Source of the DNA: Haloarcula sp. CBA1127
GTDB lineage: Archaea > Halobacteriota > Halobacteria > Halobacteriales > Haloarculaceae
Direction of reading: 5' to 3'
DNA length: 64,000 nucleotides
Assembly (NCBI RefSeq): GCF_001485575.1
Contig: NZ_BCNB01000006.1
Coordinates: 1,426,001-1,490,000 of the forward strand
Positions 1 through 64,000 of this stretch are shown here, one piece after another. Numbering within the stretch: position 1 is the first letter of the stretch; each line of letters starts with the position of its first letter. Both the position numbers and the translations under genes were made by a program. A model generated the notes under the pieces. It ran no database searches and was not told the origin of the DNA. It saw only the letters and a program-made list of their open reading frames with translations.

Positions 1-1
1 G

Positions 2-214
2 ATCGTCCTGAAAGACACGAGTATCGCCATCGTCATCGGCCTCGGCGAGCTGCTGACCGTCGGCCAGAACCTCTACCAGGGCGGTCAGAGCACCGCTGCG
101 CTTGAGATTTTCCTAACTGTGAGCCTCATCTACTTCGTCCTCACGTTCGTGACGAACCGTTCGCTCGACTACGTCGACGACCATTTCAGCATTCCCGGCG
201 GTGAGCGGGCATGA
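2..214 (+). CDS. ABC transporter permease, C-terminal fragment (5' end outside window)
   Basis: Only the last 70 residues are in the window. They contain the tail of a membrane domain, including one clear hydrophobic segment (about residues 33-48 of the fragment), and end in GERA. The stop codon overlaps the ATG of the following ATPase gene (ATGA), so the two are translationally coupled. The tract starting VLKDTSIA resembles the end of polar amino acid permeases of the HisM/GlnP family (family knowledge). Together with the next two genes it forms an importer operon with two different permeases. The binding protein is presumably upstream of the window (inference). Confidence 0.8.
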   Translation: MVLKDTSIAIVIGLGELLTVGQNLYQGGQSTAALEIFLTVSLIYFVLTFVTNRSLDYVDDHFSIPGGERA

Positions 215-963
215 GCGACCCGCTGTTGGAACTTGACGACGTGTACAAGTCCTACGGCGAGGAACAGGTGCTCTCCGGCGTCAGTTTCGAGATGGACGCC
301 GGGGATGTCGACGTAGTCATCGGTCCCAGCGGAAGCGGCAAGTCAACGATGCTGCGCTGTGTGAACCGCCTCACCGAGATCAACGGCGGCGATATCTACC
401 TTGACGGCGACTGTGTTACCGACGCCGACACCGACGTGAACGAACTCCGAAAGCAGGTCGGGATGGTGTTTCAGGATTTCAACCTCTTTGCCCATCTCAC
501 GGCACTCGGAAACATCACGCTCGGCCTGCGGAAAGTCCGTGGCATGGACAAAGCGGCGGCGCAGGAGAAGGGGTACGAACACCTCGAACAGGTCGGGCTC
601 CTGGACCAGGCTGACTCGTATCCCGCCGAACTCTCAGGCGGCCAGAAGCAGCGCGTCGGCATCGCCCGCGCGCTCGCCATGGACCCGAAGCTCCTCCTGT
701 TCGACGAGCCGACCAGCGCGCTTGACCCCGAACTCGTCGGCGAGGTCGTTGAGGTGATGCGCGACCTCGCAGCGGAGGGCATCACGATGCTTGTCGTCAG
801 CCACGAGATGGGGTTCGCGCGGTCTGCAGCGTCGGACATCATCTTCCTTGACGATGGGCAAATTGTCGAACACGGCCCGCCGGAACAGCTGTTCGAGAAC
901 CCCCAGGCGGCCCGGACCGGGGAATTCCTCAGCCGCCTCGAAACGGCCCACGAGGAGGAGTGA
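211..963 (+). CDS. Polar amino acid ABC transporter ATP-binding protein (GlnQ type)
   Basis: A 250-residue ATPase that would energise amino acid uptake at the cytoplasmic face of the membrane. Walker A GPSGSGKST is at residues 38-46, the Q-loop MVFQDF at 85-90, signature LSGGQ at 141-145, Walker B LLLFDEP at 161-167 and the switch histidine at about 198. Length and motif order are normal for the GlnQ/HisP family. The ATG overlaps the stop of the upstream permease, and the downstream permease starts 3 bp after this stop, so all three are one operon. The substrate (glutamine, glutamate or another polar amino acid) cannot be read from the sequence. Confidence 0.95.
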   Translation: MSDPLLELDDVYKSYGEEQVLSGVSFEMDAGDVDVVIGPSGSGKSTMLRCVNRLTEINGGDIYLDGDCVTDADTDVNELRKQVGMVFQDFNLFAHLTALGNITLGLRKVRGMDKAAAQEKGYEHLEQVGLLDQADSYPAELSGGQKQRVGIARALAMDPKLLLFDEPTSALDPELVGEVVEVMRDLAAEGITMLVVSHEMGFARSAASDIIFLDDGQIVEHGPPEQLFENPQAARTGEFLSRLETAHEEE

Positions 964-966
964 CCG

Positions 967-1947
967 ATGGGGACGCCGGAGTCCACGACCGCCGGGCGAA
1001 CGCTCCGTGCCCGTGCTGCCGGGCTGACCGACCAGCCGCTGACGCTGCTGACTGTCGGGGCTTTCTGGACGTGGCTCGTCGTGCGCTGGACGAACGACTT
1101 CCTGCTAGACGGCGCGCTCATCGAGCGCAACACGTCGTTCTTCCCGACTGCACCGTTCGAGTCGGCCGCGTCGACGCTCGGCGGTCTCGCGGCGAGTCTC
1201 GGTCCGGTCGGGGTCCCCGTCGGCTGGGTCGCCGGCTTCTTCGAGTTCTTGGCGGCGTCGATTCCGTATCTGCCGCCACTGGCGACCGGCGTGTGGGCGA
1301 CGATACTGCTAACGCTGCTGGGTATCGCGCTCGGGTTCTTTATCGCCGTCCCACTCAGTGTTGCTCGGGTGTACGGTGGGACGCTCACCCGTTCGCTTGC
1401 ACTGGGATACACCGAACTGTTCCGCGGGACGCCGCTGCTCGCCCAGTTATTCGTCCTCTACTTCGCGACGCCGCTGACGACGATTATCCGCGAACTGCCC
1501 GCGGTCGGGACCGAATTCATCCCCGCGCAGGCGTTCTGGGTGGCCGTTATCGCGTTCATGCTCAACAGCGCCGCCTACCAGTCGGAGTACATCCGCTCGG
1601 CGCTGAACTCCGTTCCGGAGGGGCAACTCACCGCCGCACGTGCCATCGGGCTCTCGAAGGTCGATGGAATACGCCACGTCGTCCTGCCCCAGGGCCTTCG
1701 CTACGCCATTCCGGGCTGGTCGAACGAACTGGTGTACCTCATCAAGTACTCGTCGCTCGCGAGTTTCATCACCGTCCGTGAACTGTTCGAGCGGACCGAC
1801 GCCATCGCTAGCGAGACCTACCGGTACACGGAGCTGTTCGTCCTCGCCGGGCTGCTGTATCTGGCGCTGGTCCTCTCGGCGTCGCTTCTGATGGAATACG
1901 TCGAAGACCGGGTCGCAATTCCGGGCCTCGGCACGACCAGTCGATGA
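967..1947 (+). CDS. Polar amino acid ABC transporter permease
   Basis: A 326-residue integral membrane protein with several hydrophobic helices. It has a clear EAA-type loop in the C-terminal half (EGQLTAARAIGLSK, then LPQGLRYAIPGWSN), which contacts the ATPase. It is longer than typical HisM/GlnP permeases (about 220 residues) because of an extra N-terminal region of roughly 90 residues before the permease core, including an additional hydrophobic stretch. It is the last gene of the importer operon. Its stop directly abuts the stop of the convergent rfcL gene, with no spacer. Confidence 0.92.
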   Translation: MGTPESTTAGRTLRARAAGLTDQPLTLLTVGAFWTWLVVRWTNDFLLDGALIERNTSFFPTAPFESAASTLGGLAASLGPVGVPVGWVAGFFEFLAASIPYLPPLATGVWATILLTLLGIALGFFIAVPLSVARVYGGTLTRSLALGYTELFRGTPLLAQLFVLYFATPLTTIIRELPAVGTEFIPAQAFWVAVIAFMLNSAAYQSEYIRSALNSVPEGQLTAARAIGLSKVDGIRHVVLPQGLRYAIPGWSNELVYLIKYSSLASFITVRELFERTDAIASETYRYTELFVLAGLLYLALVLSASLLMEYVEDRVAIPGLGTTSR

Positions 1948-3474
1948 CTACATAAAGTCAGAAAGGCCGGACTGCTGGTCGTCGTCTTCGGCGGCTTCAC
2001 TCGCTGTTTCCGCCTCGTCATCGGTAGCGGTGCTGTCACTGGTGGCGTCGGATTCAGCGCCATCGTCCGCCGCAAGGGTCACCTGCTGGTCACCGCTCTC
2101 CTCGCCAGCATCGGTATCTGGAGCATCGCCATCTGCATCGCTGTCCCCGTCGCCGCCGTTGGCACTCGCACCCTCGAAAACCCCGCCGGAGTGCTCGACG
2201 GCGGCTTCCTCCTTGAGTGCCTCGGCGTCGGCGACGATGTCCTGCACCTTGTTCGTGTCCTTGCCCGACCCGGTGACGAAAGAAACGTGTTCGGCCTCCA
2301 TATCGTAGGTCGCTGCCATTGCCACCGTTAGGTCTCGGTTTCGGCAGTGGTGCGTCATCGTCGCGAGGAACGGCATGATCTCCCGGCGAGCGGTCCGCAT
2401 CGAGACGCCGTCGATAGCGGCTATCTGCTGGGCGACGTAGTCCCGCGTGTTCCGGGTCCCCTTCGACCGACCGAGTTTCGACCAGTAGCTCGGCGGGCCG
2501 TAGCGGGTCCAGCCGCCCTTCGTTCCGTCTCGGGCCGCGGCGACGCCGGCGGTCATGTTGTCGCCGGCGTACCGCCAGAAGGAGTAGTTCTGTGTCTCCC
2601 GGACGCGGCCGAGCCACTGGTCGGCGTTCGAGAGGAACTCGTATGCGCGGACCAGTTCGCCCCCCTCGTAGTCCTTGGGCATGTTGTCCTCGATCCAGTT
2701 GATGAGGTCGTCCGGCGTCTCGTCCACATCGTAACTGGCCTCAAGCGCGTCCTGCGCGCCGGCCTCCTTGAGCACCACGTCGAGGTACTCGAAGATGCCC
2801 TCGGTCGTATCCCGTTCGCCGGTCACCACGTCGTCAGCGGTCAGCCGTTCCGTCGTCTCGGCGATGGCCTGGAGGTCCTTGACAGCGCCCCGCAGGTCGC
2901 CGCTGTTTTGCTCGGCGAGTTCCTGCAGCGCGTCGGACTCGTACTCGACGCCCTCCTGACGACAGAGGTCACGCAGGACCGGGACGATAGAGCGGGGCGA
3001 GACATCCCGGAACTCGATGTCTTGGCAGTTGTTCCGCAGACCGTTTGACATCTCGTAGTACTCGTTGGCGATGAGAATCATCGGCTGGCTGGCCTCCTTC
3101 ACGAGGGCTGTTATCGCTCGTGCGCCCCCGCGGTCGGCGTTGCCGTGGATGTTGTCTGCCTCGTCCATGATGACGAGCCGGCGGCCGCCACCGCCAGCGG
3201 TCAGCGTCCCGGACTTGGCGGCCTCGCCGGCCACCCGATTGATGACGTCCTTGGTCCGGGAGTCGCTGGCGTTGAGTTCGATGGTCGGCCACCCCATGTC
3301 GTTTGCCAGCGCGTGGGCGGCCGAGGTTTTCCCGATGCCCGGGGAGCCATAGAGGATAACTGCCTCGCGGTGGTCGTCCCACGTGTCCGCCCACTTTTTG
3401 AGTGCGTCGCGGGCCTTGTCGTTGCCCCGCACCTCTGACAGCGTCGTCGGGCGGTACTTCTCCGTCCAATCCAT
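1948..3474 (-). CDS. rfcL: Replication factor C large subunit
   Basis: A 508-residue AAA+ clamp-loader subunit that loads PCNA at primer-template junctions. It begins MDWTEKYRP, typical of RFC. Walker A GSPGIGKT is at 43-50 and Walker B VIMDEAD at 101-107, followed by the collar region. The last 90 or so residues are a very acidic, low-complexity tail (Asp, Glu, Ala, Ser, Thr). It ends QSGLSDFM, which fits a PCNA-interacting peptide (QxxLxxF). The gene has its own promoter: an AT-rich box (CACTAAACG on the minus strand, near 3498-3507) lies about 27 bp before the ATG, consistent with a leaderless transcript. Confidence 0.96.
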   Translation of the reverse strand: MDWTEKYRPTTLSEVRGNDKARDALKKWADTWDDHREAVILYGSPGIGKTSAAHALANDMGWPTIELNASDSRTKDVINRVAGEAAKSGTLTAGGGGRRLVIMDEADNIHGNADRGGARAITALVKEASQPMILIANEYYEMSNGLRNNCQDIEFRDVSPRSIVPVLRDLCRQEGVEYESDALQELAEQNSGDLRGAVKDLQAIAETTERLTADDVVTGERDTTEGIFEYLDVVLKEAGAQDALEASYDVDETPDDLINWIEDNMPKDYEGGELVRAYEFLSNADQWLGRVRETQNYSFWRYAGDNMTAGVAAARDGTKGGWTRYGPPSYWSKLGRSKGTRNTRDYVAQQIAAIDGVSMRTARREIMPFLATMTHHCRNRDLTVAMAATYDMEAEHVSFVTGSGKDTNKVQDIVADAEALKEEAAVEHSGGVFEGASANGGDGDSDADGDAPDTDAGEESGDQQVTLAADDGAESDATSDSTATDDEAETASEAAEDDDQQSGLSDFM

Positions 3475-3537
3475 TTGATTGTGGTTGGCGCGACCGGCGT
3501 TTAGTGATTGCGGAGCAGTACCGGTCTACTGCTGAGG

Positions 3538-3545
3538 TTTTTATT
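3538..3545 (+). promoter_or_regulatory. TATA box for the pilin gene
   Basis: TTTTTATT lies 28-35 bp before the GTG at 3573. That spacing puts transcription start at or next to the start codon and supports GTG 3573 over the upstream in-frame codons. Confidence 0.6.
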
Positions 3546-3572
3546 GGAAGCAACGGGCAGCCTGTCCCACCA

Positions 3573-4121
3573 GTGGCCGGACGAAATCTCTCTCGTGACC
3601 CTCGCGGCGTCAGCCCAGTCATCGGCGTCGTCCTCATGCTCTCGATTACTGTCTTTCTGGCTGCGGCAGTCGGCGGATTTGTGGTCACTGCGAGCAGCGA
3701 CCTGAACCAGCGGACGCCCACTGTCGCCCGCTCGACCGGAGATTTCGTGACTGGCCCATCGGGTGGATGCGGCGTCAACACGGTGTCGATTCGACACGCC
3801 GGCGGCGACCCGGTTCCGGCCGACGAACTGACAATCGCTGTTGCACTCCCCGACAGCGACGCTCGCATCGTCGACCTGCCAGTCTCCGGGACGGCGCTGT
3901 CAGCGAGCAACATTGACGACCCGGACAACGTCGTCTATGATTACTGTGTCGGCGGTGTCATCGCCAACGGCGGCCAGCGGTGGTCAGCGGGCCGGGCCAT
4001 CACGTTCCAACTGAACGCCGGCGGCGAGACCGTTGAGCCCGGCGACACCATCGAGGTACGCGTCGTTCACGCCCCATCAAACAGTGTCCTTGCTGCCGTC
4101 GAACTGACCGCCCGCCGGTAA
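3573..4121 (+). CDS. Type IV pilin-like protein (archaeal PilA family)
   Basis: A 182-residue secreted or surface pilin. The N-terminus carries a class III signal: basic residues, then RG followed by VSPVIGVVLMLSITVFLAA, the conserved archaeal Pilin_N (DUF1628) motif. The prepilin peptidase PibD would cut after the Gly. The rest is a globular domain with a few cysteines and no other recognised domain. The open frame extends upstream to 3402, but that would run into rfcL on the other strand. The GTG at 3573 is chosen because it gives the standard pilin N-terminus and lies just after a TATA box. It is a single gene with no pilus assembly genes nearby. Confidence 0.85.
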   Translation: MAGRNLSRDPRGVSPVIGVVLMLSITVFLAAAVGGFVVTASSDLNQRTPTVARSTGDFVTGPSGGCGVNTVSIRHAGGDPVPADELTIAVALPDSDARIVDLPVSGTALSASNIDDPDNVVYDYCVGGVIANGGQRWSAGRAITFQLNAGGETVEPGDTIEVRVVHAPSNSVLAAVELTARR

Positions 4122-4141
4122 GCGCCCGTGGTTCCGATACC

Positions 4142-4150
4142 CTTTTATTC
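4142..4150 (+). promoter_or_regulatory. TATA box for the XRE regulator gene
   Basis: CTTTTATTC lies about 24-32 bp before the ATG at 4174, the usual spacing for a leaderless haloarchaeal transcript. Confidence 0.6.
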
Positions 4151-4173
4151 GCGACCCTCCAGCGTGTGAACTA

Positions 4174-4881
4174 ATGGCAGGGGGCGCACGCGACGACCTC
4201 GCGGAAAAAATGGCGGGTGAGGTGGCACTGAGCGACGACCCAGGGGCGACCCTGCGGAAGTGGCGCACTGACTTCGACGTTGCACAGACCGAACTCGCCG
4301 ACGAACTCGACGTCTCCCCGTCCGTGGTCTCGGACTACGAGAGCGGGCGGCGCGACAACCCCGGTATCGGCGTGGTCAGGCGACTCGTCGTCGCCCTGCT
4401 CGACATCGACGAGAACCGCGGTGGCGACCACATCCGTCAGCACGCCCGCGTGCTTTCGGCTGGGTTCGACAGCGACGTGGTCCACGACCTCCGCGAATAC
4501 TCCGCGAATGTGGGTGTCGAGCGCGTCTACGACGCCATCGACGCCGAGGAACTGTTCCGGGGTAGTCAGGACACTGTCGCGGGCCACACCGTCATCAACT
4601 CCATCGCCGCCATCACGCGCCTCTCCTCGGACGAGTTCTACCAGCTGTACGGCCAGTCGACGAACCGCGCGCTCGTGTTCACGAACGTGACCCGCGGCGA
4701 ATCTCCACTGGTCGCGCTCCGCGTCGTCTCACCGACGCCCAACGCCGTCATCCTCCACGGGCTCAACGAGGATGCTGTCTGGGACCACGCGGAAGATCTG
4801 GCCCGCATCGACGACTTCTCGCTGGCGATCACTGACACCGATCTCGAGGACGTGCTGGGCGGCCTGCGAGAGCTTCCCTGA
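4174..4881 (+). CDS. XRE-family helix-turn-helix transcriptional regulator
   Basis: A 235-residue cytoplasmic regulator. An HTH_3 domain spans roughly residues 28-75. The recognition region is TQTELADELDVSPSVV-like and is followed by SDYESGRR, a classic Cro/CI-type pattern. The C-terminal 150 residues form a separate conserved domain with the motif HGLNEDAVWDHA, which may bind a ligand (inference). This architecture is common in euryarchaea. The target is unknown, since the neighbours (pilin, GrpB) give no clear clue. It has its own TATA box. Confidence 0.85.
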   Translation: MAGGARDDLAEKMAGEVALSDDPGATLRKWRTDFDVAQTELADELDVSPSVVSDYESGRRDNPGIGVVRRLVVALLDIDENRGGDHIRQHARVLSAGFDSDVVHDLREYSANVGVERVYDAIDAEELFRGSQDTVAGHTVINSIAAITRLSSDEFYQLYGQSTNRALVFTNVTRGESPLVALRVVSPTPNAVILHGLNEDAVWDHAEDLARIDDFSLAITDTDLEDVLGGLRELP

Positions 4882-5002
4882 GCGAGCCGGTTCTGACCGT
4901 ACTGTTTCGCGCTCGCCGACGCACTCTCTGGAAAACGACTGCTGTCGTGACTGCGATCTCTTTGTGCACCGGACAGCGTGACATAACTGCTCCGTCGGAC
5001 TG

Positions 5003-5524
5003 CTACTCACTCATTGCACTGTCAAGTACATCTCGAATGAAATCACTTTTTTCAGCAGTGTATCTCTCTCGTCTTTTCGGGTATTTCTCCGCTAGCGCCC
5101 TCTTTAGCGACGCATATTGTTCAGCAACCTCTGGATGTTCTCTGAGGTACTCCCTGAAGGCGATTTTTTCGTGATAGAAATCACTATCACATTCCACGAG
5201 TGAAAGGTAGTACGTCCGGTTCGTACGTGGACCTTTGGCGAAGAATAGCCGACCGCATACGTCTTCATCGGGTCGGTGCTCATACCCGTTCTGTTCAAGA
5301 ACTGGAACCAACGCTCCCGCTTCTTCCAGACTCTCGACAACTGCAAGGATATCGATTATCGGTTTCGCTGGCAAGCCTTCAATTGCGGTACTACCGATGT
5401 GTTCGAAATCGAGCAGTCGCTCACCAGCAACGGTTTTCAGGCGCTCAACTTCTTCCTCATAGGAGGCTTTCCACCTCTCTCGATACTGTACGAGTTTGAC
5501 TGTCCCTCGTTCCAACCCGATCAT
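5003..5524 (-). CDS. GrpB family protein (UPF0157, nucleotidyltransferase-like)
   Basis: A 173-residue cytoplasmic protein of the GrpB/UPF0157 family. The motif EHIGSTAIEGLPAKPIIDI at about residues 41-59 is the family hallmark. It contains the GS of a nucleotidyltransferase-like fold plus a downstream Asp. Length is normal for the family. The biochemical role of the family is not established. No operon partner is visible: downstream is the XRE gene on the other strand, upstream a repeat-rich gap. Confidence 0.9.
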   Translation of the reverse strand: MIGLERGTVKLVQYRERWKASYEEEVERLKTVAGERLLDFEHIGSTAIEGLPAKPIIDILAVVESLEEAGALVPVLEQNGYEHRPDEDVCGRLFFAKGPRTNRTYYLSLVECDSDFYHEKIAFREYLREHPEVAEQYASLKRALAEKYPKRRERYTAEKSDFIRDVLDSAMSE

Positions 5525-5845
5525 TGGCTCCTCGGTTACGGTTCAAGCACGCATCTGGTGGAGAACTGATAAATAGTTGTTGCATACTGCTCACTGCCGA
5601 CGCAAATAGTGCTGGTATATTCACAGCAGCCCATAATACGTTCCTCGCTACTCCCCATGCCTGTCGTCGTCGCTCTTTTTTGAGGGCCGCTCACTACGTT
5701 CGCCCTCTCGCTGCTCACGGGTCACTGCGTTCCCCCTCCCCTCGCTATTCGAGGTTCTCGCTCGCGCTGCTCGCCTCGAATCTCGCTATTCTCGCGGCTA
5801 CGCCGCTCGTCGTGTACGAGACCCCTCGCTTTGCTCGGGCTCTCG
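5525..5845. repeat. Gene-free region with short low-complexity repeats
   Basis: No gene is seen here. From about 5660 to 5845 the sequence is a patchwork of short related words. CTCGCTATT occurs three times (near 5750, 5781 and 5841, the last at the stop of the HMG-CoA synthase gene). Variants of CTCGCT, CGCTGCTC and TCACTGCGTTC also recur. A run of six T lies at 5676-5681. The open plus-strand frames are by-products of the repeats. The region could form several hairpins and may act in 3'-end formation of the HMG-CoA synthase mRNA (inference). Confidence 0.5.
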
Positions 5846-7183
5846 CTATTCCACGTACCGATATTTCCGCTCACCCATCCGGCCCCAGCCGTCGAAGGCG
5901 AACTCCTTTTCTGGTGCGGTGAACTCCTCGACATCGGCCTCAGTATCGTGATTATGGACGTCGTGGACCTGTTCGTACTCCGCAAAGGTGAGCTCGTGGC
6001 GGTTCCGGATCTGCTCGTCGATGTTGAGCGCGCCGATCTCCTCCTCCCAGCCGGGGACAATGGTTTCGGCGTGGACCTCCGCCTGTGCGCCGGACCCGTA
6101 GGAGGCAACTAACAATTGAGCTTCGTCCAGATCTAGTCCGTTCTCACGGGCGTGTTTCAGGCCGGCGGCGCGGGCGATGTGGACGGAACCGGTGTACCAG
6201 TTCCCGACCTCCCGGGAGATCTCGAGCGTCGGCTCGATGGTGTTAGCGTACCAGTCCTGATAGCGCTCGGTTTCCGTGAGTGCGTCGGTGTACTCCTTGA
6301 TAGCCGCGTGGAACTCGTCGTCAGTCTCGAAGTCCGCGCGCATGGGCTGGTGACCGATCTCCTCGGCCATCAGGTCGCCCACGTCGGTGCCGCGGATGAT
6401 GTGTCGGTAGCCGAGTGCCGCGGCCTTCCGGACCATCCCTGGGAACGGCGTGTGGAACGGAATCATCTTGTAGTCGCCCGGGTGGATATCGCCGGCCACC
6501 TCCGCGAAGTCCTCCAGCGCCTCGCGCATGCGAGCGAGGTAGACGTTCACCGAGCGCTTGCCGTCGACGGACGGGAACTGCTGATTGGGCTTGAGGAAGT
6601 CAGTTTCGTCGGCGCTGCCGTACCCCTGTTCGGTCGAGAGTTCGACCAGATTCGGGTCTTCGTCAACGAGCATCGCCACCGCGCCGGCTCCCTGCGTGGC
6701 CTCGCCGGGGTCGTCGCGGGCGTACAGTGCGGTGTCAGTTGCGATGACGAGCGCGGCCCGACCGCGGTTCCGTCCGGCGCGGATCCAGTTGTATGCGTCG
6801 TCGAGGCTCTGTGTCCCGGAGATACAGGCGAACTTCCGCTCGCCCTTGTTGGCGTGGTGGAAGTTCTCGTCGTACACCTGTTCGAGACAACCCGCGATGT
6901 ACGTCGAGACGGGCTTCGAGTTGTCGAAGGCACTCTCAGTCGCCACGTCGATGCGGCCGATGTCCTCGGGTGTCAGCCCCTTGCGCTCCATCAGACGATG
7001 GGCCGCGTTCGCCCCCATCGTGACGATGTCCTCGTACACGTCCGGGAACGACGAGGCACGCAGGCCGAGCCCCTTCGTGTACTTCCCCGGATCGTCCCCC
7101 TGGGCCGGCGCGAACGTCTGCGCGAGGTCGAGTTTGAGCTTCCCGGTCCAGATCTCCATAGCGTCGATACCGACTGCAGTCAT
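5846..7183 (-). CDS. hmgB: Hydroxymethylglutaryl-CoA synthase
   Basis: A 445-residue enzyme condensing acetyl-CoA and acetoacetyl-CoA to HMG-CoA, the step before HMG-CoA reductase in the mevalonate route to archaeal isoprenoid lipids. The nucleophilic cysteine is C120 in the motif ACISGTQSL. The general base Glu is probably E83 in ATESAFDNSK. Length fits eukaryote-like or haloarchaeal HMGS (about 445) rather than the shorter thiolase-linked archaeal form (about 350). It stands alone. The window contains two later isoprenoid-related loci (cis-prenyltransferases near 26-28 kb and a terpene-synthase-like gene near 53 kb), but they are not linked to it. Confidence 0.95.
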   Translation of the reverse strand: MTAVGIDAMEIWTGKLKLDLAQTFAPAQGDDPGKYTKGLGLRASSFPDVYEDIVTMGANAAHRLMERKGLTPEDIGRIDVATESAFDNSKPVSTYIAGCLEQVYDENFHHANKGERKFACISGTQSLDDAYNWIRAGRNRGRAALVIATDTALYARDDPGEATQGAGAVAMLVDEDPNLVELSTEQGYGSADETDFLKPNQQFPSVDGKRSVNVYLARMREALEDFAEVAGDIHPGDYKMIPFHTPFPGMVRKAAALGYRHIIRGTDVGDLMAEEIGHQPMRADFETDDEFHAAIKEYTDALTETERYQDWYANTIEPTLEISREVGNWYTGSVHIARAAGLKHARENGLDLDEAQLLVASYGSGAQAEVHAETIVPGWEEEIGALNIDEQIRNRHELTFAEYEQVHDVHNHDTEADVEEFTAPEKEFAFDGWGRMGERKYRYVE

Positions 7184-7281
7184 ACGTCTAGCGTCAGCGT
7201 GGATGTATATGGGCTTGTCGACTTCTCTTTCGACGGTTGACTAGTATTGCGCCGATGGGCCGCGAACGCTCTGTGAGACAG

Positions 7282-7968
7282 TTACTCGCTGGTCGTCGGT
7301 TCCGTACTAAAAGAGAAATCGACCATGCATTCGCCTTCGAGAACGTCGTACGGCTCATCCGGTGACGGAACGGCACGCGACCAGTCGGTGTTGTTGACCA
7401 CGAGCCGATACGTCCCCGGTGAGATGGTAATCCGATTGTCGCGGATGTTCGTTTCGTGGAACCGCGACACCTCACCAGCGTATCGGGCCCGGTAGCGGCT
7501 CTGGAACGCCCGATATTCTTCTTCGGTGAACAGAATGACATCCACGGCCGGGCCACGCCGAACGATGAGGTCGTAGGTGAGCGTCGTCTGGCCGGTCACC
7601 TTGACCGTGAAATCCTGATGCTCGTTTTCTTCCAGACGGAATGTCGTATCGACCGACCGGTGGTTCGGCTCGGGTGTTGGCGTCGGTGTCTCGGTCTCGA
7701 CCTGCAGCCGTGCTGACGTTTCCGTAGAACTATTCGTCTGTGACGCCTCGGCGCGCTGTGCTGTCGGGGTATCCGCTGAAGTCCCAGCACTGTCCGCCGC
7801 TGGCGTTGTGGCAGCCCCAGTGTGATCAGTTGTGGCAGCACGCTGTGACGCTGTCGGTTCTGGGACAGGCGTCGTCTCGGATTCCTGGTCAGGCCGACTC
7901 CCGAGACAGCCGGCGGAGAGCGCGGCGAGTACCGAGACCCCAAAGCCGCGCCGCGACAGGTCACCCAT
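7282..7968 (-). CDS. Tat-exported lipoprotein, function unknown
   Basis: A 228-residue predicted lipoprotein. The N-terminus MGDLSRRGFGVSVLAALSAGC has a twin arginine followed by a hydrophobic core and a lipobox ending in Cys21. The mature protein would be lipid-anchored outside the membrane after Tat export, as is common in haloarchaea. Residues 22-110 are a Thr/Ala/Ser/Pro/Glu-rich linker. The C-terminal 115 residues form a compact beta-rich domain (TFRLEENEHQDFTVKV, then YRLVVNNTDWS), reminiscent of haloarchaeal domains that describe a residue-stabilised sandwich. No function can be assigned. Confidence 0.8.
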   Translation of the reverse strand: MGDLSRRGFGVSVLAALSAGCLGSRPDQESETTPVPEPTASQRAATTDHTGAATTPAADSAGTSADTPTAQRAEASQTNSSTETSARLQVETETPTPTPEPNHRSVDTTFRLEENEHQDFTVKVTGQTTLTYDLIVRRGPAVDVILFTEEEYRAFQSRYRARYAGEVSRFHETNIRDNRITISPGTYRLVVNNTDWSRAVPSPDEPYDVLEGECMVDFSFSTEPTTSE

Positions 7969-8149
7969 ACCTCAGCACACGCAGCCACAGTAAAGATGTT
8001 TACGGGCGGGTTTTCGTCGCTGGTAATCGGAGCGCCGATTCTGTCCAAACATATTTGTGGAGAGAGAGCCGAATCTACGCCGTTCAAGCCAGTTCCGGGA
8101 TAAATGTATCCCAGATATCAGTTCTCGGAACGGTACAGGGACGTTTCAT

Positions 8150-8899
8150 ATGAAGAGATCGGTCATCACACTCGGTTTGGTAGTTCTGGCGGCACTCAGT
8201 GTCTCGGGACTCGCAGGAGTAGCGGTCGAGGGGACGCTTGGTGCAGCCGCGACCCAGTCAGCACCGGTGGAATCCACGGAACCATCACCAGCAGCGACGC
8301 CCAGTGCAGAAAGTGCGTCACCGGCGACGCCGAGTAGCGAGGAGACTGCGGCCGGAGTGACGCAGTCCGCAGAATCTACCGCGACCCCGGACACGGCACA
8401 GACCACGCCAGCTGATTCGGGGACGGCTATCGATACGGCCCGCCTCGAAGACCGGCTTGTGGCGGCAATCAACGACCGACGTGGCAACCCGATTGCCAAC
8501 GACGCCGTCGACGGCTCCCTCTCGGATGAGACCAAAACTGGCCAGACGCTGTCAGCCATGGCCGGCAACCACAGTGAGCGAATGGCTGCACAGGGATTGG
8601 CCTCCCCGATTGCGAACGGGTCAGACACGACAGACCGGTACGCGGCCGCCGGACTGTCCGAGCAGTGCCGCCTCCGCCACGAAGGGAACGCGTACATCCG
8701 CCCGGTGACCGACCTCGAACTGGTCACGAGCGTCGACCCCAACGGCGCGAACGCGACGCGGGTCGCCGATACTGTCGCAGACCACTGGTTCGACCTCTCC
8801 GGCCCCCGTGACACGTTGTACGTGGCGAACGCGAACCACATCGGCGTCGGCGCGGCGACTGCCGACGGTGTCGTCTACATTACCGTAAATCTCTGCTGA
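8150..8899 (+). CDS. Secreted CAP (SCP/PR-1)-like domain protein
   Basis: A 249-residue exported protein. MKRSVITLGLVVLAALSVSG is a Sec-type signal peptide. A low-complexity Ser/Thr/Pro/Ala/Glu stalk follows to about residue 90, then a CAP-like domain with NHSERMAAQGL, GNAYIRP and, at the end, GVGAATADGVVYITVNLC. In canonical CAP domains a GENI motif and an S-G-H-R motif are expected. Here the second reads SGPRDT, so one conserved His is missing. The frame is open upstream to 8057, but the ATG at 8150 gives the signal peptide. Extracellular role unknown. Confidence 0.75.
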   Translation: MKRSVITLGLVVLAALSVSGLAGVAVEGTLGAAATQSAPVESTEPSPAATPSAESASPATPSSEETAAGVTQSAESTATPDTAQTTPADSGTAIDTARLEDRLVAAINDRRGNPIANDAVDGSLSDETKTGQTLSAMAGNHSERMAAQGLASPIANGSDTTDRYAAAGLSEQCRLRHEGNAYIRPVTDLELVTSVDPNGANATRVADTVADHWFDLSGPRDTLYVANANHIGVGAATADGVVYITVNLC

Positions 8900-8918
8900 G
8901 ATCTATCGACAAAGACTG

Positions 8919-10931
8919 TTACACCACTTTACGGACCGTGTCGGCGTTCCCTTCTGCGTCGACGACACGGAGCGCTACTTTCGTGCCAGACGACACACTT
9001 CTCTTCTCTAATATCTGGCCGTTCGCATCGTCGAAGATACCGTCGCCGTCGAGGTCCCACTCGTAGGCTGCGATGTCTCCCTGCGGACTGGACTGGCTGG
9101 CATCGAAATCCCATTTCCCGTTCGATTCTCCCCCGTTGGAGGTTATCGTGAAGTCCGCGTTCGGTTGCGCGTTCGTGTTCGCGCCGCCGGGGGTGACCGT
9201 GAACATCTTCGAATCGGTACCGCCACTCGATAGCTCGTAGGTGACGGTTATCGTGACGCTCTCTCCGGTCATATCTATCTCGGAAGAGCCAAAGAAGGTA
9301 TCCTGAATGAACTCGAACAGGTGGAATGTCGCCGTTGACGTATCGGACAGTACTGGGTTTGGACCGTTCAGGCTGCCATCACTGTCGACATCAACAGTCC
9401 GTGGGACATCTGTTCCGCCACCGAAGTCGGTATATCCGTTAGTGTCTGCCTGAATATATACTTCGTTCTCTTGTGGTGCTGGGTCACGGTCGTTGCTAAA
9501 GGTGTCACTGAGTCGGATTATATCGTCGTTAACCGGGTCGATTGCCACCGTCGTTATTGTGATCTCCTCGCCTAATTCATTGGTGACACTAAACTGGACG
9601 CCCCCATCAACGCCCCCATCAGTGTTCCCATTGCTGTTGAGGGCAATAGCGTCCTCGTTGTAGATGAGACCTGTGTTGCCGGACTCGCCCCCGGATCCTT
9701 GATTTGCCTCCGTCACCGTCACCTGCACCGTGACATCTTCAGGCGTCTCGCCATCGAACGAACCGTTGACCTCATCTAAGCTGAACTGGACGGTGTATGT
9801 TCCAGTTGCCATCGACTGGCCTGCCTCGTAGACGAACCTGACGCGACCGTCGCTGTCGGACGATTGTGTGTCCGTGGTAAGGGACCCAGCGTTGCTTCCA
9901 TCGACTGAGCCGTTAATTTCGATATCGCTTACAGGATTGTTGTACGCGTCCCGGGCTTCCAGTACAATCTCTTCGTCGTCGCCCTTCGCGACAGTAACAT
10001 CTTCACTGCCGACTGTCGTGAGGTACGCGTCACTTTCGTCGGTGTCGCCCGATCCGACGCCCGCTTTCGCCATTTTCAGGCGATACGTGGAGCCTCGTTC
10101 GAAAACGAGAGTGACGTTATAGAGCGAGCCCGGTCCCTCGGCTCCAGTGACACTCGCGACGTACTGTTCATTGCCTTTGTTGCCTGGATTCGGGTCGATT
10201 TCGTCGTCGAGAAGCACTCTCCACTCCGATGCCGGAAGTCGTGAGAGAAACGACACTGAGACGTTTGCTGTCGCCGTCGTATTTGTTACACGGACCGTTC
10301 GGGAGGACTGGGACTTTGGCTCTACGTCGACCGTAACCGAATCACTTGCCGAGCGGCTCATCGACCCGTTGAGTGCGACGAGCGTGATGTCGCGCCCGTC
10401 GACCATCGCCTGTTCCGAGAGCGTGATGTTCCCCTCGCGGAACTGGTTGTAGACGACCGAGTGCTCGTAGACCGTTTCCGGGGCCTCTCCGTAGACGTTG
10501 TACTCCGGCTTGTAGGCGATGGCCCCCGTGTTGTAGTGCCGCGGTGTGGTTCCGTCCCAGTAATCTGCCGTCTCAGGGGTGCGTGCCTCGGCGTTGCGAA
10601 TCGTGAGGTTTTGGGACTCGTTGCTGGTCCCATCTGTGTACAGCAACCCCGACGGCGGCCCGGGATTCGTCGCCACCAGCCGACTCGGGTATCGCGTCCC
10701 CAGCTGGACCGAGACGGCTTGCTGGCTCGGCTGTCCCGGCACGGAGACGATGGCGTTTCGCAGGTCCTGCAACTGCGTCTGGACCTCCTGATTATGATTG
10801 AACTCCACCTCCTGGTTTTGCTCCGGGACGGCAAACGCCTGATACGAGGAGAAGGCGATGATAAGCACGCCGAACAGCAGTACAGCTCCGACCTGTACTG
10901 ACTGCGCGCGCTCATCGCCCGTGAAAGTCAT
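8919..10931 (-). CDS. Large surface protein with class III (pilin-type) signal and Ig-like domains
   Basis: A 670-residue exported protein. The N-terminus has ERAQSVQVGAVLLFG, a class III signal in which PibD would cut between Ala and Gln, leaving an archaellin/pilin-like hydrophobic helix. Residues about 45-200 resemble a domain common in haloarchaeal pilin-operon proteins. An Ig-like (Big_1-type) segment follows at roughly 305-410, with VTVAKGDDEEIVLEARDAY and YTVQFSLDEVNG. The C-terminus carries a PKD-like element, YEWDLDGDGIFDDA. Several N-glycosylation sequons (NVS, NIT, NGS) are present. It converges on the CAP gene. Likely cell-surface structure or adhesion (inference). Confidence 0.75.
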   Translation of the reverse strand: MTFTGDERAQSVQVGAVLLFGVLIIAFSSYQAFAVPEQNQEVEFNHNQEVQTQLQDLRNAIVSVPGQPSQQAVSVQLGTRYPSRLVATNPGPPSGLLYTDGTSNESQNLTIRNAEARTPETADYWDGTTPRHYNTGAIAYKPEYNVYGEAPETVYEHSVVYNQFREGNITLSEQAMVDGRDITLVALNGSMSRSASDSVTVDVEPKSQSSRTVRVTNTTATANVSVSFLSRLPASEWRVLLDDEIDPNPGNKGNEQYVASVTGAEGPGSLYNVTLVFERGSTYRLKMAKAGVGSGDTDESDAYLTTVGSEDVTVAKGDDEEIVLEARDAYNNPVSDIEINGSVDGSNAGSLTTDTQSSDSDGRVRFVYEAGQSMATGTYTVQFSLDEVNGSFDGETPEDVTVQVTVTEANQGSGGESGNTGLIYNEDAIALNSNGNTDGGVDGGVQFSVTNELGEEITITTVAIDPVNDDIIRLSDTFSNDRDPAPQENEVYIQADTNGYTDFGGGTDVPRTVDVDSDGSLNGPNPVLSDTSTATFHLFEFIQDTFFGSSEIDMTGESVTITVTYELSSGGTDSKMFTVTPGGANTNAQPNADFTITSNGGESNGKWDFDASQSSPQGDIAAYEWDLDGDGIFDDANGQILEKRSVSSGTKVALRVVDAEGNADTVRKVV

Positions 10932-10977
10932 GGCGATGAGTTGCGGAGACGGCGATAAAAACCTGACTGCCGAATTA

Positions 10978-11559
10978 TCAACTCTCGTCTTCTTCGACGA
11001 CTTCCGGGTCGCTCATTGCGGTCTGAAGACTGTCAAGTCCGTTGACCCACTCGGAGACGAGCCCGTATTCGAGGTTCTCAGCGACCTCCATCGGGAGCTC
11101 CGACCCGCCGATGATCTGCGTACCGGCTTGCACACAGTAGCCCAGCGCCGCATCGAGGTCCTCCTCCGCTTCCGCGTCCGCGGCGGCCTCGATGTAGTCG
11201 GTGATGGTCGCGTCGTCCGCGGGACCTTCAGCAACGAACTCCTCGGCCGCGTAGAACACGCACAAAAGCGAGGTCTGGACGCCGTCGATCAGCATCACGG
11301 TCTCCTCGTCGTCGATGTCGATGTCGTCGAGAACGATCTCTCGGACGCCGGTAAGCTCGTCGATGGTCGCCTCTTCGTCGAGCGGCCCGTCCTCGTAATC
11401 GGTGAGAATCTTCGCGACCGCGATCGCGGCGTCGTCCTGAAGGTTCAACAGAAGCCGTGCCGAATCCTCGTCTTCAGGGTCGACTTCTTCTTCCTCGATA
11501 CGGTCTAGCCAGTTCTGCCAGCGTTCTTCGGTGTAATACTCCCCCGGCGGAGTGCTCAT
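10978..11559 (-). CDS. DUF2150 family protein
   Basis: A 193-residue acidic soluble protein that I recognise as the haloarchaeal/euryarchaeal DUF2150 family. It starts MSTPPGEYYTEERWQNWL and has long helical stretches rich in Asp and Glu. There is no signal peptide or membrane segment. Function unknown. It lies upstream of, and in the same direction as, the surface protein gene, separated by 46 bp. Co-transcription is possible but not shown. Confidence 0.75.
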   Translation of the reverse strand: MSTPPGEYYTEERWQNWLDRIEEEEVDPEDEDSARLLLNLQDDAAIAVAKILTDYEDGPLDEEATIDELTGVREIVLDDIDIDDEETVMLIDGVQTSLLCVFYAAEEFVAEGPADDATITDYIEAAADAEAEEDLDAALGYCVQAGTQIIGGSELPMEVAENLEYGLVSEWVNGLDSLQTAMSDPEVVEEDES

Positions 11560-11739
11560 ATCACTCCGTTCGTCCCGTTGGGGATAGTAGTTTCGACCGG
11601 CGGCCGCTCCGCCGCGGCGTGTCTACCATCCAGAGCGAACAGTAAAATACGGATTCAGAGCCTGTGGGACATGTTATGTGGGATTATCGGATCGGCTATG
11701 TACTCCGGATATGTGTCACGGTCGCCTTCGAGAAACGTA

Positions 11740-11748
11740 CTTTTATCA
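11740..11748 (+). promoter_or_regulatory. TATA box for the small membrane protein gene
   Basis: CTTTTATCA lies 25-33 bp before the ATG at 11773, supporting that start and a leaderless transcript. Confidence 0.55.
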
Positions 11749-11772
11749 CCGCAGGGTGTGCTATGTAACACC

Positions 11773-12081
11773 ATGTCACAGCTGCAGCCGGTCCCGACTC
11801 GTGGCCGATCCCTCGACCCGGCCGCAGTCGCCGCGCTGGCCGAACGTGTCGGTCTGGTGCTGATAGCTGCGGCGCTGCCGGTCGCCGTCGGCGCATTCGC
11901 CGGGTTGGCCCTCACTGCCGGGTCGCTCTCGGCCGCGAGCGATGCTGCGACCGCCGCGATGAGCGGGCCACTGACAACAGAGCAGGGGCTGTCCTGGCTG
12001 TTCTACGTCAGCACGCTCGGGACCGCACTGGGATGCTGGGTTCTCGGACTGGGGCTCCTTCTCGACGGTCTCGATCTGTAG
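11773..12081 (+). CDS. Small two-helix membrane protein, function unknown
   Basis: A 102-residue protein with two hydrophobic helices (about residues 22-52 and 70-98) joined by a short Ala/Ser-rich loop. No family is recognised. The frame is open back to 11578, but the ATG at 11773 follows a good TATA box and gives a compact protein. It converges on the MscS gene with only 1 bp between the stop codons. Confidence 0.65.
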   Translation: MSQLQPVPTRGRSLDPAAVAALAERVGLVLIAAALPVAVGAFAGLALTAGSLSAASDAATAAMSGPLTTEQGLSWLFYVSTLGTALGCWVLGLGLLLDGLDL

Positions 12082-12082
12082 G

Positions 12083-13306
12083 TCAGCCGTCGCCGTCCGG
12101 ACGCATCTCCACGCCGCCTTCCAGCGCCTCCTCGTCCGCCGCGTCCACGCGGTTCGAGAGGGTCCGCTGTGGGAACGGGATGGAGATGTCTTCCTCGTCG
12201 AAGGTAGCTTTCACACCCCGGACGACTGCCGAGATGGCGCGCCACTTCCGCGGCGGTGTCGGGTGATCGATCCAGAACCGGAGTTCCATCACCACAGCGG
12301 AGTCCCCGAAGTCCTTCGGAACGACGTCCGGCGTCGGTGAATCGACGACGTGTTCGATGTCGGCCATCGCCTCGCGGGCGAGGTCCATCGCCCGGTCAAC
12401 GTCAGTGTCGTAGTCCACACCAATGTCGACCGTGAGGCGCAACAGCCCCTTGCGACTGCGGTTCGTCACCGCGCGGTCGCTCACGCGGTCGTTCGGAATG
12501 ATAACGAACTCGCCGTCGAAGTTCTCCAGCCGTGTGTTGAAGATGGTGATATCGGTCACGATCCCTTCCTGGTCGCCGACGAGCACCCAGTCGCCGATGG
12601 TGAACGGGCGGGAAAACATCAGGACGAAGCCGGCGATGAGCGAACCGAGCGTCTGTCTGGCGGCCAGACCGACAACAATACCGAGGAACCCAGCCCCGAC
12701 GAGCAAGCCACTGAGATCGATGCCCCAGACGGCGAAGACCGTCGCACCGATAGTGACGAAGACGGTGACCTGCCCCAATCGGAGGAGGATCTCCTCCTGG
12801 TGTTCGGTGAAGCCGGTAACAGCCTGACTGAACCGGCCGATCCACCGCTGCATCTGGTCGGACAGGACAAAGGCCAGCATGACGAGAACGATCGTCTGTA
12901 TCGTCGCCAGTACTGACTGATCGCTCCCGTCGAGGTACGGCCCAACCGTCTGGACGATATCGAGAACGCCCCAGACGATGAGGAACGAGACGACGACGAG
13001 AACGACCATCGAGAACTGGGCGATCCGGAGAAACACGCCGCGGATGGTCGTCGGCGTGTAGTCGGCCATGACCTGCACCCAGTCGCCGGTCCGGTCAGCG
13101 GCGACGGCCCGGAGTCGGGAGAGGACTGCTGGAACGACGACGACACTGACAAGCAGGACGATCAAGAGGATGAGCGTCGCGACGAGTCGACCCTGCGCCG
13201 CGACCAACTGGTCCAGCGACCGCTGTAACACGGTAAAGAGTTCCAGAAGGCCTTCACCGGTATCGTTGGCCGCTGGCGTGGGCGTTGCCGTCCCCTGCAC
13301 AGCCAC
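12083..13306 (-). CDS. Mechanosensitive ion channel of the MscS family
   Basis: A 407-residue membrane channel that would release solutes on hypo-osmotic shock. Four or so N-terminal hydrophobic segments precede the MscS core. The pore helix is the Gly/Ala-rich LLVGAGFLGIVVGLAARQTLGSL. The beta domain follows with FTIGDWV and FNTRLENFDGEFVIIPND, then an alpha/beta C-terminal domain. It is longer than E. coli MscS (286) because of the extra N-terminal helices. The C-terminus is an acidic tail. Confidence 0.93.
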   Translation of the reverse strand: MAVQGTATPTPAANDTGEGLLELFTVLQRSLDQLVAAQGRLVATLILLIVLLVSVVVVPAVLSRLRAVAADRTGDWVQVMADYTPTTIRGVFLRIAQFSMVVLVVVSFLIVWGVLDIVQTVGPYLDGSDQSVLATIQTIVLVMLAFVLSDQMQRWIGRFSQAVTGFTEHQEEILLRLGQVTVFVTIGATVFAVWGIDLSGLLVGAGFLGIVVGLAARQTLGSLIAGFVLMFSRPFTIGDWVLVGDQEGIVTDITIFNTRLENFDGEFVIIPNDRVSDRAVTNRSRKGLLRLTVDIGVDYDTDVDRAMDLAREAMADIEHVVDSPTPDVVPKDFGDSAVVMELRFWIDHPTPPRKWRAISAVVRGVKATFDEEDISIPFPQRTLSNRVDAADEEALEGGVEMRPDGDG

Positions 13307-13400
13307 CTATCGCCGCCGTAGGAACTTGTGTCTTCGTCTTTGTGCGGCGGTCTGTACGGTGTCTGATACCGAAACAAAAAGCGACTGGTCGCGGTTCCCG

Positions 13401-14309
13401 TTAGACGCCGCGACCCTGCAGCTGCTCTTCTTCGTCTAGGTCCGCGTTCGCCTGGCCTTTCATCCCCTTGCCGGGGTTCTTTGCGATCTCCTTGAGCTGT
13501 TCGGGATCGTCGTAGTTGTTGACCGCCGCGACGACGGACTCGCCCATCGCCTGGGGGTTCTCCGCGCCGAAGATACCAGAACCGACGAAGATGCCGTCAC
13601 AGCCGTGTTGCATCATCAGTGCGGCGTCGGCGGGCGTCGCGATGCCGCCGGCCGCGAAGTTGACGACCGGCAGCCGGCCGCGGTCCGCCGTCTCGTGGAC
13701 GAGCCGGCGGGGCGCACCGTGTTCGCGGGCCCACTCGTCGCGCTCCTCGTAGGCCATCCCTTCGAGCATCCCGATGGAGCGTTGGATGTTCCGCTGGTGC
13801 GTGACAGCCTGATTCACATCACCAGTGCCTGCCTCGCCCTTCGTGCGAATCATTGCCGCGCCCTCGTCGATGCGGCGCAGCGCCTCGGCGAGGTTCCGGG
13901 CTCCGCAGACGAACGGTGCAGTGAACTCGCGCTTGTCGATGTGGTAGCGGTCGTCGGCCTGCGTCAGCACTTCTGACTCGTCGACCATATCCGCGCCAGC
14001 GGCTTCCAGAATCTGGGCCTCGGCAGTGTGGCCGATGCGGGCCTTGCCCATCACCGGAATCGACACTTCCTCGATGATCTCTTCGAGCTTGCTGGGGTCA
14101 GCCATTCGGGCGACACCGCCCCGCTTGCGGATGTCGGCCGGGACCGACTCTAGGTGCATCACGGCAACCGCGCCGGCGTCCTCGGCGATTCGGGCTTGCT
14201 CACGGTTGACGACGTCCATGATGACGCCGCCCTTCTGCATCTTCGCGAAGCCGCGCTTGACGAGGTCAGTCCCGCGACGGAGGTCCTCGAGGTCGGTCTC
14301 TTCAGTCAT
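13401..14309 (-). CDS. pdxS: Pyridoxal 5'-phosphate synthase subunit PdxS
   Basis: A 302-residue TIM-barrel synthase making pyridoxal phosphate from ribose 5-phosphate, glyceraldehyde 3-phosphate and ammonia delivered by the glutaminase PdxT. The N-terminal motif [13 protein letters not shown] supplies D32. The lysine forming the ribose imine is K89 in VMGKARIGH. The second lysine is K157 in [12 protein letters not shown]. Length and sequence are typical. pdxT is not in the window. Confidence 0.97.
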
Positions 14310-14475
14310 TACCCAGACTTAGGACTGGATTTACTTAACGCGTGTCCTTTCGCGGGACAGAACGCCGTTTGACCCACCCGCAGAGGACCCAATATCTGGC
14401 CAGTGACCACAATATTCTTTCGGGGACGGGGCTGAGACCACTACCGTTTTCATCGCGTCTCCCCACTGCATCGAC

Positions 14476-15243
14476 ATGGCTCCGGACGAGGGTGTCGGCG
14501 GGCGCATCGACGCGGCTGTCGCGCGGGTGTTCAGCCGGCGGCTCCCCGATACCGAGGGACTCCCGCGGTACGTCGCGCCGCTACCAGCGTGGCTGGAGAA
14601 CGTCGGGCTCAGACTCGCCTGGCCCATCGCGCTCGTCAATCTGGTCGGGACGCTGTTCGGCTTCTGGTACTACGCCGGCCGGCCGCTGAACACAGCGCCG
14701 CCGCTCGTGGAGGGCCAGCTCGGTGCGGCTCCGCTGGCTGCCTACCCGCTGATTCCGGACTCGCCCGTGGCAACGATGTTCATCGGGCTCTCACTGGTTG
14801 CCTGGCGGCTCGACTGGGACACGCAGTGGCTCCACATGCTCGGCTTCTTCGGCTGCATCAAGCTCGGCCTGTGGACGCCATACGTTCAGCTCGCTCTCAA
14901 CGGTCCCGGTGGCATTCCGCTGTGGCTCTACTGGTTCCTGATTCTGAGCCATCTGGCGATGGCCACCGAGGCATTTCTCATCCACCGCTACGCGAGCTTC
15001 TCGGTCATGTCCGTCGCCGTCGCGGTGTTCTGGTACGGCTTCAACGACGTGGTCGATTACTTCGTCCCGATTCTGGACGGCCCCCACCACACCTGGCTCC
15101 GGGCTGAGCCGCTGGTCACGGGCGGGTTTGACCACACGGTGCTCGCCCACGACCTCGCGGCGGGCTGGGCGGTCGTGTTGACGCTCCTGGCGACGTTTCT
15201 CGCACTGGCGACGCGCGTAGAGAAGGTAAAACGGCAGGCGTGA
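14476..15243 (+). CDS. DUF1405 family membrane protein
   Basis: A 255-residue integral membrane protein with about six hydrophobic helices. The start of the conserved region, LAWPIALVNLVGTLFGFWYY, and the aromatic-rich loops match the DUF1405 family of archaea and Firmicutes. Function unknown. It stands alone, flanked by a divergent pdxS and by a convergent small gene. Confidence 0.85.
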   Translation: MAPDEGVGGRIDAAVARVFSRRLPDTEGLPRYVAPLPAWLENVGLRLAWPIALVNLVGTLFGFWYYAGRPLNTAPPLVEGQLGAAPLAAYPLIPDSPVATMFIGLSLVAWRLDWDTQWLHMLGFFGCIKLGLWTPYVQLALNGPGGIPLWLYWFLILSHLAMATEAFLIHRYASFSVMSVAVAVFWYGFNDVVDYFVPILDGPHHTWLRAEPLVTGGFDHTVLAHDLAAGWAVVLTLLATFLALATRVEKVKRQA

Positions 15244-15279
15244 CCGGCGCTGTCCTCCGATGGCGGTTCCGGTAGCGTT

Positions 15280-15456
15280 TCAGGTCGTAAACCCGTCCTC
15301 TGCCTCGCGCTCGTCGAGGACCCACTCCAGTTCCTCGATAGCGCGCAGGATGGCGACCTCGGCCTCGTCTTCTAGCTCGGTCGACGGCGGGTCGTGCTTG
15401 TCGTACTCGTCCTGCAGCGCCTCGATGCGGTCCCGAATCCGCTCCTCTGTTCGCAT
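15280..15456 (-). CDS. Small acidic coiled-coil-like protein, 58 aa
   Basis: A short gene easily missed by length filters. The predicted protein begins MRTEERIRDRIEALQDEYDK and ends EDGFTT. Nearly the whole chain is charged and helical with heptad-like spacing of Ile, Leu and Val, so a small dimeric coiled coil is plausible. Codon use (GC-rich third positions) matches neighbouring genes. Function unknown. It is transcribed in the same direction as valS and lies 93 bp downstream of it. Confidence 0.65.
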   Translation of the reverse strand: MRTEERIRDRIEALQDEYDKHDPPSTELEDEAEVAILRAIEELEWVLDEREAEDGFTT

Positions 15457-15549
15457 GGTTCAAATGACCGGACCCGCAGGTCTTGATGCTACTGGTCCCG
15501 GCGATGGGTGCGAACGCAGTGAGTCTGTGACAGAAAAAACGCAGCGAGC

Positions 15550-18222
15550 CTACCGAACCACGACGACGGCGCTTTCGGTTTCGGTCATCTCGCCCTCGCC
15601 GGAGTAGGTCCGGGACTCCTCGACAGCGAACATCTCGTCGTCAAGTTCGACACCGGCGACCTGCAGCGTGTCGCCGTCGATCTCGTAGTCGCCGTCCTCG
15701 ATAGCGGCGTCGATAGCGCCGACTTCGCTTCCGAACTCGGGGCCGACGAGCGAGTAGTCGAGGTCGATGCCGCTGACCTCGGTCGTGATATCCGGGGCCT
15801 CGTCGTAGGTGTCCAGCTGGGCCACGTGCATCGCCTCGGCGACGGCGTCCTCGAAGCCGGCGATGTGGCCGAACACCTCGACGTGGTCGAGGTCGGCGTT
15901 CAGCGGCAGCCCGTTCTCGGTCTTGTACCGCCGGAGCGCGGAGACGACCTCCATCGCCGTCTCGCCTGCTTCGAGGTCGGCCTCGTAGCCGCCCGAAGTC
16001 GGCCAGTCCGTCGTGTGGATTGAGCTATCGTCCTCGTAGCACCGCTCCCACAGTTCCTCCGTGATGTGCGGGAGGAACGGTGCGAACAGCTGCAGGAAGG
16101 TCCGATGAGCCTGCAGGAGCGTGAACTCGGTCGACGTATCTTCCCCATCCGAAAGCCGCTGCTTGGCGATTTCGAGGTAGTCGTCACAGAACGTGTTCCA
16201 GAAAAAGGACCGGAGTTCGTTCCGGGCCTTCGAGAACTCATAGTCCTCGAACTTCGTCGTGACTGACTCGACGGTTGCGTCCAGTTCGGCCAGCAGCCAC
16301 TCGTCGACTGCGGCGAAGTCGTCTGGCTCGTCTGGCTGACTCGCAGGCGTGAGCTGGTCGACCAGCCGCGAGGCGTTCCAGAGCTTCTGGAGGAGTCGCT
16401 CACCAGCTTCGAGGTCGCCCTCCTTGTACGGGAAGTCGTCGCCGATGGAGGTGCCGGCGGCCCAGTAGCGGGTGGCGTCGACCGGGAACTCTTCAAGCAC
16501 CTCGCTTGGCGGGATGACGTTGCCCTTGGACTTGGACATCGCCTCGCGGTTCTCGTCCAGCACCATCCCGTTTATCATCACGTTCTCGAATGGCACCTCG
16601 CCGGTGTGCTCGTAGCACTTGACGACGGTGTGGAACAGCCAGAATGAGATGATGTCGTGACCCTGCGGGCGCAGGTCGAAGGGGTACAGCTCCGGCAGTT
16701 CCATGGTGAACGACTCGCTGTCGGCGTCCCAGTCCCAGCCAGCATTCACGAGCGGGGTTAGCGACGAGGTCGCCCACGTGTCGAAGACGTCTTCCTCGGG
16801 CGTCAGCGAGTCGTGGCCACACTCGGGGCAGCTCTCGACCGGCGGGCCGTCCGACAGCGGGTCGACCGGGAGCTGCTCGCGCTCGGCCATCACAGGCTCG
16901 CCGCAGTCGTCGCAGTACCACACCGGAATCGGGATGCCCGAATCGCGCTGGCGGGAGATACACCAGTCCCATTCGAGCCCTTCGATCCAGTGCTCGTAGC
17001 GGGTAGCCATCTTCTCGGGGTACCACTCCATCTGGCGGCCGGCCTCGATGTACTCCTCTTTCTTATCGAGCAGCTCGATGTACCACTGCTCGGTGACGAG
17101 GTACTCGACTTCCTCTTCACAGCGCTCGTGGACCTGCACAGTGTGGTCGTGGTCGCGACTCTCAAGCAGCGAGCCCTCCTCGCGTAGGTCTTCGATGATG
17201 GCATCGCGGGCCTCGGTGGTGTGCATTCCCTCGTACTCGCCGGCCACATCCGTCATCGTCGCGGACTCGTCGATGGCGAGCCGGAGCGGCAGGTCGTGAG
17301 CCTGATACCACTCGATGTCGTTCTGGTCGCCGAACGTACAGCACATGACGATGCCGCTGCCGGTCTCCATGTCGACACGCTCGTCGGCGATGACGGGAAC
17401 CTCCTGCTCGAAAAGGGGCACTCGCGCACTGCCACCGACGAGGTGCTGGTTCTCGTCGTCGTCGGGATGGACGAAGACGGCGACACACGCCGGCAGTAGC
17501 TCGGGGCGGGTCGTCGAAATGGTGAAGCTCGCGTCCTCGTCGGCCGGTCCCTCGCCCGTCTCGACGAGGTCGAAGGCGATGTCGTTGAACAGCGTCGACT
17601 TGTCTTTGTCCTCCTGTTCGACCTGTGAGATGGCCGTTTCACAGTCCGGACACCAGATGGTCGGCGCGCGCTGACGGTACTCCCGACCCTGTTCGTAGAG
17701 GTCGAGGAAGGATAGCTGCGAGACCCGCTGAACATCCGGCGCGATGGTCTTGTAGGTGTTGTCCCAGTCGATGGATATCGCAAGCGACTGCACGTCCTGC
17801 GTGAACTCATCCTCGAACTGCGTACACACGTCGCGGCACTTCTCTTGGAACTCCCGGCGCGGGTAATCCTGATGTCGAATGTCGAGTTCGCGCTCGGTGA
17901 GTCGCTCCGAGGCGATACCGTTGTCGTCGTAGCCGAAGGGGAAGTAGACGGTGTCGTCGCGCATCCGGTGGAAGCGGGCGACGAAGTCCTGCAGCGTGAA
18001 CTGGTAGAGGTGGCCCATGTGGAGGTTCCCCGACACCGTCGGCGGCGGCGTGTCGATGGTAAAGCGAGTGTCGGCGTCCTCGTCGTAGGCGTAGGTCTCG
18101 TCGGCGACCCACTGGTCCTGCCACTCTGGCTCTACCTCGCGGGGGTCGTACTCCCCGTCGAGGGCGTTCTCTGATTTGTCTGCGGTCGATTCGTCCTGCG
18201 GTGGGTCCTGTGTGTCACTCAT
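15550..18222 (-). CDS. valS: Valyl-tRNA synthetase
   Basis: An 890-residue class I aminoacyl-tRNA synthetase that charges tRNA-Val and edits mischarged threonine. The HIGH motif reads HMGH at residues 68-71. The KMSKS motif reads MSKSK within EAMSKSKGNVIPP. The editing domain lies between the two, and the anticodon-binding domain and an acidic C-terminus follow. Start: the frame is open for 11 more codons, but ATG 18222 gives the normal MSDTQDPP N-terminus seen in acidic haloarchaeal forms. A 13-bp palindrome lies just upstream. Confidence 0.97.
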   Translation of the reverse strand: MSDTQDPPQDESTADKSENALDGEYDPREVEPEWQDQWVADETYAYDEDADTRFTIDTPPPTVSGNLHMGHLYQFTLQDFVARFHRMRDDTVYFPFGYDDNGIASERLTERELDIRHQDYPRREFQEKCRDVCTQFEDEFTQDVQSLAISIDWDNTYKTIAPDVQRVSQLSFLDLYEQGREYRQRAPTIWCPDCETAISQVEQEDKDKSTLFNDIAFDLVETGEGPADEDASFTISTTRPELLPACVAVFVHPDDDENQHLVGGSARVPLFEQEVPVIADERVDMETGSGIVMCCTFGDQNDIEWYQAHDLPLRLAIDESATMTDVAGEYEGMHTTEARDAIIEDLREEGSLLESRDHDHTVQVHERCEEEVEYLVTEQWYIELLDKKEEYIEAGRQMEWYPEKMATRYEHWIEGLEWDWCISRQRDSGIPIPVWYCDDCGEPVMAEREQLPVDPLSDGPPVESCPECGHDSLTPEEDVFDTWATSSLTPLVNAGWDWDADSESFTMELPELYPFDLRPQGHDIISFWLFHTVVKCYEHTGEVPFENVMINGMVLDENREAMSKSKGNVIPPSEVLEEFPVDATRYWAAGTSIGDDFPYKEGDLEAGERLLQKLWNASRLVDQLTPASQPDEPDDFAAVDEWLLAELDATVESVTTKFEDYEFSKARNELRSFFWNTFCDDYLEIAKQRLSDGEDTSTEFTLLQAHRTFLQLFAPFLPHITEELWERCYEDDSSIHTTDWPTSGGYEADLEAGETAMEVVSALRRYKTENGLPLNADLDHVEVFGHIAGFEDAVAEAMHVAQLDTYDEAPDITTEVSGIDLDYSLVGPEFGSEVGAIDAAIEDGDYEIDGDTLQVAGVELDDEMFAVEESRTYSGEGEMTETESAVVVVR

Positions 18223-18233
18223 ATTCAAACGGT

Positions 18234-18246
18234 GGGTGTAACACCC
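18234..18246. promoter_or_regulatory. 13-bp palindrome immediately upstream of valS
   Basis: GGGTGT-A-ACACCC is a perfect inverted repeat 11 bp before the valS ATG. No good TATA box is obvious nearby. It could be an operator or a 5' UTR hairpin, or chance. Confidence 0.35.
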
Positions 18247-18453
18247 GGGTAGCATCTGGCTGCAGCGTGGTTATCAGCGGTGCGTGCGTCGATTTGGAGC
18301 GGTGATGTGGGGCGTGGGGGCCCCTACACCGACGGGCGCGAGAACCAGCGTTCGGGAGAGTCGACGCACCATCTGTACAATACTCCGCCAACGGCAGGAT
18401 TAATGACTTCGGTTTTCGCTGGCGTTCCAGCAGCTTCTGGACACCGCCACTCT

Positions 18454-19371
18454 TTACGGCAGGTCGGACTCGCGGTGCTCACGGTCCTCGGCGGAGTGGG
18501 CGCGGACCCACAGCTGTCCGATGCGCGAGAGCGTTGTTCGGTAGGACTTCCCGTGTTCTTCCTGCTCGATGTACCCTTTTCCACCGGGGCCGAGCCGGTC
18601 GACGTTGTAGATGACCTTCGAGCGGAAGGAGTCGGTGTACTCCTCACCGAGGTCCCGGGCCAACTGCTGTGCTAGCTCGGAGACGGACTCGAACTCGCCG
18701 TGTTCGCCCAGCGTAAAGAGGATGACCTCCTCGAAGGGCTTGACGTTCGAGAAGGAGGCGACGGGAAGCTCGACCACGTGGGAGCCGTCGATCTCCTTCG
18801 CGCCGATGGTCGTCCCCCGCTCGTCGAACTCCGATAGCAGGTCCCGCGCGGTTTCCAGTCGGTCGTCGATGCGCTCGTCGACTTCTTCGCCCGTGCGCAT
18901 ATCCTCCAGCATGTCGATCTGCTTGCGCAGTTCTTCGGCGAGTTCCGTCTCCAGATACTTCTCAGGGACCGTGTAGTAGGTGTGGATGCGGTCCCGGTCA
19001 CCCTCGCGCTCGACCATAATCGAGTGGGCCGCGGTCGCAAAGGCAAAGGAGACAGTCCGGGGCATCGCGGAGACGTTGACCCACACCTCGCTGCCCGCGT
19101 CGAGTTCCGCGTTGATGAGTTCGAAGGCCTGCTCGAAGGCCTCGTCGTAGTCGTACACGTCGGCGACGACGAACCGCTCGGTTTCGGCCCCGAGCAGATT
19201 CTGATAGTCCTTTTCCAGCTTCTCAGCGAGGTTGCGCGAGTACTCGACGTTGGCCTCGCTGCCGACCGCCCCCTCAAGCAGGATGACGCGGTCAACGTCG
19301 AGTTGCTCGCGCACCAGCGGCGCGATGAGCCGGTCGTAGTCGAACCCGACCGGGACGATGTGGGTCTGCAT
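18454..19371 (-). CDS. CARF-like domain with winged-helix (HFX_2341/DUF6293-type regulator)
   Basis: A 305-residue soluble protein. The N-terminal 120 or so residues look Rossmann-like. They start MQTHIVPVGFDYDR, with a VSAMPRTVSFAFATAAHS segment (about 101-117) at the position where CARF domains have their ligand-binding loop. A charged helical linker (about 140-180) follows. The C-terminal region (about 220-300) resembles a winged helix ending RTTLSRIGQLWVRA. This layout matches the haloarchaeal HFX_2341/DUF6293 group and recalls the CRISPR regulator Csa3. No CRISPR or cas gene is in the window. It may sense a nucleotide second messenger (inference). Confidence 0.65.
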   Translation of the reverse strand: MQTHIVPVGFDYDRLIAPLVREQLDVDRVILLEGAVGSEANVEYSRNLAEKLEKDYQNLLGAETERFVVADVYDYDEAFEQAFELINAELDAGSEVWVNVSAMPRTVSFAFATAAHSIMVEREGDRDRIHTYYTVPEKYLETELAEELRKQIDMLEDMRTGEEVDERIDDRLETARDLLSEFDERGTTIGAKEIDGSHVVELPVASFSNVKPFEEVILFTLGEHGEFESVSELAQQLARDLGEEYTDSFRSKVIYNVDRLGPGGKGYIEQEEHGKSYRTTLSRIGQLWVRAHSAEDREHRESDLP

Positions 19372-19440
19372 ATGTGAAAGACTGGGACGGTGATTATAAA
19401 AAGAACCAGACTCGGGCTGCTGAGCGTTTATGCCGGCGCG

Positions 19441-19872
19441 TTACTCGCAGGTCTCGTGGACGATAGCGCCTTCATCGTTCGGCCCACGGCGCTCCCCGGG
19501 AACGATAGGGTCCTCGCAGACGGCGCAGGTCAGCTCGCCGCTGGCGTGGCCGTTCGCGGTTTCGGTGTCGTCAGCGGACGTAAAGTCCACGCTCACGTCC
19601 GTCGACTCGTCGGCTGCCGGCTCGTCGTCTGCGCCACTCGGTGCAAACACGTCGTCGTCGCTCCCACTCGTCGTATCGATGTCGAGCGTGTCGTTGAAGC
19701 CACAGTAGCCCGTCGAGGCGTTGAAGCCCAGGCCGAGCGCGCCGATTCCGGCGAGCAGGCCGCGCTTGCGCTTCCCACTGCGAAGCCAGCGCAGGGAGAC
19801 GATTGTCAGGACGACTGCCAGCACCGCTCGGATCAGGCGGTCTCGACCGCCGACGTTCTTATCGGAGTCCAT
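19441..19872 (-). CDS. DUF2892-like membrane segment with C-terminal zinc-binding motif
   Basis: A 143-residue protein. The N-terminal 60 residues (VGGRDRLIRAVLAVVLTIVSL, then GLGFNASTGYCGFND) resemble the DUF2892 inner-membrane family. A long acidic linker follows. The C-terminus has CAVC and a later H-x-x-x-C arrangement (IVHETCE), probably a small zinc knuckle. The start is set at ATG 19872 (MDSDKNVGG) rather than the longer open frame to 19959. Function unknown. Confidence 0.65.
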   Translation of the reverse strand: MDSDKNVGGRDRLIRAVLAVVLTIVSLRWLRSGKRKRGLLAGIGALGLGFNASTGYCGFNDTLDIDTTSGSDDDVFAPSGADDEPAADESTDVSVDFTSADDTETANGHASGELTCAVCEDPIVPGERRGPNDEGAIVHETCE

Positions 19873-19974
19873 ACCTGCACATTGGTCTGGATGCTTTTGT
19901 AGGTTTACATGTCCGACGGTGGCCGCCGTCCGGTGGTTGTCACGGTGAACGGTCAGCACCGGACCGACCGGGTC

Positions 19975-21501
19975 TCAGTCGCTTTCGACGCCGGAGACGG
20001 CGTATGCGGTGCGGTCCTCGGTCGCCGCGGGGGCAGTCACCAGCGAGATGGTGACCGTCAACACGAGACCGACCAAGATGCCCACGATGCCCGGCGTCCA
20101 GCCGAAGTACGCCGTCGGCAGGGCAACGTCGAGACCGAGCAGTCCCCCAACCGTCGCAAGCACGGGGAAGACGTGCAGGCCGTAGAACACCTGACTCCCG
20201 ACCACGCCGGCGTACATCCCCGAGCGCGTCGTTCCCTGCCAGTACAGCGCGAGTGCGACGGGAACAGTAAGCTGTGCGAAGCCGCTGAAGGCTGTGTCGC
20301 CGATCTGGACCAGCGTCCCCGGCGTGTAGAGGCTCGCAATGAACGAGAGGGTGGCAAAGATGACGACGCCGATGCGGGCGACGAACGCCTCGCGGCGGTC
20401 GGTCTCTTCGTTGCTGGCGTCGCCGCGGCCGGTCAGTGGCCGGTAGAGGTCTCGCGTGAGGTACGACGAGCCTGACAGTAGCATCGAGTCGCTGGAGGAC
20501 ATCATCGCGGCCATCGCGCCGGCGATGACCAGTGCGGTGAACCACGTCGGCGTGTACTCGCCCAGCAGCGCCGGGATGACGTTGCCACCCTCTGGGACAG
20601 TGATGCCGAGTCCAGCCGCCCAGGCCCCCAGCATGAACGCCGGGACGAACAGGAGGAGGACCAGCACCGGCCAGAGCGCGAACGTGCGCTTGAGCACCTT
20701 CTTCGAGCCGGCGGCGAAGAAGCGCTGATTGATTTGCGGGAACATCGTCACGCCGAAGGCGATGCTGACCGCGGTGGAGATGATGTACTGCGGCGTGTAG
20801 AGGCCGCCGCCGAGACCGACGAACGCGGGCTCTTCGGACGCCAGCAGGGCCGTCGCCTCGCCCGCACCGCCGACGGCGGAGAGGACCCAGGCGACAGCGA
20901 CCCAGATCAGCGAGAGCATGAACAGCCCCTGGAGCGTGTCGGTCCAGGCGACGCCGCGCATTCCCGAGAGCGCGACGTAGAGAATCATGAACAGCGTGAT
21001 GCCGCCGGCTCCGACCCAGAACGGGACCGCGCCGTTCGTGAGACCGACGATGGCTTGCCCGGCCCCCTTCTGCTGGAGCATCACGTACGGGAACAGCCAG
21101 ACGAGGCTCACAGCGGCGACGACAACGCGGAGCGCCGTCGACCCGAACCGGTCGCCAAGCATCTCGCCCAGCGTCACGTAGCCGTGGCGCTTGCCGACCA
21201 GCCACTGCTTGTATCCCAGCACGTACCAGAGGACGGCGAAGATGATGCCATCCATTAGTCCCATCACGAGAATCCATTCGGGGCCGGCGCTGAACGCGAG
21301 GTTCGGGCCGCCGAAGAAGGTAAACGCCGACAGCAGCGTCGCAAAGGTGGTAAACAACAGCACGACCGTGCCGAGCGTCCGGCTTGCGAGGTAGTAGTCC
21401 TCGGCGGTGCGCTCGGTGAGCCGGTAGGCGACCGCGCCCACCGCGAGCGCGACGACCATGTACGCGCCGACGATACCCAACTGGAGCGCAGTATCGGCCA
21501 C
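19975..21501 (-). CDS. Sodium:solute symporter family protein
   Basis: A 508-residue membrane transporter with about 13 hydrophobic helices, coupling sodium entry to uptake of an unidentified solute. The SSSF signature region is visible (AFTFFGGPNLAFSAGPEW near the N-terminus; GAMAAMMSSSDSMLLSGSSY around residue 340, where the paired serines of the sodium site lie). The neighbouring DUF3311 gene ends 1 bp before this start, so the two are co-transcribed. The pairing recalls other SSS transporters that travel with a small membrane partner. Substrate not predictable. Confidence 0.92.
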   Translation of the reverse strand: MADTALQLGIVGAYMVVALAVGAVAYRLTERTAEDYYLASRTLGTVVLLFTTFATLLSAFTFFGGPNLAFSAGPEWILVMGLMDGIIFAVLWYVLGYKQWLVGKRHGYVTLGEMLGDRFGSTALRVVVAAVSLVWLFPYVMLQQKGAGQAIVGLTNGAVPFWVGAGGITLFMILYVALSGMRGVAWTDTLQGLFMLSLIWVAVAWVLSAVGGAGEATALLASEEPAFVGLGGGLYTPQYIISTAVSIAFGVTMFPQINQRFFAAGSKKVLKRTFALWPVLVLLLFVPAFMLGAWAAGLGITVPEGGNVIPALLGEYTPTWFTALVIAGAMAAMMSSSDSMLLSGSSYLTRDLYRPLTGRGDASNEETDRREAFVARIGVVIFATLSFIASLYTPGTLVQIGDTAFSGFAQLTVPVALALYWQGTTRSGMYAGVVGSQVFYGLHVFPVLATVGGLLGLDVALPTAYFGWTPGIVGILVGLVLTVTISLVTAPAATEDRTAYAVSGVESD

Positions 21502-21502
21502 G

Positions 21503-21712
21503 TCAGTTCACCTCCTCGACGCCGAGGCCCCAATCGGTGCGCGCGAAGATGGCGAAGACGACGCTCGCAAGCGCCATCCACCCAACGTGCCACCACAGCC
21601 AGACGGGCAGTCCGGCCGCGATCGTGCTGGTGTCCCAGAGGAACCACGGCACTGCCAACGCCATCAACACGAGCGCGACGACTGTCCACCCAGCGGCCCT
21701 GACCGTACTCAT
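21503..21712 (-). CDS. DUF3311 family small membrane protein
   Basis: A 69-residue protein with two hydrophobic helices (about 8-28 and 36-58). The intervening PVWLWWHVGW stretch is typical of DUF3311. It is the first gene of a two-gene unit with the sodium/solute symporter, 1 bp apart, so it is probably an accessory subunit (inference). Confidence 0.8.
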   Translation of the reverse strand: MSTVRAAGWTVVALVLMALAVPWFLWDTSTIAAGLPVWLWWHVGWMALASVVFAIFARTDWGLGVEEVN

Positions 21713-21815
21713 ATTACGACAGTCTAGCCGCTGGCGGTACTAATGGGTAACGAACCTTCACTATCTCTTGTTGAAGAACAATCTCCTTCAATACGCCCAC
21801 GTCACAGAATCATCT

Positions 21816-22160
21816 TCAATACACCCGCGTCCCCGGCTCGACCTCCCGTTCGGGCGTCAGGTGGACGACGCCGTCCTCGCTGTCGACGCCGGTGACCAGA
21901 CACTCGCTCTCGAAGCCGGCGATAGAGACCGTCCCGAGGTTGACGACGGCGACGACCTGTGAACCGAGGAGGTCCTCGGGGTCGTACACGTCTGTCAGCC
22001 CTGCGGCGGACTGGCGCGTTTCGTCGCCAAACGCCACGTCGAGCTTGTACACGTCTTTACGGGCTTCGGGGAACGGCTCGACGTCGACGATTTCACCAAT
22101 ACGCATCTCTACGTCTTCGAGGAACCGTGCGGGATCGATCTTGGTTTCAGTGAATCCCAT
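21816..22160 (-). CDS. tRNA-binding (OB-fold) protein, CsaA-like
   Basis: A 114-residue OB-fold protein of the tRNA_bind family, like CsaA or the C-terminal domain of MetRS. Key stretches are VEMRIGEIVDVEPFPEARK (strand 1 and the turn) and QVVAVVNLGTVSIAGFESE, close to the family pattern VVNL.P..I.G..S. It is free-standing with no synthetase domain. It may act as a tRNA-binding or chaperone-like factor (family knowledge); role in this organism unknown. Confidence 0.85.
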   Translation of the reverse strand: MGFTETKIDPARFLEDVEMRIGEIVDVEPFPEARKDVYKLDVAFGDETRQSAAGLTDVYDPEDLLGSQVVAVVNLGTVSIAGFESECLVTGVDSEDGVVHLTPEREVEPGTRVY

Positions 22161-22211
22161 GCGCCTCGGTAGTCCGTCCAGTTATTTTATCACAGCGCTC
22201 GCAGCAACGGT

Positions 22212-22922
22212 ATGCAGACAGCGATCCAGCTCTGGACTCTCCGCGAGCTCCGGGAACCGCTATCGGACGTACTCGACCGTATCGCGGCTGCCGGTTACGA
22301 CGGTGTGGAGTTCGCTGGCATCGGCGATCCGGGCGCGTCCCGGCGCGTGCTTGACGAAGCGGGGCTCGGCATTGCCGGCGTCCACGTCCAACTGGAAGAC
22401 TTGCAGTCCGACCCTCGCACCGTTGGTAATCAGGCCCGGACACTCGACGCGCCGTCTCTGGTTCTCCCGTATCTCGATGACGACCACTTCGCAAGTGAGA
22501 GCGCAGTCGAGTCGACGGCGACGCTACTCGAAATGCTTGCGGCGGACTTTGACCGACCGCTACTGTACCACAACCACGACCACGAGTTCGTCCCGCTCGG
22601 CGACGGTACCGCCTTCGACGCGCTCGTCGACCAGACGACGATTGGATTCGAATTCGACGCCGGCTGGGCGCACGCGGCGGGACAGGACCCCGTCGCACTG
22701 ATTCGGCGACTCGACGGGCGCGTTCCAGTCGTCCACCTCAAAGACATGACCGCGGACGGGGAGCCGACCGCCCTCGGTGATGGTGTCGTTCCGCTCAAAG
22801 CGGTGGTCGATGCGGCCCGCGAGGCGGGGACTGAGTGGCTGGTCTTCGAGCACGACAACCCCGAGGACCCGGTTGACGCCATTCAGGTCGGTATCGACGG
22901 CATGACTCCGCTACTGAAGTGA
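22212..22922 (+). CDS. Sugar phosphate isomerase/epimerase family (AP endonuclease 2-like TIM barrel)
   Basis: A 236-residue TIM barrel. MQTAIQLWTLRE and AGYDGVEFAGIGD at the start, LYHNHDHEF in the middle (residues about 117-125) and EFDAGWAHAAGQDP then VVHLKDMTADG give the metal-binding Glu, His and Asp residues expected of the AP_endonuc_2 family. Length is short but complete. The substrate is probably a sugar or polyol (family knowledge). No sugar genes are adjacent. Confidence 0.88.
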   Translation: MQTAIQLWTLRELREPLSDVLDRIAAAGYDGVEFAGIGDPGASRRVLDEAGLGIAGVHVQLEDLQSDPRTVGNQARTLDAPSLVLPYLDDDHFASESAVESTATLLEMLAADFDRPLLYHNHDHEFVPLGDGTAFDALVDQTTIGFEFDAGWAHAAGQDPVALIRRLDGRVPVVHLKDMTADGEPTALGDGVVPLKAVVDAAREAGTEWLVFEHDNPEDPVDAIQVGIDGMTPLLK

Positions 22923-23102
22923 GTAGCCGACCTCTCGGGAATAGAGTGGTCCACAGAAGCGGTGTCGGGTCGTCGCGTACCTGTGGAAGGGTTTTCGCCA
23001 TCGACTCGCGTGCGCAAGGTTATTCCGCTGTACTACCCAACATCAGTATAGTGACAGCAGTCCGTCGGAACACCGGTTGACGGGCTGGAAAACAGGACAA
23101 TC

Positions 23103-24440
23103 ATGCAAGATACGGCGAAATATCTGATACATGCCGACATCACGGCGGCGGGAGTCGTCGAGCGGAGCGACGTCGTCGGCGCGGTGTTCGGCCAGACGGA
23201 AGGATTACTCGGCGACGAATTGGACCTGCGGGACCTGCAGGACTCGAAGAAGGTCGGCCGCATCGACGTGGAGATACGCTCGGAGGGTGGACAGTCCTTC
23301 GGCGAAATTACCGTCGCGAGCGGCCTCGACAGGGTCGAGACGGCGATTCTCGCTGCGGCACTGGAGACCATCGAACAGGTGGGGCCGTGCCGCGCCGAAA
23401 TCGAGGTCTCCGAGATCGAGGACGTACGCAGCGCCAAGCGGCGCGAGGTCGTCGAGCGGGCAACGGAACTGCTGAACGACTTCGAGGAGAAGTCTATCCA
23501 GACCGCGGACATCGTCGAGACGGTCAGACAGCAGGTCCGGGTCGCCGACGTGACCGACTACGAGGGGCTCCCGGCTGGGCCGCGCGTGGCCGACTCCGAC
23601 GCGATTGTCGTCGTCGAGGGGCGCTCAGACGTGATGCAACTGCTGAAATACGGCATCAAGAACGCCGTCGCAGTCGAGGGAACTGACGTTCCCGACGCTA
23701 TTGCGGACCTGACGGCCGGTCGAACGGTGACCTCGTTCCTCGACGGCGACCGCGGTGGGGACCTCATTCTGAAGGAACTCGCGCAGGTCGGCGACGTGGA
23801 CTACGTCGCCGTCACTCCCAGCGACAAGTCCGTCGAGGACCTCTCCCGCAGCGAGGTGATGTCGGCGCTCCGGGACAAGGTGCCGTACGAGACGGTCGCA
23901 AGCGCCAAGAGCCTCGACAGCATCCGCGAAGAGATGTCCCAGGCTGGGGAGTCGACGACCGCTGACGGCGGTGCCGTGGCGGCCGCGATGTCTGAAGACT
24001 CCGCTGACGGCCAGCCCACGCCCGGCACGCAGGCCGGGTCGGCCCAGGCCGCAGCAACCGAGGGGGCGACGAGTGTAGCGGACAACTCGAACGCAACCGC
24101 TGTGGCGGACGCCGCAACGGACGAAGACGCGACTGGGGGCGGCGAAGAACCGACCATCCCCTCGCTTTCAGACCACATCGAAGCCGTCATTCAGAGCCAC
24201 AGCGGGACGGCCAGGCTCGTCGACGAGGACGCGACGCTGCTCGCGGAGGACGACGCCAATGCCGTCGTCTCGCTGCTTGCATCCGCTGAGGCCGTTCCCA
24301 AGACCGTCGTCATCGATGCCGACTGCTCACAGAAGCTTCTTGATGTCGCCGCCCAGCGCGGCGTCGATGTTGTCGTCGCCGCTGGCCACGGCGAGTACGT
24401 CAAACAGCCGACGGCCGTGCAGGTCCGCATCGAGGGTTAG
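23103..24440 (+). CDS. dnaG: DnaG-type primase (archaeal)
   Basis: A 445-residue archaeal DnaG. The N-terminal domain starts MQDTAKYLIHADI. The TOPRIM domain is centred near residues 165-245: VVVEGRSDVMQLLKYG carries the catalytic Glu and FLDGDRGGD the DxD motif. A long acidic Ala/Ser/Thr/Asp-rich linker and a C-terminal domain ending VKQPTAVQVRIEG follow. In archaea this protein associates with the exosome as well as showing primase activity (family knowledge). The stop overlaps the stop of the convergent GNAT gene in the shared TTAG. Confidence 0.96.
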   Translation: MQDTAKYLIHADITAAGVVERSDVVGAVFGQTEGLLGDELDLRDLQDSKKVGRIDVEIRSEGGQSFGEITVASGLDRVETAILAAALETIEQVGPCRAEIEVSEIEDVRSAKRREVVERATELLNDFEEKSIQTADIVETVRQQVRVADVTDYEGLPAGPRVADSDAIVVVEGRSDVMQLLKYGIKNAVAVEGTDVPDAIADLTAGRTVTSFLDGDRGGDLILKELAQVGDVDYVAVTPSDKSVEDLSRSEVMSALRDKVPYETVASAKSLDSIREEMSQAGESTTADGGAVAAAMSEDSADGQPTPGTQAGSAQAAATEGATSVADNSNATAVADAATDEDATGGGEEPTIPSLSDHIEAVIQSHSGTARLVDEDATLLAEDDANAVVSLLASAEAVPKTVVIDADCSQKLLDVAAQRGVDVVVAAGHGEYVKQPTAVQVRIEG

Positions 24441-24853
24441 AGGTCTCGAACGAGCAACACGCCGTCACCGTCGTCGTAGTGGTCGGGTAGTTCGTCAGCG
24501 ACAGAGAACCCGAAGCCGTCGTAGAACGAGCGTGCCCGATTGTCGTCCGCGCGCGCGGTGAGCCGAATCGTCTCGAACTCGCCAGCCCGGAGCCTGTCCA
24601 GCAGTCCGTTCATCAGTGTTGTCCCGAGACCCTGCCCTTGCTTCCCGGGTGCGATGGCGAACTCCGCCAGATACGCGACCGGGTGGTCCGGCACGACGAG
24701 CGCGTAGCCGAGCGGCTCGCCAATATCGAGCACCAGCACGAGCGGCGGGCCGTCGATTCCGACACCGAGTAGTTCTGGCCACGGCTCGTCAAGCGTGTTC
24801 GTCTGAATAGCCCGGAGCCGGGATTCATCCCCAGGACGGGCCTCGCGAATCAT
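24437..24853 (-). CDS. GNAT family N-acetyltransferase
   Basis: A 138-residue acyl-CoA transferase. The acetyl-CoA binding loop is PGKQGQGLGTTLM (motif A, QxxGxG). It ends with the usual ARSFYDGFGF segment. Substrate unknown. Its ATG overlaps the DUF92 stop (24850-24853), so it is translationally coupled as the second gene after DUF92. It shares stop-codon bases with dnaG at the other end. Confidence 0.9.
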   Translation of the reverse strand: MIREARPGDESRLRAIQTNTLDEPWPELLGVGIDGPPLVLVLDIGEPLGYALVVPDHPVAYLAEFAIAPGKQGQGLGTTLMNGLLDRLRAGEFETIRLTARADDNRARSFYDGFGFSVADELPDHYDDGDGVLLVRDL

Positions 24854-26208
24854 GGGAGACCAACGACCAGCACGACGCCGACCCCGGCCAGTGCGGCCGC
24901 CAGGGTTGCGAGCATATTGACGCCCTGATTGCCGACGACCGAGCCTTCAACGGTCGCGCCAAGCAGGCTGTCGACGATCATCCCGACCAGCCCACACAGG
25001 AGTATGACGCCACTGCCCACTGTGGTGATGTCTTGCGTGAGCGCGGCGATACCGGCGATGATGCCCGCGCCGACGGCCCCGGCGGCCACACCCTGCCAGG
25101 TGACGCCGCCGTCAGTGCCCGGCTCAACGGGTTTGAGCGTCGTAATGAGCCGTGGGTTGTCGTAGAGCCCGCCGAACTCACTGGAGAACGTGTCGGTCAT
25201 CGCGGCGGCGACAGCCCCGGCGAAGGCATAGAAGAACAAGAGCGGGTTGACAGCGATGTGGCTCGGACTCGCCGCCGCCGCGACGACGGCGAACAACGCG
25301 ACGATGGAGTTTGCGAGTACGTTCCCGCTTCCGCGTGCGCCTTCGTTCTCCTCGGCGATGCCGCGGTCCAGTTTCTCCTCGTAGCGGAACTTCGTCGAGA
25401 GGCCACCGAGCGCGAAAAAGGAAATCAGCATGGCGAACCAGCCGAAACCGCCGAGAACGATGGTCAAAAAGGAGAGGAGAACGCCGGTGAGCATCCCCGG
25501 GAGGGACGCCGTGTCGAGCGCGTAGGACAGATAGCCGAGCAGGACTGTCACGGCGAGCGCGATGACGACGCGCTGTGCCGTCACCGACGGATCGAGTTCG
25601 AAAAACAGCCACAGCAGCAGTCCAACGGTGAGCATCACCAGCGGGTCGTCCCGTTCGAACAGGACCGAGCGAAGCAGGGCAGCGACGAACGCGCCGCTGG
25701 CGGCGAGAAACAGCACGAGTGGAATGTCGACAGCGGCCGCCCCCTCACCGACGGCGGCCTGAATCCGCGTCCCGAGCACCTGCCCCGCGACGCCGGCAAT
25801 GAAGCCGACGAGGACGAAGCCCGCAGTTGCGACCACCTCGTCGGAGCGGACGGTGTACGCGAGTCGCTGGCCGAGGTTCCCGTAGGCGACGATGACGACG
25901 ACGCCGACGAACACCGGCACCGGTAAACTGAACCGAACGGCAAGCAGCGCGAGCCCGGCGGCGGCAAGCGAGAAGGCCGCCAGGCCGTACAGTTTCCCGT
26001 CCTCGTAGTCACCGGGGCGCGCGAACAGGTCGAACAACCGCGAGTCCTGTCCGATGACCGTGACGCCGAGCGCGGCGACGAGGACGAAGGGTGCGATAGC
26101 GGCGACAGTCGCGAGTTCGAGCGAGCGAAAGCCCGTTGCGGCCGGAACGGCGACCGCGAGGGTCCCCACGGCGGCGAACGCACCTGCCCGACGGACTGTG
26201 CCAGTCAC
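24850..26208 (-). CDS. DUF92 family membrane protein
   Basis: A 452-residue protein with about 12 hydrophobic helices. The C-terminal half matches DUF92/TMEM19: SFFALGGLSTKFRYEEK, then MTDTFSSEFGGL and TTLKPVEPGTDGGVTW. The plant member VTE6 is a phytyl-phosphate kinase, so an isoprenoid phosphate kinase role is possible (inference). The N-terminal half is an additional hydrophobic region, so the protein is longer than bacterial DUF92 (about 250). Its divergent neighbour is the cis-prenyltransferase-like gene at 26268, which fits an isoprenoid theme. Confidence 0.85.
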   Translation of the reverse strand: MTGTVRRAGAFAAVGTLAVAVPAATGFRSLELATVAAIAPFVLVAALGVTVIGQDSRLFDLFARPGDYEDGKLYGLAAFSLAAAGLALLAVRFSLPVPVFVGVVVIVAYGNLGQRLAYTVRSDEVVATAGFVLVGFIAGVAGQVLGTRIQAAVGEGAAAVDIPLVLFLAASGAFVAALLRSVLFERDDPLVMLTVGLLLWLFFELDPSVTAQRVVIALAVTVLLGYLSYALDTASLPGMLTGVLLSFLTIVLGGFGWFAMLISFFALGGLSTKFRYEEKLDRGIAEENEGARGSGNVLANSIVALFAVVAAAASPSHIAVNPLLFFYAFAGAVAAAMTDTFSSEFGGLYDNPRLITTLKPVEPGTDGGVTWQGVAAGAVGAGIIAGIAALTQDITTVGSGVILLCGLVGMIVDSLLGATVEGSVVGNQGVNMLATLAAALAGVGVVLVVGLP

Positions 26209-26267
26209 GTCCCACCGGTATCCCCGAGAGGCACTTACCCTTTCCGAACTGTGGAGGCGACAGTACC

Positions 26268-26912
26268 GTGAGATTTACTGGGGCCGTCAGCATACCGGCG
26301 GACGTGGGACTATACGACCGATATCTCGCGATGCGCGTTCGGCGCAGCGACGCCGACCTGCCCGAGACGGTCGCGCTGGTGATTACGGAGCGAGACCTGC
26401 TTGGAGACGGTGCATACAGGACCTTAGAGCGGTTTTTCGACTGGGCTGTTCAGTACGGCACCGACACCGTCGTCGTCTACGTGAGCGTTCTTGATGAGGA
26501 GGCGATCCCGACGCTGCAGCGCGAACTCGAAAGCGTCACCGCGCCACGGGAGATCGCGGTCAGAGTACCGGACGACGAGACGACAGCCGACGCTCCGATT
26601 CAGATTTCAATCGGACTCGGCGGGCAGTCAGAGTTCGCGACGGCCGTCCAAAAACTGGCAGAAGATGTTGACGCAGGCTCACTCGACCCGGGCGACATCG
26701 ACGAGGCCGCAGTTGAGGAGCATCTCGTCTTTCCGACCGACCCGGATCTGGTCATCAAGACCGGGGCCGAGCGGCTTTCGGATTTCATGATCTGGCAGTC
26801 CGTGTATTCGGAGCTGTATTTCACCGACGTGAACTGGCAGAACTTCCGGCTGCGAGATTACTTGCGGGCGCTGCGAGATTATCAGGAGCGACAGCGGCGC
26901 TTTGGCCGCTAG
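26268..26912 (+). CDS. Non-catalytic cis-prenyltransferase homologue (NgBR-like subunit)
   Basis: A 214-residue UppS-family protein. The C-terminal half is plainly homologous to cis-prenyltransferases: IKTGAERLSDFMIWQ (163-177), SELYFTDVNWQNF, and a final QERQRRFGR. At the place of the catalytic MDGNRR motif it reads VITERD (about 38-43), so the essential Asp is absent. The tail RFG (211-213) matches the RxG motif that NgBR/Nus1 subunits donate to the active site of their partner. The full UppS gene is convergent, 4 bp away. GTG 26268 is chosen because an AT-rich box lies about 30 bp upstream and the upstream frame is anti-sense to the DUF92 gene. Confidence 0.8.
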   Translation: MRFTGAVSIPADVGLYDRYLAMRVRRSDADLPETVALVITERDLLGDGAYRTLERFFDWAVQYGTDTVVVYVSVLDEEAIPTLQRELESVTAPREIAVRVPDDETTADAPIQISIGLGGQSEFATAVQKLAEDVDAGSLDPGDIDEAAVEEHLVFPTDPDLVIKTGAERLSDFMIWQSVYSELYFTDVNWQNFRLRDYLRALRDYQERQRRFGR

Positions 26913-26916
26913 GATA

Positions 26917-27852
26917 TCAGTCCGCGAGGTCGTACTCTTCGTCGAGTTGCTCGCGTTCGGTACTCGGGAGCGCGTCACGGAACCGCCCGAGCATCCGCTT
27001 GGCCGTCGGCAGTTCCGACTGCTCGATGGCACGAACCAGTGCCAGTGACCGCTCGGCACGGGTCGTCCGCCAGGAATCCTCGCGATTCTGGTACGTTCGG
27101 ATCGCCCGCAGGAAGTCGACCTTCCGGAATTCGGGCCAGTAGGGCGTACAGAAGAACGTGGCGGCCTCGTTGCCGTTGGCGTGCCACGGCAGGAAGTTCG
27201 AGGTGCGTTCGTCACCGCCGGTTCGAACGATGAGATCAACGTCGCGGGTCGGCCCCTCGTAAAGCCGCTCTTCGATGGTTTCCGCAGAGACGTCCGTCGG
27301 GTCGAGAGTCTCGTTTTCGACAGCGGCGGCAACGTCGCGGGCCGCACCGAGCAACTCGGCCCGGCCGCCATAGGCCAGCGCGATGTTGAGGTTGAGCTGA
27401 TCGTACTGGGCGGTTCGCCCTTCAGCGTAGTCGATAGCGTCACGTACCCGCTCGGGTAGCATCTCCGTCTCGCCGATGGCGCGGATACACACGCCGGCCT
27501 CGTGGACTCGGTCGGCGTCGGCAAACGTTCGGAGCTTCTGTTCGACGAGGTCGAAGATGTGCTCGCGCTCCTCGGGGTCGCGATCGAAATTCTCCGTCGA
27601 GAACGTGTACAGCGTCACCTCACGAATGCCGAGTTCGTCGCACCAGTTCAACAGTGCCTCCGTCGTTTGGGCCCCTTCCCTGTGGCCCTCCTGCTTTTTC
27701 GCGCCCTGCTTTTCAGCGTATCTTCGGTTCCCGTCCATAATGACTGCGACGTGGTCCGGCGTTCCAGACAGTTCCCACTGGAGCAATCGCTCGTAGGCTG
27801 CATATCCCAGTCGCTTCCCCCTCGATAGCATCGTTGTGTACATTTCAACCAC
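26917..27852 (-). CDS. uppS: Isoprenyl diphosphate (undecaprenyl-type) synthase, catalytic cis-prenyltransferase
   Basis: A 311-residue enzyme adding isopentenyl diphosphate in cis to make the long polyprenyl phosphate carrier used for glycosylation. The catalytic motif MDGNRR is at 39-44 (D40 binds the diphosphate). YTFSTENF is at 82-89 and RTGGDERTSNF at 210-220. After YQNRED the chain continues for about 50 residues without an RxG motif, unlike single-subunit bacterial enzymes. It therefore probably needs the NgBR-like protein encoded next to it. Start: ATG 27852 is used, but M8 (27831), giving MLSRGKRLGYAAYERL, is equally plausible. Confidence 0.9.
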   Translation of the reverse strand: MVEMYTTMLSRGKRLGYAAYERLLQWELSGTPDHVAVIMDGNRRYAEKQGAKKQEGHREGAQTTEALLNWCDELGIREVTLYTFSTENFDRDPEEREHIFDLVEQKLRTFADADRVHEAGVCIRAIGETEMLPERVRDAIDYAEGRTAQYDQLNLNIALAYGGRAELLGAARDVAAAVENETLDPTDVSAETIEERLYEGPTRDVDLIVRTGGDERTSNFLPWHANGNEAATFFCTPYWPEFRKVDFLRAIRTYQNREDSWRTTRAERSLALVRAIEQSELPTAKRMLGRFRDALPSTEREQLDEEYDLAD

Positions 27853-27924
27853 TCAATAAGGGCTTTGTGGAAGGGATCGGGTACAGTTATTTCCTCCCTA
27901 ATCTATCGAAATATATGCGCATAG

Positions 27925-27934
27925 TTTTAATATA
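27925..27934 (+). promoter_or_regulatory. TATA box for the tandem cold-shock genes
   Basis: TTTTAATATA lies 25-34 bp before the ATG at 27959, the best-looking TATA element in the window. It implies a leaderless mRNA and strong transcription. Confidence 0.65.
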
Positions 27935-27958
27935 CCCCGGCTTAACGTTCAAATTGCA

Positions 27959-28153
27959 ATGGCGACCGGTACGGTAGACTTCTTCAACGACACAGGCGGT
28001 TACGGTTTCATCGATACCGAAGACTCCGACGAGGACGTCTTCTTCCACATGGAGGACATCGACGGTCCTGACCTCGAGGAGGGGCAAGAAGTGGAATTCG
28101 AGATTGAGCAGGCCGACAAAGGCCCGCGCGCGAAAAACCTCACGCGGCTGTAA
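27959..28153 (+). CDS. Cold-shock domain protein (copy 1)
   Basis: A 64-residue single cold-shock domain that would bind single-stranded RNA or DNA. RNP1-like [10 protein letters not shown] and RNP2-like DVFFHMED are present; the bacterial KGFGFI is changed to GGYGFI. It is very acidic for a nucleic acid binder, as usual in halophiles. A second copy starts 2 bp after this stop, and the pair share one promoter. Confidence 0.95.
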
Positions 28154-28155
28154 CC

Positions 28156-28350
28156 ATGGCGACAGGCACTGTAGACTTCTTCAACGATACGGGTGGCTAC
28201 GGTTTCATCGAAACCGACGATGCCGACGAAGACGTGTTCTTCCACATGGAAGACGTCGGCGGCCCGGACTTAGAAGAAGGGCAAGAAGTCGAATTCGACA
28301 TCGAACAGGCAGATAAAGGCCCGCGGGCGAAGAACCTCGAGCGACTGTAA
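28156..28350 (+). CDS. Cold-shock domain protein (copy 2)
   Basis: A 64-residue cold-shock domain differing from copy 1 at 7 positions (57 of 64 identical by eye). Differences are mostly Asp/Glu swaps plus I34V, D35G and T62E. It lies 2 bp downstream of copy 1, so it is co-transcribed. The pair is a recent tandem duplication. A terminator hairpin follows directly. Confidence 0.95.
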   Translation: MATGTVDFFNDTGGYGFIETDDADEDVFFHMEDVGGPDLEEGQEVEFDIEQADKGPRAKNLERL

Positions 28351-28370
28351 GCGAGGGCGGCTCGCTTTTC
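28350..28370 (+). terminator. Terminator after the cold-shock genes
   Basis: AGCGAG (28350-28355), loop GGCGG, CTCGCT (28361-28366), then TTT. A 6-bp perfect stem followed by a short T run begins at the last base of the stop codon of copy 2. Confidence 0.55.
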
Positions 28371-28523
28371 AACGGGTTCGGGACCGACTGAGCGGTGCGA
28401 CTCGGTAGCGTGTGGGTTCCCACCGCTGTCGCTGCACCGCCTCTCGAACCGAATATCTTCGGGTAGACCTATCAGCACTCTGAATCCGAAGTGCCTTAGG
28501 GACAGCAACACCGACCGCATGGT

Positions 28524-28934
28524 ATGAGCGAGGCCGACGCACTCGACGATGACCTTTACCGCCGGACCAAACAGCTACTTGAGCCGGGCGAGATTCAGCT
28601 CAACGGCGCTGTCGTCCACACGGAGTACGACGGTAGCGACGAGATAGAGATGATGCAGGCCACCATCGAGGTCGGTGAGTTCATCGCCGAGGGCGCTGGT
28701 CTGGACCCGACAGACACGTTCGTCTACTCCGGCAGCGACGACCCCGAGTTCGCGTCGAACCAGCATCAGGGCCTCACGCTGGACGACGAGGAGTTCGTCT
28801 GGGAGTGTCAGCAGCTCCTTCGCAACGGTTCCTTCGATCTAGTGTTCTACTACGAGGCGAGCGCCGACCACGACGGGATTCTCGAAGCTGTCGAGGACGC
28901 TGGCTACGCAGTCACCGGCGTCGAAGGCGAGTAA
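28524..28934 (+). CDS. Conserved haloarchaeal protein (possibly DUF5778)
   Basis: A 136-residue acidic soluble protein without signal or membrane segment. It begins MSEADALDDDLYRRTKQLLEPG and has a mixed alpha/beta pattern, with FDLVFYYEASADHDGIL near the C-terminus. I believe it belongs to a family restricted to haloarchaea (DUF5778) but am not certain. Function unknown. It converges on the zinc-ribbon gene at 28940. Confidence 0.65.
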   Translation: MSEADALDDDLYRRTKQLLEPGEIQLNGAVVHTEYDGSDEIEMMQATIEVGEFIAEGAGLDPTDTFVYSGSDDPEFASNQHQGLTLDDEEFVWECQQLLRNGSFDLVFYYEASADHDGILEAVEDAGYAVTGVEGE

Positions 28935-28939
28935 GCCTG

Positions 28940-29230
28940 TCAATCGCCGGTCGACAGCCGCTCTTGGCAATTGTGACAGTACGTGTAGTTGGGACCGTTC
29001 GCTGCGCCACAGATACGACAGCTCCTTGCGTCGACTGCAGCCTGTTCGAAGTAGGCGTTGAGCTGGCCGGTGTCGCGACCGTTGCGTTGGCCGCTGAACT
29101 GCTCGACCAGCGTATCATGTGCGGCGTAATCCATGAGCCGGAACATGAGGACAAACCACAGCGGCACCCCTATCAGGACGAACAGGTAGACCAGCAGCCG
29201 GACTGTCAGTTCGGCTGTCGAGATTGCCAC
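28940..29230 (-). CDS. Membrane-anchored zinc-ribbon protein
   Basis: A 96-residue protein with one N-terminal hydrophobic helix (about residues 9-30) and a C-terminal zinc ribbon CRICGAANGPNYTYCHNC, which has two CxxC pairs. The ribbon would face the cytoplasm if the N-terminus is outside. Function unknown; possibly an adaptor. Its start is 111 bp from the divergent siroheme decarboxylase gene. Confidence 0.8.
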   Translation of the reverse strand: MAISTAELTVRLLVYLFVLIGVPLWFVLMFRLMDYAAHDTLVEQFSGQRNGRDTGQLNAYFEQAAVDARSCRICGAANGPNYTYCHNCQERLSTGD

Positions 29231-29341
29231 ACGTGAACTAGGGGCGCAAAGGCGTAAAACGCTCCGGCGACCCGGATATGCGGGCCGCGTTCGCTCGCCT
29301 GTCCCGGGCTGTTTTTATTCGCAGAACTCCCAGCTTTCGGT

Positions 29342-30397
29342 ATGAGCGAAGACCTCGGGACGGTAGACCGGGCGGTGTTGAACGCCTTCCAGGGCGGCTT
29401 CCCGGTCGTCGAACGGCCGTTCGAACCGGCCGCGGCGGCCCTCGCCGACCACGGCGTCGACATCGACGCGGATGAGCTGTTAGCGCGCGTACAGGACCTC
29501 GACGACGCGGGCGTACTCACGCGGTTCGGGGCACTCATCAACGCCGAAGCGATCGGCGGCACCGCCACGCTTGTCGCAACCCACGCCCCAGAGGACAGCT
29601 ACGACGAACACGCCGAGATGGTAAACGCGTACCCAGAGGTTGCGCACAATTACGAGCGCGAACATCCGCATCTAAATATGTGGTTCGTGGTCTCGGTGGC
29701 CGAGGAAAGTCGAGTCGAGGAGGTTCTGGCCGAAATCGAGGCAGAAACCGGTGAGAAGACGTACAACCTCCCGAAACAGCAGGAGTTTCACGTCGGCGCG
29801 AAGTTCCCCGTCGAGGGGCCACAGACCCAGGACCTCGACTGCTCGGATCTGGGGCCGGACGTAACACCGACGGACAGCCAGTCCCTGACCGCCGACGAAC
29901 TGGACCTCGTGTTGGAAATCCAGGACGGGCTCCCGGTCACCGCCACGCCGTACGCTGACGTGGCCGACGAAATCGATGCCGACGTTGATTGGGTACTGGA
30001 GACAATACAGCGGTTCAACATGGAGGGAAAGGTCCGCCGCGTCGGCGTTATCCCGAACCACTACGCGCTCGGCTACAGCGAGAACGGGATGACCGTCTGG
30101 GATGTGCCCGACGAGGTCATCGACGAGGTCGGCCCCGCTATCGCCGAGTTCGACTTCGTGACACACTGCTACGAGCGGCCCCGCCACGACGACGTCTGGC
30201 CGTACAACTTCTTCGCGATGACCCATGGGCGAAGCGAAGCGGAGAGTCAGGAGCGTATCCAGCAGGTCCGCGACCGGATGGCCGAACACTGGGACGTCTC
30301 CGAGGACGACTGGGACACGCTGTTCTCGACGCGGATTCTGAAAAAGACGGGTATCAGGCTGGACGAACGAGCGCGACAGAACACAGAAACGGCGTGA
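29342..30397 (+). CDS. ahbAB: Siroheme decarboxylase, fused AhbA-AhbB
   Basis: A 351-residue protein made of two homologous Lrp/AsnC-like halves. In the alternative heme pathway AhbA and AhbB convert siroheme to 12,18-didecarboxysiroheme. The first half (about 1-165) has RFGALINAEAIGG and the substrate motif HNYEREHPHLNMWF (102-115). The second half (about 180-340) has RRVGVIPNHYALGY and THCYERPRHDDVWPYNFF. In most organisms the two are separate proteins that form a heterodimer; here they are one chain. Next genes are precorrin-2 dehydrogenase and hemA, confirming a tetrapyrrole role over a generic Lrp regulator. Confidence 0.85.
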   Translation: MSEDLGTVDRAVLNAFQGGFPVVERPFEPAAAALADHGVDIDADELLARVQDLDDAGVLTRFGALINAEAIGGTATLVATHAPEDSYDEHAEMVNAYPEVAHNYEREHPHLNMWFVVSVAEESRVEEVLAEIEAETGEKTYNLPKQQEFHVGAKFPVEGPQTQDLDCSDLGPDVTPTDSQSLTADELDLVLEIQDGLPVTATPYADVADEIDADVDWVLETIQRFNMEGKVRRVGVIPNHYALGYSENGMTVWDVPDEVIDEVGPAIAEFDFVTHCYERPRHDDVWPYNFFAMTHGRSEAESQERIQQVRDRMAEHWDVSEDDWDTLFSTRILKKTGIRLDERARQNTETA

Positions 30398-30443
30398 CCG
30401 TGCGTATGCAGGACCGCAGTGCCGAATCAGGGAGTGCCAACCG

Positions 30444-31091
30444 ATGATTCCGCTCATGCACGACTTCGAGGGCGAGACGGTTCTCGTCGTCGGCGGCGGT
30501 CCGGTCGGCGCACGCAAGGCCCGCACGTTCGCTACGGAGGCGAGCGTCGTCGTCCTTAGCCCCGAATTCGGCGACCGGACGTTCGCGGACGCGGAAAAGG
30601 TCCGGGCTGCACCGACCCCGGAGGACGCCACGGAGTGGGTCAAGCGGACCGACCCGGCGCTGGTCGTCGCCGCGACGGACGACTCCGACCTGAACGACGC
30701 CTTTAGCACGGCTGCCGAGGAGCACGGCGCGCTCGTCAACCGCGCCGACGACCACGGCGACCAGTCGTTCGGCAACGTCGTCGTGCCGGCGACGGTGCGG
30801 GACGACCCCGTGACGCTCGCGATTGCGACCGGCGGGCGCGCGCCGGCGCTGTCGAAACACCTTCGCGAGCGGTTCGAAGACGAGTTCGGAAACGCTGGTC
30901 TGATGGCCGAGGTCGTCGGCGACCTCCGTGAGGACCTGCGCGACCGGGGGGTCCCGGCGGCCGAACGGCGTGACGCCGTCAGGTTCGTTGTCAGGTCACG
31001 GGAAGTTTGGAAGGCTTTAGATAGTGGCAGGTACAAGGGAGAGCAAGTAGCTAGAGACGTGATCGGAGAGTTACCTGGTGATCAAATGTGA
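30444..31091 (+). CDS. Precorrin-2 dehydrogenase / siroheme synthase N-terminal type
   Basis: A 215-residue NAD-binding protein that oxidises precorrin-2 to sirohydrochlorin, and may also insert iron as Met8p does. The nucleotide-binding loop VLVVGGGPVGARKA is near residues 12-25. VVAATDDSDLNDAF and FGNVVVPATV are typical of the CysG N-terminal/SirC family. No methyltransferase domain is fused. Its stop overlaps the GTG of hemA, so the two are translationally coupled. It provides the precursor for the decarboxylase encoded just upstream. Confidence 0.92.
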   Translation: MIPLMHDFEGETVLVVGGGPVGARKARTFATEASVVVLSPEFGDRTFADAEKVRAAPTPEDATEWVKRTDPALVVAATDDSDLNDAFSTAAEEHGALVNRADDHGDQSFGNVVVPATVRDDPVTLAIATGGRAPALSKHLRERFEDEFGNAGLMAEVVGDLREDLRDRGVPAAERRDAVRFVVRSREVWKALDSGRYKGEQVARDVIGELPGDQM

Positions 31092-32434
31092 GAGGGGACA
31101 CTGGTGCAATTGTTGGGGTCTGTATCTCCCATGAGCGCGCAAGCGTCGACCAATTAGAGACCGCTGCGGCGGATAGCGAGCGCCATGCGGTCGAATCCTT
31201 GCTCGCGAACCCCGCGGTCGAAGAAGCGATTGCGCTACAGACGTGTAACCGTACCGAAGGGTACGTCGTTGTCTCTGATCACGAGGACGGGCTTGACGCG
31301 CTCGAACTGTTCACCCGCGCCGTGCCCGACGACGTCGTTGTTGAGATGGGTCACGAGGAGAGTCTCCGTCACTTGCTCCGAGTAGCCGCCGGGCTTGAAT
31401 CGATTGTGCTTGGCGAAGACCAGATCCTTGGCCAGCTTCGAACCGCCTATGAGACCGCCCGCGGCGTTGGCGGCATCGGACCGATGCTGGAAGACGGTGT
31501 CACGAAGGCGATTCACGTCGGCGAACGCGCCCGCACGGAGACGAAAATCAACGAGGGTGTCGTCTCGATTGCCTCCGCCGCGGTTCGCCTTCTCAAACAG
31601 GAGAGTTCGCTAGCAGACGGGACAGCGCTCGTTGTCGGGGCTGGCGAGATGGGCCAGCTCGCTGTGGATGCGCTCAGTGAGGAGGTAGACCGGCTACTCG
31701 TGGCCAACCGGACGGTCCCACACGCGGAGCATATCGCCGACTCAGTCGACATCGACGCCAGTGCGGTTGCGCTCGACGGCATCGAAGCGGCTGTCTCTGA
31801 GGCCAGTGCCGTCATTTCGGCGACAGGGAGCGGTGATCAGGTGTTCGATATCGGAACCTTCAGCGATGCCGGCGAGGTGTCGATTGTCGACATCGCCCAG
31901 CCGCGTGACGTCCCGGCCGGCGCGGACCGACTCCCGTCGGTGACGGTGTACGATCTCGATGCACTGGAGTCGGTGACCGCCGAAACGCGGAACAAGCGAC
32001 AGCGAGCCGCCGAAGCGGTCGAGCGTATCGTCGACGAGGAGTTCGACCGCCTGCTCACGCAGTACAAGCGCAAACGCGCCGACAGGGTCATCTCGACGAT
32101 GTACGAAAGCGCCGAACAGGTCAAGGCAGCAGAAATAAACAGTGCGCTCTCGGCAGCTGACTTCGATGATGAACAGGCCGAAGTCGTTGAAGCAATGGCC
32201 GACGCTATCGTCTCGCAGATCCTCGCCGCACCGACCAAGAGCCTGCGCGACGCCGCGGAGGAGGATGACTGGTCGACGATTCATACGGCGCTCCAGCTGT
32301 TCGACCCGGACTTCGGCGGCCCCGACCAGGCTACCCCGCCCGAGTTCACCCAAGGCATGTCGGTCGAGGACATCCCTGACGGTATGCGCGACGAGATCCC
32401 GAACGCGATGCTCGACCGGCTCTCTGACGACTGA
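31088..32434 (+). CDS. hemA: Glutamyl-tRNA reductase
   Basis: A 448-residue enzyme that reduces glutamyl-tRNA to glutamate 1-semialdehyde, the first committed step of C5 tetrapyrrole synthesis. The active-site cysteine is C53 in LQTCNRTEGY. The catalytic-domain stretch GEDQILGQLRTAY and NADPH-binding loop VVGAGEMG are present. A long helical dimerisation domain forms the C-terminus. The GTG start overlaps the stop of the precorrin-2 dehydrogenase. It is the third gene of the tetrapyrrole operon. Confidence 0.96.
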   Translation: MRGDTGAIVGVCISHERASVDQLETAAADSERHAVESLLANPAVEEAIALQTCNRTEGYVVVSDHEDGLDALELFTRAVPDDVVVEMGHEESLRHLLRVAAGLESIVLGEDQILGQLRTAYETARGVGGIGPMLEDGVTKAIHVGERARTETKINEGVVSIASAAVRLLKQESSLADGTALVVGAGEMGQLAVDALSEEVDRLLVANRTVPHAEHIADSVDIDASAVALDGIEAAVSEASAVISATGSGDQVFDIGTFSDAGEVSIVDIAQPRDVPAGADRLPSVTVYDLDALESVTAETRNKRQRAAEAVERIVDEEFDRLLTQYKRKRADRVISTMYESAEQVKAAEINSALSAADFDDEQAEVVEAMADAIVSQILAAPTKSLRDAAEEDDWSTIHTALQLFDPDFGGPDQATPPEFTQGMSVEDIPDGMRDEIPNAMLDRLSDD

Positions 32435-32475
32435 CCACGCCCACCTTTTTGCCCACGCCGCCCGACGTAGCCGAT

Positions 32476-32754
32476 ATGGCAGACTTGCTCTCTGACGACG
32501 AGATTAGCGACCGGCTACCCGAGCAATGGACCCGCGAAGGCGACGAAATCGTCCGCGTCTTCGAGTTCGACGGCTATCTGGACGCGTCGGGCTTTCTGAG
32601 CGCCGCGGCGGGCCTCGCAGAGGACGCGTGGCATCATCCGGAGATGACCATCCGATGGGGCGAAGTCGAAGTCCGACTCACGACCCACGACGCAGGCGGC
32701 ATCACTGAAAACGACATCGGCCTGGCCGAGCGGCTGAACGGCATCCACGACTGA
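32476..32754 (+). CDS. 4a-hydroxytetrahydrobiopterin dehydratase (PCD/DCoH)
   Basis: A 92-residue pterin carbinolamine dehydratase. The motif DAWHHPEMTIRWGEVEVRLTTHD contains the paired histidines and later His of the active site (HHP...H). A second in-frame ATG at 32449 exists, but MADLLSDDEISDRLP is the standard N-terminus. It follows hemA by 41 bp on the same strand. A link to pterin metabolism is known for the family; a link with the heme genes is not. Confidence 0.93.
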   Translation: MADLLSDDEISDRLPEQWTREGDEIVRVFEFDGYLDASGFLSAAAGLAEDAWHHPEMTIRWGEVEVRLTTHDAGGITENDIGLAERLNGIHD

Positions 32755-32758
32755 GGGT

Positions 32759-33184
32759 GTGACCGTGGACACGACCGACGGACTTGCGGCGCTCCAGCCG
32801 ACCGACCCCGACGGCGCGACCGCCCGGTACGTATTTCGGGTGGAACTCCGGCTGGAGCCAGACGCTGATGGGCTGTGGACCGATCCCGACCGGTTCGAGA
32901 CGACGCTGTATCGGGCGGCCGACGACCCGGGGACCAGCGGCTGGCTGTTCTTCCGGGACACGCTTTGGCGGGGCGAGCTGGCCGACGAACCGCACTTCCG
33001 TCGGCTCGTCGAGGACGAACTCGGCTATCAGGTCGTTTCGGTGTCGTTCAGTGAACTCCGGACTGACGAGGCGTATCTGGATTCACTGAAAGCCGAAATC
33101 GCCGACGACCTGACCCTGTTTAACGCTGACTCGGTCAGCGAGGTGCTCACCAAGTATCTCGGCAGTTCAGTTCGTGTGGCGTAA
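32759..33184 (+). CDS. LWR-salt family protein
   Basis: A 141-residue soluble protein of the haloarchaeal family named after its Leu-Trp-Arg motif, here DTLWRGELAD (LWR at 69-71). It has a mixed alpha/beta pattern with no signal peptide. It starts GTG 4 bp after the pterin dehydratase stop, so they are probably co-transcribed. Function unknown. Confidence 0.75.
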   Translation: MTVDTTDGLAALQPTDPDGATARYVFRVELRLEPDADGLWTDPDRFETTLYRAADDPGTSGWLFFRDTLWRGELADEPHFRRLVEDELGYQVVSVSFSELRTDEAYLDSLKAEIADDLTLFNADSVSEVLTKYLGSSVRVA

Positions 33185-33291
33185 CAGGAACCGTCACTGC
33201 GTAGTCAGTGGCTACAGGCCGGTTATACGCAGCAAAACCGGTCGTAGGGCCCGAAAGACTTTATCAGAGAATCGCTAAATAATCTATCCTC

Positions 33292-33939
33292 ATGACCACC
33301 GACTACGACTTCTGGCTGTTTGATCTCGACGGGACGCTCGTCGATATCGAGCCAGCGTACCCCCGGAAGGTAATGGGCGCCGTCGGCGACCGCCTCGGCG
33401 TCGAGTTCACCGACCGGGAACGGGATGCACTCTGGTACGGATTCGGTGGGACACGGTCACGGACGCTTGCGGAGCGCGGCGTCGACCAGCAGGAGTTCTG
33501 GCGGCTGTTCCACGAGGAGGAAGACCCCGTTGCTCGGGCCGAGGCGACGTACCTCTACGACGACGCCGAGACGTTCCTTGCGACCCTCGATACACCGGTC
33601 GGACTGGTCACGCACTGCCAGCAGTACCTCACCGAACCAGTCCTTGACCATCTGGATATCACCGACTGGTTCGAAACGGTCGTCTGCTGTGACGATGACA
33701 TCGGCTGGAAGCCCGACCCGAAGCCGGTCGAACTGGCGATGCGGGAGATGGATGTCTGGTACAACGGCCACAGCGGCGTGCTGGCGGGAGATAATCCGTC
33801 AGACATCGGCGCGGCGTGGAACGCGGGCCTCGATGGCGTCCACGTCGGCCGGCGGTCCCCGGCAGAGATGGGTCGGTGCGTGCGCGGCGACAGACGCGTC
33901 GCCTCGCTACTCGACCTGGCGTCGTCTCAGGGCAGGTAG
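33292..33939 (+). CDS. HAD-superfamily hydrolase
   Basis: A 215-residue phosphatase-like protein. Motif I is FDLDGTL (residues about 10-16), motif III is WKPDPKP, and motif IV is AGDNPSDIGAA. A helical cap sits between motifs I and II. The substrate, probably a small phosphoester such as phosphoglycolate, cannot be assigned. An AT-rich promoter element (CTTTATCAG) lies about 30 bp before the ATG. The 3' end overlaps the convergent MoeA-like gene by 13 bp. Confidence 0.9.
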   Translation: MTTDYDFWLFDLDGTLVDIEPAYPRKVMGAVGDRLGVEFTDRERDALWYGFGGTRSRTLAERGVDQQEFWRLFHEEEDPVARAEATYLYDDAETFLATLDTPVGLVTHCQQYLTEPVLDHLDITDWFETVVCCDDDIGWKPDPKPVELAMREMDVWYNGHSGVLAGDNPSDIGAAWNAGLDGVHVGRRSPAEMGRCVRGDRRVASLLDLASSQGR

Positions 33940-34853
33940 TCCCAGTTTTCCACAGTGACGGTCGTTCCGGCATCGATAGCGGCCTCGTCATCGGGCACGG
34001 ACACCCAGCCGTCGGCACGGGTCGCCGTCGCGAGGTCAACGCCGGGCAGCGGCGTTGCTGTCCCGTCGCTCACAGCGACTGGCGTAAACGTCTTGACACC
34101 GTGCTGACTGTCGACGGCCGCCGCCAGTGTCGCTCGTGACTCCGGGTGTGCAGACAGCGGTGCATCGGCAAACGCCTTCAGTAGCGGACGAAGGAGCTGT
34201 ACCGCGCCGACGCGGGCTGCACTCGGCGACTCCGGCAACAGCAGGACCGGGCGATCCTCGACGACAGCGATGCCCGTCCGCTGGCCTGGGTCGATATCGA
34301 CGTAGTCGGTGAACACCGCACCGAGATCCACAACGACCTCTCGAAGCGTATCCCCCGGCTTGGTCCCGGTGATGACGAGCGCATCACGGGTGAGGTCGCG
34401 CTGCACGGCCATCCGAAGCGCCGGAGCGTCGTCGGCGACAGGGTCCCGGTAGGTCACCTTCCCACCCCACCGGTCGACGTACTGTGCCAGGGTAAACCCC
34501 GTTGTCTCGACCTCGCGGCCTGCGCTGGTATCCGCTCGGAGTTCGTCGCCGGTCGGGACGATTCCGATCTGTGGTCGCTGGCGGACGAGCAGTTCGGAGA
34601 CGCCGGTCGCCCGCAGCAGTCCCACATCGCCGGGCCGTACCTGATGGCCCCGGTCGAAGACAGTATCGTCGACCGAGATATCCGCCTCCTCCACGGGTTC
34701 GTTCGCCGTCGCATCTGTTGCCAGAACTCGTCCAACAGCGACGGAGAGCGGAATTCTGTCCGTTCGGTCGACGGGGACGGCGAAGCTGCCGAGCTGTCTG
34801 CGAGCGGTCTCCAGTGCGAGCGACTCGGCCTCCGACGGCGGGGAGCCAGCCAT
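33927..34853 (-). CDS. MoeA-like protein lacking the central SAMDGYA domain
   Basis: A 308-residue protein related to molybdopterin molybdotransferase MoeA (usual length about 400). The N-terminal IPLSVAVGRVLATD (34-47) and the domain III motif IVPTGDEL (98-105) are recognisable. Between them the region that normally carries SAMDGYA and the separate beta domain is missing, replaced by about 40 residues. The loop normally reading GGVS-x-GD is ITGTKPGDT (161-169) and the LPGNP loop reads LPESP (206-210). Metal insertion is therefore doubtful; a binding or regulatory role is possible. Start at ATG 34853, since the longer frame would run into the opposite gene. Confidence 0.75.
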   Translation of the reverse strand: MAGSPPSEAESLALETARRQLGSFAVPVDRTDRIPLSVAVGRVLATDATANEPVEEADISVDDTVFDRGHQVRPGDVGLLRATGVSELLVRQRPQIGIVPTGDELRADTSAGREVETTGFTLAQYVDRWGGKVTYRDPVADDAPALRMAVQRDLTRDALVITGTKPGDTLREVVVDLGAVFTDYVDIDPGQRTGIAVVEDRPVLLLPESPSAARVGAVQLLRPLLKAFADAPLSAHPESRATLAAAVDSQHGVKTFTPVAVSDGTATPLPGVDLATATRADGWVSVPDDEAAIDAGTTVTVENWDYLP

Positions 34854-34964
34854 ACCCCTGCTAGTGGGTACTGTGGCAAAAACACCCCGAGTGGCCACGC
34901 CCCAGCCGTCGCTTGTCCACACGGACTGGGAACGTTTTTCCTCGGTCGGGTCCGGCATCGACGT

Positions 34965-35741
34965 ATGGTCCTCCCGCAACTGGTCGGCATCGTGTTCCTG
35001 ACCATCGGCGGTTTCGTCCTTTTCCGCGGCGGCCGGGAACTCAAAACGGTGTTCCACATCCTCCGTAACGACCCGGTCCCGGTGCGTTCGCTCGACGGGC
35101 ATACTGGTCCCGTCGAAATCACTGGCACAGCCGTCGCCAGCGAGGATGCCGGGACGGTCACAGCTCCCTTCACCGGCAGCGAGTGTCTGGCCTACACCTA
35201 CGAGGTCGAGGAGTACCGGTCGTCGGGCAAACACTCGAACTGGGAGACGCTGGACGAGGGGCAGGACGGCGTCGACTTCATCGTCGACGACGGGAACGCT
35301 CGCGTTCGCGTGAACCCAGACGGAGCGGACGTGCGGTTCGAGTCACAGTCGGTGACAGTGTCCCCGGGGACTGAGCTTCCCGATCGCCTGGCCGACTACG
35401 TCGAGCGAACGGAGGGCGTCGAGGCCCAGGATGGGTCCGTGAACCTGCTCGTGACGGAAATCAGCCTGGGGAACAAACAGCGCTTTACCGAGCGTCGGCT
35501 GGACGTTGGCGAGGACGTGTACGTCTACGGCCAGGCGATGCGTGGCCCCGCAACGGCGTGGGGAAGCAATCTGGTCGACGCTATCGTCGGGGACGGCGAC
35601 GGAACGCCGGTGTTCGTCATCTCCGATACCAGCGAGCGTGGCACTGCGCGGCGGATTGTTCGGGGTGCTATCGCCGAGACTGTGTTCGGTCTTGTCGCGG
35701 TTATCATCGGCAGCGTTGCCCTCTTGTCCGGGCTTCTGTAG
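34965..35741 (+). CDS. GIDE-domain membrane protein (MULAN/E3 ligase-like, no RING)
   Basis: A 258-residue protein with a hydrophobic helix at each end (about 4-20 and 238-257). The soluble middle part resembles the GIDE domain of eukaryotic MUL1: GPVEITGTAVASED, TAPFTGSECLAYTYEVEEY, then a WETLDEGQDGVDFIVDDG stretch. No RING finger is present, so ubiquitin ligase activity is not expected. The role of archaeal GIDE proteins is unknown. ATG 34965 gives a helix at the start and is preferred over the longer frame. Confidence 0.75.
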   Translation: MVLPQLVGIVFLTIGGFVLFRGGRELKTVFHILRNDPVPVRSLDGHTGPVEITGTAVASEDAGTVTAPFTGSECLAYTYEVEEYRSSGKHSNWETLDEGQDGVDFIVDDGNARVRVNPDGADVRFESQSVTVSPGTELPDRLADYVERTEGVEAQDGSVNLLVTEISLGNKQRFTERRLDVGEDVYVYGQAMRGPATAWGSNLVDAIVGDGDGTPVFVISDTSERGTARRIVRGAIAETVFGLVAVIIGSVALLSGLL

Positions 35742-35788
35742 TGGCCGAGACCGTCGGGTTTACCACTGCGTACCACTTAGATGGGCGT

Positions 35789-36145
35789 ATGTCTGCCCTG
35801 CGTGAAGCGCTTCGGGACCTTCCCGACGCCGTGTTCGCGGACGTGCTCGAATCCGAGGACGAATACCTGCTCGTGCTCGACCTGCCGGGCGTGACCGCGG
35901 AGACAATCGACGTGACCGTTGAAGGGGGCCGCCTTCGGATCGACGGGCAACGGACCAAGGACGTGCCCGGCGAGTTCACGTTCGTCCGCGAGGACCGCTC
36001 CGTGTTCCTCGACGCCGAGCTCCCGCTCCCGCCGGACACGACCGGGCAGGGCGGGGAAGGGACCGTGGAAAACGGCGTCCTCGAGCTCCGCCTGCCGAAG
36101 GCGACAGCCGCACCGAGCACCACGATCCCGATCGACGGGGACTGA
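35789..36145 (+). CDS. Hsp20/alpha-crystallin family small heat-shock protein
   Basis: A 118-residue ATP-independent holdase. YLLVLDLPGVTAETIDVTVEG and ENGVLELRLPK (the GVL motif) mark the alpha-crystallin domain. The N-terminal arm is very short, and the IxI-like tail is STTIPIDGD. ATG 35789 is preferred; a GTG at 35741 in frame would add 16 residues. It is followed closely by the UbiB-like gene. Confidence 0.88.
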   Translation: MSALREALRDLPDAVFADVLESEDEYLLVLDLPGVTAETIDVTVEGGRLRIDGQRTKDVPGEFTFVREDRSVFLDAELPLPPDTTGQGGEGTVENGVLELRLPKATAAPSTTIPIDGD

Positions 36146-36163
36146 CTCAGAGGTGGCAAACCG

Positions 36164-37882
36164 GTGAATCTTCGCGCGTACTGGCGGTTCCTTGTCGTTG
36201 CACGCCACTTCCTGCCCCTGCTGGTCGCGTACGCACGAGACCGAAAGCGCTTCTTCGTGATCGGCTCATCGCGCCGCGTCACGGCTGAACAGCGTCGCAA
36301 ACGTGCACAACAGCTGCTCGATTCGTTACTAACGCTCGGCCCGACGTTCATCAAACTCGGGCAGATCCTCTCGACGCGGCCGGACGTCCTGCCCCCGGAG
36401 TACATCGAGGAGTTCTCGAAGTTACAGGACCGCGTGCCACCGGCGGACTGGGACGATGCACGGGTCGTCATCGAGGACGAACTGGGGTCTGTCGATGACC
36501 GCTTCGATGAATTCGAGAGAGAGGCGATAAGCGGCGCATCGCTCGGTCAGGTGTATCTGGCGGAGGTCGACGGCGAGAAGGTCGCCGTCAAGATTCGTCG
36601 CCCCGGCATCGAAGCGCTCGTCGAGGCCGACCTGCGGGTCGTCCGCTGGTCGCTCCCGCTGCTGATGTACTTCATCGACGATTCCCGGTCGTTCTCGCTT
36701 GAGACACTGGCCGACGAGTTCTCGAAGACCATCCGCGAGGAGATGGACTACCAGCGAGAGGGCCGGATGCTCACCGAGATCCGGGAGAACTTCCGGGACA
36801 ACGACCGCATCTGCATCCCCAAGGTCAAGGAGTCCCACTCCACGCGGCGCGTCCTGACGATGGAGTACGTTCCCGGCACGAAGATCAACGACATCGACAG
36901 CCTCGACGAGGGCGGTATCAACCGGACGGAGCTGGCCGAGACGCTCCAGCGGGCGTACCTCCAGATGATTATCGACGATGGCGTGTTCCACGCCGACCCA
37001 CATCCCGGAAACCTTGCCGTGCAGGACGACGGGACGCTCGTCTTCTACGACTTCGGGATGTCCGGCCGGGTCGATCCGTTCGTCCAGGACAAGATAATCG
37101 ACTTCTACGCCGCTGTCGCCGATCAGGATATCAGCGCTATCCTCGATGCTCTTATCGAGATGGGGACGCTCTCGCCTGAGGCCGACCGGCAGGTGATGGG
37201 TGACGTGATGGAACTGGCCATCGCCGACGCTCGTGGCGAGGACATCGAGCAGTACCGCGTCCAGCAGATCATTCAGCAGGTCGAGGACACCATCTACGAG
37301 TTCCCGCTTCGGCTGCCGGCGAACCTGGCGCTCGTGTTGCGCGTCGCCACGGTCGTTGAAGGCGTCTGTGTCACTCTTGACGAGGACTTCGACTTCATCG
37401 GCGTTGCCACCGACTATCTCCGCGAGGAAGGATATCTCGCAGAGGGCGTGCGGAACTTCGTCGAGGACCGGGCAACCGAAGTGTCCGACGCCGCTCGGTC
37501 GGCCGTCCGTATCCCGCCGAAGCTGGAGTCCGCCCTCGACAGAGTCGAGCGGGAGGACTTCCGCGTGCAGGCCGACATCGAGGACTCCGATGGCTTGCTC
37601 GCAACGATGACTAAGCGACTCATCCTCGGGATGTTGCTCGCAAGCACGCTGTTCTCGACAGCGTTCCTGTACACGCAGGCGTCGCTGCCGGCCACTGGTG
37701 TCGGCATCACCGGAACTGTCGGCCTCTCCCTGGCGCTGTGGTGGTCGTTCCGCTCGAAGAAGGCCGTCCGCGCCAAGCCGCAGTTCACGCGACAGAGTAT
37801 GCGCCAGCAAGACCGGGAGAGCCCGGGTGGACTCAACACCTCCTTCGGTGAGGACACCGACGACGCCTACAGCGGCGACTGA
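36164..37882 (+). CDS. ABC1/UbiB-family atypical protein kinase
   Basis: A 572-residue member of the AarF/UbiB/COQ8 family. KLGQ (64-67) is the family-specific KxGQ motif. Further motifs are GASLGQVYLAEV (A-rich loop in place of a G-loop), VAVKIRRPG, HADPHPGN (catalytic) and YDFGMSG. Two hydrophobic helices close the C-terminus (about 480-540), anchoring it in the membrane. In bacteria and mitochondria these proteins support quinone synthesis; in archaea the role is unsettled. A Shine-Dalgarno-like GAGGTG precedes the GTG start by 8 bp. Confidence 0.93.
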   Translation: MNLRAYWRFLVVARHFLPLLVAYARDRKRFFVIGSSRRVTAEQRRKRAQQLLDSLLTLGPTFIKLGQILSTRPDVLPPEYIEEFSKLQDRVPPADWDDARVVIEDELGSVDDRFDEFEREAISGASLGQVYLAEVDGEKVAVKIRRPGIEALVEADLRVVRWSLPLLMYFIDDSRSFSLETLADEFSKTIREEMDYQREGRMLTEIRENFRDNDRICIPKVKESHSTRRVLTMEYVPGTKINDIDSLDEGGINRTELAETLQRAYLQMIIDDGVFHADPHPGNLAVQDDGTLVFYDFGMSGRVDPFVQDKIIDFYAAVADQDISAILDALIEMGTLSPEADRQVMGDVMELAIADARGEDIEQYRVQQIIQQVEDTIYEFPLRLPANLALVLRVATVVEGVCVTLDEDFDFIGVATDYLREEGYLAEGVRNFVEDRATEVSDAARSAVRIPPKLESALDRVEREDFRVQADIEDSDGLLATMTKRLILGMLLASTLFSTAFLYTQASLPATGVGITGTVGLSLALWWSFRSKKAVRAKPQFTRQSMRQQDRESPGGLNTSFGEDTDDAYSGD

Positions 37883-37903
37883 ACGCCGCGTCCGACTGTT
37901 GGA

Positions 37904-38431
37904 TCAGGGCCGTTTCTCGAAGTGGACGAGTTCGTACTCGCCCTGTGTTGACTGGTCTACCTCTTGGTACCCTTCGTCGCGGTAGAAGGTGACTGCGGCG
38001 GGCTGGCTCTGTGATGTCGTCGCAAGCAGGACCTCGTATCCCTGCTCGGCCACTTGCTGTTCGAGTCTGTGGAGGAGGCGGCGACCGTAGCCGCGCCGCT
38101 GCCGGGACGGGGCGACCCGCATCCGGTGGAGTTCGGCCGCGCCGGGGACGGTTCGCTCGTCGGCGTGACCAACCTCATTCGGGAGGAACCCGCCCATCGC
38201 GGCCAGGCCACCGTCGAACGTCTCCGGGAGTTCGCCGTTGTCGTCGGGAACGACGCCAACGAGAAACGCGCCGCCGCTGTCGAAATACCGCGTCTCGATG
38301 TTTTTCAGGTCCGACGTTCCGGGGATGTCGCTGGGGTCGTTTCCGGTCGCTCGCATCGCCCACTCGTGGAGTCGCCAGACCGCGTCGGCGTCTCGGTCGT
38401 CGTAGGCTCGAAACTGAATCTGGTCGGTCAT
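37904..38431 (-). CDS. GNAT family N-acetyltransferase
   Basis: A 175-residue GNAT protein. The acetyl-CoA loop RQRRGYGRRLLHRLEQQ follows the beta-4 strand LHRMRVAPS. ATTSQSQPAAVTFYRDEGY is the C-terminal part. Substrate unknown. It converges on the UbiB-like gene, 21 bp apart, and stands alone. Confidence 0.9.
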   Translation of the reverse strand: MTDQIQFRAYDDRDADAVWRLHEWAMRATGNDPSDIPGTSDLKNIETRYFDSGGAFLVGVVPDDNGELPETFDGGLAAMGGFLPNEVGHADERTVPGAAELHRMRVAPSRQRRGYGRRLLHRLEQQVAEQGYEVLLATTSQSQPAAVTFYRDEGYQEVDQSTQGEYELVHFEKRP

Positions 38432-38597
38432 CGAATACGTCCAAGATTGTCATTGTCGGAGAGGGGGTTTAATTGGCTCTGTTGAAACTCTCAGGCGGTG
38501 ATACAAACGGTGCGGTGAATAGAGTGCTTGTAGTCAACAATCATCCAGACGATCACACGTAAACATTGTACACCCCCTACAGAAGTCCGTTCATACG

Positions 38598-39368
38598 TTA
38601 CTCTGCAACGGCCCAGAAGCGAACGCTCCCCGGCACCTTCCACAGTAGTTCGGGGAGATCGCTATCGTTTCGATCATCGAGTGTGGTCTGGTGGTGCCGT
38701 GGTTCGAGAAGACGCTTGACGGTGAATCCGGCATCAACGAGGGAATTGTGAAGATCGGCAACCGTGTGATCAAAGGCGATCAAGTTCGCTTCGTAGTCGT
38801 CGTTAATCGTGATTTCCCGCCGACCGGTGTCGTAGTAGCTGCGTTCGAAAATCTCTTTTTCGACATCCAGACTCTCGTGTATGGGATGTGGCACGCTGAG
38901 GACGAAGATGCCGCCATCTCGGAGAACGCGGTGAACTTCTCGAAACGCCTCACCGAGATGCTTGATCATCTGGTAGACTGTCTCGGAAGACGCTACATCG
39001 AAGCTATCGTCGGGGAGTGGGAGGTTCGTGATATCTCCTTTGAGAAACTGTGCATCAACGTCGTAGAAATCTCGCAACTGCCGTGCGTGCTGCAGTTGTT
39101 CGCCTGAGATATCCACTCCGACGACAGTTTCCGCACCAAGCTCAGCGGTCCCGACACTGGCTTGGCCGCCTCCACATCCTAGTTCGACGTAGTCCTTCTC
39201 TGCAACTGAATCAAGAATGTCGGGTTGAGGCTCGCCCGGACCATCCGAACCGAATGGCGATGGCGCCGGCGGAAGCTCCCCATCCACGGTATTTGCGTTC
39301 CATAACGCTTGGAAATCATCGCTCCATTCGTTCCAGAGTTGCTGGTTTTCGTGTTTGTGTTCGGTCAT
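38598..39368 (-). CDS. SAM-dependent methyltransferase (class I)
   Basis: A 256-residue protein with a Methyltransf_11/25 fold. Motif I is VELGCGGGQAS, followed by VGVDISGEQLQHA (acidic residue binding the ribose) and LPLPDDSFDVASSETVYQ (motifs II-III). The N-terminus MTEHKHENQQLWNEWSDDFQ and the length suggest a small-molecule methylase. Base composition is somewhat more AT-rich than its neighbours. Substrate unknown. The 166 bp downstream hold no gene. Confidence 0.88.
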   Translation of the reverse strand: MTEHKHENQQLWNEWSDDFQALWNANTVDGELPPAPSPFGSDGPGEPQPDILDSVAEKDYVELGCGGGQASVGTAELGAETVVGVDISGEQLQHARQLRDFYDVDAQFLKGDITNLPLPDDSFDVASSETVYQMIKHLGEAFREVHRVLRDGGIFVLSVPHPIHESLDVEKEIFERSYYDTGRREITINDDYEANLIAFDHTVADLHNSLVDAGFTVKRLLEPRHHQTTLDDRNDSDLPELLWKVPGSVRFWAVAE

Positions 39369-39706
39369 CAGCCCTGTGTCTGGGTCATTCTAGTCGCCTT
39401 GTATCAATTGTTTCGTTAATTTCACTTTTCAGTCATTCTCTCATAGAACACTGCACGAGATATACCTCCCTGTATTCAGCCGCCTGCTGAGACCTATCGG
39501 CGTTTGAGGGTTTCACAAGGCTACTTAATTCTACCTTATCAGTGTATGGTTCTATTATACGCCTCTGAATTTATCCGGAACGTTCAGTATTCAGTGTCTG
39601 GTATAGGGGGTATGAGAAACTACGGTGGCACGCGCTGGGTGCAACCCCCGGTCTGCGGACGCGATACGTCGGTAACATTGCGAATGAGGGGGACGGTGGG
39701 TCGGTT
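39369..39706. other. 338-bp intergenic region, no gene seen
   Basis: AT-rich spacer between divergently arranged methyltransferase and sulfatase-like genes. It contains AT-rich promoter-like tracts (for example around 39520-39575) but no convincing coding frame; the short open frames have poor codon use. It presumably holds both promoters. Confidence 0.5.
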
Positions 39707-41125
39707 ATGACGGCCCCAGAAACGAACAACGTGGTGCTAGTCACGATTGATTCGCTGCGGGCCGACGCGCTGGGTGGCGCTGACAGTGTCTCACCCGTGA
39801 TGGACTCGCTGGCCGACTCGGGCGTCGTCTTCGAAAACGCCGTGGCACAGGGGAACTGGACGCCGTTTTCGTTCCCCAGCATTCACGGGTCGCGACCGGT
39901 GTTCACCGAAAGCGAGGATATCGGTCTGGCCTCAACACCGACGCTGGCCGAGCAGGTGTCTGATGCCGGTGTCGAGACGGCAGGGTTCAACGCCGCAAAC
40001 GGCTTTCTCACCGACCACTGGGGGTACGACCGCGGGTTCGACGAGTTCGAGCCGTTCGTCGACAGCGGCGGCTACAGCAAGTACCTGGCAGCTCACCCGA
40101 CGATTCAGGCATGGGTCCAGCTCGGCACTTCACCGTTCCGGCGCGCCGCGACCGTTCTCAGCGGCGGGTCCGACGAACGCCCCTTCGCCGACGTGTCCCG
40201 GATGGGCGACCTCGAAGACCACGCCACTGCGTTTCTAGAGACGACCGACGGACCGTTCTTCCTCTGGGTCCACTACATGGACACGCACACGCCGTACGTG
40301 CCGGCTCCGCGGCACATCCGCGAGGTATCGGACAATCACTTCGGCGTCCTCCGGATGCTCACCTCACACCTCCGAACCGGACTGGGCTGGGAAGTCGACG
40401 ACCGGACGCTGGAGACGCTCCGGACGCTGTACGAGGCGACGGTCCGGCAGGTCGACGCCAGCGTCGGTCGGCTCCTCGACACTCTCGAAACCGAGGGGCA
40501 CCGTGACGATACGGCCGTCGTCGTCGCCGGCGACCACGGCGAGGAGTTCCTCGAACATGGCCACCTTGCTCACTATCCCAAGCTCTACCGGGAGCTCATC
40601 GATGTTCCCTACATCGTCTCGACACCGGAGAGCGAGCACCAGTCGGTCGACACGCCGGTCGGCCTCGACACAATCGCGCCGACAGTGTGCGACCTGCTGT
40701 CGCTCACGCCAGCGGCGGAGTGGGATGGCGCCTCTGTCGCTCCAGCAGTCCACGGCGCGGCCATCGAGGACCGCGGTCCCATCGTCTCCGCAGCGGTCCG
40801 AGGCGAGAGCGTGACTAGCCAGCCGATTCCGCGAAGCCGTGCGGATGGGGAACTCCTCCTCAGCGCACGCGACGAGCGCTACACGTACATCGAATTCACC
40901 GAATCGGGCCAGCAGGAACTGTACGACCGGACAAACGACCCTGAGGAACAGGTCGACCTGTGCTCGGACTCGACGGACGCCGACCCGCCCGCGACCGTCC
41001 TCGACCGGCTGTCGGATGCCGTTGCCGACCACCTCGCCGAACTCGACAGCGACGGGACGGGGGCTGGAAACACCGAGGCATCCGACGAGATAACAGCACG
41101 ATTAAAGGCACTCGGTTATCAGTAA
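39707..41125 (+). CDS. Sulfatase-like hydrolase/transferase (alkaline phosphatase superfamily)
   Basis: A 472-residue enzyme. It starts with the metal-binding segment VVLVTIDSLRAD (D15). The expected nucleophile position reads NWTPFSFPSIHGS, with Thr52 instead of the Cys/Ser of CxPxR sulfatases, so it cannot form formylglycine. Further metal ligands are in AVVVAGDHGEEFLEHGH. This pattern is common in archaeal enzymes that may move phosphate or sulfate groups on glycans or lipids (inference). No signal peptide is seen. The GtrA-family gene follows by 6 bp, suggesting a joint role in surface glycan work. Confidence 0.87.
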   Translation: MTAPETNNVVLVTIDSLRADALGGADSVSPVMDSLADSGVVFENAVAQGNWTPFSFPSIHGSRPVFTESEDIGLASTPTLAEQVSDAGVETAGFNAANGFLTDHWGYDRGFDEFEPFVDSGGYSKYLAAHPTIQAWVQLGTSPFRRAATVLSGGSDERPFADVSRMGDLEDHATAFLETTDGPFFLWVHYMDTHTPYVPAPRHIREVSDNHFGVLRMLTSHLRTGLGWEVDDRTLETLRTLYEATVRQVDASVGRLLDTLETEGHRDDTAVVVAGDHGEEFLEHGHLAHYPKLYRELIDVPYIVSTPESEHQSVDTPVGLDTIAPTVCDLLSLTPAAEWDGASVAPAVHGAAIEDRGPIVSAAVRGESVTSQPIPRSRADGELLLSARDERYTYIEFTESGQQELYDRTNDPEEQVDLCSDSTDADPPATVLDRLSDAVADHLAELDSDGTGAGNTEASDEITARLKALGYQ

Positions 41126-41131
41126 GGCTGT

Positions 41132-41542
41132 ATGGCGTCCGCTGTCGTCACACCGGCCCGGCGACAGCAACTCATCCGGTTTTTCCTCGTCGGTGTGTTT
41201 GCCGCGTCGGTTCAGCAAGCGCTGCTATGGTTGTTTAACGATATCGGTGGCCTGAATTACATTTTCGCAGCCGCTATCGCCATCGAATGTACGATTTTGC
41301 TCCAGTACGTCCTCAACAACGCCTGGACGTTCCACCGGTCACAGCATTCGGATCTGCGGGAGTACGTCGTCGGGTTAGGGAAGACAAATCTCGTTCGTGG
41401 GACGGCGATCCCGCTCCAGTTAGGCCTCCTCTACGCTTTTGTCACCTGGGGTGGCGTCGTGCCGCTGGTCGGCAATGGTGGGGCTATCGTCATTACGGGT
41501 GTGTACCGGTACGCGCTGGACGCCCACTGGACGTGGGGTTAG
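41132..41542 (+). CDS. GtrA family membrane protein
   Basis: A 136-residue protein with four hydrophobic helices, matching the GtrA/DPMS-associated family that flips or positions polyprenyl-linked sugars. Key stretches are IRFFLVGVFAASVQQALLW and YVLNNAWTFHRS (the family's NF-x-W-F-like motif) and YALDAHWTWG at the end. Co-transcribed with the sulfatase-like gene. Its stop shares bases with the stop of the convergent MoxR gene (TTAG). Confidence 0.9.
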   Translation: MASAVVTPARRQQLIRFFLVGVFAASVQQALLWLFNDIGGLNYIFAAAIAIECTILLQYVLNNAWTFHRSQHSDLREYVVGLGKTNLVRGTAIPLQLGLLYAFVTWGGVVPLVGNGGAIVITGVYRYALDAHWTWG

Positions 41543-42486
41543 ACGGTTGGGACGGGGACCTCATCGAGCACGCTCTGGATGACGGTGCCCTTGTCGACTT
41601 GCTCGACGCGGGCATCAGGTGTCAACACCAGCCTGTGGGCCAGCACTGGCTGTGCGACCCGCTTGATATCGTCCGGTGCAACGTACTCCCGACCGGCGAT
41701 CGTCGCCATCGCTCGCGTCGCCTCGAACAGTCGCTGGGTCCCGCGCGGTGAGACCCCGACGTCGACGCGGTAGTCGTCTCTGGTCGCCCGGACGAGGTCA
41801 GCCATGTACTGCAGCAGGTCGTCGTCGACGGTAACTGTCTCCGGAACGCTCCGGAGTTCTTTGACTGACTCCGCGTCAAGCACCGGTTCCACGGTCGGAC
41901 TCTGTGTCGTTCGACCGGCACGCCGCCGGAGGAGTTCGACCTCGCCCTCGCCGTCAGGATAACCGAGTGATGTCTTTGCCAGAAACCGGTCGACCTGTGC
42001 TTCGGGGAGTTCGAAGGTCCCCTCCATGTCGACTGGGTTCTGGGTGGCGATGACAAAGAACGGTTCCGGCAGCTCGTACGTGTCCCCGTCGACGGTGACC
42101 TGTCCTTCTTCCATCGCTTCGAGCAGCGCGGACTGGGTCTTTGGCGGTGCGCGGTTGATCTCGTCGGCCAACAGGACGTTGGCGAACACCGGTCCCTCGG
42201 TGAATTCGAAGCTCCGGGACTCCTCGTTGAAGATGTGTGTCCCCGTGATATCGGCCGGTAGGAGGTCCGGCGTGAACTGGATGCGGGAGAAGGACAATCC
42301 CAGCGCGGTCGCGACGCTGCGGGCGGTCAGCGTTTTTCCCGTGCCAGGAACGTCCTCAAGCAGGACGTGGCCCTTCGCGACGACCCCCAGCAGCACCGTC
42401 TCGAAGAAGCCACGGTCAGCGATGACGGCACTCCCGATCTCATCGAGGATCTGACTCGACACTTCGCTTGCCTCGGTAGCGTCCAT
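41539..42486 (-). CDS. MoxR-family AAA+ ATPase
   Basis: A 315-residue AAA+ chaperone-like ATPase. Walker A VPGTGKT is at 46-52. Walker B VLLADEIN is followed by RAPPKTQSALLEAMEE. Sensor 1 is VIATQNPVD and the lid domain is typical of MoxR. MoxR genes usually sit with DUF58 and von Willebrand factor A genes. None is adjacent here; the upstream neighbour is the tRNA-Ser gene. Confidence 0.94.
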   Translation of the reverse strand: MDATEASEVSSQILDEIGSAVIADRGFFETVLLGVVAKGHVLLEDVPGTGKTLTARSVATALGLSFSRIQFTPDLLPADITGTHIFNEESRSFEFTEGPVFANVLLADEINRAPPKTQSALLEAMEEGQVTVDGDTYELPEPFFVIATQNPVDMEGTFELPEAQVDRFLAKTSLGYPDGEGEVELLRRRAGRTTQSPTVEPVLDAESVKELRSVPETVTVDDDLLQYMADLVRATRDDYRVDVGVSPRGTQRLFEATRAMATIAGREYVAPDDIKRVAQPVLAHRLVLTPDARVEQVDKGTVIQSVLDEVPVPTV

Positions 42487-42540
42487 AGCCTGTCATGTTA
42501 CGGGTTCGATAAAGGGGTGTCGAGTCCGAAATCGAAACCC

Positions 42541-42547
42541 CTAAAGA
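42541..42547 (+). promoter_or_regulatory. TATA-like box for tRNA-Ser
   Basis: CTAAAGA lies about 25-31 bp before the first base of the mature tRNA, with a purine/C-rich stretch (CGAAACCC) just upstream that could be the BRE. Confidence 0.45.
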
Positions 42548-42571
42548 GTAAACGGCGGTACTGATGGGTGA

Positions 42572-42656
42572 GCCGAGGTAGCCTAGCCTGGCCAAGGCGG
42601 TTGCTTCGAGAGCAACTGTCCTCACGGACTCAGGAGTTCAAATCTCCTCCTCGGCG
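42572..42656 (+). tRNA. tRNA-Ser(CGA)
   Basis: The acceptor stem GCCGAGG (42572-42578) pairs with CCTCGGC (42649-42655), with discriminator G at 42656. D stem GCCT/AGGC. Anticodon stem GTTGC/GCAAC encloses the loop TTCGAGA, giving anticodon CGA (reads UCG). A long variable arm (GTCC-TCAC-GGAC) is as expected for serine. T stem AGGAG/CTCCT with loop TTCAAAT. CCA is not encoded. No intron. Confidence 0.96.
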
Positions 42657-42790
42657 CTACACAATTTGTCTACATCTGAACAGCGCATAGGATTGCGTCT
42701 GATCCGCACGCAGTGGAAGGACGCATCGGTTATCGCAGGAATCGCGTTGAGGGCGGACACGTCTTGTCAGGTCAGTCCAGCGACGAGTAG

Positions 42791-43615
42791 CTATTGCGGG
42801 CTCGCTCCGCTGTCAGACTGACTGGCTGCGTCCGACCCATCGTCCGTGGTATCGTCGGCGTCAGCAACCGTGGGCGAGTCCGACTTGCCGCTGGTCGCCC
42901 CAGTCGTCGCGGTCTGTCCCTCTTGGAACGGTACATCCTCATCTCGTTCCGGTGTGAGTTCCGAACGAACCAGATCACCGAATTCAGCGGGTTCGTACAC
43001 TTGGTTGATGGAGATTGTCAGCCCACCGCTAGCACCGGATCGTACGGCGACGTTCCCCAGCCCGAACAGTGAGTCCCAGACAGAGCGGTATTCCTCAACG
43101 CCGCGGACCTTCTGCAGTGGGACCTCGTTGCGGAGGAGCGAGACGAACCGGTACTCTTCAACGACTCGCTGATTCGTCAGGAAGTAGGTGGTGAGCGTGT
43201 TCTGCCAGTACCGATACAGTCCTCTGGAGAACAGGAATAGTCCGCCAGCGAGCACGAGTGTTGGCTGGTACAGCGGGCGTTGAGTGACGTACAGCAGGTA
43301 GCCACCGAGTCCGAGAATGGGTACAGCAATCCCGGCCTCTGCGAGCGCGTTTCGCTGTGCAGGCTTTCGGTCTTCGACGATGTGCTCGCCGTCGCGCAAC
43401 TGCAACGCTTCAGGCGCGGCAACAGAGTGAACATACACCCCCATTCCGGTGATGAACAGACCGAACCCCATCGTGATGAGTCCAACCGAGGGCGGCGTCT
43501 CGGGTTGCGATGGGACCAGTGGGTACGTAGCGGCAAACCAGTAGAAGTAGATACCGGACGCAATCATCGGACCGCCAAAGATTGAGCCCCAGACGGCGGG
43601 AAGTCCTCGCGCCAT
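42791..43615 (-). CDS. Membrane protein with bacterial PH (bPH2-like) domain
   Basis: A 274-residue protein. Four hydrophobic helices (about 8-30, 44-66, 90-112, 116-134) precede a YdbS/bPH2-like domain with YFLTNQRVVEEYRFVSLLRNEVPLQKVRGVEEYRS split by short turns. The C-terminal 45 residues are a disordered acidic Ser/Thr/Asp tail. It follows the secreted protein gene at 43619 by 3 bp on the same strand, so the pair is one operon. Function unknown. Confidence 0.8.
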   Translation of the reverse strand: MARGLPAVWGSIFGGPMIASGIYFYWFAATYPLVPSQPETPPSVGLITMGFGLFITGMGVYVHSVAAPEALQLRDGEHIVEDRKPAQRNALAEAGIAVPILGLGGYLLYVTQRPLYQPTLVLAGGLFLFSRGLYRYWQNTLTTYFLTNQRVVEEYRFVSLLRNEVPLQKVRGVEEYRSVWDSLFGLGNVAVRSGASGGLTISINQVYEPAEFGDLVRSELTPERDEDVPFQEGQTATTGATSGKSDSPTVADADDTTDDGSDAASQSDSGASPQ

Positions 43616-43618
43616 CTG

Positions 43619-45250
43619 TCAGGCTCCCCTAACCATTTCGTAGAGCATCGCAAAGACGGAACTGACTGTCCCGACGAGTGTCAACGTCATTTGATCAAGG
43701 GTCGTTCCGCCGCATTCATTGAAGAAGCCCCGTTCACATGTCTCGCCGCTTGTTCCGTTGTCGTTGTCCGGTTGGCTCGCAAAGGTAGGTGTCTCTCGTG
43801 GTGTTTGAGTCGCCGCTGTCTCCGTGGTACTTCCATGGACTGTGACATCGTGGCTGGCGAGGGACGTGTTGCCGACAGTGATAGACTGTGTGACGGGATG
43901 TGAAGTGAGTGGGAATACTGCTCGCTTGATCTTTGAGTACGCGACAGCAAACTCGACGGTCTGTCGTTCCCCCGCGGGGATCTCGATACTCCGCGTCGCG
44001 ACAGTGGTCCCATTGATTCGGTAGACGAACTGGCCATCGAACGCGGCTGTGTCAACGTTTCTGACAGTTACTGCGACTATGTGATGTTCGCCTTCGCGGA
44101 CGTCTGTTGGAAACGTCGGCTCCTGAGCCGCGAGCGAGTCCGCACTCGCGCCAGATCCACTTTGCAGCTGGACAGCGTCACCGATGCTGGCTCCACCGGC
44201 GGTACTAATACTATGGTCGTAGGTCCGGCCTCGCTGGACGGCTGGAGTCGCTGCCTCGATCCGGTCCGCGGTGACAGCAAACGCAACCTGCTGTCGCTCG
44301 CCGCCACCCACTGTGACAGTCTTTTCGGCGACAGGTTTCCCTGCGAAGCGGTAGGTTACATCCCGTGTGACCGTTGTTTCACCGGGGTTCGAGACGGTCG
44401 CCAGTACGATGAACTGCCGGTCGTTCGGTGCCGTTACGGGATCTTGGAACCCGTTAATTGTCAGATCGATATCCGGCGTTATGCGCACATACCGTGGCAC
44501 ACCTTCTCCGGACTCATTGCGGACGCCGTGCACGTACGTCCCCGTATCGATCGATTCTGTACCAGTCATTCGTCCGTCAGCGGTCTGCTTGAAACGGAGT
44601 TCCTGCGACTCGCCGGCATCTAATACGACTGTTCGGTTGTTCACTGTCGCTTCGTTGAACCGGTACTCGATCCGCTCTGAGCGGACCTCCTCGGAGGGGT
44701 TTCGCACCATCGCTGTCACCGTGTACGTTTCTCCTGGGCGTATCCGGTCCGGCGCTGAGAGGTTCGCGATTGCGATTCCTGGCGGTGCGTCGATGTGTGT
44801 TCTGGTGCTACCCTCGGTCTCCTGCACCGTACGCGTGGACGTAGGTGTTGCTGTCTGTGTGGGAGCAGATGGCGTACTTCGTGTCGGCGACGCCGTGTGT
44901 GTGGGTGTTGGCGTCGCGGTATGTGCGGGTGTCGGTGTTGGGGTCGCCGTAGGTGTTGGCGTCGCGGTATGTGTGGGTGTCGGTGTTGGGGTCGCCGTAG
45001 GTGTTGGTGTAGACGTCGCATTTGGCGTTTCGGTCCGTGCTGGCGTCGTATTCTGTGACGTTCCAACCGATTGTGTTGGTGGGAGTCTCACTTGTTCGGC
45101 CGATACTGTGGGTCCAATCGTGGACCGCAAATCGTCACTATCATCGGTTGCGGCCACACCCGCTGTTGCCAGCGGACTCAGTATCACAAATGCACCGACG
45201 AGCAGGGCCAAAGAGACCATTGCTGGAGGGTACTCTGTATTGGGAAGCAT
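43619..45250 (-). CDS. Secreted protein with Thr/Pro repeat stalk and three CARDB-like domains
   Basis: A 543-residue exported protein. The N-terminal signal peptide VSLALLVGAFVILSPLATAG lies at about 12-31. A Thr/Pro/Ala-rich stalk (about 65-140) is made of TPTPTATPTPTP-like repeats encoded by tandem 48-bp DNA units. Three similar domains of about 95 residues follow (starting near IAIANLSAPDRIRPGETYTV, IDLTINGFQDPVTAP and EPTFPTDVREGEHH). They have the CARDB/Ig-like pattern VTV-N-G or VRN. A weak hydrophobic segment ends the chain. The stalk is likely O-glycosylated (inference). It is the first gene of an operon with the PH-domain protein. Confidence 0.75.
   Translation of the reverse strand: MLPNTEYPPAMVSLALLVGAFVILSPLATAGVAATDDSDDLRSTIGPTVSAEQVRLPPTQSVGTSQNTTPARTETPNATSTPTPTATPTPTPTHTATPTPTATPTPTPAHTATPTPTHTASPTRSTPSAPTQTATPTSTRTVQETEGSTRTHIDAPPGIAIANLSAPDRIRPGETYTVTAMVRNPSEEVRSERIEYRFNEATVNNRTVVLDAGESQELRFKQTADGRMTGTESIDTGTYVHGVRNESGEGVPRYVRITPDIDLTINGFQDPVTAPNDRQFIVLATVSNPGETTVTRDVTYRFAGKPVAEKTVTVGGGERQQVAFAVTADRIEAATPAVQRGRTYDHSISTAGGASIGDAVQLQSGSGASADSLAAQEPTFPTDVREGEHHIVAVTVRNVDTAAFDGQFVYRINGTTVATRSIEIPAGERQTVEFAVAYSKIKRAVFPLTSHPVTQSITVGNTSLASHDVTVHGSTTETAATQTPRETPTFASQPDNDNGTSGETCERGFFNECGGTTLDQMTLTLVGTVSSVFAMLYEMVRGA
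44905..45000 (+). repeat. Two tandem 48-bp units in the Thr/Pro stalk
   Basis: Units 44905-44952 and 44953-45000 are identical except for one C/T difference. A partial third copy starts at 45001. They encode Thr-Pro-Ala-His-rich peptide on the minus strand. This is a candidate variable-number repeat. Confidence 0.8.
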
Positions 45251-46099
45251 ATGCTGAAAGTATCGTATCTATATTAATTATCGTATTTTTAGATTACAGC
45301 GACTGTCACCAGTGATAGACGGATTTTCAATTATGCGTTCGCTGTCATAGCTAATTGACTGGGCGGCAACCGCTGGATAGTATTTCATCGGTATAGATAT
45401 GGCTGAGATGTCGGTATGAATAAACGTTTGCCCAGAACAATCAAATATGAGAAATGTCGACTGTTTCTGTTCAGAGCCAATGGAATATACTCAGTATAAA
45501 GACGTCTGGACCGTCTCACTAACTGGAAAAAACGATCGGCGGTCGGTTGTCCCCGTTAGCGATACTGTAGCCATTAGAGGCAGTAACGTCCGAAAATACA
45601 GTTTCAAAGCAAAAAGAGAAAACAGAACTATTCTAATCAGTGACAGCGCTATTCGAGTTTGTACTTGTGTCAACCGTCGCTTCTAGTTTCGCATTTGTCA
45701 TTATATGCAGCCTTATATAACAAGCCCGAGCTTATATACACTGGTCAGTACTGTATTATTTACTACAGATACTTACTGTCACCTGAAAGAGAGCCACACA
45801 GCTGGCTGGCCTCACGCAGGCGCGAATGAATTGTATCGGTTCATGACTGTGGATATTTATCTGTACTACCTTAGTATGAAATCTAACTATTTTTGGGTCT
45901 TTTCATAGGTAACAGACGTTGAAGCCATTCAACGCAGGCATTCGAGTGAACCATTGGGTCGGTTGTCCTCGATTTGATTATCTCAATAACTTATCAAGAT
46001 GTGGTAAGTGGATTATTATCTCTCCATCGGCGTTCTCTGACGGAACAACTCGCCGAGTGACAGCGCTGGGTCTCAGACGGAGCGTATCTGATCGACGGC
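45251..46099. other. 850-bp AT-rich intergenic region, no gene seen
   Basis: The longest non-coding stretch in the window and clearly more AT-rich than its surroundings. Open frames are short (60-80 codons), have AT-rich third positions and no recognisable product. It contains several TATA-like motifs (TTATATA near 45710-45740) and an imperfect inverted repeat at 45512-45571. It may be a remnant of a mobile or foreign segment (inference). Confidence 0.55.
45512..45571. repeat. Imperfect inverted repeat, arms about 29 bp
   Basis: The left arm (GTCTCACTAACTGGAA...) and the reverse complement of the right arm (GTATCGCTAACGGGGA...) agree at roughly 20 of 29 positions, centred at about 45540. As a result opposite-strand frames encode similar peptides (SLTGKNDRRS and SLTGTTDRRS). 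Confidence 0.55.
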
Positions 46100-47956
46100 T
46101 CAGGTCAGCAGGAAAATCAATACGCTGATCGTCATTACGACGAGAATAAACGCGCCAGCCAGCGCACCACCCATCGAGACCATCGCGTTGGCAGTCGAGG
46201 CCAGCGTCTCGGTCCGGTCGTTGCCGAACACCGTCACGGTCGCCTGTTCGCTCGCCATGCCGGCCTCGACAGGTTCGACGTCGGCGACAGCTCTGTCGAC
46301 GAGGTCGCCGATGAGCGCAACGATCTCCTTCTCGGGGATCGCCTGTCCGACCTGGTTCTCGGCCTCGACAGTATTGACGATATGGGTGTCACTGGTCATT
46401 ACCTCCACCATATCCACGCCTTCGATGGCGTCGATGATGCGCTGGCGGAGGCCCGGCTCCATGTTATTGCCGTCGATGAGTACGTACGCCGTTCGCTGGT
46501 CGTTGACCTCGAAGACACAGACGCGGATCCCGAGCGGGCCGATGCCCTCTTTGGGTTCCCAGGGGGTCTCGTCCCAGGCGACGCCACAGCGGAGTCGGCC
46601 AGTTCCAGCGTCCGTGAGCAGGCTTCCAAGCTGTCCAGCGCCGTGAAGCATATCGAAGGACCGCTGACTGCCGGGAACGACGTGGCCGAGGTCGTCGCCT
46701 TCGAGCCCGTCGTTGCAGTTGTGCGCGTCAACCAGAAGCACGTCGTCGAGTCCGTCGGCCCGCGCTTCCGACATCGCCGAGAGTCCAACGGCGTACTCCA
46801 CGTCGTCGGCACAGCCCGGCGCGTACGTGTTCACGACGAGCGCATCGGAGCCGAAGGCCTGTCCCGTCAGCGTGGCTTCCCCTTCGGTGACGCGAGTCCC
46901 TGCCGTCGCCTGGTCGTCGTATTCGAGGTTCTGGTACGCAGTCTCAGCCGTCGACAGGATGGTGTCGACCTCCCGTTCCGTGACGAGGTTGAAGTCGTGG
47001 CCGGCGGTCGCGTGTGGCGGGAAGGCCAGACCCTCAGCCGACTCGGCGACGCGTCTGGGGAGGTTCCCACCGCCGATTTCGCCCATCGGGCCGGGGTGAA
47101 TCATCGGCAGGACGAATCGGGCTTTCTCCTCGCCGCCCGGCCGGCGGACCGACAATACGGTGACCGGGACGACGGCTTCTTCGCCGATATCCTCGAAGAA
47201 CTCCTCCAGTTCTCGTGTGCCTTCGGCGATGTGCCCAATGAAACCACGGAGGAAATCCAGCGCGGAAACGCCGAGCGAGGAGCGCCACGGTTGGTCGATG
47301 ACGACGAGGAACAGCCAGACCGCCAGCGCGTAGATGACACAGATAACCGCGAGAATGATGAAATCCTGTGGAATAAACCCCTGTACCTGTGGTGGAACCT
47401 CCTCCGGGCGTGAAAGATACTCCCGGAGCATCGGGTTATCGAGGATGAACGCGGTTGCCCCGCTGTATATCGCCAGCAACACGGCGGCAGTGACTGTCTG
47501 GACGCTCGCCGGAATCGTCGCTTTCAGCAGCGAATGCCGCGAGACGGCCATCAGTATCAGCAGTCGGAAGGCGAATATCGATGCCAGCGCGACCAGCAAT
47601 ACGTCGAAGACGAAGTTCTGGCCGAGGCGGACAGTAAAGACGGCGATAACGCCGGCGATGGTCAGCATCGCAATAGTGATGAGTTCACAGATCACCGCAA
47701 GCAGGGTGGCCCGGTTCGGGGTTAGTTGTCCGCCCAGCTGCCGGTCGACCCACGGCGTCACGGCACTGGCGATTGAGGTCGGCAAGCCGATGAGAAACAC
47801 GCCCTGCCAGGCATCGTCGAGGATGAACCGTGAGTCGAACGCAACAATGCCGGTCATCGCCGCGATGACCAGCGCAAAGGCTAGGCTCGTATACCAGGTC
47901 GGAGCCCTGAAAATAAACCGCGAAAGGTTAGCGAGATTTCCCTGTGTCGCCGTCAT
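46100..47956 (-). CDS. DUF2070 family membrane protein
   Basis: A 618-residue archaeal protein. The first half has about six hydrophobic helices. The second half is a soluble domain with PMIHPGPMGEIGGGNLP, HATAGHDFNLVTERE, VLLVDAHNCND and a C-terminal TSDTHIVNTVEA. Multiple His and Asp residues suggest a metal site. A last hydrophobic helix closes the protein. It matches DUF2070 by layout and length. Function is unknown; the soluble domain recalls metallohydrolases (inference). Confidence 0.88.
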   Translation of the reverse strand: MTATQGNLANLSRFIFRAPTWYTSLAFALVIAAMTGIVAFDSRFILDDAWQGVFLIGLPTSIASAVTPWVDRQLGGQLTPNRATLLAVICELITIAMLTIAGVIAVFTVRLGQNFVFDVLLVALASIFAFRLLILMAVSRHSLLKATIPASVQTVTAAVLLAIYSGATAFILDNPMLREYLSRPEEVPPQVQGFIPQDFIILAVICVIYALAVWLFLVVIDQPWRSSLGVSALDFLRGFIGHIAEGTRELEEFFEDIGEEAVVPVTVLSVRRPGGEEKARFVLPMIHPGPMGEIGGGNLPRRVAESAEGLAFPPHATAGHDFNLVTEREVDTILSTAETAYQNLEYDDQATAGTRVTEGEATLTGQAFGSDALVVNTYAPGCADDVEYAVGLSAMSEARADGLDDVLLVDAHNCNDGLEGDDLGHVVPGSQRSFDMLHGAGQLGSLLTDAGTGRLRCGVAWDETPWEPKEGIGPLGIRVCVFEVNDQRTAYVLIDGNNMEPGLRQRIIDAIEGVDMVEVMTSDTHIVNTVEAENQVGQAIPEKEIVALIGDLVDRAVADVEPVEAGMASEQATVTVFGNDRTETLASTANAMVSMGGALAGAFILVVMTISVLIFLLT

Positions 47957-48011
47957 TTTTGTATCACACCCTACGAGCGAATATAAAACCAGTTACATCA
48001 CGCTTCAGCGA

Positions 48012-48581
48012 TTACTGGCGGGCGACAGACTGCTGGTCACAGACCGACAGGAAGTTCTCGAACACTTCCTCGCCCTCTTCGGTGTGAGCGACCTCTGGAT
48101 GCCACTGGACGCCGTATATCGCTTCGTCAGTGTTGCTCATCGCCTCGACGCCACAGACATCGGAGGTCGCGGTCCGCTCGAATCCGGGCGGGACTTCCTT
48201 CACTTCGTCGGCGTGACTGGCCCACACACGCGTTTCGGGATGGAGCGAGCCGAGAAGCGGATCGTCCTCATCAAGGATGTCGACCGTTACGTCCGCGTAG
48301 CCGCCGTACTCGCCGCCGCCGACCCGGCCGCCGAGCTCGTCGGCGATGAGTTGCATCCCTAGACAGATACCGAGCACGGGCACGTCGAGGTCAAGATACT
48401 CGGGACAGTTCCCGATATCGTCCATGTCCGGACCGCCGGAGAGGACGATGCCGTCGGCGTCGATTTCCTCCGGGGGTGTCGTGTTGTCCCTGAGCGAGAC
48501 GTCGACGCCCATGTCACGGAGCGCGCGTTGCTCCAGATGTGTGAACTGTCCGTGATTGTCGATAACGTCGATTCGGGTCAT
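48012..48581 (-). CDS. guaAA: GMP synthase subunit A (glutamine amidotransferase)
   Basis: A 189-residue class I glutaminase that feeds ammonia to the separate GMP synthase ATPase subunit. The catalytic triad is C73 in LGICLGMQ, then H161 and E163 in QWHPEVAHTEEG. Length matches archaeal two-subunit GMP synthase. The start is ATG 48581 (MTRIDVIDNHGQFTH). The upstream open frame is an artefact that would overlap the next gene. Subunit B is not in the window. Confidence 0.95.
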   Translation of the reverse strand: MTRIDVIDNHGQFTHLEQRALRDMGVDVSLRDNTTPPEEIDADGIVLSGGPDMDDIGNCPEYLDLDVPVLGICLGMQLIADELGGRVGGGEYGGYADVTVDILDEDDPLLGSLHPETRVWASHADEVKEVPPGFERTATSDVCGVEAMSNTDEAIYGVQWHPEVAHTEEGEEVFENFLSVCDQQSVARQ

Positions 48582-48649
48582 TACTGACGCGAAGGCTACG
48601 AAGGCGTATATATCTCCTGATGCGGTCGACAGTTCCCCCGTGTCCGGCT

Positions 48650-49747
48650 TCAGGGCCACTCTCGGAGGGTCTGGCGAACCTCGTCGAGAACGGTCGGCCC
48701 ACACAGTTCTAACGTCACGACATTGCCGTCGTCCGAGGTCGTGAGGTGTACTGCCCCGCCGTAACTCTCGACGATCCACGTCGTCAGCCACAGCCCGACA
48801 CCCTTTGAGTGGCGCAGTTGCGTCTCCGCGCCGCTGTCGAGGACATCTCGTTCGTGCTGTGGAATCGACGGACAGTTATCACCGATATGCACGAACACGG
48901 TTCGGCCGTGCTCCTCGACGGAGATATACAGCGTCGGGGTTGCCTCACAGTGGACGACCGCGTTCTCGATGACGTTCTGTAACACCACGTCAAGCATCCA
49001 GTCGGCATACACCTTCGACTGGTCCGGGAGGTCGAGATCAACAGTCGTCTCCGGATACGATTGTGTGATCCTTTTCGCCTGTTCCCTGACGCATGGCACG
49101 AGGTCGATCGGCTGCTGTGCGCGACGGTCCGCGTCGAACGCGAACTCTATCTGTCTCGCCTTCTCCGTAGTGTCGATGATCTCGTCGATGGTGTCGTTCA
49201 ACTGCTCGACGTGTGCACGCGACTTGGGATCACCACGCTCTGCCGTTTCCCGCTGCAGTTCGCCGAGGTGGCCGAGCGCGACGTTGAGATCGTTCCGGAG
49301 GTCGTGTCGAAGCACTCGAAACAGCACTTCGTTGCTCTGGGCGAGCCGGCGTCGGGACCGCCGGAGTTCGAGCAGCCACCCGAACAAAATGCCGCCGAAC
49401 CCGCCGACTGCGACGCCACTTGCAAGGATCAATGGAACCATCGAGGACTGCGGCACTGGCGCGAGCAACACGACGATTTGGATGACGGTAAACAGCGCGA
49501 TGCCAAGCCCGCACCACTCCGCCGCGGTCCATATCTGGTCGCCGGACAGTCCGCTCACCGGGAGCCAGTAGTTCGCTGCTACCAGGGCTAGCGCCGGTGT
49601 CAACCCCACGCTGAGGATGACCACGTCTACCGGGGAGGGCTGGACGATAGACATGCCGTGGGCGAGTAATGCGCCGGAAATCACGACGCCCGTCGCGACG
49701 ACATATCCCGTCCCCAGCGACTGTTTCGTGAGCGCCGGAGAGGTCAC
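48650..49747 (-). CDS. Sensor histidine kinase with membrane N-terminus
   Basis: A 365-residue kinase. Four hydrophobic helices in the first 125 residues form the sensor. The phospho-acceptor is H148 in FRVLRHDLRNDLNVALGHL. The N box is LQNVIENAVVH. The G boxes are GDNCPSIP and HSKGVGLWLTTWIVESYGG. No response regulator is adjacent, as is frequent in haloarchaea. The signal is unknown, and there is no PAS or HAMP domain. Confidence 0.93.
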   Translation of the reverse strand: MTSPALTKQSLGTGYVVATGVVISGALLAHGMSIVQPSPVDVVILSVGLTPALALVAANYWLPVSGLSGDQIWTAAEWCGLGIALFTVIQIVVLLAPVPQSSMVPLILASGVAVGGFGGILFGWLLELRRSRRRLAQSNEVLFRVLRHDLRNDLNVALGHLGELQRETAERGDPKSRAHVEQLNDTIDEIIDTTEKARQIEFAFDADRRAQQPIDLVPCVREQAKRITQSYPETTVDLDLPDQSKVYADWMLDVVLQNVIENAVVHCEATPTLYISVEEHGRTVFVHIGDNCPSIPQHERDVLDSGAETQLRHSKGVGLWLTTWIVESYGGAVHLTTSDDGNVVTLELCGPTVLDEVRQTLREWP

Positions 49748-49817
49748 TTTAGTAACTGGTTACGGCGTGCCTACTTATCTGTGCGGCAGTAATTATCAAA
49801 TAAGATATTCTGCGCGC

Positions 49818-50366
49818 CTATGAGTCGTCGTAGCGGTCGGCCGCCGATTCGAAGCCCAGTTCTGACTGCTCCTTCGAGCGGCGCTGCTCCCGCTGAGCGA
49901 TGGCTTCGGGGTCCGGATTCGCGTCGTCGTCGAGTCGCGCCCACGACTGGTGAATCTTCGCGTGACACCACCGACAGAGAAATACCGTTATTTCGTGTGA
50001 CAACTCGGACCCTCCCTCGCGGTACGAGAGGTGGTGTTCTTCCAGCAAGGGTCGCTCGTCTGAGTGGGCCATCCGCCGCTCTTTGAGTCCGCACCGAACA
50101 CACTCCCGGTCGTGGTTCCGGGAGCGGAAATGTGGGCAGTCAGCCCAGTCCCATTCCGGCTCCGCGTCTGCGTCCGCGTTATCGGGCGCAATTGCTGCCG
50201 GACAGCGAAAGTCATCGGCACTCCGGGCATTGGCAAATTCGGGGTCGTGGTGGCCGTGTTCGCGCGCCCAACGACACTTTCCCTCGCTGGTGACGAAGTC
50301 ACACCGCTGGACGTGGTCGTACGGGTCGTCGACGCCGACGGACGTCCCCCCAGGAGCCTTCTCCAT
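49818..50366 (-). CDS. HNH-type zinc-finger protein
   Basis: A 182-residue soluble protein. The N-terminal part has several Cys and His residues (CDFVTSEGKCRW, then FRCPAA, DWADCPHF, ECVRCGLKERR) that look like two zinc knuckles. The C-terminal part has LLEEHHLSYREGGSELSHE and FLCRWCHAKIHQSW, the beta-beta-alpha metal arrangement of HNH nucleases. DNA cleavage is possible but not shown. The ATG at 50366 is preferred to the longer frame, which runs into the divergent DUF192 gene. Confidence 0.75.
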   Translation of the reverse strand: MEKAPGGTSVGVDDPYDHVQRCDFVTSEGKCRWAREHGHHDPEFANARSADDFRCPAAIAPDNADADAEPEWDWADCPHFRSRNHDRECVRCGLKERRMAHSDERPLLEEHHLSYREGGSELSHEITVFLCRWCHAKIHQSWARLDDDANPDPEAIAQREQRRSKEQSELGFESAADRYDDS

Positions 50367-50447
50367 ATCATGTAGCCCGTGCCGTGCCCCCTCAAACCCT
50401 CCGTTCCGACAGAAGCCTTTTTGCCCACCTACGACTTCCGCGGTGGT

Positions 50448-50795
50448 ATGCGGCTCGTTCACGACCCCGATGGCGCGGCTCGCCCCCTCGCGACGGAGGT
50501 AGAGTACGCCGAGTCGATGCTCGAACAGGGCCGGGGATTGATGTTCCGGGCATCGATTCCCGACGACTACGCGCTCGTCTTTCCCTTCGACCACGCGAGC
50601 CGACAGTTCATCCATATGCTGTTCGTCCGGTTCCCGCTCGACGTACTCTGGCTCGTTGACGAGGAGGTTCAGGCCGTCGAAACCCTACAGCCCTGGCGCT
50701 CGGTCGGCTACGCGAACGCGGACACTGTCATCGAACTGCCCGGTGGCGCGGCGTCGGACGTTTCCGAGGGCGATACGGTCCGTCTGGAAGCCTGA
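50448..50795 (+). CDS. DUF192 family protein
   Basis: A 115-residue protein of the DUF192 family. GRGLMFRASIPDDYALVFPF and IHMLFVRFPLDVLWLVDEE are the family landmarks (RGLMFR...M.F..FPLDV). Family members in bacteria are often exported; this one lacks a signal peptide. Function unknown. The ATG at 50448 is the natural start; the divergent HNH gene begins 81 bp away. Confidence 0.88.
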   Translation: MRLVHDPDGAARPLATEVEYAESMLEQGRGLMFRASIPDDYALVFPFDHASRQFIHMLFVRFPLDVLWLVDEEVQAVETLQPWRSVGYANADTVIELPGGAASDVSEGDTVRLEA

Positions 50796-50833
50796 ACGCG
50801 ACAGGCATGGGGTGTGGTAGTCAGTTCCGTCAC

Positions 50834-50842
50834 CTTTTAGAC
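50834..50842 (+). promoter_or_regulatory. TATA-like box upstream of the leuA leader
   Basis: CTTTTAGAC lies about 30 bp before the ATG of a 23-codon ORF at 50868 and more than 110 bp before leuA, so the transcript probably starts next to the mini-ORF. Confidence 0.5.
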
Positions 50843-50867
50843 CGTGAAGATTGGAGTAGACACCACT

Positions 50868-50939
50868 ATGTCGGAACACCCGACGGAGGATAGAGGAAGT
50901 CGCCGCGAGGCGGCTGGCCGCGAAATTCGTGGCGCGTGA
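50868..50939 (+). CDS. Possible 23-aa leader peptide upstream of leuA
   Basis: The mini-ORF begins MSEHPTEDRGSRREAAG and ends REIRGA. Its ATG sits where a leaderless transcript from the 50834 TATA box would begin. Its stop lies 13 bp before the leuA GTG. The peptide is rich in Arg and Glu and has one Ile and no Leu or Val, so classic Leu-codon attenuation is not indicated. The mRNA contains a small perfect hairpin GCCGC-GAG-GCGGC at 50902-50914. Regulation by coupled translation is inference. Confidence 0.4.
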   Translation: MSEHPTEDRGSRREAAGREIRGA

Positions 50940-50952
50940 TGGAGCATCTTCT

Positions 50953-52497
50953 GTGAGTCAGAACACATTGTTCGAGGGGCACCCAGCGATGCGTGCGCTC
51001 TCAGATGTCGGTGAGGTACAGTTTCTCGACACGACACTGCGCGACGGTGAGCAAGCCCCCGGCGTCTCGCTGACGCCGGACGACAAGGCCGATATCGCCC
51101 GCTCGCTCGATGCGGCGCGTATCGATGTCATCGAGGCCGGAAGCGCCTGTACCGGGCCCGGCGAGCGCGAGACGATTTCCCGCGTCGCGGGGCTCGACCT
51201 CGACAGCACTGTCACCAGCTTCTGTCGTGGTATCCAGAACGATATCGACCTCGCGCTTGACTGTGGTGTCGACGGCATCAACCTCGTCGTCCCGGCCAGT
51301 GACAAGCACGTGGAACAGAAGGTCGGGACCTCCAAGAGCGAAAACGTCGACAACACCGTTGAACTGGTGGAGTACGCCGTCGACCACGGGCTCTGGGTCG
51401 AGGTCATCGGCGAGGACGGCTCGCGAGCCGATCTGGACTACCTCGAAGAACTGCTCGGCGCTGCCGTCGAGGCCGGCGCAGACCGCATCTGCTGGGCTGA
51501 CACTGTCGGCCACGCAACGCCGGACCGCGCGCTCGAATGCGTCTCCCGGCTCTCGGACCTGGGTCCGGTGAGCACGCACACCCACGATGATCTGGGGCTG
51601 GCGGTGACCAACGCGCTGGTCTCCATCGCGGCGGGCGCGGACCTCGTTCATGGGACGATAAACGGCATTGGCGAGCGCGCCGGCAACGTCGCCCTCGAAG
51701 AGGTCGCCATCGCGCTCGACCACGGCTACGGCGTCGAGTCGATGGCCCTCACCGAGGTGTACGATCTCGCCCAGCTCATCGCCAACCGGACCGGCATTCC
51801 GCTGGCTCCCAACAAGGCGGTCGTCGGCGAGAACGCCTTCACCCACGAGTCCGGTATCCACACCGACGGCACGCTCAAGGACGATTCGATGTACGAGCCG
51901 TACCCGCCGGAGAAGGTGGGCCGGGAACGCCGACTCGCGCTCGGTAAACACGCGGGCCGAGCCGGTGTCGAGGCGGCACTCGACGAGCACGACGTCGAGG
52001 TCACCGATGATCAGCTCTCGGAGGTCGTCAGTCGCGTCAAGGAGATCGGCGACCGCGGCAAGCGCGTCACCGACGCCGACCTACTGACCATCGCTGACGA
52101 GGTGACCGGTGAGGCCCGCGACCGCCGAGTCGAACTGCTCGGTCTGACCGCCGTTTCTGGCTCCGATACGCCGACTGCGAGCGTCCGGCTCGCGGTCGAC
52201 GGCGAGGAACGTAAGGAGGCAGCGGTCGGTTCCGGGCCGGTCGACGCCGCGATGAACGCCGCCGAGGTGGCACTGTCCCACACCGCCGATGCGACGCTCG
52301 AAGACTACCACGTTGACGCCATCACCGGCGGGACGGACGCACTCGTTACGGTCGAAATCGAGATGTCGCGCGGCGACGACCACGTCGTCGTCTCTGCCAG
52401 TGACTCGGACATCACGCGGGCGTCCGTGCGCGCGATGGTCGATGCGATGGACCGCCTCGTCGCCGACGACGAGGACACGCTTGTCGCCGACGACTGA
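50953..52497 (+). CDS. leuA: 2-isopropylmalate synthase / citramalate synthase family
   Basis: A 514-residue enzyme of the LeuA/CimA family that condenses acetyl-CoA with 2-oxoisovalerate (leucine) or pyruvate (isoleucine route). LDTTLRDGEQAPGV near the start carries the catalytic Arg-Asp. STHTHDDLGLAV holds metal His ligands and NGIGERAGNVALEE the family signature. The C-terminal domain from about residue 385 is the allosteric LeuA dimer domain. GTG 50953 is chosen because GGAG lies 8 bp upstream; GTG 50929 is the alternative. Whether it is LeuA or CimA cannot be decided by eye. Confidence 0.9.
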   Translation: MSQNTLFEGHPAMRALSDVGEVQFLDTTLRDGEQAPGVSLTPDDKADIARSLDAARIDVIEAGSACTGPGERETISRVAGLDLDSTVTSFCRGIQNDIDLALDCGVDGINLVVPASDKHVEQKVGTSKSENVDNTVELVEYAVDHGLWVEVIGEDGSRADLDYLEELLGAAVEAGADRICWADTVGHATPDRALECVSRLSDLGPVSTHTHDDLGLAVTNALVSIAAGADLVHGTINGIGERAGNVALEEVAIALDHGYGVESMALTEVYDLAQLIANRTGIPLAPNKAVVGENAFTHESGIHTDGTLKDDSMYEPYPPEKVGRERRLALGKHAGRAGVEAALDEHDVEVTDDQLSEVVSRVKEIGDRGKRVTDADLLTIADEVTGEARDRRVELLGLTAVSGSDTPTASVRLAVDGEERKEAAVGSGPVDAAMNAAEVALSHTADATLEDYHVDAITGGTDALVTVEIEMSRGDDHVVVSASDSDITRASVRAMVDAMDRLVADDEDTLVADD

Positions 52498-52571
52498 CGG
52501 CACGACAGCTCTCTGGTTCAAGCACGTAGAATCAATCCGGCCCTCACCGCGGACCACGAAATGTCGTTTTG

Positions 52572-53540
52572 TTACTTGTGTCCGCGGCTGGCTTCGTGGT
52601 ACTGGAACACGGTTTCCATGCCCTCCACCAGCGCGTTGAGGTCGACACTGTCCGTGTCGAACTCACGATCACGAACGGATTGATAGATATCGGCCCACCG
52701 GTCTCGGAACCGGGCCTCGAACTGTTCGGCTTTGATTTTGTCGATGAGTTCGGCTTTCCCGTCGGGGTTTTCCAGCTCTTCAGGTGTGACGAACCCTTCT
52801 TGAAGGGCCAGCACAACGATTCCCGCGGTGTAGTCTCCCTCCCTGACTTCTCGTTCCCAGGTCGTGAGCCAGTTGCCGATGCGGGCCATCTCCTGCAGGT
52901 CCCAGATGAGGTCCCGGACCGTGCCGTAATCGGCGAGTTCGAACTCCGGCGAATACATGAGGTCAACGGCCGCGTAGGGGAACATTACCATGTTATGTGC
53001 CCCATATGTTTCCGCCCCGCTGAGGTTCGCAATCCGTGGGTTCTCGTTAACGACAGCGCTGTAGTCCATCGCGTTCAGCGTCTGTCGCATATCGTAGGTG
53101 AAAACGTCGTAGAACTCCTCAACACGCGGTGCGTCAGTCAGGCCCCCCTCGAACTCCCGCCACACACGCTCGATGAACGAGAAATATTCCTCGCTTACCG
53201 CCGCACGACTCGGGTCAACGGCTGACGGGTCCTGGACGAGGCGTCTGGCCTCTTCGAAGGTGTCTCGGTCCCCGTCGTTCTCGACGATGTCGTCCAGAAT
53301 CGTGACGTACATCGTGAGTATCGTCTTCTGCGTCCGGACGTGGTCGGCGTGGTCCGGGTGGACAGAGGAGAGCGTGAATTCGGGGAACAGCGAGTAGATC
53401 CACTGCCAGAGGAACCGATCACGCTCGCCACAGACCCGTTCGTACTCGTCTGCCAGTTCTGCAACCTGATCCGGGAGGCTGGTTGTCCGAACCTCTTCAA
53501 GGAGGTCCTGTGCATCAACCGCCGGTGACTCAACACTCAT
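52572..53540 (-). CDS. Class I terpene-synthase-like protein (atypical)
   Basis: A 322-residue, mostly helical soluble protein. The aspartate-rich motif DDIVE is at 83-87 (TILDDIVEND), fitting DDxxD/E. The second motif NWLTTWERE is at 223-231, fitting NDxxSxxxE at N223, T227 and E231. It is followed by VREGDYTAGIVVLALQEGF, which fits the family's ExxxGD...LV pattern. The 140-residue spacing between motifs is canonical. The Arg normally about 46 residues before the second motif is E177 here, and the C-terminal RY pair reads QY (313-314). Metal binding looks kept while diphosphate sensing looks changed, so the substrate is uncertain. It is a lone gene with an AT-rich upstream gap. Confidence 0.65.
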   Translation of the reverse strand: MSVESPAVDAQDLLEEVRTTSLPDQVAELADEYERVCGERDRFLWQWIYSLFPEFTLSSVHPDHADHVRTQKTILTMYVTILDDIVENDGDRDTFEEARRLVQDPSAVDPSRAAVSEEYFSFIERVWREFEGGLTDAPRVEEFYDVFTYDMRQTLNAMDYSAVVNENPRIANLSGAETYGAHNMVMFPYAAVDLMYSPEFELADYGTVRDLIWDLQEMARIGNWLTTWEREVREGDYTAGIVVLALQEGFVTPEELENPDGKAELIDKIKAEQFEARFRDRWADIYQSVRDREFDTDSVDLNALVEGMETVFQYHEASRGHK

Positions 53541-53964
53541 TGTGACTGCCTCCCGATAGTTGCACCCTGAATATCGACACAGGCGGTAGAATAATGTTCA
53601 ATTAACTGGTGTTTGGATGCTTCTACTTCTTCAGATTGAACGGTCACTGCCTTGGCGCTCTTGCCCGACTGCGAGTCGGTTCCGATCAGTTGGTGTCCAC
53701 GGTCCATACATTCGAGAGGCGAAGTTGCGCTTATAGTGGTACTGACGTATGGGATGCTAGTAGTATACTATTAACAGAGTATTTGCTCGACTTTACTCCA
53801 ATTTACGTACCAGTTTTTCAATTGCTACCGCAAAAGAAATATCTACTTACTGAAAAATACCGGCAGGATCTGGGGTGAAGAGGCAAATAAGGTGATATTA
53901 ATTCTGTCATCGACAAGACGACTCACAACATAGAGTGCCAGCAGAACAGCCACGCGGAGCGCAG
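53541..53964. other. 424-bp AT-rich intergenic region, no gene seen
   Basis: Spacer upstream of the terpene-synthase-like gene. It is clearly AT-rich (for example 53750-53870). One open frame (53609-53878) has unusual codon use and no recognisable product, so it is not called. It should contain the promoter of the terpene-synthase-like gene and the 3' end of the HalOD1 gene. Confidence 0.5.
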
Positions 53965-54264
53965 TTACGCTTCGAGTCCAGTTGTCGCCGAGACATCACG
54001 GGACGGTGTCACCAGCACCGAACGATTCCCCTCGACCTCGATACGACAGCCAGCCATACTGAACACGACTAGCCCGTCAGGACTCGGAGTGCCATCCGTA
54101 TCGGGACGAAACAGCCGGTCCAGCGCATCAGGGTCGATACAGTCACTGATTCGGTCATCGAGGTCGACGGGGTCGACACCCAGTGTGTCAGCTACGGCGT
54201 GGACGATGGTTTCGCTCAGCGGTTCGTTGGGTGTCGGTCTGTAGACCAGTTTTGCCTGGGACAT
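53965..54264 (-). CDS. HalOD1 output-domain protein
   Basis: A 99-residue single HalOD1 domain, a presumed signalling output domain of haloarchaea. It starts MSQAKLVYRPTPNEPLSETIVHAVADTLGVDP and ends with the characteristic VVFSMAGCRIEVEGNRSVLV strand pair (each stretch shorter in the family consensus). ATG 54264 is preferred; a longer frame to 54327 exists. It lies 99 bp downstream of the Bat-type regulator on the same strand and may be functionally paired with it (inference). Confidence 0.8.
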   Translation of the reverse strand: MSQAKLVYRPTPNEPLSETIVHAVADTLGVDPVDLDDRISDCIDPDALDRLFRPDTDGTPSPDGLVVFSMAGCRIEVEGNRSVLVTPSRDVSATTGLEA

Positions 54265-54363
54265 GGTTCGTCGCTGTTTATCCCTTAATGAGTGATTGAA
54301 AAGGCGATTGTGGCTATACAGATACAATCCCCCGGACTGGTCACTAACACTATAGCGACGGTC

Positions 54364-56817
54364 TCAGATATCGCCGAACACGAGTTCGAGCAGTTTTCGC
54401 TCGCTGACGCGGAGGTGCCGGTTGACCGTCGGCTGTGACACATCCAGGCTGGACGCGATTTCCTGACCGGTCGTCTCCCGGGGCCAGTCGAAGAAGCCAC
54501 TCAGATACGCCGTCTGGAGTACTTCGAGTTGTCTGTCGGTGAGTTGCTTCTCCAGTGCCGACCGGACTGTACTGTCCCGCTGGCCATCGGATTGTGTGCC
54601 GTCACGGCGCGCGATCAGCGTGACGTCCGCGTAGCGCTCGCCGAGTTGTTCGACGAACTGGCGGACATCGGTTTCGCCCGAGACGACAACTGTCACCGTG
54701 AGTCCGCCCGTCGACGTTCGGATCGTTTTCAACCGCCCGCCCTGTTCCAGTAGCGTCTCCGCGACGGTCTGGCCCGTCACGATGACCTCGTAAAGGCCGT
54801 CCAACTGGTCGGTCGAGATCGCTCGCGTGGTGTCGACACGAGCCATCGACAGTAACTGCTCCTTCACGACAGCCGGGTCACAGTCCGAGATAGTGAGGAA
54901 GAGACGAATCGCCCCGTCGCTCCGCTGTACGGCCCCCTCACAGACGACCGGGACGCCGACCCGGTCTGAGAGGTGGGTCAGGAACGACTGCGGGGCCGAC
55001 AGCGATAGTTCGAGTTCGACGGTGCCGTCGCCGGCCCGCCGCTGTCGGGACTCGACCTCCCGTATCGCGTTCGCGATGGTTTCACCGAGTTCGGTGAATA
55101 CCTCCTGAAGCATCTCGTCGAACCCGTCTTCTTGCTGGGCGTACACCGTCAGGACGCCGTAGACGAAGTCGTCGTATTCGAGCGGGATGCTGAGCGCCGA
55201 CTGGAACTCGCGGGAGAGTGCCTCCGTCCGCCAGTGGTCGCCCCGGAGGTTGTCAGCCACCGACGGGACGATAGTCATCGCTTCGGACTGTGCAGTCTGG
55301 ACGGCCGGTGGTCCGCCCTCGCGCTCAAGCGACAGCGAGATGGCGTCCAGATAGCTGGCGGTGTCGCCCGCCCACGCTCTGGGGACGAGTTCCGTCGCGT
55401 CCTGTCGGCCGATCCAGGCAAAGGAGAACCACTGGGATTCGGCCAACTGATCACACACCGCCTGCTCGATCTCCTCGGTGGTCTCCGCTTCGACGAGCAC
55501 CTGATCGATTCGTCGGATGATCGCGTTGACCTGCTTGAGCCGTCGCAGTTCACGGTTCTGTTCGCGGCGCTCGGCCTCGCGTTCGCGGAGCGTCGTCTCG
55601 CGGTCGACACGAGCGAGCGCGGCTTCGGCGCTGGCGGCGAGCAAGTCCACCATCTCCCGGGTTCTGGCGTCGCTGTGTTGCTCGCCCAGTTCGATGTAGA
55701 ACACGCCATGATCTTCGAGCGGAATGCAGAGCCGCTTCGCGTCCGCTGTAACCGGCCCCGCCCCGAGGTCGATGCGCTCGCCGGGAGCGACCTCGACGGC
55801 GCTGTCCTGCACGAACACGTCCCACACTGTGCTCTCGCCCGGCCCAACTGACGCGCTTCGGTCCGCCTCGGTGTCGCCGACGCTACGAAGAGTGTTGTCG
55901 CTGCGGTCGAACAGGTAGATCTCCACGTCGGGGAGTTCCAGCACGTCGACGGCCGTATCGAGTATCTGTTCGGCCACGGCTGTCTTGGTCTCCGTGTGCA
56001 GCAGCTTTCTGGTCGACTCGTGCAGCGCCGCGAGCGTCTCCTCGAACCGCTTCCGGTCCGAGATGTCCCGAACGACGCCGACCTGCCGGTAGCTCCCGTC
56101 CTCACGGTCGTACGTCGTGAATTTGGTTTCGATCGGCAGCGTGTCCCCGTCAGCGGTTCTGAGGTCCGTCGTCAGCGTGCCGACATCGCGCTCACCCTCG
56201 ATGAACTGCCGCGACATCTCTGCGGCCTCCTCGATGACGGATTCGTCCGCCAGCAGCGTCGCGTTCGACCCGACCAGCGTGTCCTTGTCGTAACCGGTCA
56301 TCGACTCGACGGCGCTGTTGACCGTCTGCATCGTGAACGCCTCGTCAAGTGTGTAGATGCCGTCCTCGATGGTCTCGACGATCCGTTCGTACTGTTCGAG
56401 CATCTCCGTCCGCTCATGGCGCTCGGTGATGTCGTGGACGATACCCAGGTACAGTTCCTCACCGTCCCATTGCTGGGGCTCGAAGGCGATTTCGACCCAC
56501 CGTTCCGTGTCGCCGGCGGAACACGATGACGTTAGCGGTGTTCCCGGTGATTGACTACAGTGGGCTCTGAGGTCAACGTCATCCAGACCTGGGAAGAACG
56601 TACCTATCTGGCTTCCAAACACGTCCGACGGGTCCGAATCGAGGAGGTCACAGAGGTGGTCGTTCCCGGTCCGTATCTCCCCGTCAGCGGCAGAAACGAC
56701 CACTGGCTCGGGCATTCGCGCGGCGAGGGTCTCCAACAGCACAGGGGGGGACTGCTGTGCCGGTGTGTCACGTGCCGCTTGTTCGTTCTCATCCGTTCCA
56801 CCGACCGGCTTCTCCAT
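54364..56817 (-). CDS. Bat-type PAS/GAF sensor with HTH_10 DNA-binding domain
   Basis: An 817-residue signal-dependent transcription regulator like bacterio-opsin activator. PAS 1 spans about 27-130 and PAS 2 about 140-260 (ends VGVVRDISDRKRFEE). A GAF-like domain spans about 270-400, followed by a charged coiled coil REREAERREQNRELRR and a second GAF at about 435-595. The BAT domain is at about 620-750. The HTH_10 domain is at the C-terminus (LTDRQLEVLQTAYLSGFFDWPR, then LDVSQPTVNRHLR, each part of the domain). No kinase domain. Target genes unknown. Confidence 0.93.
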   Translation of the reverse strand: MEKPVGGTDENEQAARDTPAQQSPPVLLETLAARMPEPVVVSAADGEIRTGNDHLCDLLDSDPSDVFGSQIGTFFPGLDDVDLRAHCSQSPGTPLTSSCSAGDTERWVEIAFEPQQWDGEELYLGIVHDITERHERTEMLEQYERIVETIEDGIYTLDEAFTMQTVNSAVESMTGYDKDTLVGSNATLLADESVIEEAAEMSRQFIEGERDVGTLTTDLRTADGDTLPIETKFTTYDREDGSYRQVGVVRDISDRKRFEETLAALHESTRKLLHTETKTAVAEQILDTAVDVLELPDVEIYLFDRSDNTLRSVGDTEADRSASVGPGESTVWDVFVQDSAVEVAPGERIDLGAGPVTADAKRLCIPLEDHGVFYIELGEQHSDARTREMVDLLAASAEAALARVDRETTLREREAERREQNRELRRLKQVNAIIRRIDQVLVEAETTEEIEQAVCDQLAESQWFSFAWIGRQDATELVPRAWAGDTASYLDAISLSLEREGGPPAVQTAQSEAMTIVPSVADNLRGDHWRTEALSREFQSALSIPLEYDDFVYGVLTVYAQQEDGFDEMLQEVFTELGETIANAIREVESRQRRAGDGTVELELSLSAPQSFLTHLSDRVGVPVVCEGAVQRSDGAIRLFLTISDCDPAVVKEQLLSMARVDTTRAISTDQLDGLYEVIVTGQTVAETLLEQGGRLKTIRTSTGGLTVTVVVSGETDVRQFVEQLGERYADVTLIARRDGTQSDGQRDSTVRSALEKQLTDRQLEVLQTAYLSGFFDWPRETTGQEIASSLDVSQPTVNRHLRVSERKLLELVFGDI

Positions 56818-56907
56818 ACCGTTTCACGGCACTTGCCATGGGAAAGGTTGCTTTCAGTATACGTACCAGAACACAAAGAGTGCGTGTCTGTTAGGTCCGG
56901 ATACGGC

Positions 56908-57585
56908 TCAGTCGCTCCCGCTGCGTCCACTGGCGAGCTGAACCACGTCTTCGAGGCCAGACACGTCGTGGTCCGGTGTCACGTCGAGTTGCGTGTCAAC
57001 ACGGTGTGGTCGACGAATAAACGCCGAGTCGATCCCGGCCCGATGTGCCGCCTCGATGTCGGATTCGTTGTCGCCAACGAACAGGGCATTACTGACGTTG
57101 AGGTCGTCCATTGCCCGCTCGATGTAGTACGGCCGCGGCTTCTTCCGGCGGAGACTCTCGACTGTCGGCTCGCGCGCCCAGACGGTGTCAAAGTAGTGGC
57201 CGATATCGAAGTGCTCAAACGCGAAGGCGACGGTATCGCGCTGATTCGAGGACACCACACCTAGTGGACAGTCCAGCCGGTCGAGCACAGATACATCGGC
57301 GTAGGGCTGTTTCTCTCCGGCTCGAATAAGCGCCCGCTGCACCGCGGTCAGGGCCTCGTCACGAGCCCGGAAGAGCCGCTCGGGGTCGATATCGTACTGC
57401 GTACAGATGTCGGTGAGTTCGGGCACTGTCACGCCGATGCTCATCGCCTCGACGTGGGCTGTCGAGGGCGAGACTACGCCCAGTTCCTCGAACGCCTGGC
57501 GCGCGCCGACGTAGTGTGCATCCATGTCCGTCAGCGTCAGCAACACGCCGTCGTTGTCGAAGATGACCGATTCGTACCCCATCAC
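56908..57585 (-). CDS. HAD-superfamily hydrolase
   Basis: A 225-residue phosphatase-like protein. Motif I is FDNDGVL (Asp nucleophile, then Asn, then the acid-base Asp). Motif II is VVSSNQ, motif III lies in RRKKPRP, and motif IV is FVGDNESDIEAA. The helical cap is inserted after motif I as in the phosphoglycolate phosphatase-like group. Substrate unknown. Either of the two first Met codons (57585 or 57582) can be the start. It ends with a short Ser/Arg tail. Confidence 0.9.
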   Translation of the reverse strand: MMGYESVIFDNDGVLLTLTDMDAHYVGARQAFEELGVVSPSTAHVEAMSIGVTVPELTDICTQYDIDPERLFRARDEALTAVQRALIRAGEKQPYADVSVLDRLDCPLGVVSSNQRDTVAFAFEHFDIGHYFDTVWAREPTVESLRRKKPRPYYIERAMDDLNVSNALFVGDNESDIEAAHRAGIDSAFIRRPHRVDTQLDVTPDHDVSGLEDVVQLASGRSGSD

Positions 57586-57625
57586 GTACTTTCAGGGTGG
57601 ACAGACGCAGAAAGGTTTCGCGTCC

Positions 57626-58087
57626 TCACAGCCCGAGATCCTCGCTGCCACTCCCGCTCTGGTCGAACTGCTCCGGCGATCGCCCGGCCTCGTCGATAAC
57701 ATCGTCTGTTACGACGACCGGACAGTCTACCCGGAGGGCAATCGCGATGGCATCCGAGGGGCGAGCGTCAAACACCATGTCCTTGCGCCGGTCGTCGGTG
57801 TACTGCTCCGCGTCGATCTTCCCGTAGAAGGTCCCGTCGGCGAGGTCGTCGATACGGACTCGGTCGATAGCTCCCCCGAACTCCGTCACCATCTCGACCA
57901 ACAGGTCGTGAGTGAGCGGGCGCTCGAAGGGTTCGCCGTCGATAGCCAGTTGCATCGACTGGGCCTGGTCCGTGCTGACGAAGATTGGGACGATCTCCTC
58001 ACGTGCACGGAGTAGAACGACCGGCGTGCCGCTCCCTTCTTCGCTGACGCCGACGCCAACCCCTTCGACCGTGGCATCGTGTTCCAT
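57626..58087 (-). CDS. Bifunctional nuclease family protein (DUF151)
   Basis: A 153-residue protein with the DUF151 fold. VPIFVSTDQAQSMQLAIDGE, RPLTHDLLVEMVTEFGG and the core FDARPSDAIAIALRVDCPV are all typical; plant and bacterial members show RNase/DNase activity. The C-terminal tail is disordered. It precedes the HAD gene on the same strand by 40 bp, so the two may be co-transcribed. Confidence 0.92.
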   Translation of the reverse strand: MEHDATVEGVGVGVSEEGSGTPVVLLRAREEIVPIFVSTDQAQSMQLAIDGEPFERPLTHDLLVEMVTEFGGAIDRVRIDDLADGTFYGKIDAEQYTDDRRKDMVFDARPSDAIAIALRVDCPVVVTDDVIDEAGRSPEQFDQSGSGSEDLGL

Positions 58088-58403
58088 GGTCCAGTGTTGG
58101 GCTCGTGGGTATGAAAAGCTACCCCGGCGGCGGTTTCAGGGTGCTGTCCTGTCCACTATCGCGTGCCCGGCCCCGGCTACGTTCTCGCGACCAGACCGAC
58201 CGCGCGACGCGCACGCCAACTATCTCACCTAGCGGTCCGATCTCGGCGCGATGACGTGGCGAGTGGGCTTTGAAGCGGGATTAAATCGAATTAAAACGGA
58301 CGATATAACACTCAATTCGGGCAAATTCGACTTGATTCGCCTTTTCGGCTTGCCCCCTTCATATGCCATCCGACCAGAGAGCCAAGCGGAGGCAACGACC
58401 ACA
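58088..58403. other. 316-bp intergenic region, no gene seen
   Basis: Between the divergent DUF151 gene and the acidic secreted protein. An AT-rich tract (about 58280-58330, with TTAAATCGAATTAAAAC) may be promoter DNA. The open frame from 58251 reads into the signal peptide of the next gene but lacks coding character, so the start at 58404 is used. Confidence 0.5.
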
Positions 58404-59033
58404 ATGAAACTCACTACGATTGCCGGCGGCCTGCTTGCCGTGCTCGTCATCACGGGCTCGGCGGCGGCACTCCCCGGCGCAGCAGGCGCACAGGCTGATG
58501 ACCACGCGGACAACGCACAGGCAGACAACGCTGCTGAGCAAGCAGCGAACGACACTGAACAGGCGGCGAACGAAACAGCGGGCGCTGACGAAAACGAATC
58601 TAGCGGCGCCGCCGAGGCGGCTGACCGCCGTGGCCCGCCCGCTGACGCCGGTCAGGCAGGCGACCAGCGTGGCCCGCCGTCGGACCTCCCCGAACAGGTC
58701 CCTGACTTCGTTAGCGAAATCCACACGCTCATCGGGCAGAAGCAGGCCGGCGAACTCACGGGTGATCTGGGCGCACAGATCAGCGACCTGACCCCCGGTG
58801 ACGAGAGCGACGCGGCCGAGAACGAAACCGAATCGCCGTCTGAGAGCGGTGACGCGGACGACGCTGCTGCGGAGTCGACTGAGGACGCGGATGCCGACGA
58901 CGAGCGGTCCACCGAGGACGCGGAGTCAGACGAGGACCAGTCCACTGACGAGACGGATTCGGATGAGGAACAGTCCACTGACGAGACGGATTCGGATGAG
59001 GAACAGTCCACTGACGACGACAGCGACGCGTAA
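58404..59033 (+). CDS. Secreted highly acidic repeat protein
   Basis: A 209-residue exported protein. MKLTTIAGGLLAVLVITGSAAALPG is a Sec signal peptide, split here by its cleavage region. The mature chain is extremely acidic and Ala/Asn/Glu/Asp/Ser rich. A short ordered patch around RRGPPADAGQAGDQRGPPSD is repeated, with LPEQVPDFVSEIHTLIGQKQ as the only helix-like part. The C-terminus consists of 11-residue repeats DEEQSTDETDS. No family recognised. It may act as a polyanionic surface or wall component (inference). Confidence 0.7.
   Translation: MKLTTIAGGLLAVLVITGSAAALPGAAGAQADDHADNAQADNAAEQAANDTEQAANETAGADENESSGAAEAADRRGPPADAGQAGDQRGPPSDLPEQVPDFVSEIHTLIGQKQAGELTGDLGAQISDLTPGDESDAAENETESPSESGDADDAAAESTEDADADDERSTEDAESDEDQSTDETDSDEEQSTDETDSDEEQSTDDDSDA
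58929..59015 (+). repeat. 33-bp tandem repeat in the acidic secreted protein gene
   Basis: Units at 58929-58961 (slightly diverged), 58962-58994 and a partial third at 58995-59015. They encode the 11-residue peptide DEEQSTDETDS in frame. This is a likely site of length variation between strains. Confidence 0.8.
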
Positions 59034-59063
59034 TCCCCCTGACCTGACGGCTCTTCACCTGCC

Positions 59064-59086
59064 GAGCAACCAAGCGCGGTTTTTTT
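59064..59086 (+). terminator. T-rich terminator after the acidic secreted protein gene
   Basis: A run of seven T (59080-59086) follows AGCAACCAAGCGCGG; the bases after the run (GCTTGCT) can pair with AGCAACCAAGC. Poly-T tracts are typical archaeal termination signals. Confidence 0.5.
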
Positions 59087-59105
59087 GCTTGCTGAACTCT
59101 GAGTA

Positions 59106-59438
59106 ATGGGTATGGATGACACCGCCGAGTCCAGCGTCCGCGCTGGCGACGGAACCCGTGACCGCACGACGGCAGACCTACTTGCGGGTGACGAGGACTC
59201 GTCGGCGTCGGAATCGTCTGGCGAGATGAACCGGAAGCGGGCTCTCCTGTTCGTCTCGCCGTTTCTCGCTATCGGGCTGTTTGATCTGGCTCTGCTACTT
59301 GGCTGGGGACTGGACCCGCTGTGGGGGTTCATGATTCTCCCGCCGATACTGTTCGTCTCAGTGCTTGGCTGGATCGCGTTTCGAACCGGGTTCGCAAGCG
59401 ACCGGACCGGAGACCCAGCCGCCGATAGCCACGACTGA
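59106..59438 (+). CDS. Small two-helix membrane protein, function unknown
   Basis: A 110-residue protein. The first 40 residues are acidic and Ser/Thr-rich. Two hydrophobic helices follow (about 46-66 and 70-92), with a polar C-terminus. No family recognised. A second possible start is the Met at codon 3. It lies after the T-rich terminator, so it is probably transcribed alone. Confidence 0.65.
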   Translation: MGMDDTAESSVRAGDGTRDRTTADLLAGDEDSSASESSGEMNRKRALLFVSPFLAIGLFDLALLLGWGLDPLWGFMILPPILFVSVLGWIAFRTGFASDRTGDPAADSHD

Positions 59439-59491
59439 CGGTTCGTGGCGTCGGTATAACACCGAGTGACTGCCCGCTTGGTTGCGGGTGC

Positions 59492-59728
59492 CTATTCTTC
59501 GAACAGGTCGTCGACGGCGGCCCGTGCGGCAAGGGCAGCGTCGTCCGCGACCTGTGCCTCGTCCTGACGACTGTCGGGCGCGTTGACGTACACGTCAACG
59601 TCCAGTACGCCATCTTCGAAGGTGACAGTCACGTCGAGGTCCTCGACCGCGCCGACGTCGTACCGAGAGAAGACAACGTCTTCGGCAGCGGCTGAGGCTG
59701 TCTCGACGACCTCATCGTCTGTCGGCAT
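59492..59728 (-). CDS. DUF3194 family protein
   Basis: A 78-residue acidic protein. The sequence around VVFSRYDVGAVEDLDVTVTFEDG and DVDVYVNAP is the DUF3194 pattern. In archaea this small gene regularly follows prefoldin beta, as here (4 bp apart), but its role is unknown. Confidence 0.85.
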   Translation of the reverse strand: MPTDDEVVETASAAAEDVVFSRYDVGAVEDLDVTVTFEDGVLDVDVYVNAPDSRQDEAQVADDAALAARAAVDDLFEE

Positions 59729-59732
59729 CGCC

Positions 59733-60122
59733 TTATGCGCCGCCAGCGCCGGGGCCGCCGGCCGGACCCGCGCCGCCTGCGCCGCCGAGCATCTGCTGGA
59801 GCTCGCTCTGGAGCTCTTCGAACTGCTCCTGCACGCGCTCTTCCTGCTTTTCGAGCGTCTCGACGCGGACTTCGAGGCTGTTGACCTTCTCTTCGAGGTC
59901 GTCCTGTGCCTCGTCGAACTCGGTCTTCACGAGAAGTTCGCCAACCTCGCGGTACATGGTCGAGTCCTCGTCGATGTCGTCAAGCTCGTCGAGAGCCGTC
60001 TGGGACTCCTGGAGCTCCGTCTCGGCCTGCTGTTTCTGTGCGGCGACCTGCTGTGCTGTCTGCTGAAGGTCCTGCAGTTCCTCGAGCTTCTCCTGTGCTT
60101 CAGGCGGAAGATTACCCTGCAT
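59733..60122 (-). CDS. pfdB: Prefoldin beta subunit
   Basis: A 129-residue chaperone subunit. The long helices [20 protein letters not shown] and [20 protein letters not shown] form the coiled-coil arms, joined by the short beta hairpin region [14 protein letters not shown] Gly/Ala-rich tail ends the chain. It forms a hexamer with prefoldin alpha and hands unfolded proteins to the thermosome. It is the first gene of the two-gene unit with DUF3194. Confidence 0.95.
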
Positions 60123-60255
60123 ACCTCCAGAGTTGGGGGCCGCACTGTTAAACCCACGCTTTCAAGTCCAGCAGCGGGACAGTCGGGAGATTATCCAAGG
60201 TCGTTATGTCCAAAACACGGCGCTAAAAACCATTACCGCGTCAATTAGCCAATGC

Positions 60256-60765
60256 CTACGCGACCTCACCGACTGCCCGCTCCCGCAGTTCCCCGGTCAG
60301 ATGCATCCCGTGTTGATCGATCCGCCTGACAATCCGCTTTGCCTGGGTCGGCTTGAGATACTTGTCCTCGATAGCAGCCCGGACCACGACACCGAAACTG
60401 CTCGTCACTTCCGCCCCCAGCCCTTGCGCCATTCGACGGACGGTGCGGTCCTCGGAGACGACAGCCACGGCGGAGCGGTCGCCGCTGTCGCGGTGGGCTA
60501 ACACGCCAGCGAGTACCGTCACAGCAGCGCCAAGGTCGGCATCGCCCAGCAGGGACTTGGCCTGGTCAATGTGGTCCTCGTCGACGCCGGTGTCGATGCC
60601 GTTCTCGCGGTACTCCGTCAGATTCGTCGCGGTCGGTTCGACCTGCACCTCGTCGAGGACTGGCTCCGGGATGACGATATCGCCGTCGAACGCGTCCAGC
60701 AGCGACAGCTCTCCCACCTGCCCCAGCGAGTACAGCGCCGTCGGCCCGACGTAGATGCGAGTCAT
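60256..60765 (-). CDS. PIN-like domain protein (toxin-type, first acidic residue missing)
   Basis: A 169-residue PIN-like protein, partner of the UPF0175-type gene whose stop overlaps its start. Recognisable parts are LYSLGQVGELSLLDAF, VIPEPVLDEV (E39), GDADLGAA (D77), VVSEDRTVRRMA (D106) and TSSFGVVVRAA. In active PIN ribonucleases the first strand ends in an Asp (VDTS or VDAS); here it reads YVGPTAL, with Gly7 at that place. It may be catalytically weak, or use another residue. Location suggests a toxin-antitoxin pair. Confidence 0.75.
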   Translation of the reverse strand: MTRIYVGPTALYSLGQVGELSLLDAFDGDIVIPEPVLDEVQVEPTATNLTEYRENGIDTGVDEDHIDQAKSLLGDADLGAAVTVLAGVLAHRDSGDRSAVAVVSEDRTVRRMAQGLGAEVTSSFGVVVRAAIEDKYLKPTQAKRIVRRIDQHGMHLTGELRERAVGEVA

Positions 60766-61064
60766 AGCTCCGCGGCTGTGTCAGCATCGAGCTCCAGATC
60801 AGAGAGTTCGAGCTGTGTCGTCAGGTTTCGCTCGCGGGCCACGTCGAGCCACTCGGCGATGGAGAGGTCCGCGAGCTGTGCGGCTTCGGCCGCCGACACG
60901 TCGCCAGACTGGTACTGCTCGACGGCGACGCGAAGTCGGAGCGTCTCCAGTCCCTCCCGGAGCGCCTTTCGAATCGTGGTCGACCGGTCCTCGGAGAGCA
61001 ACTCGGCGACGTCGTCCAGTTCGGCTTTCTCTTCGCTCGGGAGCCGCGCGCTTATCGTCGGCAT
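60762..61064 (-). CDS. Antitoxin-like protein with RHH and UPF0175 features
   Basis: A 100-residue DNA-binding-type protein. ISARLPSEEKAELDDVAE is a ribbon-helix-helix beginning; DRSTTIRKALREGLE is its second helix. The C-terminal part QYQSGDVSAAEAAQLADLSIAEWLDVARE is the UPF0175 helix-turn-helix. The gene overlaps the start of the PIN-like gene by 4 bp (ATGA). This order is typical of VapBC-like modules. ATG 61064 is preferred over the earlier Met at 61091. Confidence 0.8.
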   Translation of the reverse strand: MPTISARLPSEEKAELDDVAELLSEDRSTTIRKALREGLETLRLRVAVEQYQSGDVSAAEAAQLADLSIAEWLDVARERNLTTQLELSDLELDADTAAEL

Positions 61065-61222
61065 GTTTGCACAGTCATCCGCCGTAAACACACATCAAAC
61101 TACGGGTCGGAGAACCGCCTGTCGGTTTTCTGAAACCCTGCGTGGAGCGAACGTCTGCCAGCCAGCGTGGCCGGAGCGGGCGACCACCAATCCTTAACGC
61201 CACCGGGTCCCACGGGGAGGCA

Positions 61223-62059
61223 ATGAGCGACGAAGCACACGCGTTCGTTCCCGGCCACATCACGGGCTTTTTTACCGTCGACCGGGGCGATGACCCGATC
61301 GAGACTGGTTCTCGCGGGGGCGGACTGGCCCTGTCTGACGGCGTTTCTGTTACCGTCAGCCGCGGGGCTGAGACCAAGGTAACGCTGAACGGCGAGCCGA
61401 TTGAGGTGGAGGCCGTTGAGCGAGTGCTGGACGCCCTTCGAACCACAGCGACTGTCACTGCCGAAACGCCGCTCCCGCTCGGGTCTGGCTTCGGCGTCTC
61501 CGGCGGACTGGCGCTTGGTACTGCGCTGGCGGCCAACGCCGTCTTCGGCCACGGGCTCTCGTATAACGAACTGGTGACCATTGCCCACGGCGCGGAAGTC
61601 CAGTCTGGTTCGGGTCTCGGCGATGTCGTCGCGCAGGCCCGCGGCGGCGTGCCGCTCCGCCTCGAACCCGGCGGGCCGCAGTTCAACTACCTCGACGCCA
61701 TCCCGGCCCGCAGTCGCATCGAGTACGTCACGCTCGGCGAGCTATCGACAGCGGACGTAGTCGGCGGCGATACGGAAACGCTGACGGCTGCCGGCGAATG
61801 TGCACTCTCGACTGTCGTCAAAGAGCCGAAATTATCGACGTTTGTGCAGGCCTCCCGACAGTTCTCCCGCGAGGCGGACCTGCTGACGCCGGAGGTCAAG
61901 GCGGTCATCGACGACGTGGCCGAAGCCGGCGGCGACGCCGCGATGGCGATGCTCGGCGAGACGGTGTTCGCGCTTGGGACTGGCCTCTCCGATGCCGGCT
62001 ACGACGCTGCTGTCTGTGCCATCTACCCGCCCGGCGCGACCATCGAAGACGAGGGCTGA
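61223..62059 (+). CDS. Pantoate kinase
   Basis: A 278-residue GHMP-superfamily kinase that phosphorylates pantoate in the archaeal route to coenzyme A, before phosphopantothenate synthetase. The N-terminal AFVPGHITGFFTV and the ATP loop TPLPLGSGFGVSGGLALG match archaeal pantoate kinase. GSGLGDVVAQARGGVPLR is the third motif. TTAACG about 27 bp before the ATG serves as TATA box. It is followed by the DUF2103 gene. Confidence 0.9.
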   Translation: MSDEAHAFVPGHITGFFTVDRGDDPIETGSRGGGLALSDGVSVTVSRGAETKVTLNGEPIEVEAVERVLDALRTTATVTAETPLPLGSGFGVSGGLALGTALAANAVFGHGLSYNELVTIAHGAEVQSGSGLGDVVAQARGGVPLRLEPGGPQFNYLDAIPARSRIEYVTLGELSTADVVGGDTETLTAAGECALSTVVKEPKLSTFVQASRQFSREADLLTPEVKAVIDDVAEAGGDAAMAMLGETVFALGTGLSDAGYDAAVCAIYPPGATIEDEG

Positions 62060-62120
62060 GTTTATGATTGCGTAAGATGTGAACCGTCTCCCTTATCCGC
62101 GCGGACCCGTAGCCACAGCT

Positions 62121-62849
62121 ATGGACTGTCGGCAGTGTGCCACGCCGCTTGACCGACCGGGCGACTACTGCCTGGTCTGTCACACTGCCAATACGGACGC
62201 CGTTGTCCTCGAACTCGACCGTGAGCGGGCGACGGTGACTTCGCTGCTGGACGGGTCGGTCGTCGGCCAGCGGACGGTGACGACGACGCCGGAAGGCGAT
62301 GGGAGCGACGAAACGGTCGTCGTCGAACTCCGCAACTTCGCCGGCCTCGTCGCGGACGAGGTTCGGCGTAAACGGCCCGAGGAGGTGTACGTCACGGGCG
62401 ACCGCGACGTTATTGCCGCCGTCCGCCCCCAACTGCACTACGAGTTCTTCCGCGTCGAGGGTGACGACCCAGTTCAGCGGGTCATCGACCGCCAGGGCGA
62501 GCCAGCGCTCGAAGTGGTCGATGCCGCGCCAGCGGAGAAACTGGGCGGGAGTCACTCGACGCTCATCGGCGGCCGGTCGGGCCAGCGTGTCATCCAGACC
62601 GTTGCCGGCCACCCCCACGTCAAGAAAGTCATCCCCGGCCCCATCGATGCTGGCGGCGCGAGTTCGCCGACGGGCGTCCGGGCGAAGGCGACCCGCGCCG
62701 ACGCCAACGGCAACGTCCGGGTGCTCATCCGCGACGGCTCCAGCGTTCAGGAGAACCGCGTCGTCACGACGGCCGGCGACCGCGAGCTGGGTGAACACGT
62801 CCGGGCCGACCTGAACGAGGCGCTCAAGGAAGCCGAACTGCAGGAGTAG
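62121..62849 (+). CDS. DUF2103 family protein with N-terminal zinc ribbon
   Basis: A 242-residue protein. It starts with MDCRQCATPLDRPGDYCLVC, two CxxC pairs of a zinc ribbon. The middle part has VYVTGDRDVIAAVRPQLHYEF. The C-terminal part has LGGSHSTLIGGRSGQRVIQT and HPHVKKVIPGPIDAGG, the DUF2103 landmarks. A CTTATC box lies about 28 bp before the ATG. Function unknown; described as a predicted metal-binding family. Confidence 0.78.
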   Translation: MDCRQCATPLDRPGDYCLVCHTANTDAVVLELDRERATVTSLLDGSVVGQRTVTTTPEGDGSDETVVVELRNFAGLVADEVRRKRPEEVYVTGDRDVIAAVRPQLHYEFFRVEGDDPVQRVIDRQGEPALEVVDAAPAEKLGGSHSTLIGGRSGQRVIQTVAGHPHVKKVIPGPIDAGGASSPTGVRAKATRADANGNVRVLIRDGSSVQENRVVTTAGDRELGEHVRADLNEALKEAELQE

Positions 62850-62889
62850 CCGACCAGTGGCTCGGCCGCTACGTCTCGGTCCTGGCGGC

Positions 62890-63063
62890 TCAGACTTGTA
62901 CTGGCTGGCCCCGTGTATACCACCAAGCGACGACCGCGATGAAACCGTTCAACACCATCGAAGCGGCGAGCAGCAACCGATTAGCGAAGAGGAACCAGCC
63001 GCCACCGAACAACAGAAACACCGCTGCAAGCCCCCAGAACACGTCTTGGTGCGAAATATCCAT
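62890..63063 (-). CDS. Small two-helix membrane protein, 57 aa
   Basis: A short gene easily missed by length filters. The protein begins MDISHQDVFWGLAAVFLLFG and ends YTRGQPVQV. It has two hydrophobic helices, about residues 9-26 and 30-49. It resembles other very small haloarchaeal membrane proteins, but no family is recognised. Its ATG faces the membrane protein gene at 63109 on the same strand, 45 bp away, so the two may be co-transcribed. Confidence 0.6.
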   Translation of the reverse strand: MDISHQDVFWGLAAVFLLFGGGWFLFANRLLLAASMVLNGFIAVVAWWYTRGQPVQV

Positions 63064-63108
63064 ACAATGACCTGATGGCGTTGAACTAAGAGTCGGTCGG
63101 TCCCAGCG

Positions 63109-63753
63109 TCAGGCAGTTATAACGCCGCCAACAAGCACCGCGGCCACCGCGACACCGACGACGCCAGTCCGGTGAATAGCCGGTAACGCCGTTCGAACGT
63201 CGAGGACCATCGGGAGCGCATGGAGCGCGGCGAGTGCCAGATAGCCAACTGGGGCGACCAGCGGGAACGCGATGGCTCCGGCAGCCAGCAGACAGAGGCC
63301 GACGACGCCCGCACCCAGATAGCCACGCCCGCGCACGGGCTGCCCGGCCCCTTCGAGGACGCCGCCGGTCCAGCAGTAGCCGATAGCCGTCGCACCGACC
63401 CACGCGTGCCAGAACGCCGCTTGTTCGGGGACGATATTGAGGAGGCCACCGACGGTCACCGCTGTCGCAGTAGTATTGACCGTTCCCCAGGCGAGCATCG
63501 CGTCCGAGAAGCGGACCGAGTCCGGCGCGTGGAGGACCGTCAGGCCGACGAAGCCGCCAATGATGACAACCCACATCGCTATGGCGAGCAGCGCGCCGTT
63601 AGCGCGGCTCGACCAGGCGAGGGCCTGTGTACCGCCCCAGCCGACCAGTCCGGCCGCCGCGCCCGAGAGCAAGAACTCCGAGGCGGTAAGCCGCCCGCTC
63701 GTGGCTGGTGCGACCCGCTTGAGGCGACCTCGGAGTTCGTCGAACGCTGCCAT
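63109..63753 (-). CDS. Integral membrane protein, function unknown
   Basis: A 214-residue protein with about six or seven hydrophobic helices and little charge between them. The N-terminal 25 residues (MAAFDELRGRLKRVAPATSG) are basic/polar and probably cytoplasmic. VAPVGYLALAALHALPMVLD and other helices follow. No family recognised. ATG 63753 is used; the longer open frame is an artefact of GC-rich codons. Confidence 0.7.
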   Translation of the reverse strand: MAAFDELRGRLKRVAPATSGRLTASEFLLSGAAAGLVGWGGTQALAWSSRANGALLAIAMWVVIIGGFVGLTVLHAPDSVRFSDAMLAWGTVNTTATAVTVGGLLNIVPEQAAFWHAWVGATAIGYCWTGGVLEGAGQPVRGRGYLGAGVVGLCLLAAGAIAFPLVAPVGYLALAALHALPMVLDVRTALPAIHRTGVVGVAVAAVLVGGVITA

Positions 63754-63788
63754 CGAACGGCGGTTCGCCCGCCTCCCTCTTGAGTTCT

Positions 63789-64000
63789 CTAGGCTAGCTC
63801 GGCGGCCAACAGGAGGATGCTGGGGGCGACAAGCAGGACTACGCCGACGAGTAACAGCACCGCCGGCACGACGAGCAGCCCCATGTCGGTGAACAGCCAC
63901 AGACCGAGGCCACCCAGTAGCGCGACGAGACCGACGATTCGCACGAGCCACGTGATGATTCCCTCGAAACCGGAGTCCGCGACGAGGTCGATGACGTCGA
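63789..64000 (-). CDS. Membrane protein, C-terminal fragment (5' end outside window)
   Basis: Only the last 69 or so residues are present. They include two hydrophobic helices (IITWLVRIVGLVALLGG and LVVPAVLLLVGVVLLVAPS) and end LLAAELA. The 5' end of the gene is beyond position 64000. No family can be assigned from this part. Confidence 0.6.
   Translation of the reverse strand, partial: DVIDLVADSGFEGIITWLVRIVGLVALLGGLGLWLFTDMGLLVVPAVLLLVGVVLLVAPSILLLAAELA

Follow-up and report, generated by a model that had tools for sequence, protein, structure and literature searches.

Among the closest described systems is HFX_2341 of Haloferax mediterranei; both it and DUF6293 are named in Turgeman-Grott et al. 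2024 (PMC11434293), whose accessible text reports, for HFX_2341, an HHpred similarity to Csa3a, vertical inheritance and, among 861 haloarchaeal genomes, homologues in 643. Its deletion from H. mediterranei changed many genes, mostly upwards, with the biggest difference in amino-acid and coenzyme transport and metabolism (means 3-fold and 11-fold); RNA-seq of the deletion detected no significant cas change, cas1 and cas3 were significantly higher by qPCR, and overexpression of HFX_2341 strongly repressed cas genes (PMC11434293). In the same text the name crr is proposed, the effects are said to be possibly indirect and c-di-AMP is listed among the possible signals (PMC11434293).

According to the accessible parts of the two studies on it, Csa3a of Saccharolobus solfataricus (2wte, 6w11, 6wxq) likewise joins a CARF domain to a winged helix, and its palindrome lies upstream of BRE/TATA, where its presence tracks the regulator (PMC8699464, PMC8844856). 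The cA4 pocket of Csa3 is lined by motif 1 (hydrophobic-G9-F10-N/D11) and motif 2 (L93-x2-G96-hydrophobic97-R98), and the G96A and R98A substitutions each abolished cA4 binding (PMC8699464, PMC8844856). MM_0565 of Methanosarcina mazei also combines a CARF domain with a winged helix, is a dimer in solution and exerts global effects in an archaeon, but it is reported as CRISPR-associated and as binding CRISPR leaders, and its abstract holds no NAD link (PMC7465815). RosR of Halobacterium salinarum (6qfd, 6ez1) has a comparable C-terminal winged helix; its matching chains measure 110-114 residues and are thus without a CARF domain. The bacterial regulators NrtR and NiaR, as far as the accessible sources go, control genes of NAD synthesis and niacin uptake, the role proposed below, but they belong to different protein families, the Pfam scan of the regulator studied here showing only HFX_2341_N, DUF7776 and a sub-threshold Csa3_N.

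Here, we analysed a stretch of 64,000 nucleotides from Haloarcula sp. CBA1127 (hereafter the window), which encodes a regulator of the HFX_2341 family. Like HFX_2341/Crr, this protein matches NF051475 above the cut-off, has CARF-like and winged-helix parts and belongs to a family present independently of CRISPR, and the published deletion, with its de-repressed coenzyme and transport genes, fits a role in NAD metabolism (PMC11434293). The accessible text of that paper presents a CRISPR-related global repressor and gives no operator or direct target (PMC11434293), whereas we propose, from sequence comparison, that the family probably regulates NAD synthesis and precursor uptake through predicted binding to a palindromic operator. 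The features discussed are the following.

15550-18255: valS, downstream of the regulator
18454-19371, minus strand: HFX_2341 family regulator, 305 residues (NF051475, 588 bits; Pfam HFX_2341_N and DUF7776; fold matches)
19441-19959, minus strand: YgaP-like TM protein (DUF2892), between the symporter and the regulator (Pfam PF11127)
19975-21501, minus strand: SSS-family sodium:solute symporter, predicted target and candidate NAD-precursor importer (Pfam SSF, 144 bits)
21503-21712, minus strand: DUF3311 small membrane protein, partner of the symporter and first gene behind the predicted operator (PF11755, 54.4 bits, cut-off 30)
21771-21791, minus strand: predicted operator TTGAAGGAGATTGTTCTTCAA, upstream of the DUF3311-SSS pair (13 of 14 positions match)

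Family assignment and gene neighbourhood

The regulator ORF starts with ATG and, as observed, is confirmed as real, far beyond chance. Its NF051475 match ('HFX_2341 family transcriptional regulator', cut-off 500 bits) aligns residues 1-294 with profile positions 1-298 of 299, which makes it a full-length member, and it is 80-99% identical to each of the 51 other sequences of alignment A1. Pfam places HFX_2341_N at residues 3-139 and DUF7776 at 140-208 and has no match at the C-terminus; the overall layout is a CARF domain (about 1-139), the DUF7776 segment and a winged helix (about 209-303). The PADLOC model PDLC01846 (CARF3) matches residues 1-293 with 534.5 bits and, because it already covers the family, the CARF assignment is not new: both the family and its CARF nature were known, and the deletion study dates from 2024.

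By tblastn, the window's genome holds a single copy of the regulator. It also encodes a second HFX_2341_N gene (G000:C6:2645078-2645431, locus L119; 144 bits), and relatives of that kind elsewhere have another type of winged helix, DUF6293_C. Ten haloarchaeal plasmid records encode relatives with 32-42% identity to the window protein; one of these records is L283 (Haloplanus plasmid NZ_CP147875.1), where the relative is followed by one small hypothetical gene and then a VWA-domain protein.

Neighbours were counted in 80 named loci over up to 4 kb on each side, with tblastn only, ORF clustering being too noisy in GC-rich DNA: a symporter match was present in 45, valS in 33, a DUF1405 gene in 30 and the DUF2892 gene in 12. 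The original prediction had given valS and a DUF2892 gene as the neighbours, which they are (the current Pfam name of the latter is YgaP-like_TM); we regard the DUF2892 gene as a neighbour of the regulator. The best NCBIfam match of the symporter is panF, at 146.8 bits against a cut-off of 328, and for this reason no substrate was assigned. Among the matches listed, the regulator lies within 10 kb of the symporter in 84 of 129 genome pairs and of valS in 59 of 127; in family f4 the symporter is that close in 22 of 53 and valS in 0 of 57, whereas family f3 has valS close by more often (32 of 42) than the symporter (28 of 39), so that part of the linkage is explained by shared ancestry of gene order. 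Coordinates entering these distances covered 156 of 188 regulator genes, 150 of 174 symporters and 150 of 151 valS genes. The quinolinate synthase gene nadA is found near the regulator in 5 of the 80 named loci, in 2 of 20 fetched regions and in genome G176. The gene context of the regulator points to NAD metabolism, a link absent from the original prediction; counting against the model, 17 genomes have a regulator above or close to the cut-off and a symporter that was not found.

Beside the symporter, genes of the YqcI/YcgG and isochorismatase families adjoin each other in three genomes (L142:4596-6063, L143:5252-6662, L144:5588-6933); genome G009 has such a pair near 2.27 Mb, far from its symporter.

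A palindrome upstream of the symporter and its co-loss with the regulator

The sequence TYGAAGA-N7-TCTTCRA, a palindrome of 21 bp, precedes the DUF3311-SSS pair, nadA and a nicotinate phosphoribosyltransferase gene. The site at 21771-21791 is the window's only one with at least 12 of 14 matching positions and, at no more than one mismatch, the only one in the genome (reversed control 0); at the symporter, the site is roughly 30 bp upstream of a TATA-like element. An initial pattern, TGAAGA-N6-TCTTC, had the wrong spacing and was discarded (77 genome matches against 61 for its reversed control).

Symporter promoters were scored by the best palindrome match, out of 14, in up to 560 bp upstream. 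The 45 named loci with a symporter match yielded 39 promoters, six being left out where the locus ended short of a complete symporter start or promoter; two of these score 11, seven 12, twenty-one 13 and nine 14, so that 37 of 39 reach at least 12. Two Halorarius loci (L059, L064) taken at first as site-less, with 9 of 14 from a short upstream stretch, gave 12 and 13 from a longer one. In a second set, which overlaps the first in species, the score is at least 12 in 36 of 47 regulator-bearing genomes and 9-11 in the other 11, against 0 of 6 genomes without the regulator (9 in four, 10 in two); of 1720 dinucleotide shuffles, 12 attain a score of 12, and a Fisher test, which ignores relatedness, gives p = 0.0005 for 36/47 against 0/6. 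The 11 regulator-bearing genomes below 12 comprise six of family f2, G024 and G132 (11 each), G020 and G050 (10 each) and G033 (9).

Five of the six regulator-less genomes belong to genus g16, in which each of the 15 regulator-bearing congeners sampled scores 13-14; the sixth, G060, is from another family, and its congener G134, which has the regulator, scores 13. All six lack the AT-rich segment with the palindrome, yet the DUF3311 and symporter genes are in place downstream. Counted cautiously and without a tree, this co-loss of palindrome and regulator amounts to two events.

The genome-wide search, in 30 chosen genomes at up to one mismatch, returned 4 sites over all 30 for the reversed control. 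The symporter site is the sole match in 10 of the 15 g16 genomes with the regulator, and the six regulator-less genomes have 0-2 sites each (5 in total), none at the symporter. Some regulator-bearing genomes hold several, symporter site included (8 in G154, 6 in G075), G024 has none at this threshold and G178 has one, away from its symporter. With so few sites per genome, the direct regulon looks small, unlike the wide published effect.

Predicted sites at NAD synthesis and salvage genes

In two genomes of genus g30 (G189 and G152), which we guess to be Haloferax, the pattern itself located further perfect sites at nadA (266.9 bits, TIGR00550 cut-off 262.9) and at a nicotinate phosphoribosyltransferase gene (530.6 bits, NF006415 cut-off 243); a site at nadA (276.2 bits) was found in the same way in the g16 genome G176. 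All 12 nadA promoters examined carry the palindrome with 11-14 matches, nine having been found without the pattern and three by it. The nine, located by homology or linkage, come from Natronomonas (2), Halopenitus (2), unclassified Haloarculaceae (1), g16 genomes (2) and near-identical Haladaptatus plasmids (2, from two of three genes, H2 being left out); each has 11 or 12 matches, a level that shuffles reach in 0-4 of 200. Both nicotinate phosphoribosyltransferase promoters with the palindrome were found by the pattern. On the Haladaptatus plasmids, nadA is followed by a gene for an FAD-dependent oxidoreductase, which we read as nadB-like, and by nadC. At nadA, the AT-rich core is located some 40-70 bp ahead of the start codon.

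Two palindromes 119 bp apart stand upstream of nadA in g30 (L215:2466-2486 and 2585-2605; L219:2486-2506 and 2605-2625), and a 13/14 palindrome at L217:1631-1651 (G189:C1:128130) has no convincing adjoining gene in the ORF listing. In the regulator-less genome G009, no NadA, NadB, NadC or nicotinate phosphoribosyltransferase was found in 1.2 of the 3.05 Mb of the main contig.

The palindrome is thus conserved before NAD genes, and it is at the symporter alone that it is seen to track the regulator. A literature search whose scope left out preprints and most subscription papers returned no operator or NAD link for HFX_2341; new here are a probable operator and, with it, a probable set of targets.

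A joint change in family f2 and the probable binding protein

None of the six family f2 genomes scores above 11 for the canonical palindrome (10 or 11 in each), and an AT-rich palindrome with altered outer bases, read by eye, stands at the expected place in five of them, with none in G018. In the winged helix, whose third helix spans model residues 247-260, all six f2 proteins have T254, T256 and K259 within that helix; at these positions, 15 other compared sequences have I or L at 254, N at 256 and R at 259 (L in one). Such a joint change is only suggestive of a link between helix and operator, and of a loose one, because T256 is shared by two Halovenus loci among the 52 named sequences and two Halopenitus loci have Q259 together with canonical nadA sites.

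The palindrome might instead belong to another NAD regulator, co-lost with HFX_2341, which would itself be a global repressor of broad effect, not specially linked to NAD. The published deletion alters many genes in many categories (PMC11434293), as this would predict; the regulator's own promoter is devoid of the operator (best scores 7-11 among the 65 named loci of more than 8.5 kb), five regulator-bearing genomes outside f2 have no good symporter site, and it is by sequence comparison that the palindrome is assigned to HFX_2341. We nevertheless consider a different binder unlikely, since HFX_2341 is the protein indicated by the co-loss in two lineages, by the linkage to the symporter and to nadA and by the joint change in f2. 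The short Pfam relatives cannot be that binder, because two of them occur in each of G008, G009 and G015, which have no site, whereas G013 has the HFX_2341 copy alone and yet a 14/14 site.

Fold and ligand pocket

An AlphaFold2 model built on 52 sequences has a mean pLDDT of 73.4 and a pTM of 0.48, so that single domains are usable and the domain arrangement is not. Both the Rossmann-like N-terminus and the C-terminal winged helix that had been read from the sequence appear in this model, the former as a CARF fold. The structural comparison bore out the suggested likeness to Csa3: 2wte_A is the best Foldseek match in the PDB (E 5.3e-6), and the best 50 matches listed are CARF-type proteins, in part as judged by their titles. 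VIA-align matched residues 1-141 to CARF domains (Can2 7bdv, Z 15.0, rmsd 2.1, 113 residues aligned) and residues of about 209-303 to winged helices (RosR 6qfd, Z 12.7, rmsd 3.5, 88 residues; MarR 3vod, Z 11.9, rmsd 2.3, 75 residues). On the predicted model, the N-terminal domain therefore has the fold of the CARF superfamily, by comparison with Can2 7bdv and Csa3 2wte and in line with PADLOC CARF3; the lack of a CARF fold, which the original prediction had given as a refuting outcome, did not arise. It was the fold search that worked, as PDB sequence searches with the regulator, the 52-row alignment, a mixed family alignment and a relative from the methanogen side returned no convincing relative.

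The 'VSAMPRT' stretch, previously singled out as resembling a ligand loop, spans residues 100-106 and does fall at the place of Csa3 motif 2. Motif 1 is present as V8, G9, F10 and D11 in 52 of 52 family sequences; in motif 2, by ungapped sequence placement, Arg105 (52/52) falls on R98 but Met103 (52/52) occupies the position of G96. As the invariant Arg105 and motif 1 are kept and Gly96 is replaced by Met103, a phosphate-binding pocket in the CARF domain is likely, whereas a Csa3-like mode of cA4 binding is doubtful. Relative to Csa3a, as described in the accessible parts of its literature, the window regulator thus differs by Met103 for Gly96 and also by the added DUF7776 segment, a genome distribution without a CRISPR link and its predicted metabolic targets.

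Of 30 loci in the wider Pfam family, 12 gave usable proteins, of which nine short relatives entered alignment A2; Gly stands at the G96 position in four of the nine, and three of those four have Lys in place of Arg98.

Distribution in the class and independence from CRISPR

Among 194 genomes of the class, each at least 90% complete, the HFX_2341 family is present in 188 (above the cut-off in 187), and the six genomes without it fall in two families. Cas1 was detected in 77 of the 194; G170 is the only one of the six regulator-less genomes that has it, and the window's own genome has no match. With presence in 188 of 194 against 77 of 194 for Cas1, the regulator is a core gene independent of CRISPR. 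The weakest regulator matches are those of G071, G101 and G173 (E about 1e-90 or 1e-91, two matches each), where the symporter is also missing at E 1e-120; the regulator gene may be broken in these three.

The original prediction of a CARF and winged-helix regulator outside CRISPR is upheld: a simple scan for spaced repeats detected no array in the window, and strict co-occurrence is excluded by the 112 of 188 carriers that have no Cas1 match. The check for type III systems which it called for gave Cas10 in 0 of 194 genomes with PF22335 and in 0 of 194 above the cut-off with the Csm1 model TIGR02578 (one Pfam and one NCBIfam model), so that no type III source of cOA is seen. Sub-cut-off matches to TIGR02578 occur in 120 of 194 genomes; those listed are confined to the first 142 of 753 profile positions, and we infer that they are unrelated HD-domain proteins.

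A sensor of c-di-AMP tied to the osmotic state, for which the NAD genes would be only part of the response, has been put forward as an idea as regards its signal in the accessible text of PMC11434293, and diadenylate cyclase is indeed encoded in 194 of 194 genomes. That number includes all six regulator-less genomes, so the profile says little, and the targets found are NAD genes; we hold this reading to be distinctly improbable. A Csa3-like CRISPR regulator that answers to cyclic oligoadenylate and controls cas genes is in our view very improbable, for, although 2wte is the top structural match and the cas mRNAs of H. mediterranei fell strongly on overexpression and those of cas1 and cas3 rose by qPCR on deletion, the deletion RNA-seq did not register a significant cas change (PMC11434293, accessible text), the family shows no association with CRISPR, Cas10 goes undetected, the Gly essential for cA4 is Met103 throughout, and the Csa3 family model TIGR01884 scores 20.5 bits against a cut-off of 60.2 (Pfam Csa3_N, 14.4 against 27).

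Discussion

We think it likely that the HFX_2341/Crr protein, a CARF and winged-helix transcription factor, acts in haloarchaea as a regulator, for the most part a repressor, of NAD synthesis and salvage. Its winged helix would bind TYGAAGA-N7-TCTTCRA as a dimer, and the CARF pocket may bind a nucleotide that reports NAD status, such as NAD itself, its deamido precursor or ADP-ribose, and may thereby adjust DNA binding. At nadA, an operator core in the position observed could cover the promoter and so cause repression; at the symporter, which would import a niacin-like precursor, activation is possible because the site there is upstream of the TATA-like element. The cas repression in H. mediterranei and much of the wide transcriptome change would then be indirect effects.

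Co-loss, promoter sites, linkage and the joint change in f2 were counted in favour of this NAD-regulator reading, which is also supported by the fact that the largest published de-repression is in amino-acid and coenzyme transport and metabolism. Counted against it were the breadth of the published RNA-seq effect, which is not that of a small regulon, the restriction of the co-loss to two lineages and the sites found elsewhere in regulator-less genomes. More tentatively, and with somewhat less than even confidence, we suggest that throughout the class the CARF domain, familiar from CRISPR immunity as a sensor of cyclic oligoadenylates, could be a sensor of NAD status: with NAD or a related adenine dinucleotide as its ligand, it would act through the winged helix on NAD synthesis, the salvage of nicotinate and the uptake of precursors. 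Such a protein would be an NAD-responsive regulator of Archaea and would account for the coenzyme and transport genes de-repressed in the published mutant.

If the NAD-regulator reading is true, haloarchaea would gain an NAD regulator that has both a name and a defined operator. Crr, published as a CRISPR-related repressor, would be recast as a metabolic regulator, and the CARF fold, mostly treated as a part of antiviral signalling, would, in a strongly conserved and near-universal regulator of a housekeeping coenzyme pathway, serve ordinary metabolism.

Follow-up and report, generated by a model that had tools for sequence, protein, structure and literature searches.

A divergent class I terpene-synthase-like family, recognised by motifs and predicted fold, recurs beside signalling genes in haloarchaea

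Introduction

Can a haloarchaeal protein that carries both metal motifs of a class I terpene synthase, and lacks the residues that usually sense the diphosphate, still be such an enzyme, and what do its neighbours say about its role? The question arises at a locus of Haloarcula sp. CBA1127, in a 64,000-nucleotide stretch of contig NZ_BCNB01000006.1 (hereafter the window, whose own numbering is used throughout). In class I synthases the diphosphate is bound through a trinuclear Mg cluster held by the DDxxD/E and NSE/DTE motifs, with help from basic residues, and ionisation is triggered by an effector triad (PMC10563020). The original prediction for this locus described intact metal motifs and altered diphosphate sensors in a type of protein that it considered rare in archaea.

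Results

The terpene-synthase-like ORF encodes 322 aa on the minus strand at 52572..53540, with its ATG at 53540 and its stop at 52572-52574; the original prediction gave the same span and no strand. Orthologues align with the window protein from residue 1, which supports the ATG start. Comparison with six Haloarcula orthologues gave dN/dS values of ~0.04-0.10, which indicates strong purifying selection and hence a functional gene. In the search with Terpene_syn_C_2 (PF19086, Pfam-A) that had been proposed as a check, the protein scored above the curated cut-off (E = 8.1e-8; 32.7 vs 23.7 bits), and it is the only match to this model in the window genome. No NCBIfam family was found for it, and searching the PDB by sequence (phmmer and a profile search) returned no meaningful relative.

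Structure prediction followed by Foldseek, the other computational check proposed, pointed to the all-alpha class I terpenoid-synthase fold. The AlphaFold2 model, computed with 29 family members, is all helical (pLDDT 92.8, pTM 0.91), and its top match in the PDB is 10-epi-cubebol synthase (7ZRN; E 6.3e-5, TM 0.55-0.58, probability 1.00). Aristolochene, hydropyrene and geosmin synthases, among others, come next, at TM values of only about 0.5-0.6 and with large rmsd. In all, 22 PDB entries match at E <= 0.001; class I terpene synthases head the list, which also contains farnesyl diphosphate synthases. The model of a homologue from another family of the phylum that is only 19% identical (L123; pLDDT 85.6) likewise finds terpene synthases first, with a best E of 1.3e-3. 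By predicted fold and metal motifs, the protein is thus assigned to the class I terpenoid synthase superfamily.

The metal motifs, as read from the translation, are where the original prediction had placed them. The first, D83-D84-I-V-E87 (DDxxE), lies at 53280..53294 on the minus strand; the second, N223-W-L-T-T227-W-E-R-E231, belongs to the NSE/DTE type but has W where D is usual (52848..52874, minus) and is followed by E234-G-D236 (52833..52841, minus). Conservation was counted in 55 non-redundant full-length members (<85% identity), a set from which fragmentary and broken copies and those that diverge most (L023, L121-L124) were excluded. Here D84, E/D87, N223, T/S227 and E231 are each present in 55/55 and D83 in 53/55, such that the predicted Mg ligands are essentially invariant. 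R230 is likewise found in 55/55, and R40, W45, W47, D193, R209, R220, W224, W228, D236 and D300 are further invariants. The predicted 140-residue gap between the motifs is shared by 39 members, more than any other spacing in the family, and falls inside the 135-147 range of 11/12 canonical synthases; in the twelfth the gap is 183, and its first motif was probably mis-picked. Taken together, the Pfam score, the fold match, the family-wide conservation of the motifs, their spacing and the dN/dS values make the motif match more than chance.

The diphosphate sensors are a different matter. E177 (53010..53012, minus) stands 46 residues ahead of N223, at the site of the canonical pyrophosphate-sensor Arg; it was placed by motif spacing, as profile-profile alignment to canonical synthases is weak and shifts by ~3 residues near the sensor. 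In the AlphaFold2 model the helix is interrupted at 179 and 185, a possible counterpart of the canonical G1/G2 break that carries the effector. At the C-terminus, Q313-Y314 (52599..52604, minus) replaces the canonical Arg-Tyr. In canonical synthases an Arg is found at N-46 or within one residue of it in 12/12, and R[YF] occurs 87-96 residues after the NSE motif in 12/12. The absence of the sensor Arg and of RY from the window protein, as originally described, therefore stands, and without these two defining features it is not a canonical bacterial-type member. What does not hold is the idea of a specific substitution. Among the 55 members the N-46 residue is E in 13, R in 11, W in 9 and T in 8, with L, K, Q and Y also seen, while R occupies 313 in 13/55 and Y occupies 314 in 31/55, making RY a minority at most. 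Both sites thus vary across the family, so that the change is one of lost constraint, and selection keeps the metal site and not the sensor residues.

One basic residue behaves in the opposite way. R220 (52881..52883, minus), three residues ahead of N223, is present in 55/55 members and in 0/12 canonical synthases. Placed a single helical turn ahead of N223, it should project from much the same side of the helix, and is a candidate stand-in that could contact the diphosphate. The original prediction overlooked this invariant Arg, as it did the neighbouring genes described below.

The view that such proteins are rare in archaea is not supported. The family occurs in 120/391 sampled genomes of the Halobacteria class (31%) and in 46/146 genomes of the window's own family of organisms, and a phylum-wide sample gave matches outside the class as well (families f13, f15 and f29), whose carriers are probably methanogens. 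Close homologues are found in Haloarcula, Halomicroarcula, Halorientalis, Halosimplex, Haladaptatus, Halobaculum and several Halobacteriales MAGs. Among plasmid records that bear names, the homologues from Halobaculum, Halobellus, two Halorussus, Salinigranum and Natrinema are labelled 'hypothetical protein'. Some divergent members score below the PF19086 cut-off, and the most divergent one has no Pfam match at all. We found no description of the family in the open-access literature searched, and no homologue on viral contigs; by fold, the sole viral match was a distant terpenoid synthase. This is a conserved, unannotated archaeal family, not a rarity.

Some copies look broken, with the match split or containing a stop and intact in relatives (L023; genomes G056, G175, G413 and G654). 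Tandem copies at L153 (G359) and copies ~9 kb apart at L159 (G057) suggest local duplication. Long ORFs were also inspected for domain fusions, and their N-terminal extensions look spurious.

Upstream of the synthase-like gene, on the same minus strand, are a stand-alone HalOD1 (halobacterial output domain 1) gene (53965..54327; PF18545, E = 3.3e-23) and a bat-type regulator gene of PAS-PAS-GAF-BAT-HTH_10 type (54364..56817; PF15915, E = 7.4e-30; PF04967, E = 3.6e-19; two stretches each of PAS and GAF), giving the order bat-type regulator, HalOD1, synthase-like gene. The window genome contains 8 HalOD1 and 16 BAT domains that pass the cut-off, so at a single locus such an adjacency could conceivably, though improbably, arise by chance; the argument lies in recurrence. 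The convergent downstream leuA (50929-52497) was considered as part of a module and rejected; the same arrangement is seen in several Haloarcula and is absent from the more distant loci examined. The gap between HalOD1 and the synthase-like gene is 424 bp (53541-53964). It holds GGTAC-type half sites, ACTGGTACGTA and AGTACCACT, that are conserved among Haloarcula and could form a putative operator. Alignment of the upstream DNA showed conservation within Haloarcula only, and no clear shared operator site was found.

The bat-HalOD1-synthase order recurs in Haloarcula, Halomicroarcula, Halorientalis and several MAGs. In Halobaculum the three genes are rearranged (synthase, bat, HalOD1) yet together, and they also stay together in Halobellus, where bat and HalOD1 are divergent. 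Elsewhere the partner changes: the Halorussus gene overlaps or abuts a helix-turn-helix regulator (of FilR1-middle type in sister loci), with HalOD1 ~1 kb on, and in Salinigranum, Haladaptatus and others a PAS histidine kinase adjoins it. Outside the class, PAS kinases are near the gene in L116, L117, L123 and L124, and not in L118-L120.

We counted neighbours in 68 independent loci, defined by proteins <70% identical. At least one of four regulator classes (bat-type, HalOD1, FilR1-type and PAS kinase) lies within 2 kb in 32/68, a count from which divergent bat genes drop out if their diagnostic C-terminal domain falls beyond 2 kb; about half of the loci, and most Natrialbaceae-like (f3) ones, have none within that distance. 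Class-locus hits number 45 in 272 kb near the gene vs 26 in 449 kb farther out, with FilR1-type regulators at 10 near vs 0 far and kinases at 12 vs 3, although the search models derive from genes found next to the synthase-like gene, which biases them toward near hits. The recurrent neighbours are signalling genes, not prenyl synthases or P450s.

Other neighbours were seen in a few places. At L128:4956-7611 (G242) a divergent member is followed within ~50 bp by a protoglobin-MCP (aerotaxis-type) transducer. In two distant groups a metallo-beta-lactamase-fold gene turns up as well: it adjoins the family gene in four Natrialbaceae-like loci (L136, L137, L139 and L140) and lies ~3-4 kb from it in L118 and L120, which may be chance.

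Discussion

We suggest that the window protein is a divergent class I terpene-synthase-type, Mg-dependent diphosphate lyase that makes an isoprenoid and is tied to signal transduction, a reading that the motifs, the model and the gene neighbourhoods make reasonably probable. In such an enzyme DDxxE and NxxxTxxxE would hold the Mg2+ cluster, binding and ionising an isoprenoid diphosphate, in the cell most likely FPP or GGPP; from it a small terpenoid, either a hydrocarbon or an alcohol, would be made. The activity or substrate may be new, as the original prediction suggested. As the metal site is complete without the usual sensors, either other residues recognise the diphosphate and trigger the reaction, or the chemistry differs. 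In the first case Arg220 and Arg230, perhaps with Lys72, would probably take over diphosphate recognition, leaving the usual sensor Arg and Arg-Tyr unused. The signalling partners, which are the bat-type regulator and HalOD1 at this locus and a FilR1-type regulator or PAS histidine kinase at others, probably control expression or respond to the product. This regulatory company suggests that production is tightly controlled, or that the product itself is sensed.

Different chemistry is the strongest of the alternatives, and we think it unlikely but worth serious attention. The same fold and Mg-diphosphate chemistry could serve a prenyltransferase acting on a polar acceptor, as in the terpene-synthase-fold N-prenyltransferases DabA (6VKZ) and DsKabA (9M1W), or a prenyl-diphosphate hydrolase. 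In favour of this, the sensor Arg and RY are dispensable, and the family has a set of invariant or near-invariant polar residues without an obvious canonical counterpart (R40, K72, D150, Q153, D193, R209, Q216 and R220). DabA and DsKabA are also in the Foldseek list of the divergent L123, although the matches listed for the window protein include neither, and class I terpene synthases outrank prenyltransferases for both models. An enzyme or pathway that makes an acceptor was not found near the window gene.

A decidedly improbable alternative is that the protein has no catalytic role, and that a terpenoid-synthase fold binds Mg and an isoprenoid diphosphate and signals to the adjacent regulator. 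Loss of the sensor Arg and RY would fit this, as would the fact that the gene is repeatedly linked to signalling genes and not to further biosynthetic ones. Yet the Mg ligands are kept even in very divergent members, and no fusion to a signalling domain was found. That a haloarchaeon has simply taken up, in recent times, an ordinary terpene synthase of bacterial type is hardly credible despite the PF19086 score above the cut-off, since the family is far from bacterial synthases, has no PDB match by sequence, is spread over Halobacteria families and elsewhere in the phylum, and is separate from the canonical synthases that haloarchaea do have.

If the divergent lyase that we favour is active, it would stand for a widespread branch of class I terpene synthases in archaea, present in about one third of the sampled genomes of the Halobacteria class. 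Ionisation would also proceed in the absence of the sensor Arg and Arg-Tyr common to 12/12 canonical enzymes, which makes the requirement for these residues testable. The recurrent pairing with sensors and regulators gives a genetically testable lead on isoprenoid regulation or cell-cell signalling in archaea; a 2023 article calls haloarchaeal cell-cell signalling largely unexplored (PMC10223598). A bolder extension, which we offer as quite unlikely, is a terpenoid signalling module in which a diffusible or membrane isoprenoid would be sensed by the PAS/GAF domains of the bat-type regulator, by a FilR1-type regulator or by a PAS kinase. Were this true, haloarchaea would have a chemically tractable pair of signal synthase and receptor.

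Such a module would resemble the LuxI/LuxR and AfsA/ArpA pairs, where a lone gene for a small-molecule enzyme sits beside a regulator with ligand-binding-type domains. The likeness is one of function only, without sequence relation to the window system.

Closest among known enzymes are the bacterial and fungal class I synthases of PF19086, such as 7ZRN, hydropyrene synthase 8B4M, aristolochene synthase and T-muurolol synthase. With these the window protein shares the predicted all-alpha fold, the DDxxD/E and NSE/DTE-type motifs, their ~140-residue spacing and the Pfam match. It differs from them in lacking the N-46 Arg and the Arg-Tyr pair and in having NW for ND, and its family differs in carrying R220 at N-3, in several other invariants of its own, and in adjoining signalling genes in place of prenyl synthases and P450s.

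Canonical synthases with a class I terpene-synthase domain likewise exist in haloarchaea, as in Actinarchaeum halophilum (NZ_CP071308.1) and Halocatena marina (NZ_CP109980.1). We observed SRPBCC-fused canonical synthases at L054, L156, L173 and L174 (in these two records) and at L055 (G330), labelled merely 'SRPBCC family' or hypothetical protein. The PF19086 scores of such copies in G038 and G330 are 136-170 bits, compared with 32.7 for the window protein. Unlike the window family, the Actinarchaeum and Halocatena proteins have an N-terminal SRPBCC fusion, a complete NDxxSxxxE and R[YF]. On their plasmids a polyprenyl synthetase adjoins the SRPBCC-terpene synthase, as in Streptomyces clusters, whereas the window family keeps the company of sensors and regulators.
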